Source: Alicyclobacillus sendaiensis NBRC 100866
Lineage (GTDB): Bacteria; Bacillota; Bacilli; Alicyclobacillales; Alicyclobacillaceae
DNA length: 44,506 bases
Assembly: GCF_001552675.1 (NCBI RefSeq)
Contig: NZ_BCRQ01000018.1
Location: forward strand, 1-44,506
Direction of reading: 5' to 3'
Shown: piece by piece, positions 1-44,506 of the stretch
Position numbering within the stretch: the first letter of the stretch is position 1
Layout of the letters: every line of letters begins with the position of its first letter
Position numbers and translations under genes: made by a program
Notes under the pieces: generated by a model
What the model was told of the DNA's origin: nothing
Seen by the model: only the letters and a program-made list of their open reading frames with translations
Database searches by the model: none

Positions 1-41
1 CTTCTCCATCCTGATCGTGGCTGCAGGCTGTCGCTTCCTGC

Positions 42-47
42 TACAAT
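42..47 (+). promoter_or_regulatory. possible -10 element upstream of the response regulator
   Basis: TACAAT lies about 33 bases before the start of the response-regulator gene and matches a sigma-A -10 box at 5 of 6 positions. No convincing -35 hexamer is seen 16-18 bases upstream, so this is a weak call. The window also begins just upstream, so earlier promoters cannot be judged. Confidence 0.3.
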
Positions 48-79
48 AAGGCCAGTACCAGTGAGCGGAGGGAAAACGT

Positions 80-799
80 GTGCCTACCGTGTTGGTGGTG
101 GACGACGAAGCGTCCATTCGCACGTTGGTCGAATACAACTTCAGTCGCTCGGGCTTCGACGTGGAGACGGTGGAGGACGGCCGCGTCGCGTACGAGAAGC
201 TGAAGCAGGGCGCGTCGAAGTATGATCTCGTCGTGCTCGACCTCATGCTGCCCGGGATGGACGGGCTGGAGGTGTGCCGGCGCCTCCGCCAGGAGGGCGT
301 CAAGATCCCCATCATCCTGCTGACCGCGCGCGACGAAGAGGTGGACCTCGTCCTGGGGCTCGAGCTCGGCGCGGACGACTACGTCACCAAGCCGTTCAGC
401 CCGCGCGAGCTTGTCGCGCGCGCCCGCGCGGTCTTGCGCCGCACCGAGAGCCGGGAAGAGGATGCCCAGCCCGCGGCGAGCGGCAAGGTCCTGCGCGCGG
501 GCAACATCGTCCTGGATGTGGCGCGCCACGAAGTCCGCGTGCGCGGCCAGCTCGTGGAGTTCACGCCGAAGGAATTCGAGCTCTTGCAATACTTCATGGA
601 GAATCCCGAGCACGTGCTGTCGAGAGACCAACTTCTCGATCGCGTCTGGGGCTACAGCGCCGCCACGGACACCCGCATCGTCGACGTCCATGTCTCGCAT
701 CTGCGCGAAAAGATCGAGGACGATTCCAAGAATCCCAAGTACATTCGCACGGTGCGCGGCATCGGCTACAAGTTCACGGAAGGCACGTCGGGATCATGA
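80..799 (+). CDS. phoP: OmpR/PhoB-family response regulator (PhoP-like)
   Basis: This is a cytoplasmic DNA-binding response regulator of 239 residues, the normal family length. The receiver domain spans about residues 3-118, with the acidic pocket at D8-D9, the phospho-acceptor D54 in the VVLDLMLPGMDG motif, and the conserved lysine K104 in VTKPF. A winged-helix DNA-binding domain covers about 140-235 and includes the typical RTVRGIGYKF wing. The GTG start is supported by a GGAGGG Shine-Dalgarno at about 66-71. The stop overlaps the start of the following kinase gene (ATGA), so the two are translationally coupled and form a pair. PhoP of the phosphate response is the most likely identity by kinase architecture. 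WalR/YycF has a similar sequence, so the symbol is tentative. Confidence 0.85.
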   Translation: MPTVLVVDDEASIRTLVEYNFSRSGFDVETVEDGRVAYEKLKQGASKYDLVVLDLMLPGMDGLEVCRRLRQEGVKIPIILLTARDEEVDLVLGLELGADDYVTKPFSPRELVARARAVLRRTESREEDAQPAASGKVLRAGNIVLDVARHEVRVRGQLVEFTPKEFELLQYFMENPEHVLSRDQLLDRVWGYSAATDTRIVDVHVSHLREKIEDDSKNPKYIRTVRGIGYKFTEGTSGS

Positions 800-2085
800 T
801 GGCGTTTGTCATCGGGCTCGGCGTCGGGCTTCTCGTCGGCGCGCTGTTCGCCGTCTGGCAGATGAGCTGGTTTCGCAGCCTCAGGCGGTATTTGCTCGAC
901 GCCATGGACGCCATCGTCCAGGGCCGCTACGACGTGCGCATGTACGAGTACCGGAGCCGTCCTGCCGAGATCGCCATCTTTCGCCATTTCAACCGCATGG
1001 CCGAGCGCATCCAGGAGACGCTGGCGGATCTGTCGCAGGAGCGAGACATTCTCCGTCACATCCTGCAGAACATGACCACCGGCGTCATCTATCTGAAGAG
1101 CGACGGCCAGGTGCAGATGGTCAACCACGCCGCCGAGCGGCTGTTCCGCCGGCCCGTGGAGCAGTGGAAGGACCGGGATCACTGGACCGTCTTTCGCAAT
1201 TACCAGCTCGGCTCGGCGATTGATCACGCCCTGCTCTTCGGCACGCCGTGGTCCGGGGAGTTCCAGATCCGCGACGGCGTCACGGTCGCCGTGCGCCTCG
1301 TGCCCATCTCGGCGGCGCCCCGCATGCGAAACAAGGCCGACGGTCGGCACGACGTGCTGATGCTCGTCAACGACGTCTCCGAGTGGCGCCGCCTCGAGCG
1401 GATGCGGAGCGATTTCGTCGCCAACGTCTCGCATGAGCTGAAGACGCCCATCGCCGCGATTCGCGGCTTCGCCGAGACCCTGCTCGACGGGGACGTGGAC
1501 CAGGAGGCGCGCGAAAAGTTCCTGCGCACCATCTACGAGGAGTCGCTGCGGATGGGGAACCTCGTCTCGGACCTGCTGGAGCTCTCGAAGCTCGAGGCGA
1601 GCGACAGCCATGTTGATCCCGTCGCCGTCGATCTGTACGAGGTGCTCGTGCGCGCCGTGGACCGCGTCCGGCCCGTGGCGGACGAGAAGGACATTGCCAT
1701 CGAGTTGCCTCGCGAGCAGCGCCTGCACGTGTGGGCCGAGCCGGATCTCCTGCTGCAAGTGTTCCTCAACCTGCTGACGAACGCCATCCACTACTCGCCG
1801 CCAAAAAGCCGCGTCTGCGTCACCTGGGATGTCCTGGTCGATCGCGTCAAGGTGCACGTGAAGGACAATGGCATCGGGATTCCCAAGGAGTCGCTGCCGC
1901 GGGTGTTCGAGCGGTTCTACCGCGTGCACAAGGACCGCAGCCGGGCCTCCGGCGGGACGGGCCTAGGGCTCGCGATTGTCAAGCACATCGTCACCGCGCT
2001 CGGCGGCGAAGTCGGCGTCGAGAGCGAGGAAGGCAAGGGCAGCGACTTCTGGTTCACGCTCTCCAGGCTCGACGCGCGGCCGTGA
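796..2085 (+). CDS. phoR: membrane sensor histidine kinase, PAS and HisKA domains (PhoR-like)
   Basis: This 429-residue sensor kinase is the partner of the preceding regulator. One membrane segment lies at about residues 3-22. A HAMP-like linker (about 25-85), a PAS domain (about 85-195) and the HisKA domain follow. HisKA carries the phosphorylated H213 in SHELKTP. The ATP-binding domain shows the N box around N325/N329, DNGIGIP at 357-363 and GTGLGLAIV from 387. I chose the ATG that overlaps the upstream stop; the next codon is also ATG. Classical PhoR has two membrane helices flanking an extracytoplasmic domain. Here only one is visible, so the input signal is probably cytoplasmic or intramembrane. 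Identity as PhoR is by family resemblance only. Confidence 0.8.
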   Translation: MMAFVIGLGVGLLVGALFAVWQMSWFRSLRRYLLDAMDAIVQGRYDVRMYEYRSRPAEIAIFRHFNRMAERIQETLADLSQERDILRHILQNMTTGVIYLKSDGQVQMVNHAAERLFRRPVEQWKDRDHWTVFRNYQLGSAIDHALLFGTPWSGEFQIRDGVTVAVRLVPISAAPRMRNKADGRHDVLMLVNDVSEWRRLERMRSDFVANVSHELKTPIAAIRGFAETLLDGDVDQEAREKFLRTIYEESLRMGNLVSDLLELSKLEASDSHVDPVAVDLYEVLVRAVDRVRPVADEKDIAIELPREQRLHVWAEPDLLLQVFLNLLTNAIHYSPPKSRVCVTWDVLVDRVKVHVKDNGIGIPKESLPRVFERFYRVHKDRSRASGGTGLGLAIVKHIVTALGGEVGVESEEGKGSDFWFTLSRLDARP

Positions 2086-2113
2086 TTGCCCCATCGGGAG
2101 GGAGGCGCGCCAC

Positions 2114-2851
2114 GTGGCCCGCGCGTACACGCCGTCGTTCCTCGCACAACGCCTCGTGCAGCAGACGCTCAACTGGATCTTTCCCTCGGACGACGAGCCC
2201 TGTCCCGTCTGCAGCCGTCCCATTCCGGCGCAACTGGCGGGCGGGCGCCCCGGCAAGCGGGACGCGATGAAGCAGCTCTGCGTCTTCTGCCAGCAGAATC
2301 TCGCGCTCGTGCCCGTCTGCGTGCAGGCGGTGCGCATGCGCGCCGCCGGGCGCCCAATGGTTGTCACGAGCGTCCTCGTCTACGATCACTTCGTCCGCAC
2401 CCTCATCCGCGCGTACAAGTACGATCGCGTCGTCGAGATCGCCCCCTTCTTCGCCTCGGCGCTCGCCGCCACCCACGGTGCGCACCCGCCTGCCGATGTC
2501 GTGGTACCCGTGCCGACCGCGCCAGACCGCCTCCGCCTGCGGGGGTACGATCACGTCCTGCTCGTGGCCTCCTCGTTCGCCCGCGCGGAGGGACTGCCGT
2601 GTGCGCGTGCGCTCGTGCGCCTCGGCACATCGGGCCGCACCCGATCCCAGACCGCGAAAGACAAGTCCCGCCGCCTGCGCGAGCTCGCGGGCCAGTTTGC
2701 TGCCCGAGATGCGAGCGCCATTCGGGGAAGGCGCGTGTTGCTCGTCGACGACGTGGTGACGACCGGCGCGACGCTCGCGACGTGCGCGCAGGTGTTGTAC
2801 GGAGCCGGTGCGAAGGCGGTGCACGCGGCCGTGATCGCGCGCGTGGAGTGA
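2114..2851 (+). CDS. comFC: ComF-family phosphoribosyltransferase-like protein (ComFC)
   Basis: This 245-residue protein has an N-terminal CPVC zinc-type motif (residues 30-33) paired with a later CVFC pair. A phosphoribosyltransferase fold follows, with the PRPP-binding loop VLLVDDVVTTGATL near residues 213-226. Family members take part in DNA uptake for natural transformation, and in Bacillus the gene sits in the comF operon directly before the flagellar genes. Here comFA (the helicase) and comFB are not present upstream; instead the histidine kinase ends 28 bases before it. The GTG start follows a GGGAGGGAGG Shine-Dalgarno at about 2095-2104. Long overlapping frames on both strands are ignored as GC-driven shadows. 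Confidence 0.82.
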   Translation: MARAYTPSFLAQRLVQQTLNWIFPSDDEPCPVCSRPIPAQLAGGRPGKRDAMKQLCVFCQQNLALVPVCVQAVRMRAAGRPMVVTSVLVYDHFVRTLIRAYKYDRVVEIAPFFASALAATHGAHPPADVVVPVPTAPDRLRLRGYDHVLLVASSFARAEGLPCARALVRLGTSGRTRSQTAKDKSRRLRELAGQFAARDASAIRGRRVLLVDDVVTTGATLATCAQVLYGAGAKAVHAAVIARVE

Positions 2852-3005
2852 GGCGGCGGCCGCCCGCAGGCTGGCGATGCCCGCGGCCTGGCGGCGACGT
2901 GGGCGGCGGCCGCAGCGGCGGCCGGGAATCCCGACCATGGCGCGCGGCAGTGGCGTGGCAGGATTTTGTCGAGGGACCGCGAATCATGACGGTGGAGGGA
3001 TGACC

Positions 3006-3389
3006 GTGGCCATCGCCAACTGCCGCCGATGCGGGAGGCTCTTCAACCGCGTGGGGCGCGACATCTGCCCCCAGTGCGTCAAGGACGAGGACGAGAAACT
3101 CGCAACCATCCGGGCGTATCTGCGCCAGCACCCGCTCGCCAATATCTACGAGGTCGCGAACGGGACGGACGTGACGTACGACGAGATCGTCCAGTTCATC
3201 CGCGACGGGCGGCTTTTGCTGCGCAACAACCCGAACATGGTGTACCCGTGCGAGCGGTGTGGCACGCCGACGCAGTCGGGCAGGCTCTGCGCCAATTGTG
3301 CGAAGGAGATGGCGCGGGAGCTGGATCGGAACGCGCGCGGTCAGGAGAACGACCAAGGGCGTGGCAAGGGATACTACAGCAAATCTTGA
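3006..3389 (+). CDS. yvyF: YvyF-like flagellar-operon zinc-ribbon protein
   Basis: This 127-residue protein opens with CRRCGRLF and DICPQC (a first four-cysteine ribbon) and has a second ribbon, CERCGTP plus CANC, near residues 80-98. Between them lies a MerR-like helical segment (IYEVANGTDVTYDEIVQFIRDG). This is the layout of the 'TIGR03826/YvyF' family, which sits immediately upstream of flgM in Bacillus; the molecular role is unknown. A GGAGG at 2994-2998 is only one base from the ATG at 3000 but seven bases from the GTG at 3006, so I prefer the GTG. The C-terminus is polar and looks disordered. It probably begins the flagellar transcription unit. Confidence 0.75.
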   Translation: MAIANCRRCGRLFNRVGRDICPQCVKDEDEKLATIRAYLRQHPLANIYEVANGTDVTYDEIVQFIRDGRLLLRNNPNMVYPCERCGTPTQSGRLCANCAKEMARELDRNARGQENDQGRGKGYYSKS

Positions 3390-3408
3390 TGAGCCGTCGA
3401 GGAGTTGA

Positions 3409-3969
3409 GTGCTCTTGGGGAGCTCGCCGGCATTCGAGCAGTACATACCCTACATCTACAGGCTTGCTCAGCGCCTTGTTCGGTACCGCCGAAGTGCGAT
3501 GGTCGATGAGCAAGACTTGGTATCGGTCGCGATGAGCGCACTCTGGCAGCGCGGTCGTGAACAAGCGCTGGACGAGAAGTATGCTAAGCAAATCATCAAG
3601 TATGCCATGCTCACGCTGCTGAGAAATTCATCTCTGATGAAAATGCCTCGTTCCGTGCCCATGGCGCAGGCCATTGAGGCCTACCAGAAGGCGAAAAGCG
3701 CGGACGAGCTGGAGCGCGTGCCAGCAGGCAATCCCATTGAGCAGTGGGAGCAGGACGAGCTCGTGCGCGAGATTGTGTCGAAAATGGCCGAACTGCCGCG
3801 ACAAGACCAGATCTTGTTGTCGCTCGTCTTTGAACAGTCACTCAGCTTTCAGGATGTTGCGACGGTGCTCGGACTCACCAAGTCACAGGTGTACCACCGA
3901 TATCGGGCCATTCTGAAGGAGCTGCGTGCAAAGCTGGGGCTTTCCGCTGACAAGGAAATCTGGGCTTGA
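3409..3969 (+). CDS. short FliA/SigD-like sigma factor lacking region 3
   Basis: This 186-residue protein shows a sigma-70 region 2: helices around YIYRLAQRL and DEQDLVSVAMSALW, then a segment YAMLTLLRN...MPRSV that parallels the FliA motif GAM.DELR..DW.PRSV. It also shows a region 4 helix-turn-helix (LPRQDQILLSLVFEQSLSFQDVATVLGL). The linker between them is too short for a full region 3, whereas SigD/FliA is about 240-255 residues. The GTG start has a GAGGAG Shine-Dalgarno five bases upstream. It lies directly before flgM, the gene for the anti-sigma-28 factor, so an FlgM partner role is plausible. It could instead be a diverged sigma with its own target set. Bacillus usually has no sigma gene at this position. 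Confidence 0.72.
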   Translation: MLLGSSPAFEQYIPYIYRLAQRLVRYRRSAMVDEQDLVSVAMSALWQRGREQALDEKYAKQIIKYAMLTLLRNSSLMKMPRSVPMAQAIEAYQKAKSADELERVPAGNPIEQWEQDELVREIVSKMAELPRQDQILLSLVFEQSLSFQDVATVLGLTKSQVYHRYRAILKELRAKLGLSADKEIWA

Positions 3970-3988
3970 ATGGTTGTTGATGCTGCGC

Positions 3989-4022
3989 GGGGCGGTGTGA
4001 GAAAAATCTCTCGCACCGCCCC
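3989..4022 (+). terminator. strong hairpin between the sigma gene and flgM
   Basis: GGGGCGGTGTGAGA (3989-4002) pairs with TCTCGCACCGCCCC (4009-4022) in a 14-bp stem with one G-U pair and a six-base loop. The T tract expected of an intrinsic terminator is lacking immediately downstream. A run of A then T follows at about 4036-4049. It may terminate weakly, or attenuate or stabilise the mRNA at the entry to flgM. Confidence 0.5.
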
Positions 4023-4115
4023 TTCATCGCGTTTGCAAAAAAATTTTTTCTCCTGCGACGAACGATTCGACAAAACCGGACGTTGTAACAAGTGAGGGGA
4101 CAAGGGGGGCTTCGG

Positions 4116-4313
4116 ATGGCCATACCGCCGAGTTCATTTCCCGTTTCACCCAATCCAGCGAACGACGGGACCTTCCGCTCGACGGTGGATCAGGTGACAT
4201 CGGATCGGCTTCAGCAACTGCAGCAAGCTGTGCGCGATGGAACCTACGAGGTGAATCTTGAACGCATCGCACAAGTCATGGTGGAGCGAGGCGTGTTCAA
4301 TGAGCGTGACTGA
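4116..4313 (+). CDS. flgM: anti-sigma-28 factor FlgM
   Basis: This 65-residue protein has the FlgM C-terminal signature: a first helix (DRLQQLQQAVRDGTYEV) followed by the second sigma-binding helix (LERIAQVMVERGVF). FlgM binds FliA/SigD in the cytoplasm and releases it when the hook-basal body is complete and FlgM is exported. The protein is short, but it keeps the complete binding half and a disordered N-terminus. The ATG at 4116 has an AGGGGGG Shine-Dalgarno five bases upstream. Its 3' end overlaps the flgN start by 14 bases. Its likely target may be the sigma gene just upstream. Confidence 0.85.
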   Translation: MAIPPSSFPVSPNPANDGTFRSTVDQVTSDRLQQLQQAVRDGTYEVNLERIAQVMVERGVFNERD

Positions 4314-4590
4314 CGTGGACAGTCTGTTGGCGCGCTTGGAAAGCCTTGTGGACCAGGTGCTGGACGGCCTGATCCGCGGCGAGACCGCAGAGTTGTTGCC
4401 GCTCATGTCGGCGCAGTGTGAATTCTTGCAAAAATTGGATGGTGTCTCGCTTGAGGCACACGGGGAGCGGTTAAGGCTAATTGCAGAGCGGGCCATGTTG
4501 CAACAGCAACTGATTCAACAGGGCCTGGGTCTTTCGCAGGCGTTTCTAGGACGAATTTATCAACGTAACGGCTTTTTGAGTTGGGCTTGA
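4300..4590 (+). CDS. flgN: FlgN-like export chaperone for hook-associated proteins
   Basis: This is a 96-residue, almost wholly helical protein. It has a leucine-rich N-terminal helix (VDSLLARLESLVDQVLDGL) and glutamine/leucine heptads toward the C-terminus, as in FlgN chaperones, which hold FlgK and FlgL for secretion. Sequence identity in this family is low, so position between flgM and flgK is a main argument. It is shorter than typical FlgN (about 140-160 residues). The ATG at 4300 overlaps the end of flgM and has a GAGCGAGG Shine-Dalgarno inside that gene, indicating translational coupling. Confidence 0.7.
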   Translation: MSVTDVDSLLARLESLVDQVLDGLIRGETAELLPLMSAQCEFLQKLDGVSLEAHGERLRLIAERAMLQQQLIQQGLGLSQAFLGRIYQRNGFLSWA

Positions 4591-4608
4591 TGGATGAGGT
4601 GACGTGTG

Positions 4609-6072
4609 ATGGGGACGCCGACATTCTCCCCTCTGTACATAGGGTTGTCGGGACTTCAGGCGATGCAAGAGGCGGAAAGTGTGGTTGGCAACAACATCGA
4701 TAACGCCAACACGCCGGGCTACGCGCAGGAAAGCGTGAATTTGGTCGAAGGTCATCCGTATCCGCCGGTGCCTGGCGACGGCCCGATGATTGGAGGCCAA
4801 TACGGTCAAGGTGTGTCGGTGCAGTCCGTCACTCGTCAGGACAGCTGGTTCTATGACCGCCAGGACTGGCAGAACCAGAGTACCTATCAGATGTATTCAA
4901 CGTACAGTTCCATCCTCACGCAGGTCCAAGGCATTCTAAGCGAACCAAGCTCGAATGGGATTCAAAGCGCGCTCGACCAGTTCTTCAGCGCGTGGCAGAC
5001 GCTCTCCACGGATCCGTCGAATACGGCGGCGCGCCAGGCGGTGATCACCCAGGGGCAGGTATTGGCGCAGACCGCAAACACGGTGACGTCGCAACTCCAA
5101 ACTTTGCAATCGAATGTTCTGAGCCAAATTAATGATCAATTTCAGCAGCTGGAACAATATGCGCAAGAACTTTCCGCGGTGCAGGCACAAATTGCAGCGA
5201 TATCGCAGAGCAACGTGGGGGCGGGTGGGGCGTCATCGTCCGCTGTGGAAAACCCAAACGAGCTACTCGACCAGCAGGCTGCTATCATCGACGAAATGTC
5301 GCAGTTGGCAAACTTAACGCTATCGCAAAACCAGGATGGAACCATATCCGTCTCCATCGGGCCAGGCGGTTCTTCGGGCACGGTGATACCGCTTAACGCG
5401 TTGACTCAGGCGTCGGTGACGGAAGGCAGCAACGGCGTCCTCGTTCTGAGTGTGGGTTCCGGCTCCAATACACAGACGTACTTGCTTTCGTCCGTTGTCT
5501 CCGGTGGACAAATTGCGGGAAACGCCCAGGGTTTTACGGAACTCACAGGTCTCTTGAACAATTTGAATGCTTTCACGTCCCAACTTGCGACGCAAATTAA
5601 CTCCGCGCTGGGCGGACAGACGTTCTTTGACGCGAACCCGTTTGGCGTCGATGTCAAGATGACCAGCGCAACGCTCGCGCTCGGGCCGGGCGGTCCTCCC
5701 GGATCTTCCACGTATGTCGCGGGAGACAATACGTACGCCGTGAATGTCGTCAACCTGCAGACGCAGGCGCAGTCCATTACATGGATCGACGGCAGCGGCA
5801 ATTCGCAATCCGCGACGGGGACGTTCGATCAACTGCTCGCAAGCGCGGTGTCTCAAGTCGGCATGACGGCTTCCGGTGTGGCGGCGGGAGAAAAGACGGC
5901 AGACGCGCTTCTTCAACAGAGCTCCCAATTGCGGCAGTCGATTTCGGGGGTCTCCATTGACGAGCAGGCATCCTACATGATTGCGTTTCAAAATGCGTAC
6001 GCGGCTGCGGCCAAATATATCGCGACGTTTCAGACGATGTTGAACGCCTTGTTGAACATGGTTCAACCGTAA
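4609..6072 (+). CDS. flgK: flagellar hook-associated protein FlgK (HAP1)
   Basis: This 487-residue protein forms the first hook-filament junction zone outside the cell. The N-terminus has the rod/hook signature GLSGLQAMQEAESVVGNNIDNANTPGYAQ, and the C-terminus has the matching coiled coil (SGVSIDEQASYMIAFQNAYAAAAKYIATFQTMLNALL). The middle is rich in Ser, Thr, Gly and Gln. No signal peptide is present, as expected for type III flagellar export. ATG at 4609 is preferred over the GTG at 4606, because the AGGTGA Shine-Dalgarno at about 4596-4601 is then seven bases away. Length is normal. Confidence 0.93.
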   Translation: MGTPTFSPLYIGLSGLQAMQEAESVVGNNIDNANTPGYAQESVNLVEGHPYPPVPGDGPMIGGQYGQGVSVQSVTRQDSWFYDRQDWQNQSTYQMYSTYSSILTQVQGILSEPSSNGIQSALDQFFSAWQTLSTDPSNTAARQAVITQGQVLAQTANTVTSQLQTLQSNVLSQINDQFQQLEQYAQELSAVQAQIAAISQSNVGAGGASSSAVENPNELLDQQAAIIDEMSQLANLTLSQNQDGTISVSIGPGGSSGTVIPLNALTQASVTEGSNGVLVLSVGSGSNTQTYLLSSVVSGGQIAGNAQGFTELTGLLNNLNAFTSQLATQINSALGGQTFFDANPFGVDVKMTSATLALGPGGPPGSSTYVAGDNTYAVNVVNLQTQAQSITWIDGSGNSQSATGTFDQLLASAVSQVGMTASGVAAGEKTADALLQQSSQLRQSISGVSIDEQASYMIAFQNAYAAAAKYIATFQTMLNALLNMVQP

Positions 6073-6090
6073 GCGGCGGAGGTGACGAAG

Positions 6091-7059
6091 GTGCGGATTA
6101 CAACGGCGATGGAGCAGCAGCAGTTCCTGTACAACCTTGAGAACATCAACACTGCGATGCAGAACGTGCAGGAGCAGCTGTCCACCGGCAAGGTCCTCAA
6201 CCTCCCGCAGGACGATCCCGTCGCGGTGTCCAAGGACATGGATTTGGCAAGCGAGATGTCGCAGATCTCTGCGAATCTGTCGACGATTTCTTCCGGCCTT
6301 TCCTGGATGAACGCGACGCAGTCCGCGATGCAAGGGATGGTGACCCAACTTCAGCAGATTCAATCCAACTTGGTGGCTGCGATGAACACATCCAATCAGA
6401 GCAGCGCGGGACTCCAGGGCTATGCGGACACCATCGCGCAGCTCATTCAGGGTGTGTACCAGATTGCCGACCAGACCGTCGGCAGCCGCTACTTGTTCGG
6501 AGGTCAAGCGGACAACGTGGCACCTACCACGTACCTCAAAACGTCCCCCAACGGGACCCCGCAGGTGATTCCGCCGGGCGCCGGGCCGCATTCGACGCCT
6601 TACAATCCGTTTGACGACGCCAACGCGAGTCCGCCAAACGTGAACGAGATCATCGGGAATCAGGTTTCCATTCGCGTAACCGTCACTGCTTACGACATCT
6701 TCCTCACGTCGCCTGGCGGTGGCCCAAACTTGCAGGATACGCTGAACGACATTCAAACCGACCTGCAAAGCGGGAACACGGCCGGTCTGAAGCAGGACCT
6801 GACGAACCTCCAGGCCAACTTGAATCAGGTTATTAACCTGAACGCGGCGCTCGGGGCGCGCATTCAGCGCATGACCGCTGCGCAAAACCAGTTGACCCAA
6901 TATCAGACCAATCTCAGCAACTTGAAAGGGGGGATTGAAGGGGCGGATATGGCCCAGGTCATGACGCAGTTCTCCACAGATCAGGTGATCTACGAGGCTG
7001 CGCTGCAGATGGGCGCTCAGATTCTGCTCCCCACATTGGTGAGCTATCTGCCGAGTTGA
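6091..7059 (+). CDS. flgL: flagellar hook-associated protein FlgL (HAP3)
   Basis: This 322-residue junction protein sits between FlgK and the filament. The N-terminus MRITTAMEQQQFLYNLENI and the segment LSTGKVLNLPQDDPVAVSKDM are typical of flagellin-like FlgL, and the C-terminal helix (EGADMAQVMTQFSTDQVIYEAALQ) is the matching D0/D1 half. A longer frame begins at GTG 6082, but that codon overlaps the GGAGG at 6078-6082. GTG 6091 lies eight bases past the Shine-Dalgarno and gives the standard MRIT start. In Bacillus, yviE, fliW and csrA follow flgL; here flagellin follows directly. Confidence 0.92.
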   Translation: MRITTAMEQQQFLYNLENINTAMQNVQEQLSTGKVLNLPQDDPVAVSKDMDLASEMSQISANLSTISSGLSWMNATQSAMQGMVTQLQQIQSNLVAAMNTSNQSSAGLQGYADTIAQLIQGVYQIADQTVGSRYLFGGQADNVAPTTYLKTSPNGTPQVIPPGAGPHSTPYNPFDDANASPPNVNEIIGNQVSIRVTVTAYDIFLTSPGGGPNLQDTLNDIQTDLQSGNTAGLKQDLTNLQANLNQVINLNAALGARIQRMTAAQNQLTQYQTNLSNLKGGIEGADMAQVMTQFSTDQVIYEAALQMGAQILLPTLVSYLPS

Positions 7060-7112
7060 GCTGCTGGGTGCCCCGCTCAAGGGACGTGCGGCATCAGTGC
7101 ACGCAAAAAAGA

Positions 7113-7128
7113 GGCGCCGCGAGGCGCC
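7113..7128 (-). terminator. hairpin in the flgL-hag gap; terminator-like on the minus strand
   Basis: Two copies of GGCGCC (7113-7118 and 7123-7128) separated by GCGA form a compact stem. On the minus strand the stem is followed by TCTTTTTT, giving a textbook intrinsic terminator for antisense transcripts. On the plus strand an A run precedes the stem and no T run follows. There it would instead be a structured hag leader, 22 bases before the Shine-Dalgarno. Confidence 0.55.
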
Positions 7129-7166
7129 CAAGACACGACATTTGAAAAACGGAGGAGGAACGTGAG

Positions 7167-8021
7167 ATGTCCCTCAATTTCAGTGTAAACAACAATGCGT
7201 CCGCCGCAAGCATTCTTTCGAACCTGCAGTACGTCAACAACGAAATCAACACATCGTATCAGCAACTGTCGACTGGCAACCGAATCAACAGTGCCGCTGA
7301 CGATCCGGCGGGATACGCGATTGCACAGCAGATGACCGCTCAGGTGAACGCGCTCAACCAGGCCATTCAAAACGCGCAAAACGGCATCAGCATGTTGCAG
7401 ACCGCATCCGGCGCCATGAACCAAGTCACCTCGATTCTGCAGACCATGAACACGCTCGCCGTCGAGGCGGCCAACGGCACGGAGAATTCGACTGACCTGA
7501 GCAACCTGGATCAGGAATTCATCGCCCTGCAGAACCAGATCAACAACATCGCGAGCCAGACGAAGTTCAACACCATGACGCTGCTCGATGGTTCGTTTGC
7601 AAGCAGTGGTGTCGTATTCCAGATCAACACCGACAGCACGACCAACTCCCAGCTCACCGTGACCATCGCCGCGGTCAGCATCGGGGCGCTCTTCAGTTCG
7701 GCTGTTCTGTCCGGAGGATATCTGCACATCACATCGCAGACGCTCGCGCAGCAGGCAATTTCCGTTGTCCAGGCGGCCATCACGAGCCTGTCGGCGTACC
7801 AGGCCCAGGTGGGCGCCGTGGAAGATCAGCTGAACTACACCGTCTCGAACCTGCAGAACACTGCCGACAACCTGCAGAATGCCGAGTCGACCATCACTAA
7901 CACAGACATGGCGAAGGCCTATACTGAATTCAGCCAGCAGCAGGTTCTGCAACAAGTCGGCTTGGCGATGCTGGCGCAAGCAGACCAGCAGCCTGATGCC
8001 ATCCTGAAGCTGTTGCAATAA
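7167..8021 (+). CDS. hag: flagellin (filament subunit)
   Basis: This 284-residue flagellin is of minimal size. The N-terminal D0/D1 half has the conserved LSTGNRINSAADDPAGYAIA and the long coiled segment through LLDG (about residue 137). The C-terminal half ends AMLAQADQQPDAILKLLQ, close to the usual MLAQANQ.P...LLQ ending. Between them, only about 45 residues rich in Ser and Thr (SFASSGVV..STTNSQLTV) replace the surface D2/D3 domains. These exposed residues are candidate O-glycosylation sites, given the glycosyltransferases downstream. The ATG has a very strong GGAGGAGGA Shine-Dalgarno at 7152-7160. A terminator follows, so it may be transcribed on its own as well as from upstream. Confidence 0.95.
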   Translation: MSLNFSVNNNASAASILSNLQYVNNEINTSYQQLSTGNRINSAADDPAGYAIAQQMTAQVNALNQAIQNAQNGISMLQTASGAMNQVTSILQTMNTLAVEAANGTENSTDLSNLDQEFIALQNQINNIASQTKFNTMTLLDGSFASSGVVFQINTDSTTNSQLTVTIAAVSIGALFSSAVLSGGYLHITSQTLAQQAISVVQAAITSLSAYQAQVGAVEDQLNYTVSNLQNTADNLQNAESTITNTDMAKAYTEFSQQQVLQQVGLAMLAQADQQPDAILKLLQ

Positions 8022-8036
8022 CCCGCCCGATTTTTG

Positions 8037-8065
8037 AGCCCCGGCCGGCTTGGCTGGGGCTTTCT
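8037..8065 (+). terminator. intrinsic terminator after flagellin
   Basis: AGCCCCGGCC (8037-8046) pairs with GGCTGGGGCT (8052-8061), with one G-U pair and the loop GGCTT, and is followed by TTCTC. It separates the high-output flagellin gene from fliD. The T tract is short, so partial read-through is likely. Confidence 0.65.
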
Positions 8066-8082
8066 CAAAGGAGGAGCCCACT

Positions 8083-9612
8083 GTGTCGGTGAACTCCACA
8101 AGCATGTCGACCAATTTGCAGACGGCCGCCAGCCTGCTGCAGCAACTGAATACGGTCTCCAACCCATCTGGCACCGGGCTGCCTGTTAGCCAGTACGTTC
8201 AGGATCTGCAAACGATTCTTCAACAGGAACTCGAAAAGCCCATTCAAAATCAAATCTCCTCGCTCTCGTCCCAACAGTCCGCGCTGACGTCCCTTCAGTC
8301 GGCGCTTCAGGCGTTTCAACAAGCGACCGAAACGCTCGCCAGCCTCCAGAGCTGGAGCACGGTGCAGGCGTCGAGCAGCGACTCGAGCGTGCTTTCCGTA
8401 ACGGCCTCCGCGGGTGCGAGCATTGGCACCTATCAAATAAGTGTCACTCAGTTAGCTTCCGCGCAGACGACGTTTCAAAATTCTGCGCTTCAAACAAGTG
8501 CCACCGGGGCTTCCACGTTGGCGAGTGGAACCCTTGTAATCACGCCGAAGACACTGAATCAAGGGCAATCGGTTTCAATCAACATTGTCCAGAATGAATC
8601 GTTACAAAGCATTGCCAATGCCATCAACCAATACACGAGTCAGACGGGCGTGGCCGCTGCCGTTCTCTCAACAGGGCAGTCGTACTTCCTGGCCCTTTCA
8701 TCGGTGCAGACGGGAGCCGCGTACGGGTTTACCGTCACGGAGACGAATGTCGGCTCCTCCGGAGACGCGCTAACGTTCCAGACCGATACCCAGGCTCAAG
8801 ATGCCCAAATCTCCGTCGGCGGTCAGACGCTCTCGTCTCCCACCAACACGTTTGCCAATTATATTCCCGGCCTGACGCTCCAGGTGAATTCAACAGGCAC
8901 GGCGACTGTCACCGTGTCACAGGATACGAGCGGGGCGCTGAAGGCGGTTCAGACGTGGATGAGCGCATACAACACGCTCATTGACACCATCAGGCAGGAC
9001 ACCGCCTATACGCCGGGGGCCGGTACGAGCTCTGGGCAGGCTGGCCCCCTCTTCGGGGACCCGCTCGCACAGGAGCTCTTGCAGGAAATTCCGGCGGCCG
9101 TCTCGAGCGTCGTCAGTAACGCCACATCGCCGTACAATTCGCTCGCGTCCATTGGCATCGTCCTCGACCCATCGACCGGTCACCTCGAATTCCAGTCCGC
9201 TTCGGGGTTCAGCTCTGCGTCGGGAACGCTGCCGGATGGGCAAAGCATCTTCCAGAACGCACTGACCTCGAGCCTCTCGAACGTGGAGCAGCTGTTCGGC
9301 GTCGTCAACACCACAGCGTCGCAGGCTGTTCCAACGTCCGGCGTGCTCGGGAACCTTTATAACTTCTTGAGCACGATGCTCGTGGGGAATCCGAACGGCA
9401 CAGGGCAGTCGCCCATTCAGGCGGAAATCAACGCGCTTGGTGACGAAAAGACGTCGCTTCAGAATTATCTCAACCTGGTCGATCAGCAGATTCAATATCG
9501 GGTGCAGCAGTACACCGATCAATTGAACCGGCTCAATGCGGTCATGCAGCAGGCACAGGCGCAGATGCAGCAATTGTCCGCGATGTTCAAGACGTCCTCG
9601 TCCAATGGCTAA
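8083..9612 (+). CDS. fliD: flagellar filament cap protein FliD (HAP2)
   Basis: This 509-residue cap protein folds flagellin at the tip of the growing filament. It has the FliD_N region (SQYVQDLQTILQQELEKPIQ and following coiled coil, about 30-110), a flagellin-IN/middle region (about 115-230) and the FliD_C region ending in a long coiled coil (VDQQIQYRVQQYTDQLNRLNAVMQQ). The GTG start at 8083 has a GGAGGAG Shine-Dalgarno at 8070-8076. The product is exported by the flagellar type III system and so has no signal peptide. It is the usual neighbour of fliS/fliT, here replaced by a FliT-like gene and the FliS fusion. Confidence 0.9.
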   Translation: MSVNSTSMSTNLQTAASLLQQLNTVSNPSGTGLPVSQYVQDLQTILQQELEKPIQNQISSLSSQQSALTSLQSALQAFQQATETLASLQSWSTVQASSSDSSVLSVTASAGASIGTYQISVTQLASAQTTFQNSALQTSATGASTLASGTLVITPKTLNQGQSVSINIVQNESLQSIANAINQYTSQTGVAAAVLSTGQSYFLALSSVQTGAAYGFTVTETNVGSSGDALTFQTDTQAQDAQISVGGQTLSSPTNTFANYIPGLTLQVNSTGTATVTVSQDTSGALKAVQTWMSAYNTLIDTIRQDTAYTPGAGTSSGQAGPLFGDPLAQELLQEIPAAVSSVVSNATSPYNSLASIGIVLDPSTGHLEFQSASGFSSASGTLPDGQSIFQNALTSSLSNVEQLFGVVNTTASQAVPTSGVLGNLYNFLSTMLVGNPNGTGQSPIQAEINALGDEKTSLQNYLNLVDQQIQYRVQQYTDQLNRLNAVMQQAQAQMQQLSAMFKTSSSNG

Positions 9613-9625
9613 GCGAGGTGAGCGC

Positions 9626-10012
9626 ATGCCTCTCCACGACGCTCTGCAGGCGGGTTGCCGCGAAATCGAAAAGGCCTGGCACTTGGGCCACGAGGTCTTG
9701 TCGCTTCTTGCGTCGAACTGGTTGCATGAGGCCGTGGCTATCATGCAGCACCGGGCCGAGGTGCTCGCCGTTTGCTTGGACGGGCATCGAGGCGTCTCCG
9801 AGGCGTGGATGTTTCGGCTCATGGCCCAGACGGAAGCGATTCGCATCGCGGCGGAGGAAAAACACAGGTCCTTGACCGAGGAGCGCGACCGGGTTTTGGC
9901 GGCTTGGCCGGTCATCCGCGCCTACGAGGCCAGTCAGGCGCGCGCAGCGACATCATCGAATGGAAAGGCGGATTCGCGTGTTGCTTTCCGCATGTCTCAT
10001 CGTCAAAAATGA
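9626..10012 (+). CDS. small helical protein, FliT-like chaperone candidate
   Basis: This 128-residue helical cytoplasmic protein lies directly after fliD. The stretch LLASNWLHEAVAIMQHRAEVLAVCL resembles the FliT pattern of a tryptophan-led helix followed by an R..L...L helix. FliT proteins chaperone FliD and normally follow fliS. I do not recognise it with certainty: the length fits, but sequence support is thin. The C-terminal 25 residues are basic and low in complexity. The ATG at 9626 has GAGGTGA at 9615-9621. Its end overlaps the next gene by 35 bases, so the two are coupled. Confidence 0.5.
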   Translation: MPLHDALQAGCREIEKAWHLGHEVLSLLASNWLHEAVAIMQHRAEVLAVCLDGHRGVSEAWMFRLMAQTEAIRIAAEEKHRSLTEERDRVLAAWPVIRAYEASQARAATSSNGKADSRVAFRMSHRQK

Positions 10013-12242
10013 AGCGCATGTCATCGAGCGATGTCTGAAGTCGCTTGAGGGAGTGGCGGACGAGATTATCGTCGTGGACACCGGTTCCACGGATGATACG
10101 CCGCGCATCGCGGCCGCGTTTGGTGCACGTGTTTACCAAGCGCCCTGGACGGGAGACTTCGGAGAGGCCAGGAACCGGTCGCTCCAGCACGCGCAGGGCG
10201 ACTATGTGCTCGTCATTGACGCCGACGAATTTCTTCCCCAAGAGGATGGCAAGCGGCTGCGGCGCGCCATCGAAGCCGGCGAAGCGGACGCTTATACGGT
10301 CGATCTCGTCAATTATGTCGGTTCCGTCGCTCGCTTCGTGCGCGCTCCGGGCGTGCGAGTTGTGCGCGTGTTCCGGCGAGGCTTTACCTATCAGGGGACG
10401 ATTCACGAACAGATATTGCCGCAAATTGCGGCGCGGGGCGGCCGCGTCCAGGTGCTCGATGTGGAGTTGCACCATCTCGGCTATCTCGCAGAATTTGTTG
10501 CCATGAAGGGAAAGCCGGATCGAAATCTTTCCATACTCAAGCAGGTGCTGGATCAGGATCCCGAAAACCTGTTTCATCTCACCAACCTCATGGCTGAATA
10601 CGCCAGGATCAATCAGCCTGAGCGCGTCATCGAGGTGGGAGAACGGGCTTATGCCATCGCGGCGTCGCACGTCGTGACGGAACCGCACCTCGTCCTGCGG
10701 CTCTACCGCATGCTCGCTGCGGCCTACGGCGATATCGGCGATTCGAACCGCCTCGAGCGTCTCGCGTCGGAAGGCGAACAACTCTTTCCGTCCATCCCTG
10801 ACCTGCCTTTTATCCATGGCGTGTATGAGATGAAGCAAGGCAGGTGGCACAAGGCCATCCGTTTATTTGAGCGATGCCTCGAGATTGGCCCCGTGCGGTC
10901 CGAGATTGTAGATACCATCGCAGGCGCGGGTTCGTTCGTCGCGGCCGCGAAGCTTGGGGAACTTTGGCTGCTCGAAGGCGATGTGGAACGCGCGCGCGAC
11001 TACTTTGTGCAGAGCCTGCGCGCGAATCCCCGCCAGGAGGGTGTGTTCTTCTTTCTGGCATCGCTCTTGCCGCTCGGGGAGCCGCCCGTGTGGTCCCAAC
11101 TCTGGCGCGCCGCCGAGCATGACCCGGTCTGCCTTGCGTACCTCGCCATCGCTGGCGCGATGTGGCGTCAGGACTGGGTCTGGTCCGCGCTGAACGAAAT
11201 CGATCACACGCCCGTGACGTCTCCGATTCTCACCAAGCTCGGGGCATCTGGTGTGGCATTGGGGAAGTTGGAACCATCTTACTTCCCAGACGAGCCCGCT
11301 GCAAAGCTAGAGCAGCGCTGGTTTGAGGCCCTGTTGGCGATCAACCGGAGGGAAGGAGATCTGGCGCGGTCCCTTTTGCAAGATCAGCCTGAACGACTCG
11401 CACAACTTGAACCGTGGCTATCCGGCGGGACCCCATTGCACATCGGGCCGCTCCTTGATGAGCTTCTGCTTGTCCGCGCTCATCGGTTGCTTTTGCAGTC
11501 TCTCCCCCAGGCGGCGGATCGCGACGAGGTGCTATCGCGTGTGCTCGCCTCGCCGCTCCGCGACATGCTCCATCACGTCGCATGGAGAGGGGAGCGGGGC
11601 TGGGAGTGTGACTTTCTCGCCACAGCCGCATTTCACCGCCGCGACATCGCCACGAGCCTCGAATGGCTTGAGCGCGGCTTGGCGTACGAACCCACGGTTC
11701 GCCGCGCAGTGATGGAGATCGACCTTGCCCTCGCACATCGAAACGTTGATCACGCGAGCACGGTCGTTCGACAGGCCAGGGCCTGGTTTCCGTCATCAGA
11801 CATTCTGCGGCACATCGAGGAGCGCCTGCATGTGACGGAGCGCCAAGCGCGTTCCTTGGATGAACTGCTCGAGGAGGGAACGACCATGCACCCACACCGG
11901 GCCTATCAAATGTCCGTGGCGACCATGCCGCTCAAAGTGAAGATTGTGAAACTGCACGAGCGCGCTGTCGAGTGCGTGGATCAGGTGATGGAGCTTGTGA
12001 AGCAGGGGGACATCATGGGAGCGCGCACGTACATCCAATATGTGCAGGACATCATCACGTTCCTGCGCAGCAATCTCGACGTGTCCACCGAGGCGGGGAA
12101 GGCTGCCAATGCATCTTACGGCTATTTCTATAAAATGCTCGTTGGCTGGTTTCTCCAGCCTGCGCGGGTGGCAGAGGAATACCAAGAGATGCGGCAGTTC
12201 TGGCAGTCCTGGGCCGACACGTGGGCCAAGGTGCAGGCCTGA
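9978..12242 (+). CDS. family-2 glycosyltransferase - helical repeat - FliS chaperone fusion
   Basis: This 754-residue three-part protein starts with a GT-A glycosyltransferase (about 1-230): CLIVKNEAHVIERCL, VDTGSTDDT, and the metal/nucleotide-sugar motif D81-A-D83 in IDADEF. TPR-like helical repeats fill about 185-620. Residues 637-754 match the whole FliS flagellin chaperone: AYQMSVAT..P near the start, AR.YIQYVQDIITFLRSNLD mid-way, YGYFYKMLV, and the closing FW..WADTWAK. FliS wraps the disordered flagellin C-terminus before export, so the fusion would bring a glycosyltransferase to unfolded flagellin in the cytoplasm. An ATG at 9960 is possible, but it has no Shine-Dalgarno; GTG 9978 has AAAGGCGG upstream. 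No separate fliS exists in the window. Confidence 0.85.
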   Translation: MLLSACLIVKNEAHVIERCLKSLEGVADEIIVVDTGSTDDTPRIAAAFGARVYQAPWTGDFGEARNRSLQHAQGDYVLVIDADEFLPQEDGKRLRRAIEAGEADAYTVDLVNYVGSVARFVRAPGVRVVRVFRRGFTYQGTIHEQILPQIAARGGRVQVLDVELHHLGYLAEFVAMKGKPDRNLSILKQVLDQDPENLFHLTNLMAEYARINQPERVIEVGERAYAIAASHVVTEPHLVLRLYRMLAAAYGDIGDSNRLERLASEGEQLFPSIPDLPFIHGVYEMKQGRWHKAIRLFERCLEIGPVRSEIVDTIAGAGSFVAAAKLGELWLLEGDVERARDYFVQSLRANPRQEGVFFFLASLLPLGEPPVWSQLWRAAEHDPVCLAYLAIAGAMWRQDWVWSALNEIDHTPVTSPILTKLGASGVALGKLEPSYFPDEPAAKLEQRWFEALLAINRREGDLARSLLQDQPERLAQLEPWLSGGTPLHIGPLLDELLLVRAHRLLLQSLPQAADRDEVLSRVLASPLRDMLHHVAWRGERGWECDFLATAAFHRRDIATSLEWLERGLAYEPTVRRAVMEIDLALAHRNVDHASTVVRQARAWFPSSDILRHIEERLHVTERQARSLDELLEEGTTMHPHRAYQMSVATMPLKVKIVKLHERAVECVDQVMELVKQGDIMGARTYIQYVQDIITFLRSNLDVSTEAGKAANASYGYFYKMLVGWFLQPARVAEEYQEMRQFWQSWADTWAKVQA
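11871..11888 (+). promoter_or_regulatory. internal ribosome-binding site and ATG at the FliS domain border
   Basis: GAGGAGGG at 11871-11878, then seven bases, then an in-frame ATG at 11886, inside the fusion gene. The ATG falls exactly where a free FliS would begin (next residues HPHRAYQ). This would allow separate translation of a stand-alone FliS from the same frame. The Shine-Dalgarno encodes Glu-Glu-Gly, so chance cannot be excluded. Confidence 0.6.
11886..12242 (+). CDS. fliS: putative internally initiated stand-alone FliS (same frame as the fusion)
   Basis: Initiation at the internal ATG would give a 118-residue protein with the length and complete pattern of FliS (usually about 120-135 residues). 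FliS binds the C-terminal helix region of flagellin, prevents premature polymerisation and hands flagellin to the export gate. The likely flagellin-binding helices are the segments around VKLHERAVECVDQVMEL and YIQYVQDIITFLRSNL. The separate product is inferred only from the Shine-Dalgarno and start position. It is nested in, and shares its stop with, the fusion gene, so it may be the ancestral fliS whose upstream neighbour lost its stop codon. Confidence 0.5.
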   Translation: MHPHRAYQMSVATMPLKVKIVKLHERAVECVDQVMELVKQGDIMGARTYIQYVQDIITFLRSNLDVSTEAGKAANASYGYFYKMLVGWFLQPARVAEEYQEMRQFWQSWADTWAKVQA

Positions 12243-12256
12243 ACGCTGTTCAGGCC
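12236..12256. terminator. bidirectional hairpin between converging genes
   Basis: GGCCTGAAC (12236-12244) and GTTCAGGCC (12248-12256) form a perfect 9-bp stem with a three-base loop, spanning the stop codons of the fusion gene and of the methyltransferase on the other strand. T tracts are weak on both sides. Confidence 0.6.
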
Positions 12257-13104
12257 GGCTTCTTCGCGATCACGGCGATCTCCGCGTGCATAGAAAATTG
12301 TGGCTCTCCGGGTTCTTGCTCTAAGCGTCTCGCGAGCGCGTCATACGACGCTTGGCTGATGATGCCGGTCTCGATGAGCGCACCGCGGCGTTCCTGCAGT
12401 TGTTCGAGGAGCGTTAGACGAGCAAGGCGACTAGGTGTTTCTGCATAGTGCGCTTGAGGCACCACAAACGTCTGGACCACAGAGAAGCCAACGTCTGCGA
12501 GCAGACTGGCGAGTTTCCTCCCCATGTGTCTGTCGCCTCCGTTGGTTTGCTGTAGTCTGCTCAGGGCGTCCCTGACCTCGGCGGCAACGGGATCGACGGG
12601 ATATTCGAGGCTCAGTGCGTCGTCGGCGTCTATCAGGCACGCGAAGCCACCCGGCTTTAAAACGCGGGCGATCTCCCGAACAGCTGAAGACGGATTCGTG
12701 AGGTGCTGGAATAAGAAGCGCGAAACGGCGACATCGGCATGGCTGTCCGGCAGCGGTAGCGCCTCTGCGTCGCCCGTTTGCCACTCGATGGTGCATCCCG
12801 AGATTATTGCGCCCGCGTTCTGGAGGTCTTGTTCCATGCGCTTTGCCACGGTGAGCGCCGCGGAAGAACGGTCGATGCCTACCAGTTGCACGTCATAAAG
12901 CGCCGCGATGTCGAAGGTGAGGGCACCGAATCCACATCCGATGTCAAGGACACGCATCCCCGCGCGGACGGGCAGCGCGCGGAGGACGGCTCGGCGTATG
13001 GCTGCCGTGGCGAGCGCTTGGTGAATAAGCCATCGGTTGGGGACATCTTCCCGCGAAACATACGTCTTCATGACGTCATCAATGACTTGGAAGGCTTGGT
13101 CCAT
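12250..13104 (-). CDS. class I SAM-dependent methyltransferase
   Basis: This 284-residue methyltransferase has motif I VLDIGCGFGALT (about 52-63), the acidic end of strand two (VGID), GDAEALPLPD typical of the UbiE/Methyltransf_11 group, and RVLKPGGF after strand four. The acceptor cannot be read from sequence. Its location beside flagellin glycosyltransferases suggests O-methylation of a flagellin sugar, but this is inference. It runs opposite to its neighbours, converging on the FliS fusion. A TTG at 13107 directly precedes the ATG. The nearest Shine-Dalgarno-like GGGGAG is 12-15 bases away, so the exact start is uncertain. Confidence 0.75.
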   Translation of the reverse strand: MDQAFQVIDDVMKTYVSREDVPNRWLIHQALATAAIRRAVLRALPVRAGMRVLDIGCGFGALTFDIAALYDVQLVGIDRSSAALTVAKRMEQDLQNAGAIISGCTIEWQTGDAEALPLPDSHADVAVSRFLFQHLTNPSSAVREIARVLKPGGFACLIDADDALSLEYPVDPVAAEVRDALSRLQQTNGGDRHMGRKLASLLADVGFSVVQTFVVPQAHYAETPSRLARLTLLEQLQERRGALIETGIISQASYDALARRLEQEPGEPQFSMHAEIAVIAKKPA

Positions 13105-13264
13105 CAACTTCGTTCAACGCTCCCCGTCAGCTGGAGTGAGATGGCCGTCCGACTTGTGCGCCGTTTTTTCGGCTGCACTTCGTCGAACTACTGGCCTTCA
13201 TTGAGTGTAGCATGTGCATGGCGCGCGGGGGCGCCTGTGTGACGATTTGAGCGGAGGAATACGT

Positions 13265-14338
13265 ATGCGATGGTTCTTTGTTTTAGAACACCTCGGGGGA
13301 CAGGGCGGCGTGGAGTCCGTCCTCACCACGGTGAGCACGTACCTTCGCGACAAGGGCCACGAGGTCGTGCTGTTAATGCCCCATCCCAGTGACAATCCGG
13401 CCTGGGAGGTTCCACTTTGCACGGTGTACTACGCGATGTCCGCACCTCCGCCGAGGTCTGCGCTGGACCACGTCGCCACCCGTATCCTTGGCCTGTGCCA
13501 CACGGCAAGCCTTCTGCCGCAGCCGGATGTGGTGGTCGCGACGCACGTGCCGCAAACCGCGCTCTACGCCAGGATGGCCTTTGGCCATTTGCGCGGCGTC
13601 CCCGTGGTGTCCTGGCTCCACGCTCCGCTACACCTCTTCGCCGAGCCCCATCTGGTCCAATACGCGGATCTTCACTGGTGTATTTCGTCGGGGATTGCGT
13701 CATCTATCGCGGAGCTCGTCGGTGGGGCGGCGCATGTTCACTGGATTGGAAATCCGGTGCGAATCGACGTGTCAAGGGTTCCCGCGCCCACGGGGAAGCC
13801 ACGCTTTCTCTACATGGGACGACTCGAAAATGGTCAGAAGCGCTTGGATGTGCTGCTCCACGGCCTAAGCCAACTCGACGAGGACTGGCACCTCGACGTC
13901 TACGGGGACGGACCCGATCGTGGATTGGTCAAGGACTGGGCGGAAAGCCTCGGCATCGACGGACGGATCACATGGCATGGCTACGTGCCGTCTCCGTGGG
14001 AGAGAGTGAGCGAGGCATCCGCACTCCTGCTCACGTCGGATATCGAAGGTTTCGGCATGGTGCTCGCGGAGGCACTGGCTCGCGGTGTTCCCGTTGTTGC
14101 GGCGGATTGTCCCACCGGCCCGCGCGATCTCGTCGAGGACGGCGCAAACGGTTATTTGTTTCGAAGTGGCGACTCCCTCGACTTGTGCCGAAAGTTGTCG
14201 CTGTTACTCTCGCGGTCCGACGCCGAGCGTGAACGCATGGCCGAGATCGCCGTCCAGAGCGTACAGAAATTTTCCGTCGATCGCGTCGTGGGGCGGATGC
14301 TGGCTTCGCTTTCAGCGTGCCTAAAGGTCGGGAGGTGA
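13265..14338 (+). CDS. GT4-family glycosyltransferase (first of tandem pair)
   Basis: This 357-residue GT-B enzyme begins FVLEHLGGQGGVESVLTT, the N-terminal donor/acceptor loop of Glycos_transf_4. It has the C-terminal Glyco_trans_1 domain with YMGRLENGQKRLD, GDGPDRG, and the nucleotide-sugar-binding EGFGMVLAEALARGVPVV. Two consecutive basic residues after the sugar-phosphate strand and the EX7E motif fit a retaining transferase. ATG 13265 has GGAGG at 13253-13257. It lacks membrane segments and is probably cytoplasmic. It is about 40% alike, by eye, to the gene that follows. A lipopolysaccharide-type role is unlikely in this organism; flagellin or wall glycan are the alternatives. Confidence 0.82.
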   Translation: MRWFFVLEHLGGQGGVESVLTTVSTYLRDKGHEVVLLMPHPSDNPAWEVPLCTVYYAMSAPPPRSALDHVATRILGLCHTASLLPQPDVVVATHVPQTALYARMAFGHLRGVPVVSWLHAPLHLFAEPHLVQYADLHWCISSGIASSIAELVGGAAHVHWIGNPVRIDVSRVPAPTGKPRFLYMGRLENGQKRLDVLLHGLSQLDEDWHLDVYGDGPDRGLVKDWAESLGIDGRITWHGYVPSPWERVSEASALLLTSDIEGFGMVLAEALARGVPVVAADCPTGPRDLVEDGANGYLFRSGDSLDLCRKLSLLLSRSDAERERMAEIAVQSVQKFSVDRVVGRMLASLSACLKVGR

Positions 14339-14343
14339 GTGCG

Positions 14344-15456
14344 TTGGTCATCGATATTGTGCTCGGTCGCGCGCTCGGCCGCGGTGGTTTGGAGTCCGTG
14401 CTCACGACTGTCAGCCAGGCGCTGCAGCAGAGGGGCCATCGCGTCAGGATGTTTCAATTTGAACCTCCACAGCACCCGGAGTGGGTGTCCACCTTGCCCG
14501 AGATGCACTTTTACGATCCCATCGCAGCTGGTCAGGAACGAACTTTTCCAGGTGAGGTTCCCATCTTTCGCCAAGCACTGGGCTATCGCAGGAAGATACT
14601 CGAGCTCGGCCCGCCCGACGTCTTGCTCGCGACCCATACGCCTTATTTGTCGCTCCTTGCACACCTGGCCGTTGCCGTGTTTGGCGAGCGGAGACCGCCT
14701 ATCATCTCGTGGCTTCATGGACCCGCGGAGGCATACGGCGGAGGAGAGCTCCTCGCGTATGCGGATGGGCACCTCGCGATCTCAAAGGGCGTCGAGGCGT
14801 CCCTTCGCCGGTACGTGTCCGACGGTGCACCTGTGTTTTCCATTGGGAATCCGGTGACTCGGGAAGGGGTACGACAGGTCGCGCGCCCGAAGGATCGGTG
14901 GGAGCTCTTGTTTATCGGCAGAATCGACAACCCCCACAAGCGGCTCGATGTGATGTTGGAAGCTCTCGCCCAAACGGAGATGAATTTTCGTTTAACGATT
15001 ATCGGAGACGGACCGGACCGGCAGGCGATTGAAAGGCTGATTCACGAGCTTGGCCTGGTTAGCCGGTTGCAATGGCTGGGATGGATGGATGATCCGTGGT
15101 CGTGCGTCACCGAAGCTTCACTCCTGCTCTTAACTTCGGATGTCGAGGGTTTCGGCATGGTGCTCGTGGAGGCGCTGGCACGGGGTATCCCTGTCGTCGC
15201 GACGCGCTGTTCAGGTCCTGTGGAAATCGTCCAGGATGGATACAACGGTTGGCTGTTCGACCCCGGACGGTCAGATGAATTGGCGGCGCTTCTGGACCGG
15301 CTCGCGTGCGGTGATCTCCAGTTGCCAGCACAGGTGGTGTGCGTTCATTCTGTGGAGCGTTATCGGACGGACGCAGTGATCGACCGTCTTGAGCAAGCGC
15401 TCTACGCGGTGCGCGCTCTGTACCAACCCAAGGCGTTTCCGCCCTTCCTACGCTAG
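14344..15456 (+). CDS. GT4-family glycosyltransferase (second of tandem pair)
   Basis: This 370-residue paralogue of the previous gene has IVLGRALGRGGLESVLTT at the start, FIGRIDNPHKRLD, GDGPDRQ, and EGFGMVLVEALARGIPVVATRC near the C-terminal nucleotide-sugar site. Starting at the TTG 14344 places a GGAGG at 14331-14335 eight bases upstream and aligns the N-terminus residue for residue with the first copy. Longer starts overlap the Shine-Dalgarno. It begins six bases after the preceding stop, so the two are one transcription unit. Substrate is unknown. The pair probably adds successive sugars of one glycan. Confidence 0.8.
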   Translation: MVIDIVLGRALGRGGLESVLTTVSQALQQRGHRVRMFQFEPPQHPEWVSTLPEMHFYDPIAAGQERTFPGEVPIFRQALGYRRKILELGPPDVLLATHTPYLSLLAHLAVAVFGERRPPIISWLHGPAEAYGGGELLAYADGHLAISKGVEASLRRYVSDGAPVFSIGNPVTREGVRQVARPKDRWELLFIGRIDNPHKRLDVMLEALAQTEMNFRLTIIGDGPDRQAIERLIHELGLVSRLQWLGWMDDPWSCVTEASLLLLTSDVEGFGMVLVEALARGIPVVATRCSGPVEIVQDGYNGWLFDPGRSDELAALLDRLACGDLQLPAQVVCVHSVERYRTDAVIDRLEQALYAVRALYQPKAFPPFLR

Positions 15457-15579
15457 TCACGTCAGTAAGTCGAACGACGCGCAAGACAGGCGTTAGTGCC
15501 ACCTGCTTCACAGGGACTACTTCGTTTATCGACAATCAATGGCTACAAAATTTCAACTTCTTCGTGGGGGCAATCGCGT

Positions 15580-15585
15580 TATAAT
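15580..15585 (+). promoter_or_regulatory. -10 box upstream of hpf
   Basis: A perfect TATAAT lies 29 bases before the hpf start. The best -35 candidate, TTCTTC at 15558-15563 with a 16-base spacer, is poor. The element may rely on another factor. Confidence 0.5.
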
Positions 15586-15613
15586 GGATGCACCCACGAA
15601 GGAGGGGTTGTCG

Positions 15614-16156
15614 ATGAAGGCACAGGTTCATGGCGACAACATCGCCGTCACAGCCGCACTGCAAGATTACGTAGACAAAAAGATCGCGCGCCTCACTCGT
15701 TACTTTGAACGAGACGCGGACAAGCAAATATACGTCACCATGGCTGTTGAGGGCTTGGATCACCGCGTGGAGATGACCGTGTTCGTCAACGGCGTGATTT
15801 TCCGAGCGGAAGAAAAATCGCCTGACATGTACGCTTCCATCGACTTGGCCACCGACAAACTGGAAGAACAAATCCATCGGTATAAAGAGAAATTGAATCG
15901 GCGGTTTCGAGCGCGCGGATCGCGGTCGCAACCGAAGCTGGAGGATCGCGCCGCGGTGACCGAAGCGGATGATGAAATTCGAGTCGTGCGCGTCAAGCGG
16001 TTTCCCATCAAACCAATGGACGTCGAGGAAGCCGTCCTGCAGATGGAATTGCTTGGGCACGACTTTTTTGTCTTCATGAACGCTGAGACGGAAGAGGTCA
16101 ACGTCGTGTACCGACGTCGCAGCGGCGACTATGGGCTCATCGAACCCCAGATCTGA
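15614..16156 (+). CDS. hpf: ribosome hibernation promoting factor, long form
   Basis: This 180-residue protein dimerises 70S ribosomes into 100S particles in stationary phase or stress. The N-terminal S30AE/RaiA-like domain spans about 1-100 ([24 protein letters not shown]). A charged linker and the C-terminal dimerisation domain follow ([43 protein letters not shown]). The long form is standard for Bacillota. The ATG is preceded by AAGGAGGGG. Its position between the flagellar block and secA is the usual Bacillus arrangement (yvyD). Confidence 0.93.
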
Positions 16157-16162
16157 GCGTCC

Positions 16163-16188
16163 GGGGCGCGGCGTTCGCCGGCCCCTTT
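16163..16188 (+). terminator. intrinsic terminator after hpf
   Basis: GGGGC at 16163-16167 pairs with GCCCC at 16181-16185, with further CGGCG/CGCCG pairing inside, followed by TTTCC. It ends the hpf transcript ahead of the secA promoter. Confidence 0.65.
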
Positions 16189-16228
16189 CCTCGTGACGCC
16201 TCTTTTGAAGTTCATTCCCAACTCGATA

Positions 16229-16257
16229 TTGTCCCGGCCCCTTTCGTGCGGTACAAT
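16229..16257 (+). promoter_or_regulatory. sigma-A promoter of secA
   Basis: TTGTCC (16229-16234), a 17-base spacer and TACAAT (16252-16257) lie 43 bases before the secA GTG. Both hexamers match four or five consensus positions. Confidence 0.65.
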
Positions 16258-16299
16258 GAATTGTTAGAAGTTCACCGCATATGGGGGTGTAACCGTTCG

Positions 16300-18690
16300 G
16301 TGGGACTCCTCAAACAGGTCTTCAACGCGAACGAACGTGAAATCGCCCGATTGCGCCGCATGGTGGATCGGATCAATGCATTAGAGCCTGAATTCGAAAA
16401 GATGTCGGACGACGAGCTGCGCTCGATGACGGCGAAGTTCCGCGAGCGCCTGGCGAACGGCGAAAAGTTGGACAATCTGCTGTACGAGGCGTTTGCCGTC
16501 GTGCGCGAGGCGGCCAAGCGCGTGTTGGGCCAGCGCCACTTCGACGTGCAGCTCATGGGCGGCATTGTGTTGCACGAAGGCCGCGTCGCGGAGATGAAGA
16601 CGGGCGAAGGCAAGACGCTCGTGGCCACGTTGCCGGCATATCTGAATGCGCTCACGGGCGAAGGCGTGCACGTCGTCACTGTGAACGACTATCTGGCGAA
16701 GCGCGACGCCGAATACACGGGCAAAGTGCATCGGTTCTTGGGCCTCACGGTCGGCTACAACGGTCCCGATATGACGCCCGCGCAAAAGCGCGAAGCGTAC
16801 CGCGCCGATATCACGTACGGCACCAACAACGAGTTTGGCTTTGATTACCTGCGCGACAACATGGTGATGTCGCTCGAGGACATGGTGCAGCGCAAGCTCC
16901 ACTACGCCATCGTGGACGAGGTGGACTCCATCCTCATCGACGAAGCGCGGACGCCACTCATCATCTCGGGACCGGCTGAAAAGTCGGCCGATTTGTATTT
17001 CCGCGCGGACATGTTCGTGCGCCGCCTGAAGCCCGGGGAAGATTACGAGATCGACGAAAAGATGCGCACCGCCAACCTGACCGAGTCCGGCGTGAAGAAG
17101 GCCGAGCAGTTCTTCCGCGTGGAGAATCTGTTCGATCCCGACAACGTCACGCTGATGCACCACATCACGCAGGCGCTGAAGGCGCACGGCCTCATGAAGC
17201 GCGACAAGGATTACGTCGTGATTGGCGACGAGGTGCACATCGTCGACGAATTCACCGGGCGCATCCTCCACGGCCGGCGCTACAGCGAGGGATTGCATCA
17301 GGCCATCGAGGCCAAGGAAGGGGTCAAGGTCCAGAACGAGTCGAAGACGCTCGCGACCATCACCCTCCAGAACTACTTCCGCATGTACGAGAAGCTGGCC
17401 GGCATGACGGGCACCGCCAAGACGGAGGAGAAGGAGTTCATCGAGATCTACGGCATGGACGTGGTGGTCATTCCGACCAACCGCCCGATGATCCGCGTCG
17501 ATCTCGACGACGTCGTGTACAAGACGGAGCGGGCCAAGTTCCGCGCGGTGGTGGAAGAGGTGGCGCGGCGGCACGCCAAGGGGCAGCCGGTGCTTGTGGG
17601 CACCACGTCCATCGAAAAATCGGAGATCCTCTCGCGCATGCTGCACGAGCGCGGCATCCCGCACCAGGTGCTGAACGCCAAGCACCACGAGCGCGAGGCC
17701 GAGATCGTCGCGCTCGCCGGCCAGCGCGGCATGGTGACCATCGCCACCAACATGGCGGGCCGCGGCACGGACATCATCCTCGGCGAGGGCGTGGCGGAGC
17801 TCGGCGGACTGCACATCATCGGCACCGAGCGGCACGAGAGCCGGCGGATCGACAACCAGCTGCGCGGCCGCGCGGGGCGCCAGGGAGATCCGGGTTCGTC
17901 CCAGTTCTTCCTCTCGCTCGAGGACGACTTGCTGCGGCTCTTCGGATCGGACAACATCAAGCGTCTGATGGACCGCCTCGGCCTCGACGAGGATCAGCCC
18001 ATCGAGCAGAAGATGCTGACCAACGCCATCGAGCGGGCGCAGAAGAAGGTCGAGGGCAACAACTATGACCTCCGCAAACACGTGCTCCGCTACGACGACG
18101 TGCTCAACAAGCAGCGCGAGGTCATCTATCGCCAGCGCCGGCAAATCCTCGAGCGCGAAGATCTGCAGAGTATCGTGGAGGGCATGCTCGAGGACCTCAT
18201 CGATCACATGCTCGAGGTGTACTGCTCCGAAGAGCAGGTGCCGGAGGACTGGGATCTGCAGGCGCTCATTCAGTACGCGGAGCACCACTTCCTGCACCCG
18301 GGCCAGGTGACGGTCGAGGAGCTGCGCAAGCTGGACCGGGACGAGATCAAGGCGCGGTTGCTCGAGCTCGGGAAAGAGAATTACCACAAGCGGCGCGAGG
18401 AGCTCGGCGAGATCATGCATCAGCTCGAGCGGCTCGTGCTCTTGCGCGCGGTGGACTCGAAGTGGATGGACCACATCGACGCAATGGACCAGTTCCGCCA
18501 GAGCGTCCACCTGCGCTCGTACGGGCAGGCCGATCCGCTCGTCATCTACCAAAAGGAAGGCTTCGAGATGTTTGAGGCGATGATCCATTCCATCGAGGAA
18601 GAGGTCATCCTCTACGTGTTCAAAGCGAACGTGCAGGCGGTCCCGCAGCAGCCGGTGGGGCACGGCGCCGTGCCGGTGCAGGGAGGGTGA
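16300..18690 (+). CDS. secA: preprotein translocase ATPase SecA, without the C-terminal zinc motif
   Basis: This 796-residue motor drives secretory preproteins through SecYEG. Visible elements are Walker A TGEGKT (101-106), the Walker B/DEAD-like [25 protein letters not shown] and [15 protein letters not shown] of the second motor domain, and the scaffold and wing region to the end. GTG 16300 gives the standard start [14 protein letters not shown] and has GGGGGTG upstream. The C-terminus stops at about residue 796 with a proline/glycine tail. The zinc-binding C.C...C(C/H) tail, which contacts SecB or lipids in many bacteria, is missing. The gene has its own promoter and precedes prfB. Confidence 0.96.
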
Positions 18691-18836
18691 CGGCGCGGCG
18701 CGGGTGCCGCATCCCGCCGCATGGGCTTTCGCTGCGCCGCAGGCCTTGGCCCGTTCACGGCGAAGCCGAGGCACGCTTGAGGCCGCAAGGGGCTGAGGTG
18801 GCGCCGTCCAGCCCGCGCACGCGGCGGCCCTCCGTT

Positions 18837-18845
18837 TGATACAAT
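18837..18845 (+). promoter_or_regulatory. extended -10 promoter upstream of prfB
   Basis: TG-A-TACAAT is an extended -10 element 35 bases before the preferred prfB start. No good -35 hexamer is seen, which the extended -10 can compensate. Confidence 0.5.
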
Positions 18846-18879
18846 AGCCAGCGAAACATAGCAAGGAGTGATGCATCTC

Positions 18880-20032
18880 ATGGCAGAGACGTACGGCGAG
18901 CTTCGCCAAGAGTTGAAGAGCATGGCCACCCGGTTGGCGGACTTCGGGAGGTCTCTTTGACGTCGCGGGCAAGGAGCACCGCATCGCCACGCTCGAGGCG
19001 CTGATGGCTGCGCCTGACTTCTGGGACGATCCCGACCGCGCCCAGAAGATCATCGCGGAGATGAACGGCATCAAGTCGGTCGTCGACACGATGAAGCGGC
19101 TCGAATCGCTTCACCAGGACGCCGAGGTGGCGCTCCAGCTTGCGCAGGAGGAGGACGATCCCGACCTGTTCGCCGAGGCCAACCGCCTCGCGGACCAGTT
19201 GAAGTCCGAGATGGACGAGTTCGAGCTGCAGCTGATGCTGTCCGGCGAGTACGACAAGAACAACGCCATCCTCGAGCTTCACCCCGGCGCGGGCGGCACG
19301 GAGTCGCAGGACTGGGCCTCCATGCTCCTGCGCATGTACACGCGCTGGGCCGAAGATCATGGGTACAAGGTCGAGGTGCTCGACTACCTGCCGGGCGAGG
19401 AGGCGGGGATCAAGAGCGTCACGCTGCTCGTCAAGGGCCACAACGCGTACGGGTACCTGAAGGCGGAGAAGGGCGTCCACCGCTTGGTCCGCATCTCCCC
19501 CTTCGACGCGTCGGGGCGGCGGCACACGTCGTTTGCGTCGGTGGACGTCATCCCTGAGATTGCGGAGGACGACGATTCCATCGAGATCCGGCCCGAGGAG
19601 CTGCGCATCGACACGTATCGCTCGACGGGCGCGGGCGGCCAGCACGTGAACACCACCGACTCGGCGGTTCGCATCACGCACATCCCGACCGGCATTGTGG
19701 TCACGTGCCAGAGCGAGCGGTCCCAGATCCAGAACCGCGCGCGCGCCATGGAGATCCTGAAATCGCGCCTGGCGGCGCGGCGCCGGGAGGAGCGGGAGCA
19801 GGAGCTCGCGCAGCTGCGCGGCGAGCAGAAGGAAATCGCCTGGGGCAGCCAGATCCGCTCGTATGTGTTTCACCCGTACTCGCTGGTGAAGGATCACCGG
19901 ACGAACTACGAGACGTCCAACACGCAGGCGGTGATGGACGGCGAGATCGACCCGTTCATTCACGCGTACCTCCGGTGGGAACTCGCGCGCGAGCAGCAGC
20001 GTGCGAACGAGGCCGTGCGGGACGCGACATAA
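18880..20032 (+). CDS. prfB: peptide chain release factor 2, with programmed +1 frameshift
   Basis: RF2 releases proteins at UGA and UAA. The gene is read in two frames: 18880-18957 gives the first 26 residues ([12 protein letters not shown]...RLADFGRSL), then ribosomes slip +1 at CTT TGA C and continue from 18959 in the main frame ([15 protein letters not shown]). The product is about 383 residues. Seen later are the UGA-specificity tripeptide SPF in [12 protein letters not shown] and the catalytic GGQ in [13 protein letters not shown] 18871 is an alternative start, but it is only two bases past the AAGGAG. The C-terminus is somewhat longer than in Bacillus, with an acidic/basic helical tail. 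Confidence 0.95.
18946..18961 (+). promoter_or_regulatory. RF2 programmed frameshift site
   Basis: GGGAGG (18946-18951), a three-base spacer, then CTT TGA C (18955-18961). The internal Shine-Dalgarno at this exact spacing and the slippery CTT before a UGA stop are the classical autoregulatory element: low RF2 lets the ribosome pause and shift +1. Confidence 0.95.
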
Positions 20033-20057
20033 CATCGGGCAAAAGATCGAAGACTAG

Positions 20058-20088
20058 GGCCGAGTGGGCATCCCGCTCGGCCTCTGTA
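20058..20088 (+). terminator. intrinsic terminator after prfB
   Basis: GGCCGAGTGGG (20058-20068) pairs with CCCGCTCGGCC (20072-20082) through a three-base loop with one G-U pair, followed by a T-rich TCTGTATGTCTG. Confidence 0.7.
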
Positions 20089-20150
20089 TGTCTGTGACGA
20101 CTTTGTGTAGAATGGAACCGGACTGATATACAAAGAGGAGATGGAGTGCT

Positions 20151-21713
20151 ATGGGAGTGGAGAGCCAGGTCAACACCCGCAGGCAGGTGCCGCCGCACGT
20201 CTTCGTGCTGTTTGGCGCAACGGGCGATCTCGCCCACCGCAAGCTGTTCCCGGCGCTGTATCAGTTGGAGAAAAAGGGGCTCTTGCCGGACGGGATGAGC
20301 ATCGTCGGGACCGCGCGCCGCAGCTACACGGACGATTCGTTCCGCGACGAGGTGCGCAAGGCGCTCGATTCGTTCGTCAAGGAGGGCGTAGAGGACGAGG
20401 TTTGGTCGCGCCTCGCGCCGCGCATCCACTACATCTCGGGCAACGTGGACAACGAGGATGACTTCAGGAAGCTCGCCGAGTTCGTGGCCGAGATCGAGAA
20501 CGAGAAGGATCACGGCGGGAACCGGCTGTTTTACCTTTCAATGGCGCCGCGCTTTTTCGGCGAGACGGCGCTCAACCTCAAGAAGGCGGGGCTTGCCGAC
20601 ACGAAGGGCTGGCGCCGGCTCATCATCGAGAAGCCGTTCGGACACGACTACCAGTCCGCGGCAGAACTCAACCAGGAGCTGTCGACCGCGTTTTCGGAGG
20701 ACGAGATCTTCCGCATCGATCACTACCTCGGCAAGGAGATGGTGCAGAACATCGAGGTGATTCGGTTCGCCAACTCGATGTTCGGCCCCCTGTGGGACAA
20801 CCGCTCCATCGCCTGCGTGCAGATCACGTCGAGCGAGACGGTCGGCGTCGAGGACCGCGCCTCGTACTACGAGTCGGCCGGAGCGCTGCGCGATATGGTG
20901 CAGAACCACATGCTGCAGATGGTCATGATGGTCGCCATGGAGCCGCCGAGCCGGCTGCACACGGAGGCCATCCGCGACGAGAAGGTGAAGGTGCTGAGGT
21001 CGCTTCGCGCCTTCCGCGAGGACGAGGTCGGGCAGTACGTCGTGCGCGGGCAGTACGCCGCGGGCGAGATCGACGGCAAGCCCGTGCCGGGCTATCGCGA
21101 GGAACCAGGGGTAGCGCCGGACTCGAAGACGGAGACCTTCGTCGCGGCCAAGCTCTTCATCGACAACTTCCGCTGGGCCGGCGTGCCGTTTTACATCCGC
21201 ACCGGCAAGCGGATGCCGAAGAAGTCGACGGAGATTGTCATCCAGTTCCGCAACATGCCGGAGCACCTGTACTTCAACCAGGATGGCAAGCTCGGCCCGA
21301 ATCTGCTCGTCATCCGCATCAACCCGGTCGAAGGCATGTACCTGCAGCTCAACGTGAAGCGGCCGGGCACGGAGAACGTCGTCGTGCCGGTTGCGCTCGA
21401 GTTCAGCCAACCGGCGGACAAGTCTCCCGAGGCGTACGAGCGCCTGCTGCACGACGCCATGCACGGCGATTCGACCTTCTTCACGCGCTGGGACGAGGTG
21501 GCGCTCGCGTGGAAGTTCGTCGATCCCATCGCTCATGCGTTCGCCGAGGACCGCGTGCCGCTCGATACGTACAAGGCCGGCACGTGGGGCCCGAAGGCTT
21601 CGGACGATCTCGTCCAGCCCAACCCGGGCCTGTGGTGGCCGCTCTACGGGAACGAGTCGCCGATGCAGGATCTGGAGCGGGCCGTCGGCCACCTCGTGGA
21701 GGTGAAGCGGTAA
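20151..21713 (+). CDS. zwf: glucose-6-phosphate 1-dehydrogenase
   Basis: This 520-residue enzyme oxidises glucose-6-phosphate to 6-phosphogluconolactone with NADP, the entry to the oxidative pentose phosphate pathway. The coenzyme site is [15 protein letters not shown] near residue 23. The active-site signature is [14 protein letters not shown] with the catalytic histidine, and the IEKPFGHD motif precedes it. Length is normal. The ATG has AAGAGGAG and a second GGAG upstream. The following cyclase-family gene begins at the base after the zwf stop (TAAATG), so they are translated together. No gnd or pgl gene is in the window. Confidence 0.96.
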
Positions 21714-22364
21714 ATGGCGAAGGTGTACGACGTGAGCATGCTGATCCACGAGGGCATGCAGGTGTACAAAAACAAAGACGACAAGCGGCCGAAATTCGAG
21801 ACCACGTCCGACTTTCAAACCGGGTCTGCACACGAGACCCGGTTGCACCTGGACGCGCACACCGGCACGCACATCGACGCCGAGCTGCACATGGTGCCGG
21901 GCGGCAAGACCATTGAGGCCGTCGGCCTGGACAAGCTCATCGGCCCGTGCCGCGTGATCGATCTCACCGGCGTGCAGGACGGGATCACGCGCGCCGACCT
22001 CGAGCCGCACGCCCCCAAGGCGGGCGAGTTTCTCCTCTTCAAGACGCGGAACTCGTTCGAGGAGACGTTCAACTTCGAGTTCATCTATCTGAAGGAAGAC
22101 GGCGCCAGGTACCTCGCCGAGATCGGCGTGCGCGGCGTGGGAACGGACGGCCTCGGCGTCGAGCGATCCCAGCCGGATCACGCGACGCACGTCACCCTGC
22201 TGTCCCAGGGCATCGTGGTGCTCGAGGGGTTGCGCCTGAAGGACGTGCCGGCCGGCGAGTATGTCATGGTGGCCCTGCCGCTCAAGCTGACGGGCATCGA
22301 TGCGGCGCCGGCTCGCGTCGTGTTGTTTGATGGACTGGAGTTGGGGTCCCTCGCGTTTGCCTGA
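21714..22364 (+). CDS. cyclase-family (kynurenine-formamidase-like) hydrolase
   Basis: This 216-residue protein carries the metal-binding signature HTGTHIDA (about 43-50) near the N-terminus and a later DGLGVERSQPDHATH segment that supplies further ligands. The family includes N-formylkynurenine formamidases and uncharacterised hydrolases. The start MAKVYDVSMLIHEGM.VY fits the family. No kynurenine-pathway gene is near. Its partner is zwf, immediately upstream with no gap, so the substrate is open. Possible actions on lactones or formamides are speculation from the fold. Confidence 0.78.
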   Translation: MAKVYDVSMLIHEGMQVYKNKDDKRPKFETTSDFQTGSAHETRLHLDAHTGTHIDAELHMVPGGKTIEAVGLDKLIGPCRVIDLTGVQDGITRADLEPHAPKAGEFLLFKTRNSFEETFNFEFIYLKEDGARYLAEIGVRGVGTDGLGVERSQPDHATHVTLLSQGIVVLEGLRLKDVPAGEYVMVALPLKLTGIDAAPARVVLFDGLELGSLAFA

Positions 22365-22420
22365 TCTGTGTGGTGCGATCGCGACGCTTCCGCCTTTGCC
22401 CCGCGGTGCGCTTCTTCGCA

Positions 22421-22449
22421 GTGACAACATGGTCGCGATGTGATATACT
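22421..22449 (+). promoter_or_regulatory. strong promoter of the CAT-anticodon tRNA
   Basis: GTGACA (22421-22426), exactly 17 bases, then TATACT (22444-22449), which also has the extended TG at 22441-22442. It lies 17 bases before the tRNA. Confidence 0.75.
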
Positions 22450-22465
22450 GTGAACAGAAGTGCGA

Positions 22466-22542
22466 GGGCCCATAGCTCAGTCGGTCAGAGCGGCCGGCTC
22501 ATAACCGGTTGGTCCCAGGTTCAAGTCCTGGTGGGCCCACCA
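22466..22542 (+). tRNA. tRNA with CAT anticodon (Met, or Ile2 after lysidine modification)
   Basis: A complete 77-base cloverleaf includes the encoded CCA. The acceptor GGGCCCA pairs with TGGGCCC, the D arm is GCTCAGTCGGTCAGAGC, the anticodon loop is CTCATAA with CAT at 22500-22502, and the T arm is CCAGGTTCAAGTCCTGG. The G-rich acceptor and the loop resemble tRNA-Ile2 (CAT read as k2CAU) at least as much as elongator Met. It is not an initiator, since the acceptor is fully paired at position 1. Confidence 0.92.
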
Positions 22543-22554
22543 CGGGTGCAGAAC

Positions 22555-22598
22555 GCCCCGAAACGCCCGACGACGGGACGTTTCGGGGCTGTGGCTTT
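22555..22598 (+). terminator. terminator after the tRNA
   Basis: GCCCCGAAACG (22555-22565) pairs perfectly with CGTTTCGGGGC (22579-22589), with an inner CCCG/CGGG stem, and is followed by TGTGGCTTTT. It ends the tRNA transcript. Confidence 0.75.
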
Positions 22599-22707
22599 TG
22601 GGCGGCAGGGGACGAGCGCAAGGCGCTCCGGGCAGGCGTTGGCCAGGGCGCATGGGCGAGGGGGTGAGGACGGGCCAGTTGGGGTTGGCTACCGGCCCAC
22701 GGTGGGC

Positions 22708-23556
22708 ATGGTGCTGCAGGATCCGAGCATTTGGATTTGCGTCGGCATCGCGATTTTGCTGATCGCGGTGGGGCTTCTCAGGCGCCGCGCGTTGGAAGCG
22801 CACGGAGCCAAAGGACTGTTGACCGCCTTTTGGACCCTATCCTGTCTACCGCTTCTCATGGCGCTCTACATCTTCGTCACAGGACTTCAGAGCGGGTGGC
22901 GGATCGTGGGCAGCGTGCTGCAGGTGCGCACGGACGCTGGTATGGCCGAGATCGATCTCGCCCGCGCCCACGCAGCCTGGGTGACGCAAAACGGGCTGTA
23001 CGCGCTGGCGGATCGGGTGCTCGGGACGAGCGCAGGCGCGTACGCGAGCGGCCTGTTTCGTCTCAACAATGGGGAGTTTGCACACGTGTATGAACTCGCG
23101 GGTGTGCCTCGGCTCGCCGTATCGGACGGCCACACGCTCGTCGTGCTCGCGACACCCGGCCTCGGCGCGCTCGCGCGTCACGTCGCCATGGGTGCGATTC
23201 CCCCGGTGCCGCCAGTGAGTGTCTTCCCGGTCCATCCCCTTGCGGGCGTCGTCACTCTTGTCGTGTGTGCGGCCATGGTCGTCGTGCATGTGGCCATGTG
23301 GCGTCATTACCGCATGCGCGTGCCGGATCGCGTGACGTCGCACTGGGGCGTGACGGGGCGTCCCGACGGGTATATGCGGAGGGCCAGTTTCTACCGTTGG
23401 GGAATTGGCATGGCGATTGGCCTGGGCGTCTTGTTCACGTTCATCTCGTGCATGACGTGGGCAGGATGTCTCCTTGGGGCCATCGTGGAAGTGCTCGTCG
23501 CCGTGCTTTGGGGCGCCGTGTGGCGGGCGAACCTCGGCACGCCGCGCACCGCCTGA
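22708..23556 (+). CDS. DUF1648-containing multi-pass membrane protein
   Basis: This 282-residue protein has two N-terminal membrane helices (about 8-24 and 36-53). A soluble middle (about 55-165) resembles a bacterial PH-like fold with VLQVRTDAGMAEIDL. A helix around VVTLVVCAAMVVVHVAMW precedes the DUF1648 motif VPDRVTSHWGVTGRPDGYM, then two further helices follow near the C-terminus. DUF1648 is found in SdpI-type immunity/signal proteins and their relatives; the function here is unknown. ATG 22708 is the best start but has a weak Shine-Dalgarno; GTG 22702 and GTG 22711 are alternatives. It stands alone between the tRNA and a small membrane peptide. Confidence 0.65.
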   Translation: MVLQDPSIWICVGIAILLIAVGLLRRRALEAHGAKGLLTAFWTLSCLPLLMALYIFVTGLQSGWRIVGSVLQVRTDAGMAEIDLARAHAAWVTQNGLYALADRVLGTSAGAYASGLFRLNNGEFAHVYELAGVPRLAVSDGHTLVVLATPGLGALARHVAMGAIPPVPPVSVFPVHPLAGVVTLVVCAAMVVVHVAMWRHYRMRVPDRVTSHWGVTGRPDGYMRRASFYRWGIGMAIGLGVLFTFISCMTWAGCLLGAIVEVLVAVLWGAVWRANLGTPRTA

Positions 23557-23659
23557 GGATGTGTCGACCGTTTCGCGCTGGCCGGGACAAAGACCGCGTC
23601 CTTTCGGCGGCCTGTTTCTCCGTAGCATGGTGGTGATCCTCGGGGAGGGAGCGGCCATC

Positions 23660-23764
23660 ATGTACGGCGGATGCTTTGGCGCCTACACGCAGTGGGCCGT
23701 GGTGTTTCTGATCATCTTCGTGCTGTTCTTCCTGCTGGTTCCGGCGTACAACAACGGCGTCTGA
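23660..23764 (+). CDS. 34-residue YjcZ-like membrane peptide
   Basis: MYGGCFGAYTQWAVV begins a 34-residue peptide that is nearly all one hydrophobic helix (AVVFLIIFVLFFLLVPAY), with a glycine/tyrosine-rich head. This is the plan of the small YjcZ/SpoVM-like sporulation-associated peptides in Bacillus relatives. A strong GGGAGGGAG at 23643-23651 sits eight bases before the ATG. Such peptides are often missed because of size. Assignment to a family is by pattern only. Confidence 0.6.
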   Translation: MYGGCFGAYTQWAVVFLIIFVLFFLLVPAYNNGV

Positions 23765-23788
23765 GCTGGTGGCGTCGGAACGCCGTAA

Positions 23789-24611
23789 TCAGTCATTTAC
23801 CTCTCGCGGCATGGAATGCTCAGGCTTCGGGGATGGACTGGCGGGCTGCTCACTCGGGATGCGGCCTGCCTTTTTCACCTTGAACAAAAGGCTGCGCCCC
23901 TCGCTCCGGGACGCAGCCTTTGATAGCCGCTCCGGAGACGGCGGCCGAGCTTCACCGACCACCTTGGCGAAACACCATATCCAGAGAGGCCCGTACGCGA
24001 GGAGAATTATGTCACGCACAAACTGGGTTACCGCCCTGTTTTCAATCGCGCTGACGGCGAGTGAAGCCACCTTCTCCAACGCCGTCAGAGCGGCAGACGT
24101 GAGGACCAAGGGCCAAGGGCGGGATGGCAACCATTGCACAGCGGGAGCGAAACTGTGGCGACTATTCTTGCCAAGTCCGCTGGCCACACCAAGACCAGCG
24201 CAACGCCGGTGACTGTGAGGGCACCGAAATCCAACATGAAGGCGGCAATAAAAATCAAAATCTTCACACTTGAAAGCGCAGCTCGATGTTGGGAGGACAG
24301 GGGGGATAGGCGATCTCGGCGGCGCTCATCCACACGAACATGCCCCCAGCGACGATGGGCCCCAGTGAACGCCGCAGACTCGTATGCCAGCGTGGGGTGC
24401 CGCGAAACGGAAAACACGTCTTTGCGGCGAACCAGTTCGTGGTCGCCAGGGTGAAGAAGAGGACGACGAGCGCTGCGGCGGCGTCCGCAATGAGTGGTAC
24501 AGCGTGTCTGGTTTCCAGGAGGTTGATCAGCCAATCGGCAGCCGAGGTAGCAGCGGACAAAGCAAGCGTGACGAGGAGCGACCGAGTTGAATCAGTCTCA
24601 AGGAGGAACAT
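23789..24611 (-). pseudogene. frameshifted multi-pass membrane protein gene
   Basis: Three successive minus-strand frames each carry hydrophobic helices and join end to end. Part 1 (24611 down to about 24270) starts MFLLETDSTRSLLVTLAL and includes ALVVLFFTLATTNWF. Part 2 (about 24270 to 24160) has KILIFIAAFMLDFGALTVTG and VALVLVWPADLARIV. Part 3 (about 24160 to 23940) has LVLTSAALTALEKVASL and VRDIILLAYGPLWIWCF. Joining needs one frame change near 24265-24275 and another near 24130-24170. The last frame then runs through the hairpin at 23887-23921, so the original stop was probably lost too. I do not recognise the parent family. Two sequencing errors would give the same picture. Confidence 0.55.
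23887..23925. terminator. bidirectional terminator hairpin
   Basis: AAAGGCTGCG (23887-23896) pairs perfectly with CGCAGCCTTT (23912-23921), with an inner CCC/GGG. It has T-rich ends on both strands (stronger on the minus strand, where TTTTGTT follows). It separates the small membrane peptide from the decayed gene on the other strand. Confidence 0.65.
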
Positions 24612-24671
24612 CGAACCTCGTTCAACGAAATAGCCACCGGCCAGATGAGGTCTGACACGGTGGCGATGAGG

Positions 24672-24745
24672 TGGAGCGGGTGAGGGGAGTCGAACCCCCG
24701 CCGCCAGCTTGGAAGGCTGGAGTTCTACCGTTGAACTACACCCGC
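24672..24745 (-). tRNA. tRNA-Gly (TCC anticodon)
   Basis: A complete 74-base tRNA with encoded CCA lies on the minus strand. The acceptor GCGGGTG pairs with CACCCGC, the discriminator is T, the D arm is GTTCAACGGTAGAAC, the anticodon stem/loop is CCAGCCTTCCAAGCTGG with TCC at 24713-24711, and the T arm is CGGGGGTTCGACTCCCC. No variable-arm insertion is present. Confidence 0.93.
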
Positions 24746-24759
24746 ATGCGACGGTGATT

Positions 24760-24789
24760 AGTATACCGAATGCGCCCCGGCTTTCGCAA
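24760..24789 (-). promoter_or_regulatory. promoter of tRNA-Gly
   Basis: On the minus strand, TTGCGA (24789-24784), 18 bases, then TATACT (24765-24760), 14 bases before the tRNA. Confidence 0.6.
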
Positions 24790-24872
24790 GAGCATGTTCT
24801 TCTGCAGCCACGCGGCTGTGAAGCCTATGATCCCCTCCAAAAAGTCAACCGGCCCAGGCGGACCGGCCATGC

Positions 24873-24896
24873 GAAGGTAGGAAGGTAGGAAGGTAG
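24873..24896. repeat. three perfect tandem copies of GAAGGTAG
   Basis: The eight-base unit GAAGGTAG is repeated exactly three times in the non-coding stretch between tRNA-Gly and the oxidoreductase promoter. It could vary in copy number between strains. Confidence 0.8.
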
Positions 24897-25014
24897 CAAG
24901 AGGAGTGGCCGTGGCCCAATGAGCCATCAGGCGGGCTGTCGAGCTCATCGGCTCCCGCAGGGTGCCTGGCTGCGGCTGCACCTCGCTCGACCTCCATGTG
25001 AGAGATGGGGTTCG

Positions 25015-25067
25015 GCCGAGGTCGGGGGTGGGTTGAACAACCTCTGGGACCAACGTTCAACCTCGGC
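25015..25067. repeat. nested inverted repeat in non-coding DNA
   Basis: GGTTGAAC (25031-25038) faces GTTCAACC (25055-25062) across 16 bases, and GCCGAGG (25015-25021) faces CCTCGGC (25061-25067) outside it; the right arms overlap by two bases. An AT-rich tract follows (25068-25120). The 510-base gap 24746-25255 holds this, the tandem repeat, the tRNA promoter and the operator region, and no convincing gene. Confidence 0.55.
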
Positions 25068-25191
25068 AAGATTAGATTAACAGTTAGATAGCCCTAACGT
25101 CAATAGTTAGTTTAATATAAGTGCATCTCCACATCCATTCGCGCCGGAGCCCCCTGCGGGTGCAAAATGCGATGCGAGCGGCAACTTGCTC

Positions 25192-25220
25192 TTGACACCT
25201 GATACCCGTATGGGTATATA
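25192..25220 (+). promoter_or_regulatory. sigma-A promoter of the thioredoxin-fold oxidoreductase
   Basis: A perfect TTGACA (25192-25197), 17 bases, then TATATA (25215-25220). The spacer holds the palindrome at 25202-25217, so a bound repressor would block polymerase. Confidence 0.8.
25202..25217. promoter_or_regulatory. CsoR/CstR-type operator candidate
   Basis: ATACCC-GTAT-GGGTAT is an inverted repeat with C/G-tract arms flanked by AT, the design of operators bound by CsoR/CstR/RcnR-family repressors (copper, persulfide or nickel sensors). It overlaps the spacer and -10 of the promoter. No csoR-like gene lies in the window. Confidence 0.55.
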
Positions 25221-25255
25221 GATGTTCAGAGACGTTTTTGGAGGAGGTCGTGTCG

Positions 25256-25903
25256 ATGCTATCGGTTAAGCAGCGTGAGGCAGTGCGGGATCGGCTGCAA
25301 GCCTTAAATCGCCATGTGGTTCTGCACTTTTTCGAAGCTTCCCTGGGCTGTTTGTCTTGTCCGGAGGTTCGGAGTTTGCTGCGCGACGTGGCGGAACAGT
25401 CGGAACGACTGGAGGTGGTCGTGCACAACCTGTATATCGATGAGGACGAGGCCAAGCGGTACCAGGTGGATAGGGCTCCGGCGATTGTCGTCACGGACCA
25501 GGAGGGCACTGACTACGGCATACGTTTCTTTGGCGCTCCCTCGGGGTACGAATTTGCCACGTTTCTGGATGCGATTCTAATGGTCGGAACGGGCGATTCT
25601 GGACTTTCCGCGGGCACGAAGGCGCGCCTCGCGGAGCTGAAAGCGCCGGTGGACCTCAAGGTCTTCGTCACGCCGACGTGCCCGTACTGCCCGGCGGCAG
25701 TCAGACTCGCGCACAGGTTCGCGCTTGAGTCGCCGCTTGTGACAGCCAGCATGATTGAAGCGACCGAATTTCCCGATTGGGCTACGCGGTTCAACGTCTA
25801 CGGCGTGCCCAAGACGGTCATCAACGACTCGGAGGCGTACGCCTTGGAAGGCGCCGTGCCGGAGGACGTCCTCTTGGAGCAGGTCCTCGCTACACAGGCT
25901 TGA
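25256..25903 (+). CDS. two-domain thioredoxin-fold oxidoreductase (PDO-like)
   Basis: This 215-residue protein consists of two thioredoxin/glutaredoxin folds in tandem. The first (about 1-110) carries C32-L-S-C35; the second (about 130-215) carries C142-P-Y-C145 in VTPTCPYCPAAV. Each has its cis-proline region (RAPAIVV and YGVPKTVI). This resembles the thermophile protein disulfide oxidoreductase family (glutaredoxin-like protein), normally 220-230 residues with CxxC in both halves. It probably performs cytoplasmic dithiol-disulfide exchange. No signal peptide is seen. ATG 25256 has GGAGGAGG eight bases upstream. Control by a CsoR/CstR-like operator suggests a role with metal or reactive-sulfur stress. 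Confidence 0.8.
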   Translation: MLSVKQREAVRDRLQALNRHVVLHFFEASLGCLSCPEVRSLLRDVAEQSERLEVVVHNLYIDEDEAKRYQVDRAPAIVVTDQEGTDYGIRFFGAPSGYEFATFLDAILMVGTGDSGLSAGTKARLAELKAPVDLKVFVTPTCPYCPAAVRLAHRFALESPLVTASMIEATEFPDWATRFNVYGVPKTVINDSEAYALEGAVPEDVLLEQVLATQA

Positions 25904-25964
25904 CGCCACACGAGTCCACCATCGCAGGCCAACCGACACAGGTGCGAAGCGGCCATTCCATTCA

Positions 25965-25992
25965 AAGGGCGCAGGGATTCCCCTGCGCCCTT
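25965..25992. terminator. bidirectional terminator
   Basis: AAGGGCGCAGGG (25965-25976) pairs perfectly with CCCTGCGCCCTT (25981-25992) over a four-base loop, between the oxidoreductase and the converging pgaD-like gene. Confidence 0.75.
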
Positions 25993-25996
25993 GTCG

Positions 25997-26437
25997 TTAT
26001 CGGTCCAACGGCCAATCGATGACCTTTTCTCGCTGCCAGTGTTCAATTTCGTCGACCGGCACGCCGGCGATCTCGGCGAGTTCCGCGTCGGACACGGGCG
26101 CGGGTGGCCTGCGCCTGCGTAGGCGGCCGAATCGCAGCCGGTTGTACGATGCCCAGCCTACGAACAAGGCGGTCGCCATGGCGGTCATCATCGCCCCAAG
26201 GCGGACGACTTCAAGCGGCGTGGCGCTGGGCAGCAGGTTCAGCACGTACACGTGAAACTTGTGCCAGCCGAGCACCCACAGGATGGTGGACAGGAGGAGC
26301 TGCAACGCCACCGCGCTCACCCAAAGCCACCCCGTCAGCGTCACGGCGGCTTCGAACCACCGCTTGGGCCGCGCTGATCGCGACCCGCGCCGGACGATGA
26401 GTTCCTCCCAATCGAGAGGGGACTTCTCGCGGTTCAT
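25997..26437 (-). CDS. pgaD: PgaD-like membrane protein
   Basis: This 146-residue protein has two membrane helices (about 34-57 and 75-97). A C-terminal tail ends in a helix with PVSDAELAEIAGVPVDEIEHWQREK. PgaD-type proteins are small two-helix partners of the PgaC synthase in poly-beta-1,6-N-acetylglucosamine export. Sequence is poorly conserved, so the call rests on topology and on being the ATGA-coupled partner of pgaC. The start at 26437 has GGGGGGTG upstream. The C-terminal tail also reads like a MerR-type helix, which is odd for this family. Confidence 0.6.
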   Translation of the reverse strand: MNREKSPLDWEELIVRRGSRSARPKRWFEAAVTLTGWLWVSAVALQLLLSTILWVLGWHKFHVYVLNLLPSATPLEVVRLGAMMTAMATALFVGWASYNRLRFGRLRRRRPPAPVSDAELAEIAGVPVDEIEHWQREKVIDWPLDR

Positions 26438-27666
26438 GCCGACACCCCCCGATCCGGGCTCTGCCACGTGGCATACCGCCCGCGGCGTGCCGCCCACATG
26501 GCCCAGCACGCCTTCGGCACGGCCCAGACCACGACGAACGCGCCAACCATCCAATACGCGGCCGGATACCAGATGGCGTAGAAATAGTAGCGCCAGAGCG
26601 GGTCGCGCTCGTATCGCTGCTCAATCCAGAGGGCGACCGAGGTCTGCACGAGCGACGTCAGGCCGAGCCAGGTTCCCGCCTCCGCCACGACGGTCCAGGG
26701 AACGCCATGCACCACGCCAAGCAAGACGATCCACACCAGGTTCAGAACCCACAGGTACGACCAGATGACGCTCAGAACCTCTTCGATGTAGAGGGGAATC
26801 ATACGCCGATTCTTCCACGTCCACAGGACCGAGGCATTGCGGATGAGGACCTCCACGCCGCCCTGCGCCCAGCGAACGCGCTGCCGGATCAGGCTCGCCA
26901 GGCGCTCCGGCGCCCACATGAAGCAGAGCGCCCGCGGCTCATACCGGATGTCCCAAGCCCGCCGCTCAAGCTTCCACGACACCGCAATGTCATCCGTCAC
27001 CAAATCTTCGTCCCACATGCCACAGTCCACCAGGGCGCGCTTGCGAAAGGCGGCAATGACGCCGGAGACCGTCATCAACTTGCCGAGCACGCGCTGTGCG
27101 CGCTTGATGAGGCCGATGATGCTCGCGTACTCGAGCACCTGAATTTTGCCAAGCAGCGTGCCGCGGTTTCGAATGCGCGGGTTTCCGGTCACGGCGCCAA
27201 CGCGCTCGCTGCCGGGCGAGACGAAGTGCCACACGAGGTAGCGCAGCGCGTCCTTCGCCAACACGGCGTCCGCGTCCACGGTCACGAGGATCTCGCCGCG
27301 CGACACGACGAGCCCGGCGTTCAAGGCGTGCGCCTTTCCGCGCTGAACCGGGAGGTTGACCACGCGCACCCGCGCGTCCTGCTCCGCCATGCGCTCGAGC
27401 ACGGCGCGCGTGTTGTCCGTGCTGCCGTCGTTCAGCGCGACAATTTCATACGCAGGGTAATCCAAATGAAGCATCCGCCCGATGGTGTCCTCGAGTACAT
27501 CCCCTTCGTTGTGGCAGGGGACGAGGATGGAGACCAGCGGCGTCTCGGGAAGGTCCGGGGGTTCGTGGCACGCATGGCGTTCGCGCCGCCAGGCGTACAC
27601 ACAGCCGCCGACCATCCAGACAACGCTCATGACGAACGGATACAGGAACAAAAAACTATGCAGCAT
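26434..27666 (-). CDS. pgaC: PgaC/IcaA-type family-2 polysaccharide synthase
   Basis: This 410-residue membrane glycosyltransferase has one N-terminal helix (about 2-22), the GT2 domain with ILVPCHNEGDVLEDTI, NDGSTDNT, TVDADAVL, TDDIAVSWKLE and the processive-synthase motif QRVRWAQGG, then C-terminal helices. PgaC polymerises N-acetylglucosamine across the membrane for biofilm matrix. The ATG at 27666 is preceded by GAGGAGC. The downstream pgaD overlaps it by four bases. Neither a PgaB-type deacetylase nor an outer-membrane pgaA lies near. A Gram-positive IcaADBC-type system would use icaB and icaC, also absent. The polymer could therefore be another hexosamine or a hyaluronan-like chain. Confidence 0.8.
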   Translation of the reverse strand: MLHSFLFLYPFVMSVVWMVGGCVYAWRRERHACHEPPDLPETPLVSILVPCHNEGDVLEDTIGRMLHLDYPAYEIVALNDGSTDNTRAVLERMAEQDARVRVVNLPVQRGKAHALNAGLVVSRGEILVTVDADAVLAKDALRYLVWHFVSPGSERVGAVTGNPRIRNRGTLLGKIQVLEYASIIGLIKRAQRVLGKLMTVSGVIAAFRKRALVDCGMWDEDLVTDDIAVSWKLERRAWDIRYEPRALCFMWAPERLASLIRQRVRWAQGGVEVLIRNASVLWTWKNRRMIPLYIEEVLSVIWSYLWVLNLVWIVLLGVVHGVPWTVVAEAGTWLGLTSLVQTSVALWIEQRYERDPLWRYYFYAIWYPAAYWMVGAFVVVWAVPKACWAMWAARRGRYATWQSPDRGVSA

Positions 27667-27953
27667 GCGACGTTTGCTCCTCACTGGACTCGGGCTTTTC
27701 CCCACGGCTGCTCGGCCGAGTCCCTGTTCCGAGTGCCGCGAGCTCGCTTGTCGCACCGCGAGCCTCGTGTACGAACATGTTGGCTGCCATGGACATCCGA
27801 CGGCGTGTGCCCAGGCGCCAGCCTGGGTTTGTGCAATTGAGACGACGGCATGCAGCGTGCTTCCACCCTTGCGAACCCTGTTTGCCCTTAGAATATCATC
27901 TCCTTTTACCCACACCAACAGGAAGTGGCTCGCAGTTTGGCGCAACCTTCCGA

Positions 27954-27983
27954 TTGTTTTTGGTCATTTCGTTGTCGTAGAAT
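27954..27983 (+). promoter_or_regulatory. promoter candidate of the glycolate operon
   Basis: TTGTTT (27954-27959), 18 bases, then TAGAAT (27978-27983), upstream of glcE. The rest of the 394-base divergent gap 27667-28060 (pgaC leader, AT-rich near 27890-28000) shows no other clear gene. Confidence 0.45.
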
Positions 27984-28005
27984 ACATATAAGAATTCAGA
28001 ACAGT

Positions 28006-28022
28006 ATTCCGCATCGCAGAAC
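28006..28022. promoter_or_regulatory. IclR-type operator candidate upstream of glcE
   Basis: ATTCCG-CATCG-CAGAAC matches, on the opposite strand, the palindrome upstream of malate synthase: both read GTTCTG-N5-CGGAA(T/C). It lies just downstream of the glcE promoter, where a bound repressor could block elongation. Confidence 0.55.
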
Positions 28023-28060
28023 GGGCTTTGCTCTGCCTGCGACACACGGAGGCGATTGCA

Positions 28061-29371
28061 TTGCCGCTCCAATCCAAGCCGTCGCCGGCCGAGACGGCGG
28101 ATGCGCTTCATCAGGCGACGGGGCTTCCCGCTCGCGCCGTGCCCATGTGCACCGTCCATCCGGTCGAGTCATCGAAGGACACCTGCACCGTGCAGGCCGA
28201 GCGCGAGGCCGACGTCGTGGCCGTGCTCGCGTACGCCCGGGAGCGCGGCCTGACCGTGTTGCCCTACGGCTCCGGGCGCCTCCTCGCCTACGGCCCGCCC
28301 GCAGAGGTGCCGGACATCGCCCTCTCGCTTCGGCCCATGCGCCGCGTCACCAGCTTCTCGCCGGGCGATCTCGTCGCGTCCGCAGAGCCCGGCATCACCC
28401 TCGGCGAGCTCGCCAGCGTTCTCGCCGAACACGGGCTCATGCTGCCGTACGATCCGCCCGCGCCCGCCGACGCCACTCTGGGCGGCCTGCTCTCGGCAGG
28501 TTTCAGCGGCCCGCGCCGCGCCCTGTACGGCAGCTTGCGCGATCTCGCCATTGCCCTTCGCGTCGCCCTCGCGGACGGGCGCGTCATTCGCACCGGCGCG
28601 AAGGTCGTGAAGAATGTCGCCGGCTACGACATGACCAAGCTCTTCATCGGCGCCTGCGGCACGCTCGGCGTGATCACGGAGATTACCTTGAAACTCCGCC
28701 CCTTGCCCATGCACCGCGAGACCGTCCTCGTGCGGGGCCCCGCCGCGTCGCTCATCCAACTGCGCTCGCGGATCGCGCAGTCCACGCTCGTGCCGAGCCG
28801 CCTCGAGATGGTGTGGGGCGCCGACTCGGACACCAACTTCGCCCTCGCCGTCGACTGCGACGAGCCGAAGCCGTCCGCCAAAGCGCAGACGGGCGCCGTT
28901 CGGTCGATGGCGCGCGATCTCGGCCTGGCCCTGGACGTGATCGAGGGTGAGCGCGCGGACGCGTGGTGGGCGGCGCTCGCGGATAGGCTTGCGCGCGGTC
29001 GGGTTTGTATCCGCTTACAGGGTCCGCCCACGTCCCTGCTCGCCGCCATGCCGCGCGCGGTCGAAGCGGCGGTCTCGCTCGCCGAGCGCGCGGAGGGCGT
29101 CGTCGCGACCGCCGGAGGTCTCACCGGCGTCGCGCGCATCGCGTTCGATCCCGCCCGCGTCGCTCCAGACGACCCCGCGCCACTTCGCGCGCTCGCCGAC
29201 GTGGCGCAAGGCGCTGGCCTCGACATGGTGGTGGAGCGCGCGCCCGCCGAGATCCGCGCGAGGCACCAGCCGAGGTTCGCGCCCGCATCGCTCGCACTGA
29301 TGCAGCGGCTCAAACACACGTTCGATCCGGCCAACCTCTTGTCACCAGGCCGCTTTGTGGGAGGGATTTGA
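28061..29371 (+). CDS. glcE: FAD-binding subunit of glycolate oxidase, GlcE-like
   Basis: This 436-residue protein has the PCMH-type FAD domain (about 35-215: YGSGRLL, DLVASAEPGITLGELASVLAEHG, GGLLSAGFSGP, GYDMTKLFIGACGTLGVITE). The C-terminal cap is short and lacks the C-terminal histidine-rich catalytic region typical of GlcD, as in GlcE. With GlcD and GlcF it forms membrane-associated glycolate oxidase, converting glycolate to glyoxylate and passing electrons to the quinone pool. The TTG start has GGAGG at 28048-28052. It is longer than E. coli GlcE (about 350). It is first of glcEFD, with tight spacing. Confidence 0.82.
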   Translation: MPLQSKPSPAETADALHQATGLPARAVPMCTVHPVESSKDTCTVQAEREADVVAVLAYARERGLTVLPYGSGRLLAYGPPAEVPDIALSLRPMRRVTSFSPGDLVASAEPGITLGELASVLAEHGLMLPYDPPAPADATLGGLLSAGFSGPRRALYGSLRDLAIALRVALADGRVIRTGAKVVKNVAGYDMTKLFIGACGTLGVITEITLKLRPLPMHRETVLVRGPAASLIQLRSRIAQSTLVPSRLEMVWGADSDTNFALAVDCDEPKPSAKAQTGAVRSMARDLGLALDVIEGERADAWWAALADRLARGRVCIRLQGPPTSLLAAMPRAVEAAVSLAERAEGVVATAGGLTGVARIAFDPARVAPDDPAPLRALADVAQGAGLDMVVERAPAEIRARHQPRFAPASLALMQRLKHTFDPANLLSPGRFVGGI

Positions 29372-29372
29372 G

Positions 29373-30701
29373 ATGGCCAACGAGCAGACGGCCGTTGCGC
29401 CCGCGTCGTCCGACTTTCGCTTTCCGGACGCGCCCGAAGAGGAGAAGTACTCGGTCTGCGTGCACTGCGGGTTCTGTTTGGAGGTCTGCCCGACGTACCA
29501 GGCATGGGGAGACGAGAATCACTCACCCCGCGGGCGCGTGTATCTGATCAAGGCGTGCGCCGAAGGCGAGCTGCCGCTTGACGAGAGCGTGATCGATCCC
29601 GTCTTCACCTGCCTCGACTGTCGGGCCTGCGAGACCGTGTGCCCGTCCGGCGTGCAGGTGGGCGCGCTCGTCGAAGAGGCCCGCGGTCAGGTGTTTTACG
29701 CGCGCGATGCACAGGGGAAGCGCGATCCCGTCATGCGCTTCTTCCTCCGCGGCGTCTTTCCGCGCCCTGCGCGCCTCCGCGCCATCCGCCGCCTCATGCG
29801 TTTCTATCAGCGCTCTGGCCTCCGTCGCGTGGCGCACGCCACAGGTCTCTTGAACGTGCTGCCAAAGCAGATGCGCGAGATGGAGGACGTCATTCCGAAC
29901 ATCGGGCGGGGGCCTGCCATCGACGTGCTGCCAGAGACCCTCGCCCCGCGCGGAGCGCGCAAGGCGTCCGCGGCACTTTTCACCGGCTGCGTGATGGACG
30001 TCTTCTTCTCCGACGTCAACGAGGCCACGGCGCGCGTCCTCGTGCGAAACGGCATCGAGGTGCGGGTGCCGAAGGATCAGGTCTGCTGCGGCGCGCTCCA
30101 GGTTCACGCGGGCGATCGCGACATGGCCCGCGAGATGGCGAAGCGAAATATCGAGGTGTTCGAGCGGTCGGGCGCGGACTACATCGCCATCAATGCGGCC
30201 GGGTGCGGCGCCGCGCTGAAGGAATACCCCGAGCTGTTTCGGGACGATCCGGCCTGGCGGGACCGCGCCGTGCAGTTTTCGTCCCGCGTGCGGGACATCT
30301 CGCAGCTCCTCGTCGAGGTGGGCTTCGATCCGCCCAAAGCCGAGCTGCCGATGGCCGTGACCTACCACGACGCGTGCCATTTGTGCCACGCCCAGAAGAT
30401 CCGGCACGAGCCGAGAACGCTCCTCAAGGCGGTGCCGGGCTTGACGCTTCGCGAGATGCCGGATTCCGACCGGTGTTGCGGAAGCGCCGGCATCTACAAC
30501 CTGACGCATCCGGCCATGGCGAATGAGCTTCTCGAGCGGAAGATGGACGATGTGCCGGAGGGCGTGGAGGCCATCGTCATGGGCAATCCCGGCTGCATGA
30601 TGCAAATCCGGCTCGGCGTCAAGCGCAGGAACCGGCCCTTGCGCGTCATGCACACGGTCGAGGTGCTCGATCTCGCCTACCAGAGGGAGGGAGCGCGATG
30701 A
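29373..30701 (+). CDS. glcF: iron-sulfur subunit of glycolate oxidase GlcF
   Basis: This 442-residue protein has two [4Fe-4S] ferredoxin motifs (C29/C32/C35/C39 followed by P, and C80/C83/C86/C90 followed by P). It also has two CCG-domain repeats (CCGALQVHAGD mid-protein and CCGSAGIYN near the C-terminus) that bind a further cluster, as in GlcF, LutA and heterodisulfide reductase B. It hands electrons from the flavin subunits toward quinone. The ATG at 29373 has GGGAGGG upstream and is one base after the glcE stop. The stop overlaps the glcD start (ATGA). Confidence 0.9.
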   Translation: MANEQTAVAPASSDFRFPDAPEEEKYSVCVHCGFCLEVCPTYQAWGDENHSPRGRVYLIKACAEGELPLDESVIDPVFTCLDCRACETVCPSGVQVGALVEEARGQVFYARDAQGKRDPVMRFFLRGVFPRPARLRAIRRLMRFYQRSGLRRVAHATGLLNVLPKQMREMEDVIPNIGRGPAIDVLPETLAPRGARKASAALFTGCVMDVFFSDVNEATARVLVRNGIEVRVPKDQVCCGALQVHAGDRDMAREMAKRNIEVFERSGADYIAINAAGCGAALKEYPELFRDDPAWRDRAVQFSSRVRDISQLLVEVGFDPPKAELPMAVTYHDACHLCHAQKIRHEPRTLLKAVPGLTLREMPDSDRCCGSAGIYNLTHPAMANELLERKMDDVPEGVEAIVMGNPGCMMQIRLGVKRRNRPLRVMHTVEVLDLAYQREGAR

Positions 30702-32227
30702 GAGACGTCCACATCGATCGGCTGGTCGAGATCGTCGGCGAGCGGCGCTGCCTCTGGCACCCGCACCAGGTGAAGGCGTACGCCTGCGACGGCTACACGG
30801 CGGAGGAGGGATTGCCGCGCGCGGTGGTCTTTCCCGAGTCGACGGAGGAGGTCTCGCGGATCTGCCGGTATCTCTACGAGAACGACATTCCGTACCTGCC
30901 GCGCGGCGCCGGCACAGGCCTGTCGGGCGGCGCGACACCATCGGGCGGGGAGGTGGTCATCAGCCTCGCCCGCATGAACAAGTTGCTCGCCGTCGACTTC
31001 GACAACCTGCGGGCCGTGGTGCAGCCGGGGCTCGTGAACCTCTCGCTCACGCGCCGCGTGTCGCACGCCGACTGCTATTACGCGCCGGATCCCTCGAGCC
31101 AGTCGGTCTGCACCATCGGCGGCAACTTCGCGGAAAACGCGGGCGGCAGCCACTGCCTCAAGTACGGCGTGACCACGAACCACGTGGTCGCGGCGAAGGT
31201 GGTGTTGCCGGAGGGGGACGTGATCGACGTCGGAGCGCCGTTTGGCGACGCGCCGGGGTACGATTTGCTCGGGCTTTTGGTGGGCTCCGAAGGGACGCTC
31301 GGCATCGCGACGGAGATCACGGTTCGCATTCTCAAGAAGCCCGAGGCACTGCGCACCGCGCTCGCCTACTTCGATCGCGTCGCCGACGCGTCGGACACGG
31401 TCACGGACATCATCGGGGCGGGCATCATTCCGGCGGCCATCGAGATGATGGATCAGCTCGCGATGCAGGCGGTCGACAAGAGCAACTACCACGTCGGCTA
31501 TCCGACGGACATCGAAGCGGTGTTGCTCATCGAGGTGGACGGTCTGGCCGCAGGCGTGGACGAGGTCATGGCCCGCGTCGTGGACATCTGCCGCAGCCAC
31601 CGCGTGCGCGAGGTGCGCGTGGCGCAGTCGGACGCCGAGCGCGCGCTGTGGTGGTCGAGCCGGAAGATGGCCTTTGGCGCCATGGGACGCATTTCGCCCG
31701 ACTACATCGTGCAGGACGGCGTCATTCCGCGCACGAGGCTCACGGAGGTGCTGCAGAAGATCGACGACGTGAGCCGCCGGTATGGACTCAAGATTGCGAA
31801 CGTGTTTCACGCAGGCGACGGCAACCTGCATCCGCTCATCCTGTACGACAGCCGCGTACCTGGGGAGGCCGAGCGCGCGGTCCGGGCCGGATCGGAGGTG
31901 CTGCGCGCGTGCGTCGACGCAGGCGGAAGCATCACGGGGGAGCACGGCGTGGGCATTGAGAAGATTGGCGAGATGGCCTATATGTTTTCCAAGGACGAGT
32001 TGGACGCGCAGCGAGCCGTGAAGGCCTGCTTCGATCCGAAGGGCATCGTGAACGCCGGCAAGCTCATTCCGCTGCCCGGCCGATGCGTCGAGGTGAAGCG
32101 AGCGCGCGAGATCATCGAAGAGAATTGGGAGATCCTGAATTCGTTCCCGGATCAGGCGGCCGTCAAGGCGCGGGGCGCCTTGGCCCCCGAAGCTGCGCAC
32201 GAGGCCTCGACGAGCGCGCAAGGATGA
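30698..32227 (+). CDS. glcD: FAD-linked glycolate oxidase subunit GlcD
   Basis: This 509-residue flavoprotein has the PCMH FAD domain (PRGAGTGLSGGATPSGG near residue 68, then DPSSQSVCTIGGNFAENAGG and GLLVGSEGTLGIATEI). The C-terminal FAD-oxidase domain has the histidines of VFHAGDGNLHP and GEHGVGIEK that bind metal and substrate. It oxidises glycolate, and often D-lactate, to the oxo-acid. It overlaps glcF by four bases and is followed one base later by the IclR gene. A second, shorter GlcD-like protein lies at 39165. Confidence 0.92.
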   Translation: MRDVHIDRLVEIVGERRCLWHPHQVKAYACDGYTAEEGLPRAVVFPESTEEVSRICRYLYENDIPYLPRGAGTGLSGGATPSGGEVVISLARMNKLLAVDFDNLRAVVQPGLVNLSLTRRVSHADCYYAPDPSSQSVCTIGGNFAENAGGSHCLKYGVTTNHVVAAKVVLPEGDVIDVGAPFGDAPGYDLLGLLVGSEGTLGIATEITVRILKKPEALRTALAYFDRVADASDTVTDIIGAGIIPAAIEMMDQLAMQAVDKSNYHVGYPTDIEAVLLIEVDGLAAGVDEVMARVVDICRSHRVREVRVAQSDAERALWWSSRKMAFGAMGRISPDYIVQDGVIPRTRLTEVLQKIDDVSRRYGLKIANVFHAGDGNLHPLILYDSRVPGEAERAVRAGSEVLRACVDAGGSITGEHGVGIEKIGEMAYMFSKDELDAQRAVKACFDPKGIVNAGKLIPLPGRCVEVKRAREIIEENWEILNSFPDQAAVKARGALAPEAAHEASTSAQG

Positions 32228-32228
32228 G

Positions 32229-33017
32229 GTGAACCGCTTGGAGGACTACACGGTCAAGTCGGTCGACAAGGCGCTTTTGTTGCTCGAGGTGGTCAGCGAA
32301 CACCCGGACGGCATTGCCATCACGGAGCTGGCCCAATCGGTCGGCATGTACAAGAGCACGGTCCACCGCCTGCTCGGCACCATGATGAGGCGAGGCTACA
32401 TCGAGCAAGACCCCGTGAGCGGGCGGTACAAGCTCGGCTACACGGTGCTCGATCTCGGCATGAAGCTCCTCTCCTCCATCGATCTGCGCCGCGAGGCGAT
32501 GCCCGCGCTGCAGGAGCTCGCGCTCGCCTCTGGGGAAGTGGTGCACCTCGCCCTTTTGGACAGGGGATCCGTGGTCTACATCGAGAAGGTGGAAAGCCCC
32601 AACACCATCCGCATGCACTCCCGCGTCGGGACGCGCGTGCCGGTGCATGCCACAGGGCTTGGCAAGGCCATCCTCGCGTTTCTGCCAAAGCGCGAGGTGC
32701 AGGACATCGTGAGGCGCTACGGCCTGCCGCGCCTCACGCCGCACACCATCACGGACGCGGACGCGTTTTGGGCGTCGCTCGAGGAGACGAGATCGACCGG
32801 CTTCGCGTTTGACATCGAGGAGCACCAGGAAGGCGTGTGCTGCGTCGCGGCGCCCATCTTTGCGCACGACGGGTGCGTGATGGCTGCGGTGAGCGTGTCC
32901 GGGCCCGCGCTGCGCATGACGCGCGAGCGGATGGTGGAACTCGTGCCGCTCGTGAAGCGGGCGGGGGAGCGCATCTCAGAGCGCCTCGGCTATCGGCGGG
33001 AGCGCGTCGCGCCCTGA
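32229..33017 (+). CDS. IclR-family transcriptional regulator
   Basis: This 262-residue protein has a winged helix-turn-helix (about 8-70: VDKALLLLEVVSEHPDGIAITELAQSVGMYKSTVHRLL...YIEQDP..GRYKLG). An IclR effector domain follows (about 80-250, with VHATGLGKAILAFLP and GFAFDIEEHQEGVCCVAAPI). The family senses small organic acids. As the fourth gene of the glycolate operon it is the natural candidate for binding the two IclR-type palindromes at 28006 and 34802, thereby controlling glcEFD and malate synthase. Glyoxylate or glycolate as effector is an inference. The GTG start has AAGGATGAGG upstream. Confidence 0.88.
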   Translation: MNRLEDYTVKSVDKALLLLEVVSEHPDGIAITELAQSVGMYKSTVHRLLGTMMRRGYIEQDPVSGRYKLGYTVLDLGMKLLSSIDLRREAMPALQELALASGEVVHLALLDRGSVVYIEKVESPNTIRMHSRVGTRVPVHATGLGKAILAFLPKREVQDIVRRYGLPRLTPHTITDADAFWASLEETRSTGFAFDIEEHQEGVCCVAAPIFAHDGCVMAAVSVSGPALRMTRERMVELVPLVKRAGERISERLGYRRERVAP

Positions 33018-33040
33018 GCCGCGTTCCTCCTCCGGCGCCA

Positions 33041-33070
33041 AAAAGAACCCCGCCAGTTTGGCGGGGTTTT
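33041..33070. terminator. bidirectional terminator between iclR and malate synthase
   Basis: AACCCCGCC (33046-33054), loop AGTTT, GGCGGGGTT (33060-33068), then TTTT-rich ends on the plus strand; an A run on the other side supplies the T run for the minus strand. It serves both converging transcripts. Confidence 0.9.
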
Positions 33071-33117
33071 CATGTGGGGATGGTCCCGGCGCCCTGCGCC
33101 GGAAGGCGAGATGGGCT

Positions 33118-34722
<1,605 letters not shown>

Positions 34723-34768
34723 CCGAATCTCTCCTCCCTCGCAACTTCGCATCCCTGGGTACGCTTTC

Positions 34769-34797
34769 ATGATAACATGTCGTTGTGCAAGAAGAAA
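34769..34797 (-). promoter_or_regulatory. extended -10 promoter of malate synthase
   Basis: On the minus strand, TG-T-TATCAT (34777-34769) with TTTCTT (34797-34792) 17 bases upstream. The palindrome at 34802 lies immediately upstream of the -35. Confidence 0.5.
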
Positions 34798-34801
34798 CAC
34801 T

Positions 34802-34818
34802 GTTCTGAATTACGGAAC
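34802..34818. promoter_or_regulatory. IclR-type operator candidate upstream of aceB and the permease
   Basis: GTTCTG-AATTA-CGGAAC has near-perfect arms (GTTC...GAAC), extended by T and A to TGTTC...GAACA. It matches the site at 28006 and the general IclR-family pattern GTTCCR-N5-YGGAAC. It lies between divergent aceB and the permease gene. Confidence 0.6.
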
Positions 34819-35090
34819 AGGATGCGCTCCGCGGATGGGCGTGTTCATGCGAAGGACCTCGGAGCGTGGCCCGCCTTCATCCAGCTGTTGGTGGATGAAT
34901 TCCGGGATGCAGAATCTTTTGAAACGGCGCGCATCCCCTGTTCTCAGGCGCGCAAGACCCGAACTACAATGACCTCAAAAGCGGGGGCTTTGGCCCCTGG
35001 AACAAGGGAGGGACGGCAGCGCGAAATAGCCAGCCGGACGAACGGACTCAAGCGAAGCCCATCTTGAAGGCGTTGGATGGAGGGAAGCGC

Positions 35091-36713
35091 GTGTTTCATC
35101 AACTGTTGACGCCCATCGGGAATTCGACGGGCCTCTCGTTTTTGGTCGGTATCATTCCCATTTTCATCGTGCTTGTGCTGCTCGGCGTCGTACGGGCCCC
35201 GGCTTGGATTGCGGCGCTGTCGGGCCTCGTCGCGGGCTTGATAGAAGCCGTGGCGGGCTGGCGCATGCCCGCTCATCTGGCGTTTGACTCGGTCGCCATG
35301 GGCATGGTGTTCGCCCTGTGGCCCATCATGTGGATTGTGTGGAACGCCATGTGGCTGTACAACCTGAGTCAGCGGACGGGCGCCTTCGCGCAGTTCCGCG
35401 ACTGGATGTACCGGTATGCGACGGAGGACCGCCGCATCCAGATGCTGATCATCGCGTTCAGCTTCGGCGCCCTGATGGAGGGGATCTCCGGGTTTGGCAC
35501 GCCGGTGGCCATTGCCTCCGCGCTGCTCGTCGGGCTCGGCTTCCCTGTGCTCGACGCGGTCACGTATGCGCTCATCTTCGACACGGCGCCGGTCGCGTTC
35601 GGCGCGCTGGGGGTTCCCATCGTGACGCTCGGGTCCGTCACGAACCTCAATGTAAGCGCTTTATCTTCGATGGTTGGGCGCCAGCTGCCCATCTTCGCGT
35701 TCATCCTGCCATTCTACGTGATCGCCGTGATGGGCGGGTGGAAGGCGCTCCGCGGTGCCTGGCCGGTGGCGCTTGTGGGCGGACTGTCGTACGCCCTGAC
35801 GCAATTCGCCGTGGCGAACTTCATCGGCCCGGCGCTGCCGGACGTCTTGGCCGCGCTCGTCTCGCTCGTCTGCATCGTGCTCTTCACCAGGGTGTGGCGC
35901 CCCAAGGACACGGATCAATTCCGCTCGTACGTGCACACGGGAGTGTATCGCGAGATGGCGGCGGCGTCCGAAGCGCCGGCCGGAGGACTATGGCGGGGCT
36001 GGGTGCCGTGGCTGACGGTGACAGGCGTCGTGATTGTCTGGACCTTCCTGAAAATCGCCGACATCGGCGCGAAGAAGGTGCACTGGCCGGGGCTCGACAA
36101 GCAGGTGTTCCTCACGCTCTACAACAAGCCGTACGAGGCGGTATGGACGTTCCAGCCGCTCGCCACGGGCACGGCCATCCTGGTGGCCGTCATTCTCACG
36201 GCCTTCTTCCTGCGCGCGGGCTGGAAGACGTTTTGGCTCGCCGCGGCCGACACGTGGAAGCAGCTGACGTTCCCCATCCTCACAGTCATGTTCATCCTCG
36301 GGCTCGCCTATCTGTACAACTACTCGGGCATGGCGTACACGCTCGGCGTGGCCGTGGCGGCCCTCGGAAGCTGGTTTCCGTTCTTCTCCGGGTTCCTCGG
36401 GTGGATTGCGTGCTTCTTGTCGGGATCGGACACCTCGTCCAACGCGCTCTTTGGCAACTTGCAGGTGGTGGCGGCGAACCGCCTGCACCTGAATCCCATC
36501 CTGATGGCGGCGACGAACTCCTCGGGCGCGGTGATGAGCAAGATGATCTCGCCGCAAAACGTGACGACGGGCGTATCCACGGGCGAACTTCGCGGCAAGG
36601 AGGGACTCGTCATCCGCCGCACGTTCTGGCACAGCATCGTGCTGACGGTGATCCTCGGCGTGCTCGTGGTGCTGCAGGCCCATGCATGGAGCGGCATGGT
36701 GCCGAACCCGTGA
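35091..36713 (+). CDS. L-lactate/glycolate permease (LctP family)
   Basis: This 540-residue carrier has about 13 membrane helices, starting LSFLVGIIPIFIVLVLLGVVRAPAW. It has the family signatures FGALMEGISGFGTPVAIASALLVGLGF and, near the end, SGSDTSSNALFGNLQVVAA plus NSSGAVMSKMISPQNVTTG. The LctP/GlcA family imports L-lactate, D-lactate and glycolate with protons. The surrounding glcEFD and aceB suggest glycolate, and the symbol glcA would fit. GTG 35091 has GGAGGG six bases upstream; an in-frame TTG at 35064 is less likely. The 368-base gap 34723-35090 contains the operator but no convincing gene. Confidence 0.88.
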   Translation: MFHQLLTPIGNSTGLSFLVGIIPIFIVLVLLGVVRAPAWIAALSGLVAGLIEAVAGWRMPAHLAFDSVAMGMVFALWPIMWIVWNAMWLYNLSQRTGAFAQFRDWMYRYATEDRRIQMLIIAFSFGALMEGISGFGTPVAIASALLVGLGFPVLDAVTYALIFDTAPVAFGALGVPIVTLGSVTNLNVSALSSMVGRQLPIFAFILPFYVIAVMGGWKALRGAWPVALVGGLSYALTQFAVANFIGPALPDVLAALVSLVCIVLFTRVWRPKDTDQFRSYVHTGVYREMAAASEAPAGGLWRGWVPWLTVTGVVIVWTFLKIADIGAKKVHWPGLDKQVFLTLYNKPYEAVWTFQPLATGTAILVAVILTAFFLRAGWKTFWLAAADTWKQLTFPILTVMFILGLAYLYNYSGMAYTLGVAVAALGSWFPFFSGFLGWIACFLSGSDTSSNALFGNLQVVAANRLHLNPILMAATNSSGAVMSKMISPQNVTTGVSTGELRGKEGLVIRRTFWHSIVLTVILGVLVVLQAHAWSGMVPNP

Positions 36714-36828
36714 CGCCCTGCGCAAGGACGCGGCGTCAGCTTCTGGCTGGCGCCGCCGCCGTGTGGAAGGGGTGGCAGGAGATGCGATTTCAGCGTCGAA
36801 ACCAGACGGCGACGAAGGGGTGAAAGGC

Positions 36829-37770
36829 ATGGCGGAGACATGGACGCTCGATGCGCCGGACGGGGTAAGGATCCACGGGCGCACCTGGGCGCCCGTGCTA
36901 CGTGGGGAGCCGCGCGCGTGCGTGCAAATCGCCCACGGCATGGCCGAGCACATCGAGCGATATAGCGACTTCGCGCAGTTTCTCGCCTCGCGCGGGTGCG
37001 CCGTGTACGGGCACGATCACCGCGGCCACGGGCGGACGGGCGAAGACATGGGGCTGCTCGGCCACTTTGGCGATCACGACGGGTTTCAGCGCGTGATTGA
37101 CGACATGGCGCGGGTCACGTCGCGCATCGAGGCTGAACACCCGGGCGTGCCCATCGTCCTGCTGGGCCACAGCATGGGATCCTGGCTGTCGCTCGCCTAC
37201 ATGGAGCAGCACGGCGCGAGGCTCCGGGGCGCCGTGCTGTCGGGCGGGGGCTTTGTCAGCCGCCTGGAGCTGGCGGCGGGGCTGTATCTGGCGCGACGCG
37301 AAGCGGCGCGGCTTGGGGCGCGATCGCCAAGCGAACAGCTGTACAGGATGACGTTTGGCAACTTCAACAAGCCGTTTCAGCCCAATCGCACGCCGCTCGA
37401 TTGGCTGTCGCGGGATGAGGCGGTGGTGGACGCGTACATCGCGGACCCGCGCTGCGGGCAGATGCACACCTGCGGCTTTTTCATCGATTATTTCAGCGGC
37501 GTGCGGTCGTTGCAGCGCGCCGAGAACCTCCGCCGCATTCCGAGCGAGCTGCCGGTGCTCATCATCGCGGGATCGCGCGATCCGGTGGGAAAGATGGGCA
37601 AGGGCGTCGAGCGGCTTGCGAAGGCGCTTACGGCCGCGGGGGTGCGCGACGTGACGGTCAAGCTGTATCCAGGCGCGCGGCACGAAGTGCTCAATGAGAC
37701 GAACCGCGCCGAGGTGTACCAGGACGTCTGGCACTTCGTGGAGCAGGTGATTCGGCGAAAGCGTGGGTGA
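36829..37770 (+). CDS. alpha/beta hydrolase, monoacylglycerol-lipase-like
   Basis: This 313-residue esterase of the serine-hydrolase fold has the oxyanion-hole HGMAEHIERY (about 38-47) and the nucleophile elbow GHSMGSW with the catalytic Ser near residue 113. The later acid is in IIAGSRDPVG, and the catalytic His is in PGARHEVLNE near residue 285. The pattern fits lysophospholipase/monoacylglycerol lipase (Hydrolase_4). No signal peptide is seen. ATG 36829 has AAAGG and GAAGGGG upstream. It is 115 bases after the permease and may be read from it; its link to glycolate metabolism is unknown. Confidence 0.8.
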   Translation: MAETWTLDAPDGVRIHGRTWAPVLRGEPRACVQIAHGMAEHIERYSDFAQFLASRGCAVYGHDHRGHGRTGEDMGLLGHFGDHDGFQRVIDDMARVTSRIEAEHPGVPIVLLGHSMGSWLSLAYMEQHGARLRGAVLSGGGFVSRLELAAGLYLARREAARLGARSPSEQLYRMTFGNFNKPFQPNRTPLDWLSRDEAVVDAYIADPRCGQMHTCGFFIDYFSGVRSLQRAENLRRIPSELPVLIIAGSRDPVGKMGKGVERLAKALTAAGVRDVTVKLYPGARHEVLNETNRAEVYQDVWHFVEQVIRRKRG

Positions 37771-37800
37771 GGGGGGCCGCGACGTGCGGCCCTCCTTTTA
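37770..37800 (+). terminator. terminator after the hydrolase
   Basis: AGGGGGGCCGC and GCGGCCCTCCT form a stem with one mismatch around a GACGT loop, followed by TTTTA. It ends the hydrolase transcript where it meets the converging MFS gene. Confidence 0.75.
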
Positions 37801-39033
37801 CTCCAGCGCCTCTCCCTTCGACTCTCTCCACAACAGCGCCACCACAATGGTCAAAATGGACGCGGCGGCCACCGAGTACGTCATCGAGTGCGCCAGACCG
37901 CCGACGGACGGCGCGATGGACGACACGATGAGCGGCACCACCGCGCCGCCGAGCGCGGCCCCGATGTGATACGTCGTCCCCTGTCCCGTGGACCGAACGG
38001 CGGTCGGGAAGTGCTCGGCCAGATACGTCGGGATGACCGACCAGACGCCGCCTATCGAGAATAAGCCGATGAGAAACGTGAAGATGTTGCGGTACCCTGC
38101 GCTTTGAATATGCAAGAAGACGACGGAGGTGAGCGCCGTTCCGATCGCAGAAAGGATGAGGGTCCACTTGCGGCCTATCCAATCCGAAACGAACCCGCCC
38201 ACCACATTGCCGACGATCCCGGCGACGTTCAGGATGATGATGGTATTCGCCACCGTCGCCGGTGAAAAATGCCCCGTCTGTTTGAGCAGCGTGGCGTAGA
38301 ACGTGTTGATGGGATACGTCACGCTGAACGCGACGATGGCCACAATGGCGGCGTGCACCGTGCTCCACACGCGGCCCCGTTTGAACAGCTCGCCGACCGG
38401 AAGCGTCCTCGATTCCTCGCTGCGGACCTCCTTCCACCGGTCCGACTCCGGGAGCGCAAAGGCAATGAAGACGCCGACGATCACGGCCGGAATGCAGGCG
38501 ATGAAAAAGATCGCGTGCCAGCCGAGGTGGCTATACCCCAGGCGATAGATGATGGCTGCGAAAATGTAGCCAAACGAAAAACCGGACTGCAAGAGGCCCG
38601 AAGCGAAGCCGCGCCAGCGGGAGGGGATCATCTCCATCAGCATGGGGGTTCCGCTCGCGTACATGGAGCCCATGCCTAAGCCGTACAGGATTCGCACGAC
38701 CATCAGAAGCGTGAAGCCGAGCGAGAAGCCGGTCAGGCACTCGAACACGCTGAACCAGAAGATGGAGAAGACCAGGCTGAACTTGCGCCCTTTCGCATCG
38801 CTCAAGAGGCCGCCGAGAAACCCGCCGCCGAGCCGCGCGAAGGTGGTGGCCGACGAGACGGAGGCCGCGAGCGTGAGCGCCACGTGATAGTCCTTCATGA
38901 TGTCCAGGATGACAAACGTGAGGAGCGAAAAGTCCATGGCGTCGAAGGCCCAGGCGAGCGCGATGGAGATGAGTGCGCGCAGGGGAGCCTTCTGCCTCGC
39001 CGCATTGGGCACGGGCACGTACGCAGTCGACAT
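37798..39033 (-). CDS. MFS transporter, carboxylate/sialate-proton type
   Basis: This 411-residue carrier has 12 predicted helices. The conserved loop between helices 2 and 3 is GGLLSDAKGRKFSLV, repeated as GGFVSDWIGRKWTLI between helices 8 and 9. RILYGLGMGSMYASGTPMLMEMIPSRWRG is typical of the sugar/carboxylate (JEN1/ShiA-like) group. AWAFDAMDFSLL in helix 1 resembles carriers of lactate or aromatic acids. It is divergent from the second GlcD-like dehydrogenase, so a 2-hydroxyacid such as D-lactate is a plausible cargo. ATG 39033 has AGGTG six bases upstream; a GTG at 39042 is an alternative. Confidence 0.8.
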   Translation of the reverse strand: MSTAYVPVPNAARQKAPLRALISIALAWAFDAMDFSLLTFVILDIMKDYHVALTLAASVSSATTFARLGGGFLGGLLSDAKGRKFSLVFSIFWFSVFECLTGFSLGFTLLMVVRILYGLGMGSMYASGTPMLMEMIPSRWRGFASGLLQSGFSFGYIFAAIIYRLGYSHLGWHAIFFIACIPAVIVGVFIAFALPESDRWKEVRSEESRTLPVGELFKRGRVWSTVHAAIVAIVAFSVTYPINTFYATLLKQTGHFSPATVANTIIILNVAGIVGNVVGGFVSDWIGRKWTLILSAIGTALTSVVFLHIQSAGYRNIFTFLIGLFSIGGVWSVIPTYLAEHFPTAVRSTGQGTTYHIGAALGGAVVPLIVSSIAPSVGGLAHSMTYSVAAASILTIVVALLWRESKGEALE

Positions 39034-39064
39034 CCGAGTCACCTCGCTTTAGAATCAGAACAGG

Positions 39065-39093
39065 CCGACATGTATCCCTTTTCATCCTATACG
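39065..39093 (+). promoter_or_regulatory. weak promoter candidate for the second GlcD-like gene
   Basis: CCGACA (39065-39070), 17 bases, TATACG (39088-39093). A CAGAAC half-site (39056-39061) of the IclR-type motif lies just upstream, without a matching second arm. Confidence 0.35.
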
Positions 39094-39164
39094 ACTTTTG
39101 CGCGCCGCGTAAGCCCCTGGGACAGGCTGCGCGCACATCGGTTCAACCGGAATGGGGGCACGAG

Positions 39165-40538
39165 ATGATGACCATCCCTTGGGAGACGCTGAAAGACGCG
39201 CTTGGCGACAAGCTGAGCTTCGGCGAGAGCGTGCGCCGGTCTCACGCGAAGGACGAATCGTATCATCCGGAACACCTGCCGGATGCCGTCGCGTATCCGG
39301 AGACGACGGACGATGTCGTGGCACTTGCTCGATTCTCGCACGCGCACGGCGTGCCGCTTGTGGCGTACGGGGCGGGATCGGGCCTCGAGGGCCAAGCCAT
39401 CCCCGTGCGCGGCGGCATCTCCGTGGATTTCTCGCGCATGAACCGCATTCTCGAGGTTCGGCCCGACGACTTCCTCGTGTGCGTGGAGCCCGGCGTCACC
39501 CGGCAGCAGTTGAACGACGCGCTGCGCCCGTACGGCCTCATGTTCCCGGTCGATCCCGGCGCCAATGCGTCGCTCGGCGGCATGGCGGCGACCAACGCGA
39601 GCGGCACCACGGCGGTCCGATACGGCCCCATGAAGGCGAACGTGCGCAAGCTCGAGGTGGTGCTCGCGGACGGGCGGGTCATCCAGGTGGGCACACTCGC
39701 CGCCAAATCCAGTTCGGGCTACAACCTCGTCGAGCTCTTTGTCGGATCGGAAGGAACGCTAGGCTTGTTCACGAAGCTCTGGCTTCGCGTCTACGGCGTG
39801 CCCGAGGCGACGCTCGCCGCTTCCGCCGAGTTCGCGACCGTGCGCGAGGCGGTGGACGCCGTGTGCATGCTCATCGGCAGCGGACTCCAGCTCACGCGCT
39901 GCGAGCTCGTGACGAAGCCGTACATCGAGATCATCAACCGCCAGTTTGACACCGCGTACACGCCCGCGCCGACCTTGTTCCTCGAGCTGTCGGGATCGCA
40001 GGCCGCGGTTAAGGCCGACATGACGACCGTCGATGAGATCCTGCGCGACGCCGGCGCGGCTCGCGTCTCTGTTGTCATGGACGAGCGGGATCGCCAGAAG
40101 CTCTGGCACGCGCGCCACAACGCCGCGTACGCCCTGATGCGCACGTATCCCGGGCTGTCCCATCTCTCGACCGACGTCTGCGTGCCCATGTCGAAGCTGC
40201 CGGAGGCGGTCGACGTGGCGGAGACGTGGATTGAGCGCCTCGGCATCCGCGGCGGCATTGTCGGACACGTCGGCGACGGCAACTTCCACGTGAGCCTCAT
40301 GGTCAACCCGAATGACGCGGACGATCTCGGCCGCGCCTACGAGCTCTCTCACCACCTGGTGGAGTACGCGCTGTCCGTCGGCGGCACCTGCACGGGCGAG
40401 CACGGCGTGGGGCTCGGCAAGATGAAATACCAGAAGCAGGAGCACGGGGAGGCGCTCGCGCTGATGCAGGCCGTGAAACGCCTGCTCGATCCGGCCAATC
40501 TGCTCAATCCCGGGAAGCTGGTCGACGGGATCGCGTGA
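39165..40538 (+). CDS. FAD-linked 2-hydroxyacid dehydrogenase (D-lactate/glycolate type)
   Basis: This 457-residue flavoprotein of the VAO/GlcD family has YGAGSGLEGQAIPVRGG, then DPGANASLGGMAATNASGT and VELFVGSEGTLGLFTK in the FAD domain. The substrate domain has the histidines of GHVGDGNFHVS and GEHGVGLGKMKY. The combination YGAGSGLEGQ resembles cytochrome-type D-lactate dehydrogenases (Dld, human LDHD) more than bacterial GlcD. The start at 39165 is followed by a second ATG; GGGGG lies six bases upstream. No GlcE/GlcF partner adjoins, so it may act alone. Its 3' end overlaps the converging regulator by 35 bases. Confidence 0.85.
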   Translation: MMTIPWETLKDALGDKLSFGESVRRSHAKDESYHPEHLPDAVAYPETTDDVVALARFSHAHGVPLVAYGAGSGLEGQAIPVRGGISVDFSRMNRILEVRPDDFLVCVEPGVTRQQLNDALRPYGLMFPVDPGANASLGGMAATNASGTTAVRYGPMKANVRKLEVVLADGRVIQVGTLAAKSSSGYNLVELFVGSEGTLGLFTKLWLRVYGVPEATLAASAEFATVREAVDAVCMLIGSGLQLTRCELVTKPYIEIINRQFDTAYTPAPTLFLELSGSQAAVKADMTTVDEILRDAGAARVSVVMDERDRQKLWHARHNAAYALMRTYPGLSHLSTDVCVPMSKLPEAVDVAETWIERLGIRGGIVGHVGDGNFHVSLMVNPNDADDLGRAYELSHHLVEYALSVGGTCTGEHGVGLGKMKYQKQEHGEALALMQAVKRLLDPANLLNPGKLVDGIA

Positions 40539-41838
40539 CGTCGTCGAGGCCATATTGCCGAAGCTTGTAGTACAGCGCCGCCCGGGAGATGCCAAGAAGC
40601 TGGGCGGCGCGAGACTTGTTCCCCTCGCACTCCTCGAGCGCCTCCAGAATGCGGGCGCGCTCCAGCTCCCTCGATTGGTGCGCGAGCGGCACGCGCCGCC
40701 GCGCCGGCCTCAGGCGCAGGGCCTGAACGGCCTCGGGCAGGTGCTCGGGCTGCACGTCGTGCTCCGCGAGCGCCGCCGCGCGCCGCGCGGCCTGCACAAT
40801 CTCCGCGACGTTGCCGGGCCATGGGTAGGTCTGGATGAGCCCGGACGCTTCTTCCGACACGCGCGGCAGAATGATGCCGCGCTCCTTCGAAAAGCGCGCC
40901 AGCCAGAAGTGAAAGAGAGGCAGGCTCTCGTCGCGCCGCTCCGCCATCGTTGGGATTTCGACCACCGGCAGGGCTCGGGCGAGCGCCGGGTCGACGGCGT
41001 CCACCTCCGGTGCCGTCGCAATCACGCGGCAGCGCAGCGGCAGGTCGCGCTGTCCGCCGAGCGGCCGAAACCGTTGTTCCTCGATGGCCCGGGCGAGTTT
41101 TGCCTGCACCGCGCTCGGCATAAGGTGTGCGTCCTGAAGCAGCAGCGTGCCGGAGGCGGCGCGTTCGAGCCAACCCGCTCGCCAAGCGTCCGGCGATAGG
41201 AGGAGCGATCCGTCCGCGCCAAACAGGGCGGCGTCCATGAGCGCTGCGGCGCCAGGCTCGGCGCGCACGGCGAGAAACGGCCCGTCAAGCCCAAGCAGGC
41301 GGTGGGAGGCTTCCGCGATGGTGCGCTTGCCCGTGCCGCGTGCGCCAACCACGAGCGCGTGCCTCGACCCGGTTGGCGCGCTCAGGGCCTGGAGGGCGCG
41401 ATCGACCGTCTGCGTCCGCAGCACGTCTCCTTGCGCCTTGGCGAGATAGCGCGCGTTCTCCTCGCCCATGCGCACGAGGACCGTCATGTCTCGCTCCACG
41501 GCGATGGCGCCAACCACCGCGCCGCGCTCATCCCGCACGGGTGCCGCGGAGATGAGGACATGCACGTCCGGGCGCGGGCGGTGGTACGCGTGATCGATAT
41601 GCGCCTCGGTCGAGAGGACGCTGTGCACGGCAAGGGACTCCAGCGCGAAGAAGTGGGTGATGGGGCGCCCGACGATGTCCTCCGCAGGGATGCCGTACAG
41701 CGCTGCGGCCGCCCGGTTCCACGCGACGACCGTCCCAGCCGCGTCCACCACCGTCACGGCGTCGTCGAGGACGTCGAGCAGCGCACGGAGGACAACGTCG
41801 GTTGGCAGCCCGGATATCTGCGCGATCTCGCCCGCCAT
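40504..41838 (-). CDS. PAS-AAA-Fis regulator without the sigma-54 contact loop
   Basis: This 444-residue protein has a PAS domain (about 15-130: LDVLDDAVTVVDAAGTVVAWNRAAAALYG..). An AAA+ domain (about 150-370) has Walker A GARGTGKRT and a degenerate Walker B TLLLQDAHLM. A Fis-type helix-turn-helix is at the C-terminus (NKSRAAQLLGISRAALYYKL). The family (NtrC/RocR type) activates sigma-54 promoters through GAFTGA. Here that loop reads GADGSLLLSPDA, so it has lost the sigma-54 contact and resembles TyrR-like regulators that work with sigma-A. It is divergent from proline dehydrogenase, the likely target. ATG 41838 has GGAGGGG five bases upstream; a longer ATG at 41883 lacks one. Confidence 0.82.
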   Translation of the reverse strand: MAGEIAQISGLPTDVVLRALLDVLDDAVTVVDAAGTVVAWNRAAAALYGIPAEDIVGRPITHFFALESLAVHSVLSTEAHIDHAYHRPRPDVHVLISAAPVRDERGAVVGAIAVERDMTVLVRMGEENARYLAKAQGDVLRTQTVDRALQALSAPTGSRHALVVGARGTGKRTIAEASHRLLGLDGPFLAVRAEPGAAALMDAALFGADGSLLLSPDAWRAGWLERAASGTLLLQDAHLMPSAVQAKLARAIEEQRFRPLGGQRDLPLRCRVIATAPEVDAVDPALARALPVVEIPTMAERRDESLPLFHFWLARFSKERGIILPRVSEEASGLIQTYPWPGNVAEIVQAARRAAALAEHDVQPEHLPEAVQALRLRPARRRVPLAHQSRELERARILEALEECEGNKSRAAQLLGISRAALYYKLRQYGLDDVTRSRRPASRD

Positions 41839-41871
41839 TCGCACCCCTCCAGCGGCGACAATTGGAACATA

Positions 41872-41901
41872 TTGCGCTTTCATAGTTCATGTGTCTACAA
41901 T
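41872..41901 (+). promoter_or_regulatory. sigma-A promoter candidate of the proline operon
   Basis: TTGCGC (41872-41877), 18 bases, TACAAT (41896-41901). The -10 sits inside the first palindrome, so binding there could block or reshape the promoter. Confidence 0.45.
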
Positions 41902-41911
41902 GGAGACACAT
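41889..41911. promoter_or_regulatory. regulator-binding palindrome 1
   Basis: ATGTGTCT (41889-41896) and AGACACAT (41904-41911) form a perfect 8-bp inverted repeat separated by seven bases, in the divergent gap between the PAS-AAA-Fis regulator and proline dehydrogenase. Confidence 0.7.
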
Positions 41912-41921
41912 CACGAACTCA

Positions 41922-41940
41922 TTGTCAAATTTTTAGACAC
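41922..41940. promoter_or_regulatory. regulator-binding palindrome 2
   Basis: Read on the minus strand this is GTGTCT-N7-TGACAA, matching palindrome 1 (GTGTCT-N7-AGACAC) in spacing and at most positions. The two centres are 31 bases apart, about three helical turns. Confidence 0.55.
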
Positions 41941-41994
41941 TTTGTGCATGTGCCCAGACAGCGAGGGTTCGCAACATGGAGGAGGGGGATGCGC

Positions 41995-42918
41995 ATGGAG
42001 CAAGTGATGCGCAATACACTGCTCTGGCTCTCGCGCAACCGCCGCGCGGAGCGGTGGGCGCGACGCTTTGGCTTCCGGCTCGGCGCCGGGCGATTCGTCC
42101 CAGGCGAGTCGCTGGAGGACGCGGTGCGCGCCGTGGAACAGCTGCACCGGCGGGGGCTCGCCGCGACGTTGGATCACCTCGGCGAATTCGTCGATCGCGC
42201 CGACGAGGCTCGCCAAGCGGCCGATTTCTGCGTGCGCACACTCGAGCGGTTCGCCGACCTGCCGTACGACGTGTATCTTTCGGTGAAGCTGACGCAACTC
42301 GGGCTCGACATCGACGAGGATCTCTGCATGGAGAACATGCGCAAGATTGTGGCCCGGGCGCGCGACACGGGGCGCTTTGTCCGCATTGACATGGAAGACT
42401 ACGCGCACAACGAGGTGACGCTCGCCATCTATCGAAAGTTGCACGCGGAATTTGGGACGGAGCACATCGGGACGGTCATCCAGGCGTATTTGTACAAGAG
42501 TGCCGACGACATTCGCGCGCTCGCGCCGCTCAAGCCGAATCTGCGCCTGGTCAAGGGGGCGTACAAGGAGCCACCATCCGTCGCATACCCTGAGAAACGC
42601 GACGTGGACGAGAACTACAAGCGCATCATCGATTTGCAGCTGCAGTCTGGCGGTAAAACGGCGATTGCGACGCACGACGAAGCCATCATCCGATGGGCGA
42701 AAGAGCGCGTGCGCGAACTCCACGTGCCTGACGAGCGCTGGGAGTTTCAGATGCTGTACGGGATTCGACCGCAGCTGCAGGAGGCGCTCGCCCGCGAGGG
42801 GTACAAGGTCCGCATCTATGTGCCCTTCGGCGAAGATTGGTACGGCTACTTCATGCGCCGTCTCGCGGAGCGCCCGGCGAACGTCGGCTTTGTCCTGAAA
42901 TCGCTCGTCAAGGCGTGA
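41995..42918 (+). CDS. putB: proline dehydrogenase (PutB/FadM type, single-domain)
   Basis: This 307-residue FAD enzyme oxidises proline to pyrroline-5-carboxylate and feeds electrons to the respiratory chain. Family features of the TIM barrel are ATLDHLGEFV, YLSVKLTQLGLDID, VRIDMEDYAHNEVTL, QAYLYKSADDI, LVKGAYKEP, AIATHDE, and the C-terminal YVPFGEDWYGYFMRRLAERP, with the active-site arginines at the end. Length is normal for the monofunctional form. ATG 41995 has GGAGGAGGGG seven bases upstream; the ATG at 41989 is too close to it. The partner pyrroline-5-carboxylate dehydrogenase is not in the window. It is followed 13 bases later by the permease. Confidence 0.9.
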   Translation: MEQVMRNTLLWLSRNRRAERWARRFGFRLGAGRFVPGESLEDAVRAVEQLHRRGLAATLDHLGEFVDRADEARQAADFCVRTLERFADLPYDVYLSVKLTQLGLDIDEDLCMENMRKIVARARDTGRFVRIDMEDYAHNEVTLAIYRKLHAEFGTEHIGTVIQAYLYKSADDIRALAPLKPNLRLVKGAYKEPPSVAYPEKRDVDENYKRIIDLQLQSGGKTAIATHDEAIIRWAKERVRELHVPDERWEFQMLYGIRPQLQEALAREGYKVRIYVPFGEDWYGYFMRRLAERPANVGFVLKSLVKA

Positions 42919-42931
42919 GGGGGAGCGGGAG

Positions 42932-44341
42932 ATGGGTACACAGGCGAATATCAAGGCGGGGCGTGAACGCGCCTCGCTTCGCCAGGCGCTTCGCATGCGC
43001 CATATGACGATGATTTCGCTCGGCGGCGTGATTGGCGCGGGGCTCTTTGTCGGGAGCGGTGCGGTGATTCAGACCACCGGGCCGGCGGCGGTGGTGTCGT
43101 ACGCGCTGGCCGGATTTCTCGTCATCCTCATCATGCGGATGCTTGGCGAGATGGCGACGGCGCGGCCAGCCGTCGGTTCGTTCGCGGAGTACGGGCGCAT
43201 GGCCCTCGGCGAATGGGCTGGCTTCCTGATGGGCTGGCTGTACTGGTACTTCTGGGTCATTGTCGTCGCGGTGGAGGCCACGGCGGGCGCGCTGACGCTT
43301 CACAACTGGCTGTTCCCAGGCGTGCCGCTGTGGGTCTTGTCGCTGATTCTACTTTTGCTTCTCACACTGTCTAATCTCTTGTCTGTGCGGTCCTACGGCG
43401 AATTTGAGTATTGGTTTGCCTTGATCAAGGTGGCCGCCATCGTGGTTTTCATCGTCCTGGGCGGGTTGTTTGTGCTCGGGTTGTGGCCGGGATCGCACCT
43501 CAATTTCTCGAATCTCGTCGCGCACGGCGGGTTTGCGCCGAAGGGCGTGGGAGCGCTGTTCGCGGACGTCACGACGCTGATTTTCTCCTTCTTTGGCTCG
43601 GAGATTGTGACCATTGCGGCGGCTGAGTCAAAGGAGCCCGCCAAGGCGGTGGCGCGTGCGACCAACTCTGTCATTTGGCGCGTGCTGGTGTTTTACGTGT
43701 TGTCGATTTTCCTCATCGTCACCATGATCCCGTGGAACGACAGCAAGGCGCTCGCGAGCCCGTACGTCAGCGCGCTCAGTATGCTTCACATTCCGGGCGT
43801 GGCGGCTGCGATGAACGTGGTGGTGATTACGGCCGTTCTATCTTGCTTGAACTCCGGGCTCTACACGGCTTCGCGCATGCTGTTTGCGCTGGCGTACCAG
43901 GGAAACGCCCCCAAGGCGCTGCTCCGCACCAACCGGCGCGGCGTGCCGGCGCGGGCTATCCTGTTCTGCACCATCGTGGGGTACCTGTCCATCATCATGG
44001 ATTACGTGTCGCCTCAGCACGTCTTCCTGTTCCTGCTCAACTCCTCCGGCGCGGTGGGGCTCTTCATTTATCTCCTCATCGCCTGCTCGGAGCTCGTCAT
44101 GCGCCGCCGGATGGAGCGGGAGGGCGAGGATCTGAAGGTGCGCATGTGGCTGTTCCCGTTCCTGACGTACCTCTGCATCGCGGCCATGACCGCCGTGATT
44201 GTGGCCATGGCGTTCCAACCGGGCGATCTGTCGCAACTGGTGCTGAGCCTGGTGAGCGTGGCGGTGCTTCTCGTGCTGTACGGCGTGAAGCGGTGGTATG
44301 TGGGGCGTGCTGGGAACGCGGGCCGTGCCGTCGAGCGGTGA
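42932..44341 (+). CDS. APC-family amino-acid permease (probably proline)
   Basis: This 469-residue permease has 12 predicted helices. It shows the amino-acid transporter pattern of helix 1 (MISLGGVIGAGLFVGSGAVIQTTGPAAVVSYALAG), EMATARPAVGSFAEYGR, and FGSEIVTIAAAESKEPAKAVARATNSVIWR in the helix 6 region. The closest group by eye is AAT (GabP, ProY, AnsP). Operon position directly after proline dehydrogenase supports proline as cargo, but GABA is an alternative. The ATG has GGGGAGCGGGAG upstream. Confidence 0.87.
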   Translation: MGTQANIKAGRERASLRQALRMRHMTMISLGGVIGAGLFVGSGAVIQTTGPAAVVSYALAGFLVILIMRMLGEMATARPAVGSFAEYGRMALGEWAGFLMGWLYWYFWVIVVAVEATAGALTLHNWLFPGVPLWVLSLILLLLLTLSNLLSVRSYGEFEYWFALIKVAAIVVFIVLGGLFVLGLWPGSHLNFSNLVAHGGFAPKGVGALFADVTTLIFSFFGSEIVTIAAAESKEPAKAVARATNSVIWRVLVFYVLSIFLIVTMIPWNDSKALASPYVSALSMLHIPGVAAAMNVVVITAVLSCLNSGLYTASRMLFALAYQGNAPKALLRTNRRGVPARAILFCTIVGYLSIIMDYVSPQHVFLFLLNSSGAVGLFIYLLIACSELVMRRRMEREGEDLKVRMWLFPFLTYLCIAAMTAVIVAMAFQPGDLSQLVLSLVSVAVLLVLYGVKRWYVGRAGNAGRAVER

Positions 44342-44354
44342 GCTCGGTCTCCAA

Positions 44355-44384
44355 AGCGGGCGGTGGCGGACGTCGCCGCCCGCT
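44355..44384 (+). terminator. hairpin after the permease
   Basis: AGCGGGCGGTGGCG and CGCCGCCCGCT pair into a long GC stem. No T run follows, so it may be a Rho-type or stabilising structure. The remaining 122 bases of the window show no gene. Confidence 0.45.
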
Positions 44385-44506
44385 GAAACTCGTGCAAAGG
44401 GCCGCCCGTGCGTCTGGAACGGGCGCAAGCGACCAGAGGCGACACTTGCAAGCGTCCAGGCAAATATGTCAGATTATCATGTAGATTTTTGAGATTCAAA
44501 TCGGCG

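Follow-up and report, generated by a model that had tools for sequence, protein, structure and literature searches.

A flagellin-locus gene of Alicyclobacillus sendaiensis joins a GT2 glycosyltransferase to a FliS domain and probably also encodes free FliS from an internal start

The closest described systems are summarized here from partial texts of the sources cited. GmaR of Listeria is a flagellin GlcNAc transferase and also the antirepressor of MogR (PMC9638930). FlmG of Caulobacter has a flagellin-binding domain and a transferase in one protein, with the binding domain conferring specificity (PMC7591256). Maf enzymes glycosylate flagellin in the cytoplasm before export (PMC4065374), and a weak resemblance of the Maf C-terminal domain to FliS has been noted (PMC11339370). 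In Aeromonas caviae, glycosylation precedes chaperone binding and the chaperone is not required; therefore, recruitment through FliS is no general rule (PMC4065374). In B. subtilis FliS, residues 1-18, including Y7 and Y10, serve FlhA recognition and lie outside the flagellin interface (PMC6070490); the role of the N-terminal FliS tyrosine in FlhA docking is described in PMC6070490 and PMC8527033. In type III export, a single SctQ/YscQ gene yields two products in the same frame, and the short one corresponds to the C-terminal part (PMC4295842).

The window, i.e. the whole stretch of 44,506 nucleotides analysed (contig NZ_BCRQ01000018.1 of A. sendaiensis NBRC 100866), contains flagellar genes in the order flgK-flgL-flagellin-fliD-fusion (Table 1). 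The fusion gene follows fliD after a gap of 365 bp, in agreement with an earlier sequence-only reading of this DNA, and as that reading claimed it is a single uninterrupted frame, encoding 754 aa with zero internal stops. The C-terminal region of the flagellin is complete by profile (PF00700, positions 2-86 of 86). GTG at 9978 is preferred as the start over ATG at 9960, since 12 of the 19 fused relatives start at that residue and since the column holds only ATG, GTG or TTG in all 20 fused genes.

Table 1. Features of the flagellin locus and of the fusion gene, with positions in the window.
Feature	Position	Strand	Basis
flgK	4606..6072	+	TIGR02492, 259.9 bits
flgL	6082..7059	+	TIGR02550, 156.5 bits
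Flagellin, 284 aa, presumed client	7167..8021	+	profile
fliD, upstream neighbour	8050..9612	+	profiles
Shine-Dalgarno-like AAAGGCGGA of long product	9964..9972	+	duplex energy -11.7
Long product, GT2 glycosyltransferase - TPR-like array - linker - FliS, 754 aa	9978..12242	+	frame, profiles, model
GT2 domain, PF00535 match, residues 4-126	9987..10355	+	profile
TPR-like helical array, residues about 171-617	10488..11828	+	profile, model; loose GmaR 7x9r fold match
Linker, array to FliS	11829..11885	+	model, comparison of genomes
Internal Shine-Dalgarno GAGGAGGG, 7 nt before internal ATG	11871..11878	+	sequence, comparison of fused genes
Nested in-frame FliS frame, ATG start, 118 aa, predicted short product	11886..12242	+	sequence, comparison
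FliS domain, PF02561 match, residues 642-752 of long product	11901..12233	+	profile, fold

The claimed GT2 catalytic domain scores 84.2 bits against PF00535 (cut-off 23.3) and its motifs are intact. D81, D83 and E84 are invariant in 37 of 37 aligned proteins, as are H143-E144-Q145 and H166, which lie past the PF00535 match; D81 and D83 we take to be the catalytic DxD of GT2. The long helical repeats noticed earlier appear as a TPR-like array both in the profiles, where TPR models match at residues about 281-352, and in the predicted fold. The full-length predicted model has a pLDDT of 89.6 and a pTM of 0.87; pLDDT falls below 50 at residues 634-644, within the linker, whose length differs among genomes.

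FliS identity is borne out by profile and by fold, two of the checks that the earlier reading had proposed. The PF02561 score is 39.0 bits against a cut-off of 26.7 (profile positions 3-114 of 115), and 43.0 bits in the genome-wide search. TIGR00208 of NCBIfam scores 19.1 bits with the whole protein and 23.7 with the FliS part alone, both below the cut-off of 53.75. Since the Pfam score lies above its cut-off and the NCBIfam score below, the region is assigned to the Pfam family as a divergent domain with the FliS fold, and not to the NCBIfam equivalog. Its AlphaFold model forms a FliS bundle of five helices (pLDDT 85.4), for which the best 16 PDB chains in Foldseek are all FliS or flagellar-chaperone entries: ten carry FliS in their title (by itself, in a complex, or in a FliC/FliS fusion), five come from 1ory/1orj (flagellar export chaperone, i.e. 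FliS) and one is titled flagellar chaperone, with E <= 0.001 for one of the 16. Chance likeness to FliS was ruled out, as profile, fold and relatives concur. The claim that every landmark of FliS is present goes too far, for the MLYDG/MLFDG of ordinary FliS rows is KLHERA here, although the FliS fold is complete. Y643, equivalent by alignment position alone to Tyr10, is the N-terminal tyrosine of FliS and does not vary among the 20 fusions. FlhA is present.

The fused gene is the sole FliS match over the cut-off in its genome; the only other match, C63, reaches 13.5 bits (E 0.157), below the cut-off, and a separate fliS gene elsewhere was therefore rejected. An assembly error was likewise ruled out, for the same fusion occurs in 19 other genomes, including the single-contig relative G009, whose protein is 99% identical and whose FliS exists in the fused copy only. 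The search for the same fusion elsewhere, suggested by the earlier reading, found FliS in 50 of the 59 genomes of the order, exactly one in each (E 0.001), and in 20 of the 59, our own included, this sole FliS is fused to GT-TPR. Seventeen of the 19 fused relatives are just 30-51% identical to the window protein. In five other genomes the two parts are split, GT-TPR and FliS adjoining with an overlap of exactly 4 nt. The spacer from the invariant S607 to the junction is poorly kept in the 20 genomes, with eight lengths of 21-34 residues. Among same-genus relatives, FliS is better conserved than the GT domain in six of seven (e.g. 82 vs 76%, 68 vs 55%), whereas outside the genus it is less conserved in all 12 fused relatives (38-46 vs 44-54%).

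A tree of FliS alone (131 columns) requires four changes between the fused and the free state, which may reflect several fusions or splits, whereas one change suffices for the GT tree and likewise for the joined tree, whose support is 65/90. Beyond the order, 398 genomes were scanned in the class and 398 in the phylum, 295 of the latter giving a match; both scans list best matches only, so that fused copies with weak scores could escape there. A 498-aa frame in G483, considered as a further fusion, is really a 178-aa FliS beside fliD within a longer open frame. In the contig scan there are, among the matches listed, at least 79 loci, 13 of them fused, two split and 64 without FliS in the GT frame. 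The fusion was not found in viral contigs, where the matches at 12 loci are confined to query residues 1-386 and no FliS was detected by profile at E 0.001.

The junction codon, at which the FliS part begins, is ATG, GTG or TTG in all 20 fused genes. In G056 it was assigned by hand and not by the sequence pattern; alignment column 722, which is independent of that pattern, likewise holds a start codon in 20 of 20. Eight columns are rich in Met, and the gene start and the junction are the only two of them whose variation stays within start codons. The Shine-Dalgarno energy at the junction has a median of -11.8 kcal/mol; the remaining 1053 start-like codons in frame in the same genes have a median of -2.7 kcal/mol, and three of them are as strong. 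The p value of this comparison treats related genes as independent. L121, which lies outside the test set, has a junction ATG with a Shine-Dalgarno of -14.8, the strongest of 51. Synonymous recoding of the junction Shine-Dalgarno gave a Fisher p of 2e-5 over 14 rows; in nine of the 20 genes p exceeds 0.1, and the strength is thus due in part to the linker amino acids.

This strength lies in the range of true starts, for which flaA (23), fliD (25), flgL (21), free FliS and GT starts were compared. For the first three genes the strongest start within 25 codons was taken, which favours strong values; for free FliS (14) it was the first start of the frame, with a range of -0.4 to -13.2, and the GT start came from 18 of the 20 genes, G013 and G014 being outside the pattern. 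As the FliS part has an in-frame ribosome-binding site and a start codon of its own (11871-11888), free FliS is probably made from within the gene. Thus the earlier statement that no free fliS exists holds for a separate gene but probably not for the protein. Since the internal start is kept and its Shine-Dalgarno is strong, the gene probably yields two products, GT-TPR-FliS and free FliS of 118 aa. The view of a chaperone tethered to a transferase is correct as to the fusion, but FliS is probably not only tethered.

What sequence and model show is a conserved fused gene with intact GT motifs, a FliS fold and internal start signals, in a genome that has no second fliS gene. The GT2 enzyme with its complete FliS fold, the kept pairing of the two and their place beside flagellin and fliD fit pre-export glycosylation of flagellin, with FliS recruiting the client. 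We lean towards a mechanism in which one gene would give two FliS proteins, a long form that glycosylates flagellin and a free FliS that docks at FlhA. The long product would glycosylate flagellin in the cytoplasm: carried on the flexible linker, its FliS domain would clamp newly made flagellin by the C-terminal region and keep the exposed part close to the GT2 active site. The short product, translated from the internal site, would dock flagellin at FlhA for export through its N-terminus with the conserved tyrosine, whereas the long form would dock poorly because its FliS N-terminus is tethered. It has to be noted that export by both forms is possible, that the internal site may be left over from two overlapping genes, and that the missed equivalog cut-off, the lower conservation of FliS outside the genus, the share of the linker amino acids in the Shine-Dalgarno strength, the four changes of the FliS-only tree and the chaperone-independent glycosylation in A. 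caviae also speak against this model.

It is unlikely that the long fusion alone is made, with a FliS domain that first offers flagellin to the GT domain and afterwards takes it on to FlhA. Such a scheme would agree with the uninterrupted frame in 20 genomes with eight spacer lengths, with one FliS per genome and with the docking tyrosine retained in the fusion, but the start codon and Shine-Dalgarno are kept at all 20 junctions, with a strength in the range of true starts, and FlhA docking, according to the partial text of PMC6070490, uses the FliS N-terminus, which is not free in the fusion. We consider it equally improbable that the fusion is incidental to an overlap between two genes, so that GT-TPR and FliS matter as two proteins and the shared frame is functionless. 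The 4-nt overlap in five relatives is near to the fused state, the internal start looks as good as a normal one, and the four changes of the FliS-only tree point the same way; however, the frame is open across a poorly kept spacer in 20 genomes, among them 17 relatives of low identity, and the GT and joined trees require one change. As the genes were selected for being in frame, the open frame is not a clean test of this alternative.

Very improbable is a moonlighting role of the GmaR type, in which flagellar transcription would be governed by the region that follows the GT domain, and FliS would act as a sensor of the export state. GmaR 22ao_A is a match of the GT domain (E 3.6e-32), and GmaR 7x9r is found at Foldseek rank 9 (TM 0.55 by target length, rmsd 10.2), but the fold match of the array is loose, and MogR antirepression was ruled out, since the genome has no match to the MogR DNA-binding family, PF12181, at E <= 1.

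If two forms are made as we favour, the single gene could possibly balance decoration against export of flagellin, with glycosylation as a checkpoint ahead of export, a tentative extension that we hold less firmly than the mechanism itself. Translated in full, the gene would make a glycosylation station whose transferase recruits its substrate through the export chaperone as a domain, and the conserved internal ribosome-binding site would supply the chaperone in free form for docking at the export gate; because the tethered N-terminus could not dock, flagellin would have to be handed over by the long form to the short one. A fusion with a second, hidden start for the chaperone alone could in this way couple decoration to export in one gene. 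The locus bears on how flagellin glycosyltransferases of this kind of bacterium select flagellin, and on whether they act before or after the export chaperone (compare the Maf hand-over, TPR binding in FlmG, and GmaR). The natural fusion, its split relatives and the built-in start for the free chaperone offer a direct way to examine glycosylation and export apart from each other, and an enzyme that recruits a protein client by a chaperone domain could serve as a design for targeted glycosylation.

The earlier suggestion that the design is undescribed stands as far as no paper describing a GT-FliS fusion was found in the literature searched; parts of the design, however, have precedents in FlmG, Maf and GmaR. 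GmaR, as far as the partial text describes it (PMC9638930), has an N-terminal GT domain followed by TPR, linker and helical region, acts on flagellin, and with 637 residues is near in length to residues 1-636 of the fusion; it differs in that none of its four domains (GT, TPR, linker, antirepressor) is FliS, and in its partner MogR. In FlmG the binding domain is an N-terminal TPR and not an export chaperone, the chaperone FlaF being separate and appearing later (partial text of PMC7591256), and the domain order is opposite to that of the fusion, where GT occupies residues 4-126 and FliS residues 642-752. Maf, in the partial sources, hands flagellin to a separate chaperone, and no Maf family is among the Pfam (11) and NCBIfam (14) matches at E 0.01. 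The domain resembles FliS of B. subtilis (5maw), A. aeolicus (1ory) and others in fold, N-terminal tyrosine and place after fliD, but it is joined to a glycosyltransferase, is divergent in sequence and has its start nested within a longer gene. SctQ/YscQ are not chaperone or glycosylation genes, and their short product was shown experimentally (partial text of PMC4295842) whereas ours is predicted from sequence; like them, the fused genes have a conserved internal start codon and Shine-Dalgarno, in 20 of 20 and in L121 as well.

The sequence-only reading had placed a glycosyltransferase and the flagellin chaperone FliS in one uninterrupted frame behind fliD, and profile searches bear this out (see the table below), with flgK, flgL, flagellin, and fliD genes found upstream in the window (Pfam, NCBIfam). 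The fusion protein scores 19.1 bits with the NCBIfam FliS equivalog, below the cut-off of 53.75. Therefore, its C-terminal domain is regarded as a divergent FliS. The PDB sequence nearest to the GT domain is GmaR (22ao_A, E 3.6e-32), followed by the ThuS and SunS transferases, and those nearest to the C-terminus are FliS (1ory/1orj, E ~5e-5).

Features of the fusion gene and its surroundings
Feature	Window position (strand)	Residues	Evidence or remark
Sigma-factor-like protein, short, upstream of flgK	3409-3969 (+)		Above cut-off of the broad TIGR02937 model; TIGR02479 FliA/WhiG 60.2 bits, below its cut-off
Fusion gene	9978-12242 (+)	754	Single open frame
GT2 domain		4-126	Pfam, 84.2 bits
TPR models		~281-352	Pfam
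FliS domain		642-752	Pfam, 39.0 bits (cut-off 26.7), profile 3-114 of 115
Class I methyltransferase	12250-13107 (-)		Directly after the fusion gene
GT4 glycosyltransferase	13214-14338 (+)		Downstream of the fusion
GT4 glycosyltransferase	14317-15456 (+)		In tandem, frames overlap by 22 nt

Structure prediction points to the FliS fold as well. A model of the 127-residue FliS region, built on an alignment of 40, has pLDDT 85.4; ten of its best 16 PDB chains bear FliS in the title, whether by itself, in complex, or as a FliC/FliS fusion, five are of 1ory/1orj (flagellar export chaperone, i.e. FliS), and one is titled flagellar chaperone. First among them comes B. subtilis FliS in complex with flagellin (5maw_E), at TM 0.85 normalised by target length and rmsd 1.9, the only one of the sixteen with E <0.001; for H. 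pylori 3iqc_B, TM is 0.92. In the full-length model (pLDDT 89.6, pTM 0.87), residues 634-644 fall below 50. SunS and ThuS transferases head its Foldseek list, GmaR (7x9r) ranks ninth (TM 0.55 by target length, rmsd 10.2), and FliS entries are absent from the best 50 matches, which are filled by the GT and TPR parts.

The same fusion occurs in other genomes. Among 59 genomes of the order, own genome included, FliS is matched at E 0.001 in fifty, exactly once in each, and it is fused in 20 (frames of 756-819 aa). By name, carriers of the fusion include Alicyclobacillus mali, sacchari, tengchongensis, hesperidum, montanus, and sp. SP_1, as well as Ferroacidibacillus organovorans. Fused FliS domains score 25.8-47.0 bits, G055 alone being noted below the Pfam cut-off; of the thirty free ones, 19 score at least 108.9 bits and eleven 30.8-95.8. 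All fused loci but one (19 of 20) have flgK, flgL, flagellin, and fliD upstream, the exception being G055, where the upstream stretch is too short to count; fliD also precedes the fusion at the fused locus L127. A split arrangement, with GT-TPR and FliS as neighbouring genes, is found in A. fastidiosus and Sulfoacidibacillus thermotolerans, and in five split genomes (G008, G020, G026, G027, G028) the two genes overlap by exactly 4 nt. In 398 genomes of the phylum, matches were obtained in 295, with no further fusion among the best matches listed; one candidate proved ordinary on inspection.

Some loci depart from these layouts. Three split genomes (L078, L079, L081) have a single free FliS gene with a GT-TPR gene on either side, and in five fused genomes (L062, L063, L066, L067, L069) the fusion is directly followed by a second GT2 gene, 367-391 aa long. 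In L082 (G037), the GT-TPR region is spread over two overlapping frames, possibly through a frameshift or sequencing error, beside a very divergent free FliS with no Pfam match at E 0.001.

All 20 fused proteins share residues D81, D83, E84, H143-E144-Q145, and H165-H166 and, in the FliS domain, Y643, P651, W724, W742, W745, and W749. FliS is more strongly conserved than GT in six of seven same-genus relatives, and at least as strongly as the TPR-like array between them in all seven (FliS, GT, and array 82, 76, and 60% in L052; 68, 55, and 34% in L053). In the twelve fused relatives from other genera, conservation of FliS (38-46%) is below that of GT (44-54%) but above that of the array (22-28%). 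All fused rows fall on one side of a branch in the GT tree (support 87) and likewise in the tree of joined parts (65/90), and the FliS tree, based on a short alignment, needs four changes between fused and free. It gathers the 20 fused and seven free FliS, five of the latter from overlapping gene pairs, into a single clade (100/99) that excludes ordinary FliS. Overall, the fusion of a flagellin-type glycosyltransferase with the flagellin export chaperone is real, natural, and conserved.

The claim that a free fliS is lacking stands in part: the fusion holds the sole FliS match over the cut-off in its own genome, but a nested start probably yields a free FliS of 118 aa. Directly before the FliS N-terminus, the 20 fused genes carry a junction codon (ATG in 15, GTG in four, TTG in one) preceded by purine-rich sequence, which in the window is GAGGAGGG, 7 nt before ATG 11886. 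Junction duplex energies with the anti-SD range from -8.4 to -15.2 (median -11.8), against a median of -2.7 for 1053 other in-frame ATG/GTG/TTG codons of these genes, gene ends left out (Mann-Whitney p 1.6e-14, with related rows counted as independent); three of the 1053 are as strong as the own gene's junction. For scale, medians are -10.1 at the GT start (18 genes), -9.7 for free FliS (14 genes), and -12.1, -12.8, and -13.4 for flaA, fliD, and flgL (best start within 25 codons). In L121, outside the test set, the junction ATG (-14.8) is the strongest of 51. A typical 16S 3'-end sequence with CACCTCC occurs once in the own genome. Eight alignment columns hold at least eight ATG codons, and in just two of them is variation confined to ATG, GTG, and TTG, namely the gene start (10, 4, 6) and the junction. 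Replacing the eight codons before the junction by synonymous ones weakened the mean SD energy in all but two of the 20 genes (p 2e-5 when 14 rows are combined; singly, p <0.05 in seven and >0.1 in nine of 20). The junction is also the position of the FliS gene start in the five overlapping pairs; therefore, fused genes appear to have kept that start. Overall, the sequence points strongly to a nested start for the free chaperone, and the most economical reading gives each fused gene two products, GT-TPR-FliS and free FliS. Internal starts giving a C-terminal product are known from YscQ/SctQ (PMC4295842).

The two predicted forms may divide their labour. Work on B. subtilis reports that filament formation and swarming fail when FliS lacks its first 18 residues or is changed at Y7 and Y10; these N-terminal residues take no part in the flagellin interface and are credited with a role in FlhA recognition (PMC6070490); the Salmonella counterpart is Tyr-10 (PMC8527033). 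The FliS N-terminus would hang on the linker in the long form and be free in the short one, which suggests that the former could clamp and glycosylate flagellin and the latter dock at FlhA, which is present in the own genome. Profile searches of this genome found neither FliW (PF02623, E 0.001) nor MogR. Since FliW was not found, this bacterium may lack the loop that links FliS, flagellin, and FliW in B. subtilis.

Near the fusion, the tandem GT4 pair possibly encodes extenders of a flagellin glycan; L068 likewise has a GT4 pair close to its fusion, there on the opposite strand. The methyltransferase could modify a sugar or be unrelated.

No description of a GT-FliS fusion came up in full-text searches of a library with thin coverage of subscription journals, and excerpts on Geobacillus flagellin glycosylation islands mention FliS solely as a separate gene (PMC5109656). 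Related designs are described in similar excerpts. GmaR is a GT-TPR-linker-antirepressor of 637 residues (PMC9638930). Maf, whose C-terminal domain is stated to bear a weak likeness to FliS (PMC11339370), acts ahead of the chaperone in A. caviae and then hands flagellin over to it (PMC4065374). FlmG, which appears before the chaperone FlaF, combines a TPR flagellin-binding domain with a transferase (PMC7591256). Both FlmG, as described there, and the fusion join another domain to a transferase, the binding domain being TPR in FlmG and presumably FliS in the fusion. The fusion would belong with the known modular flagellin glycosyltransferases, as a variant.
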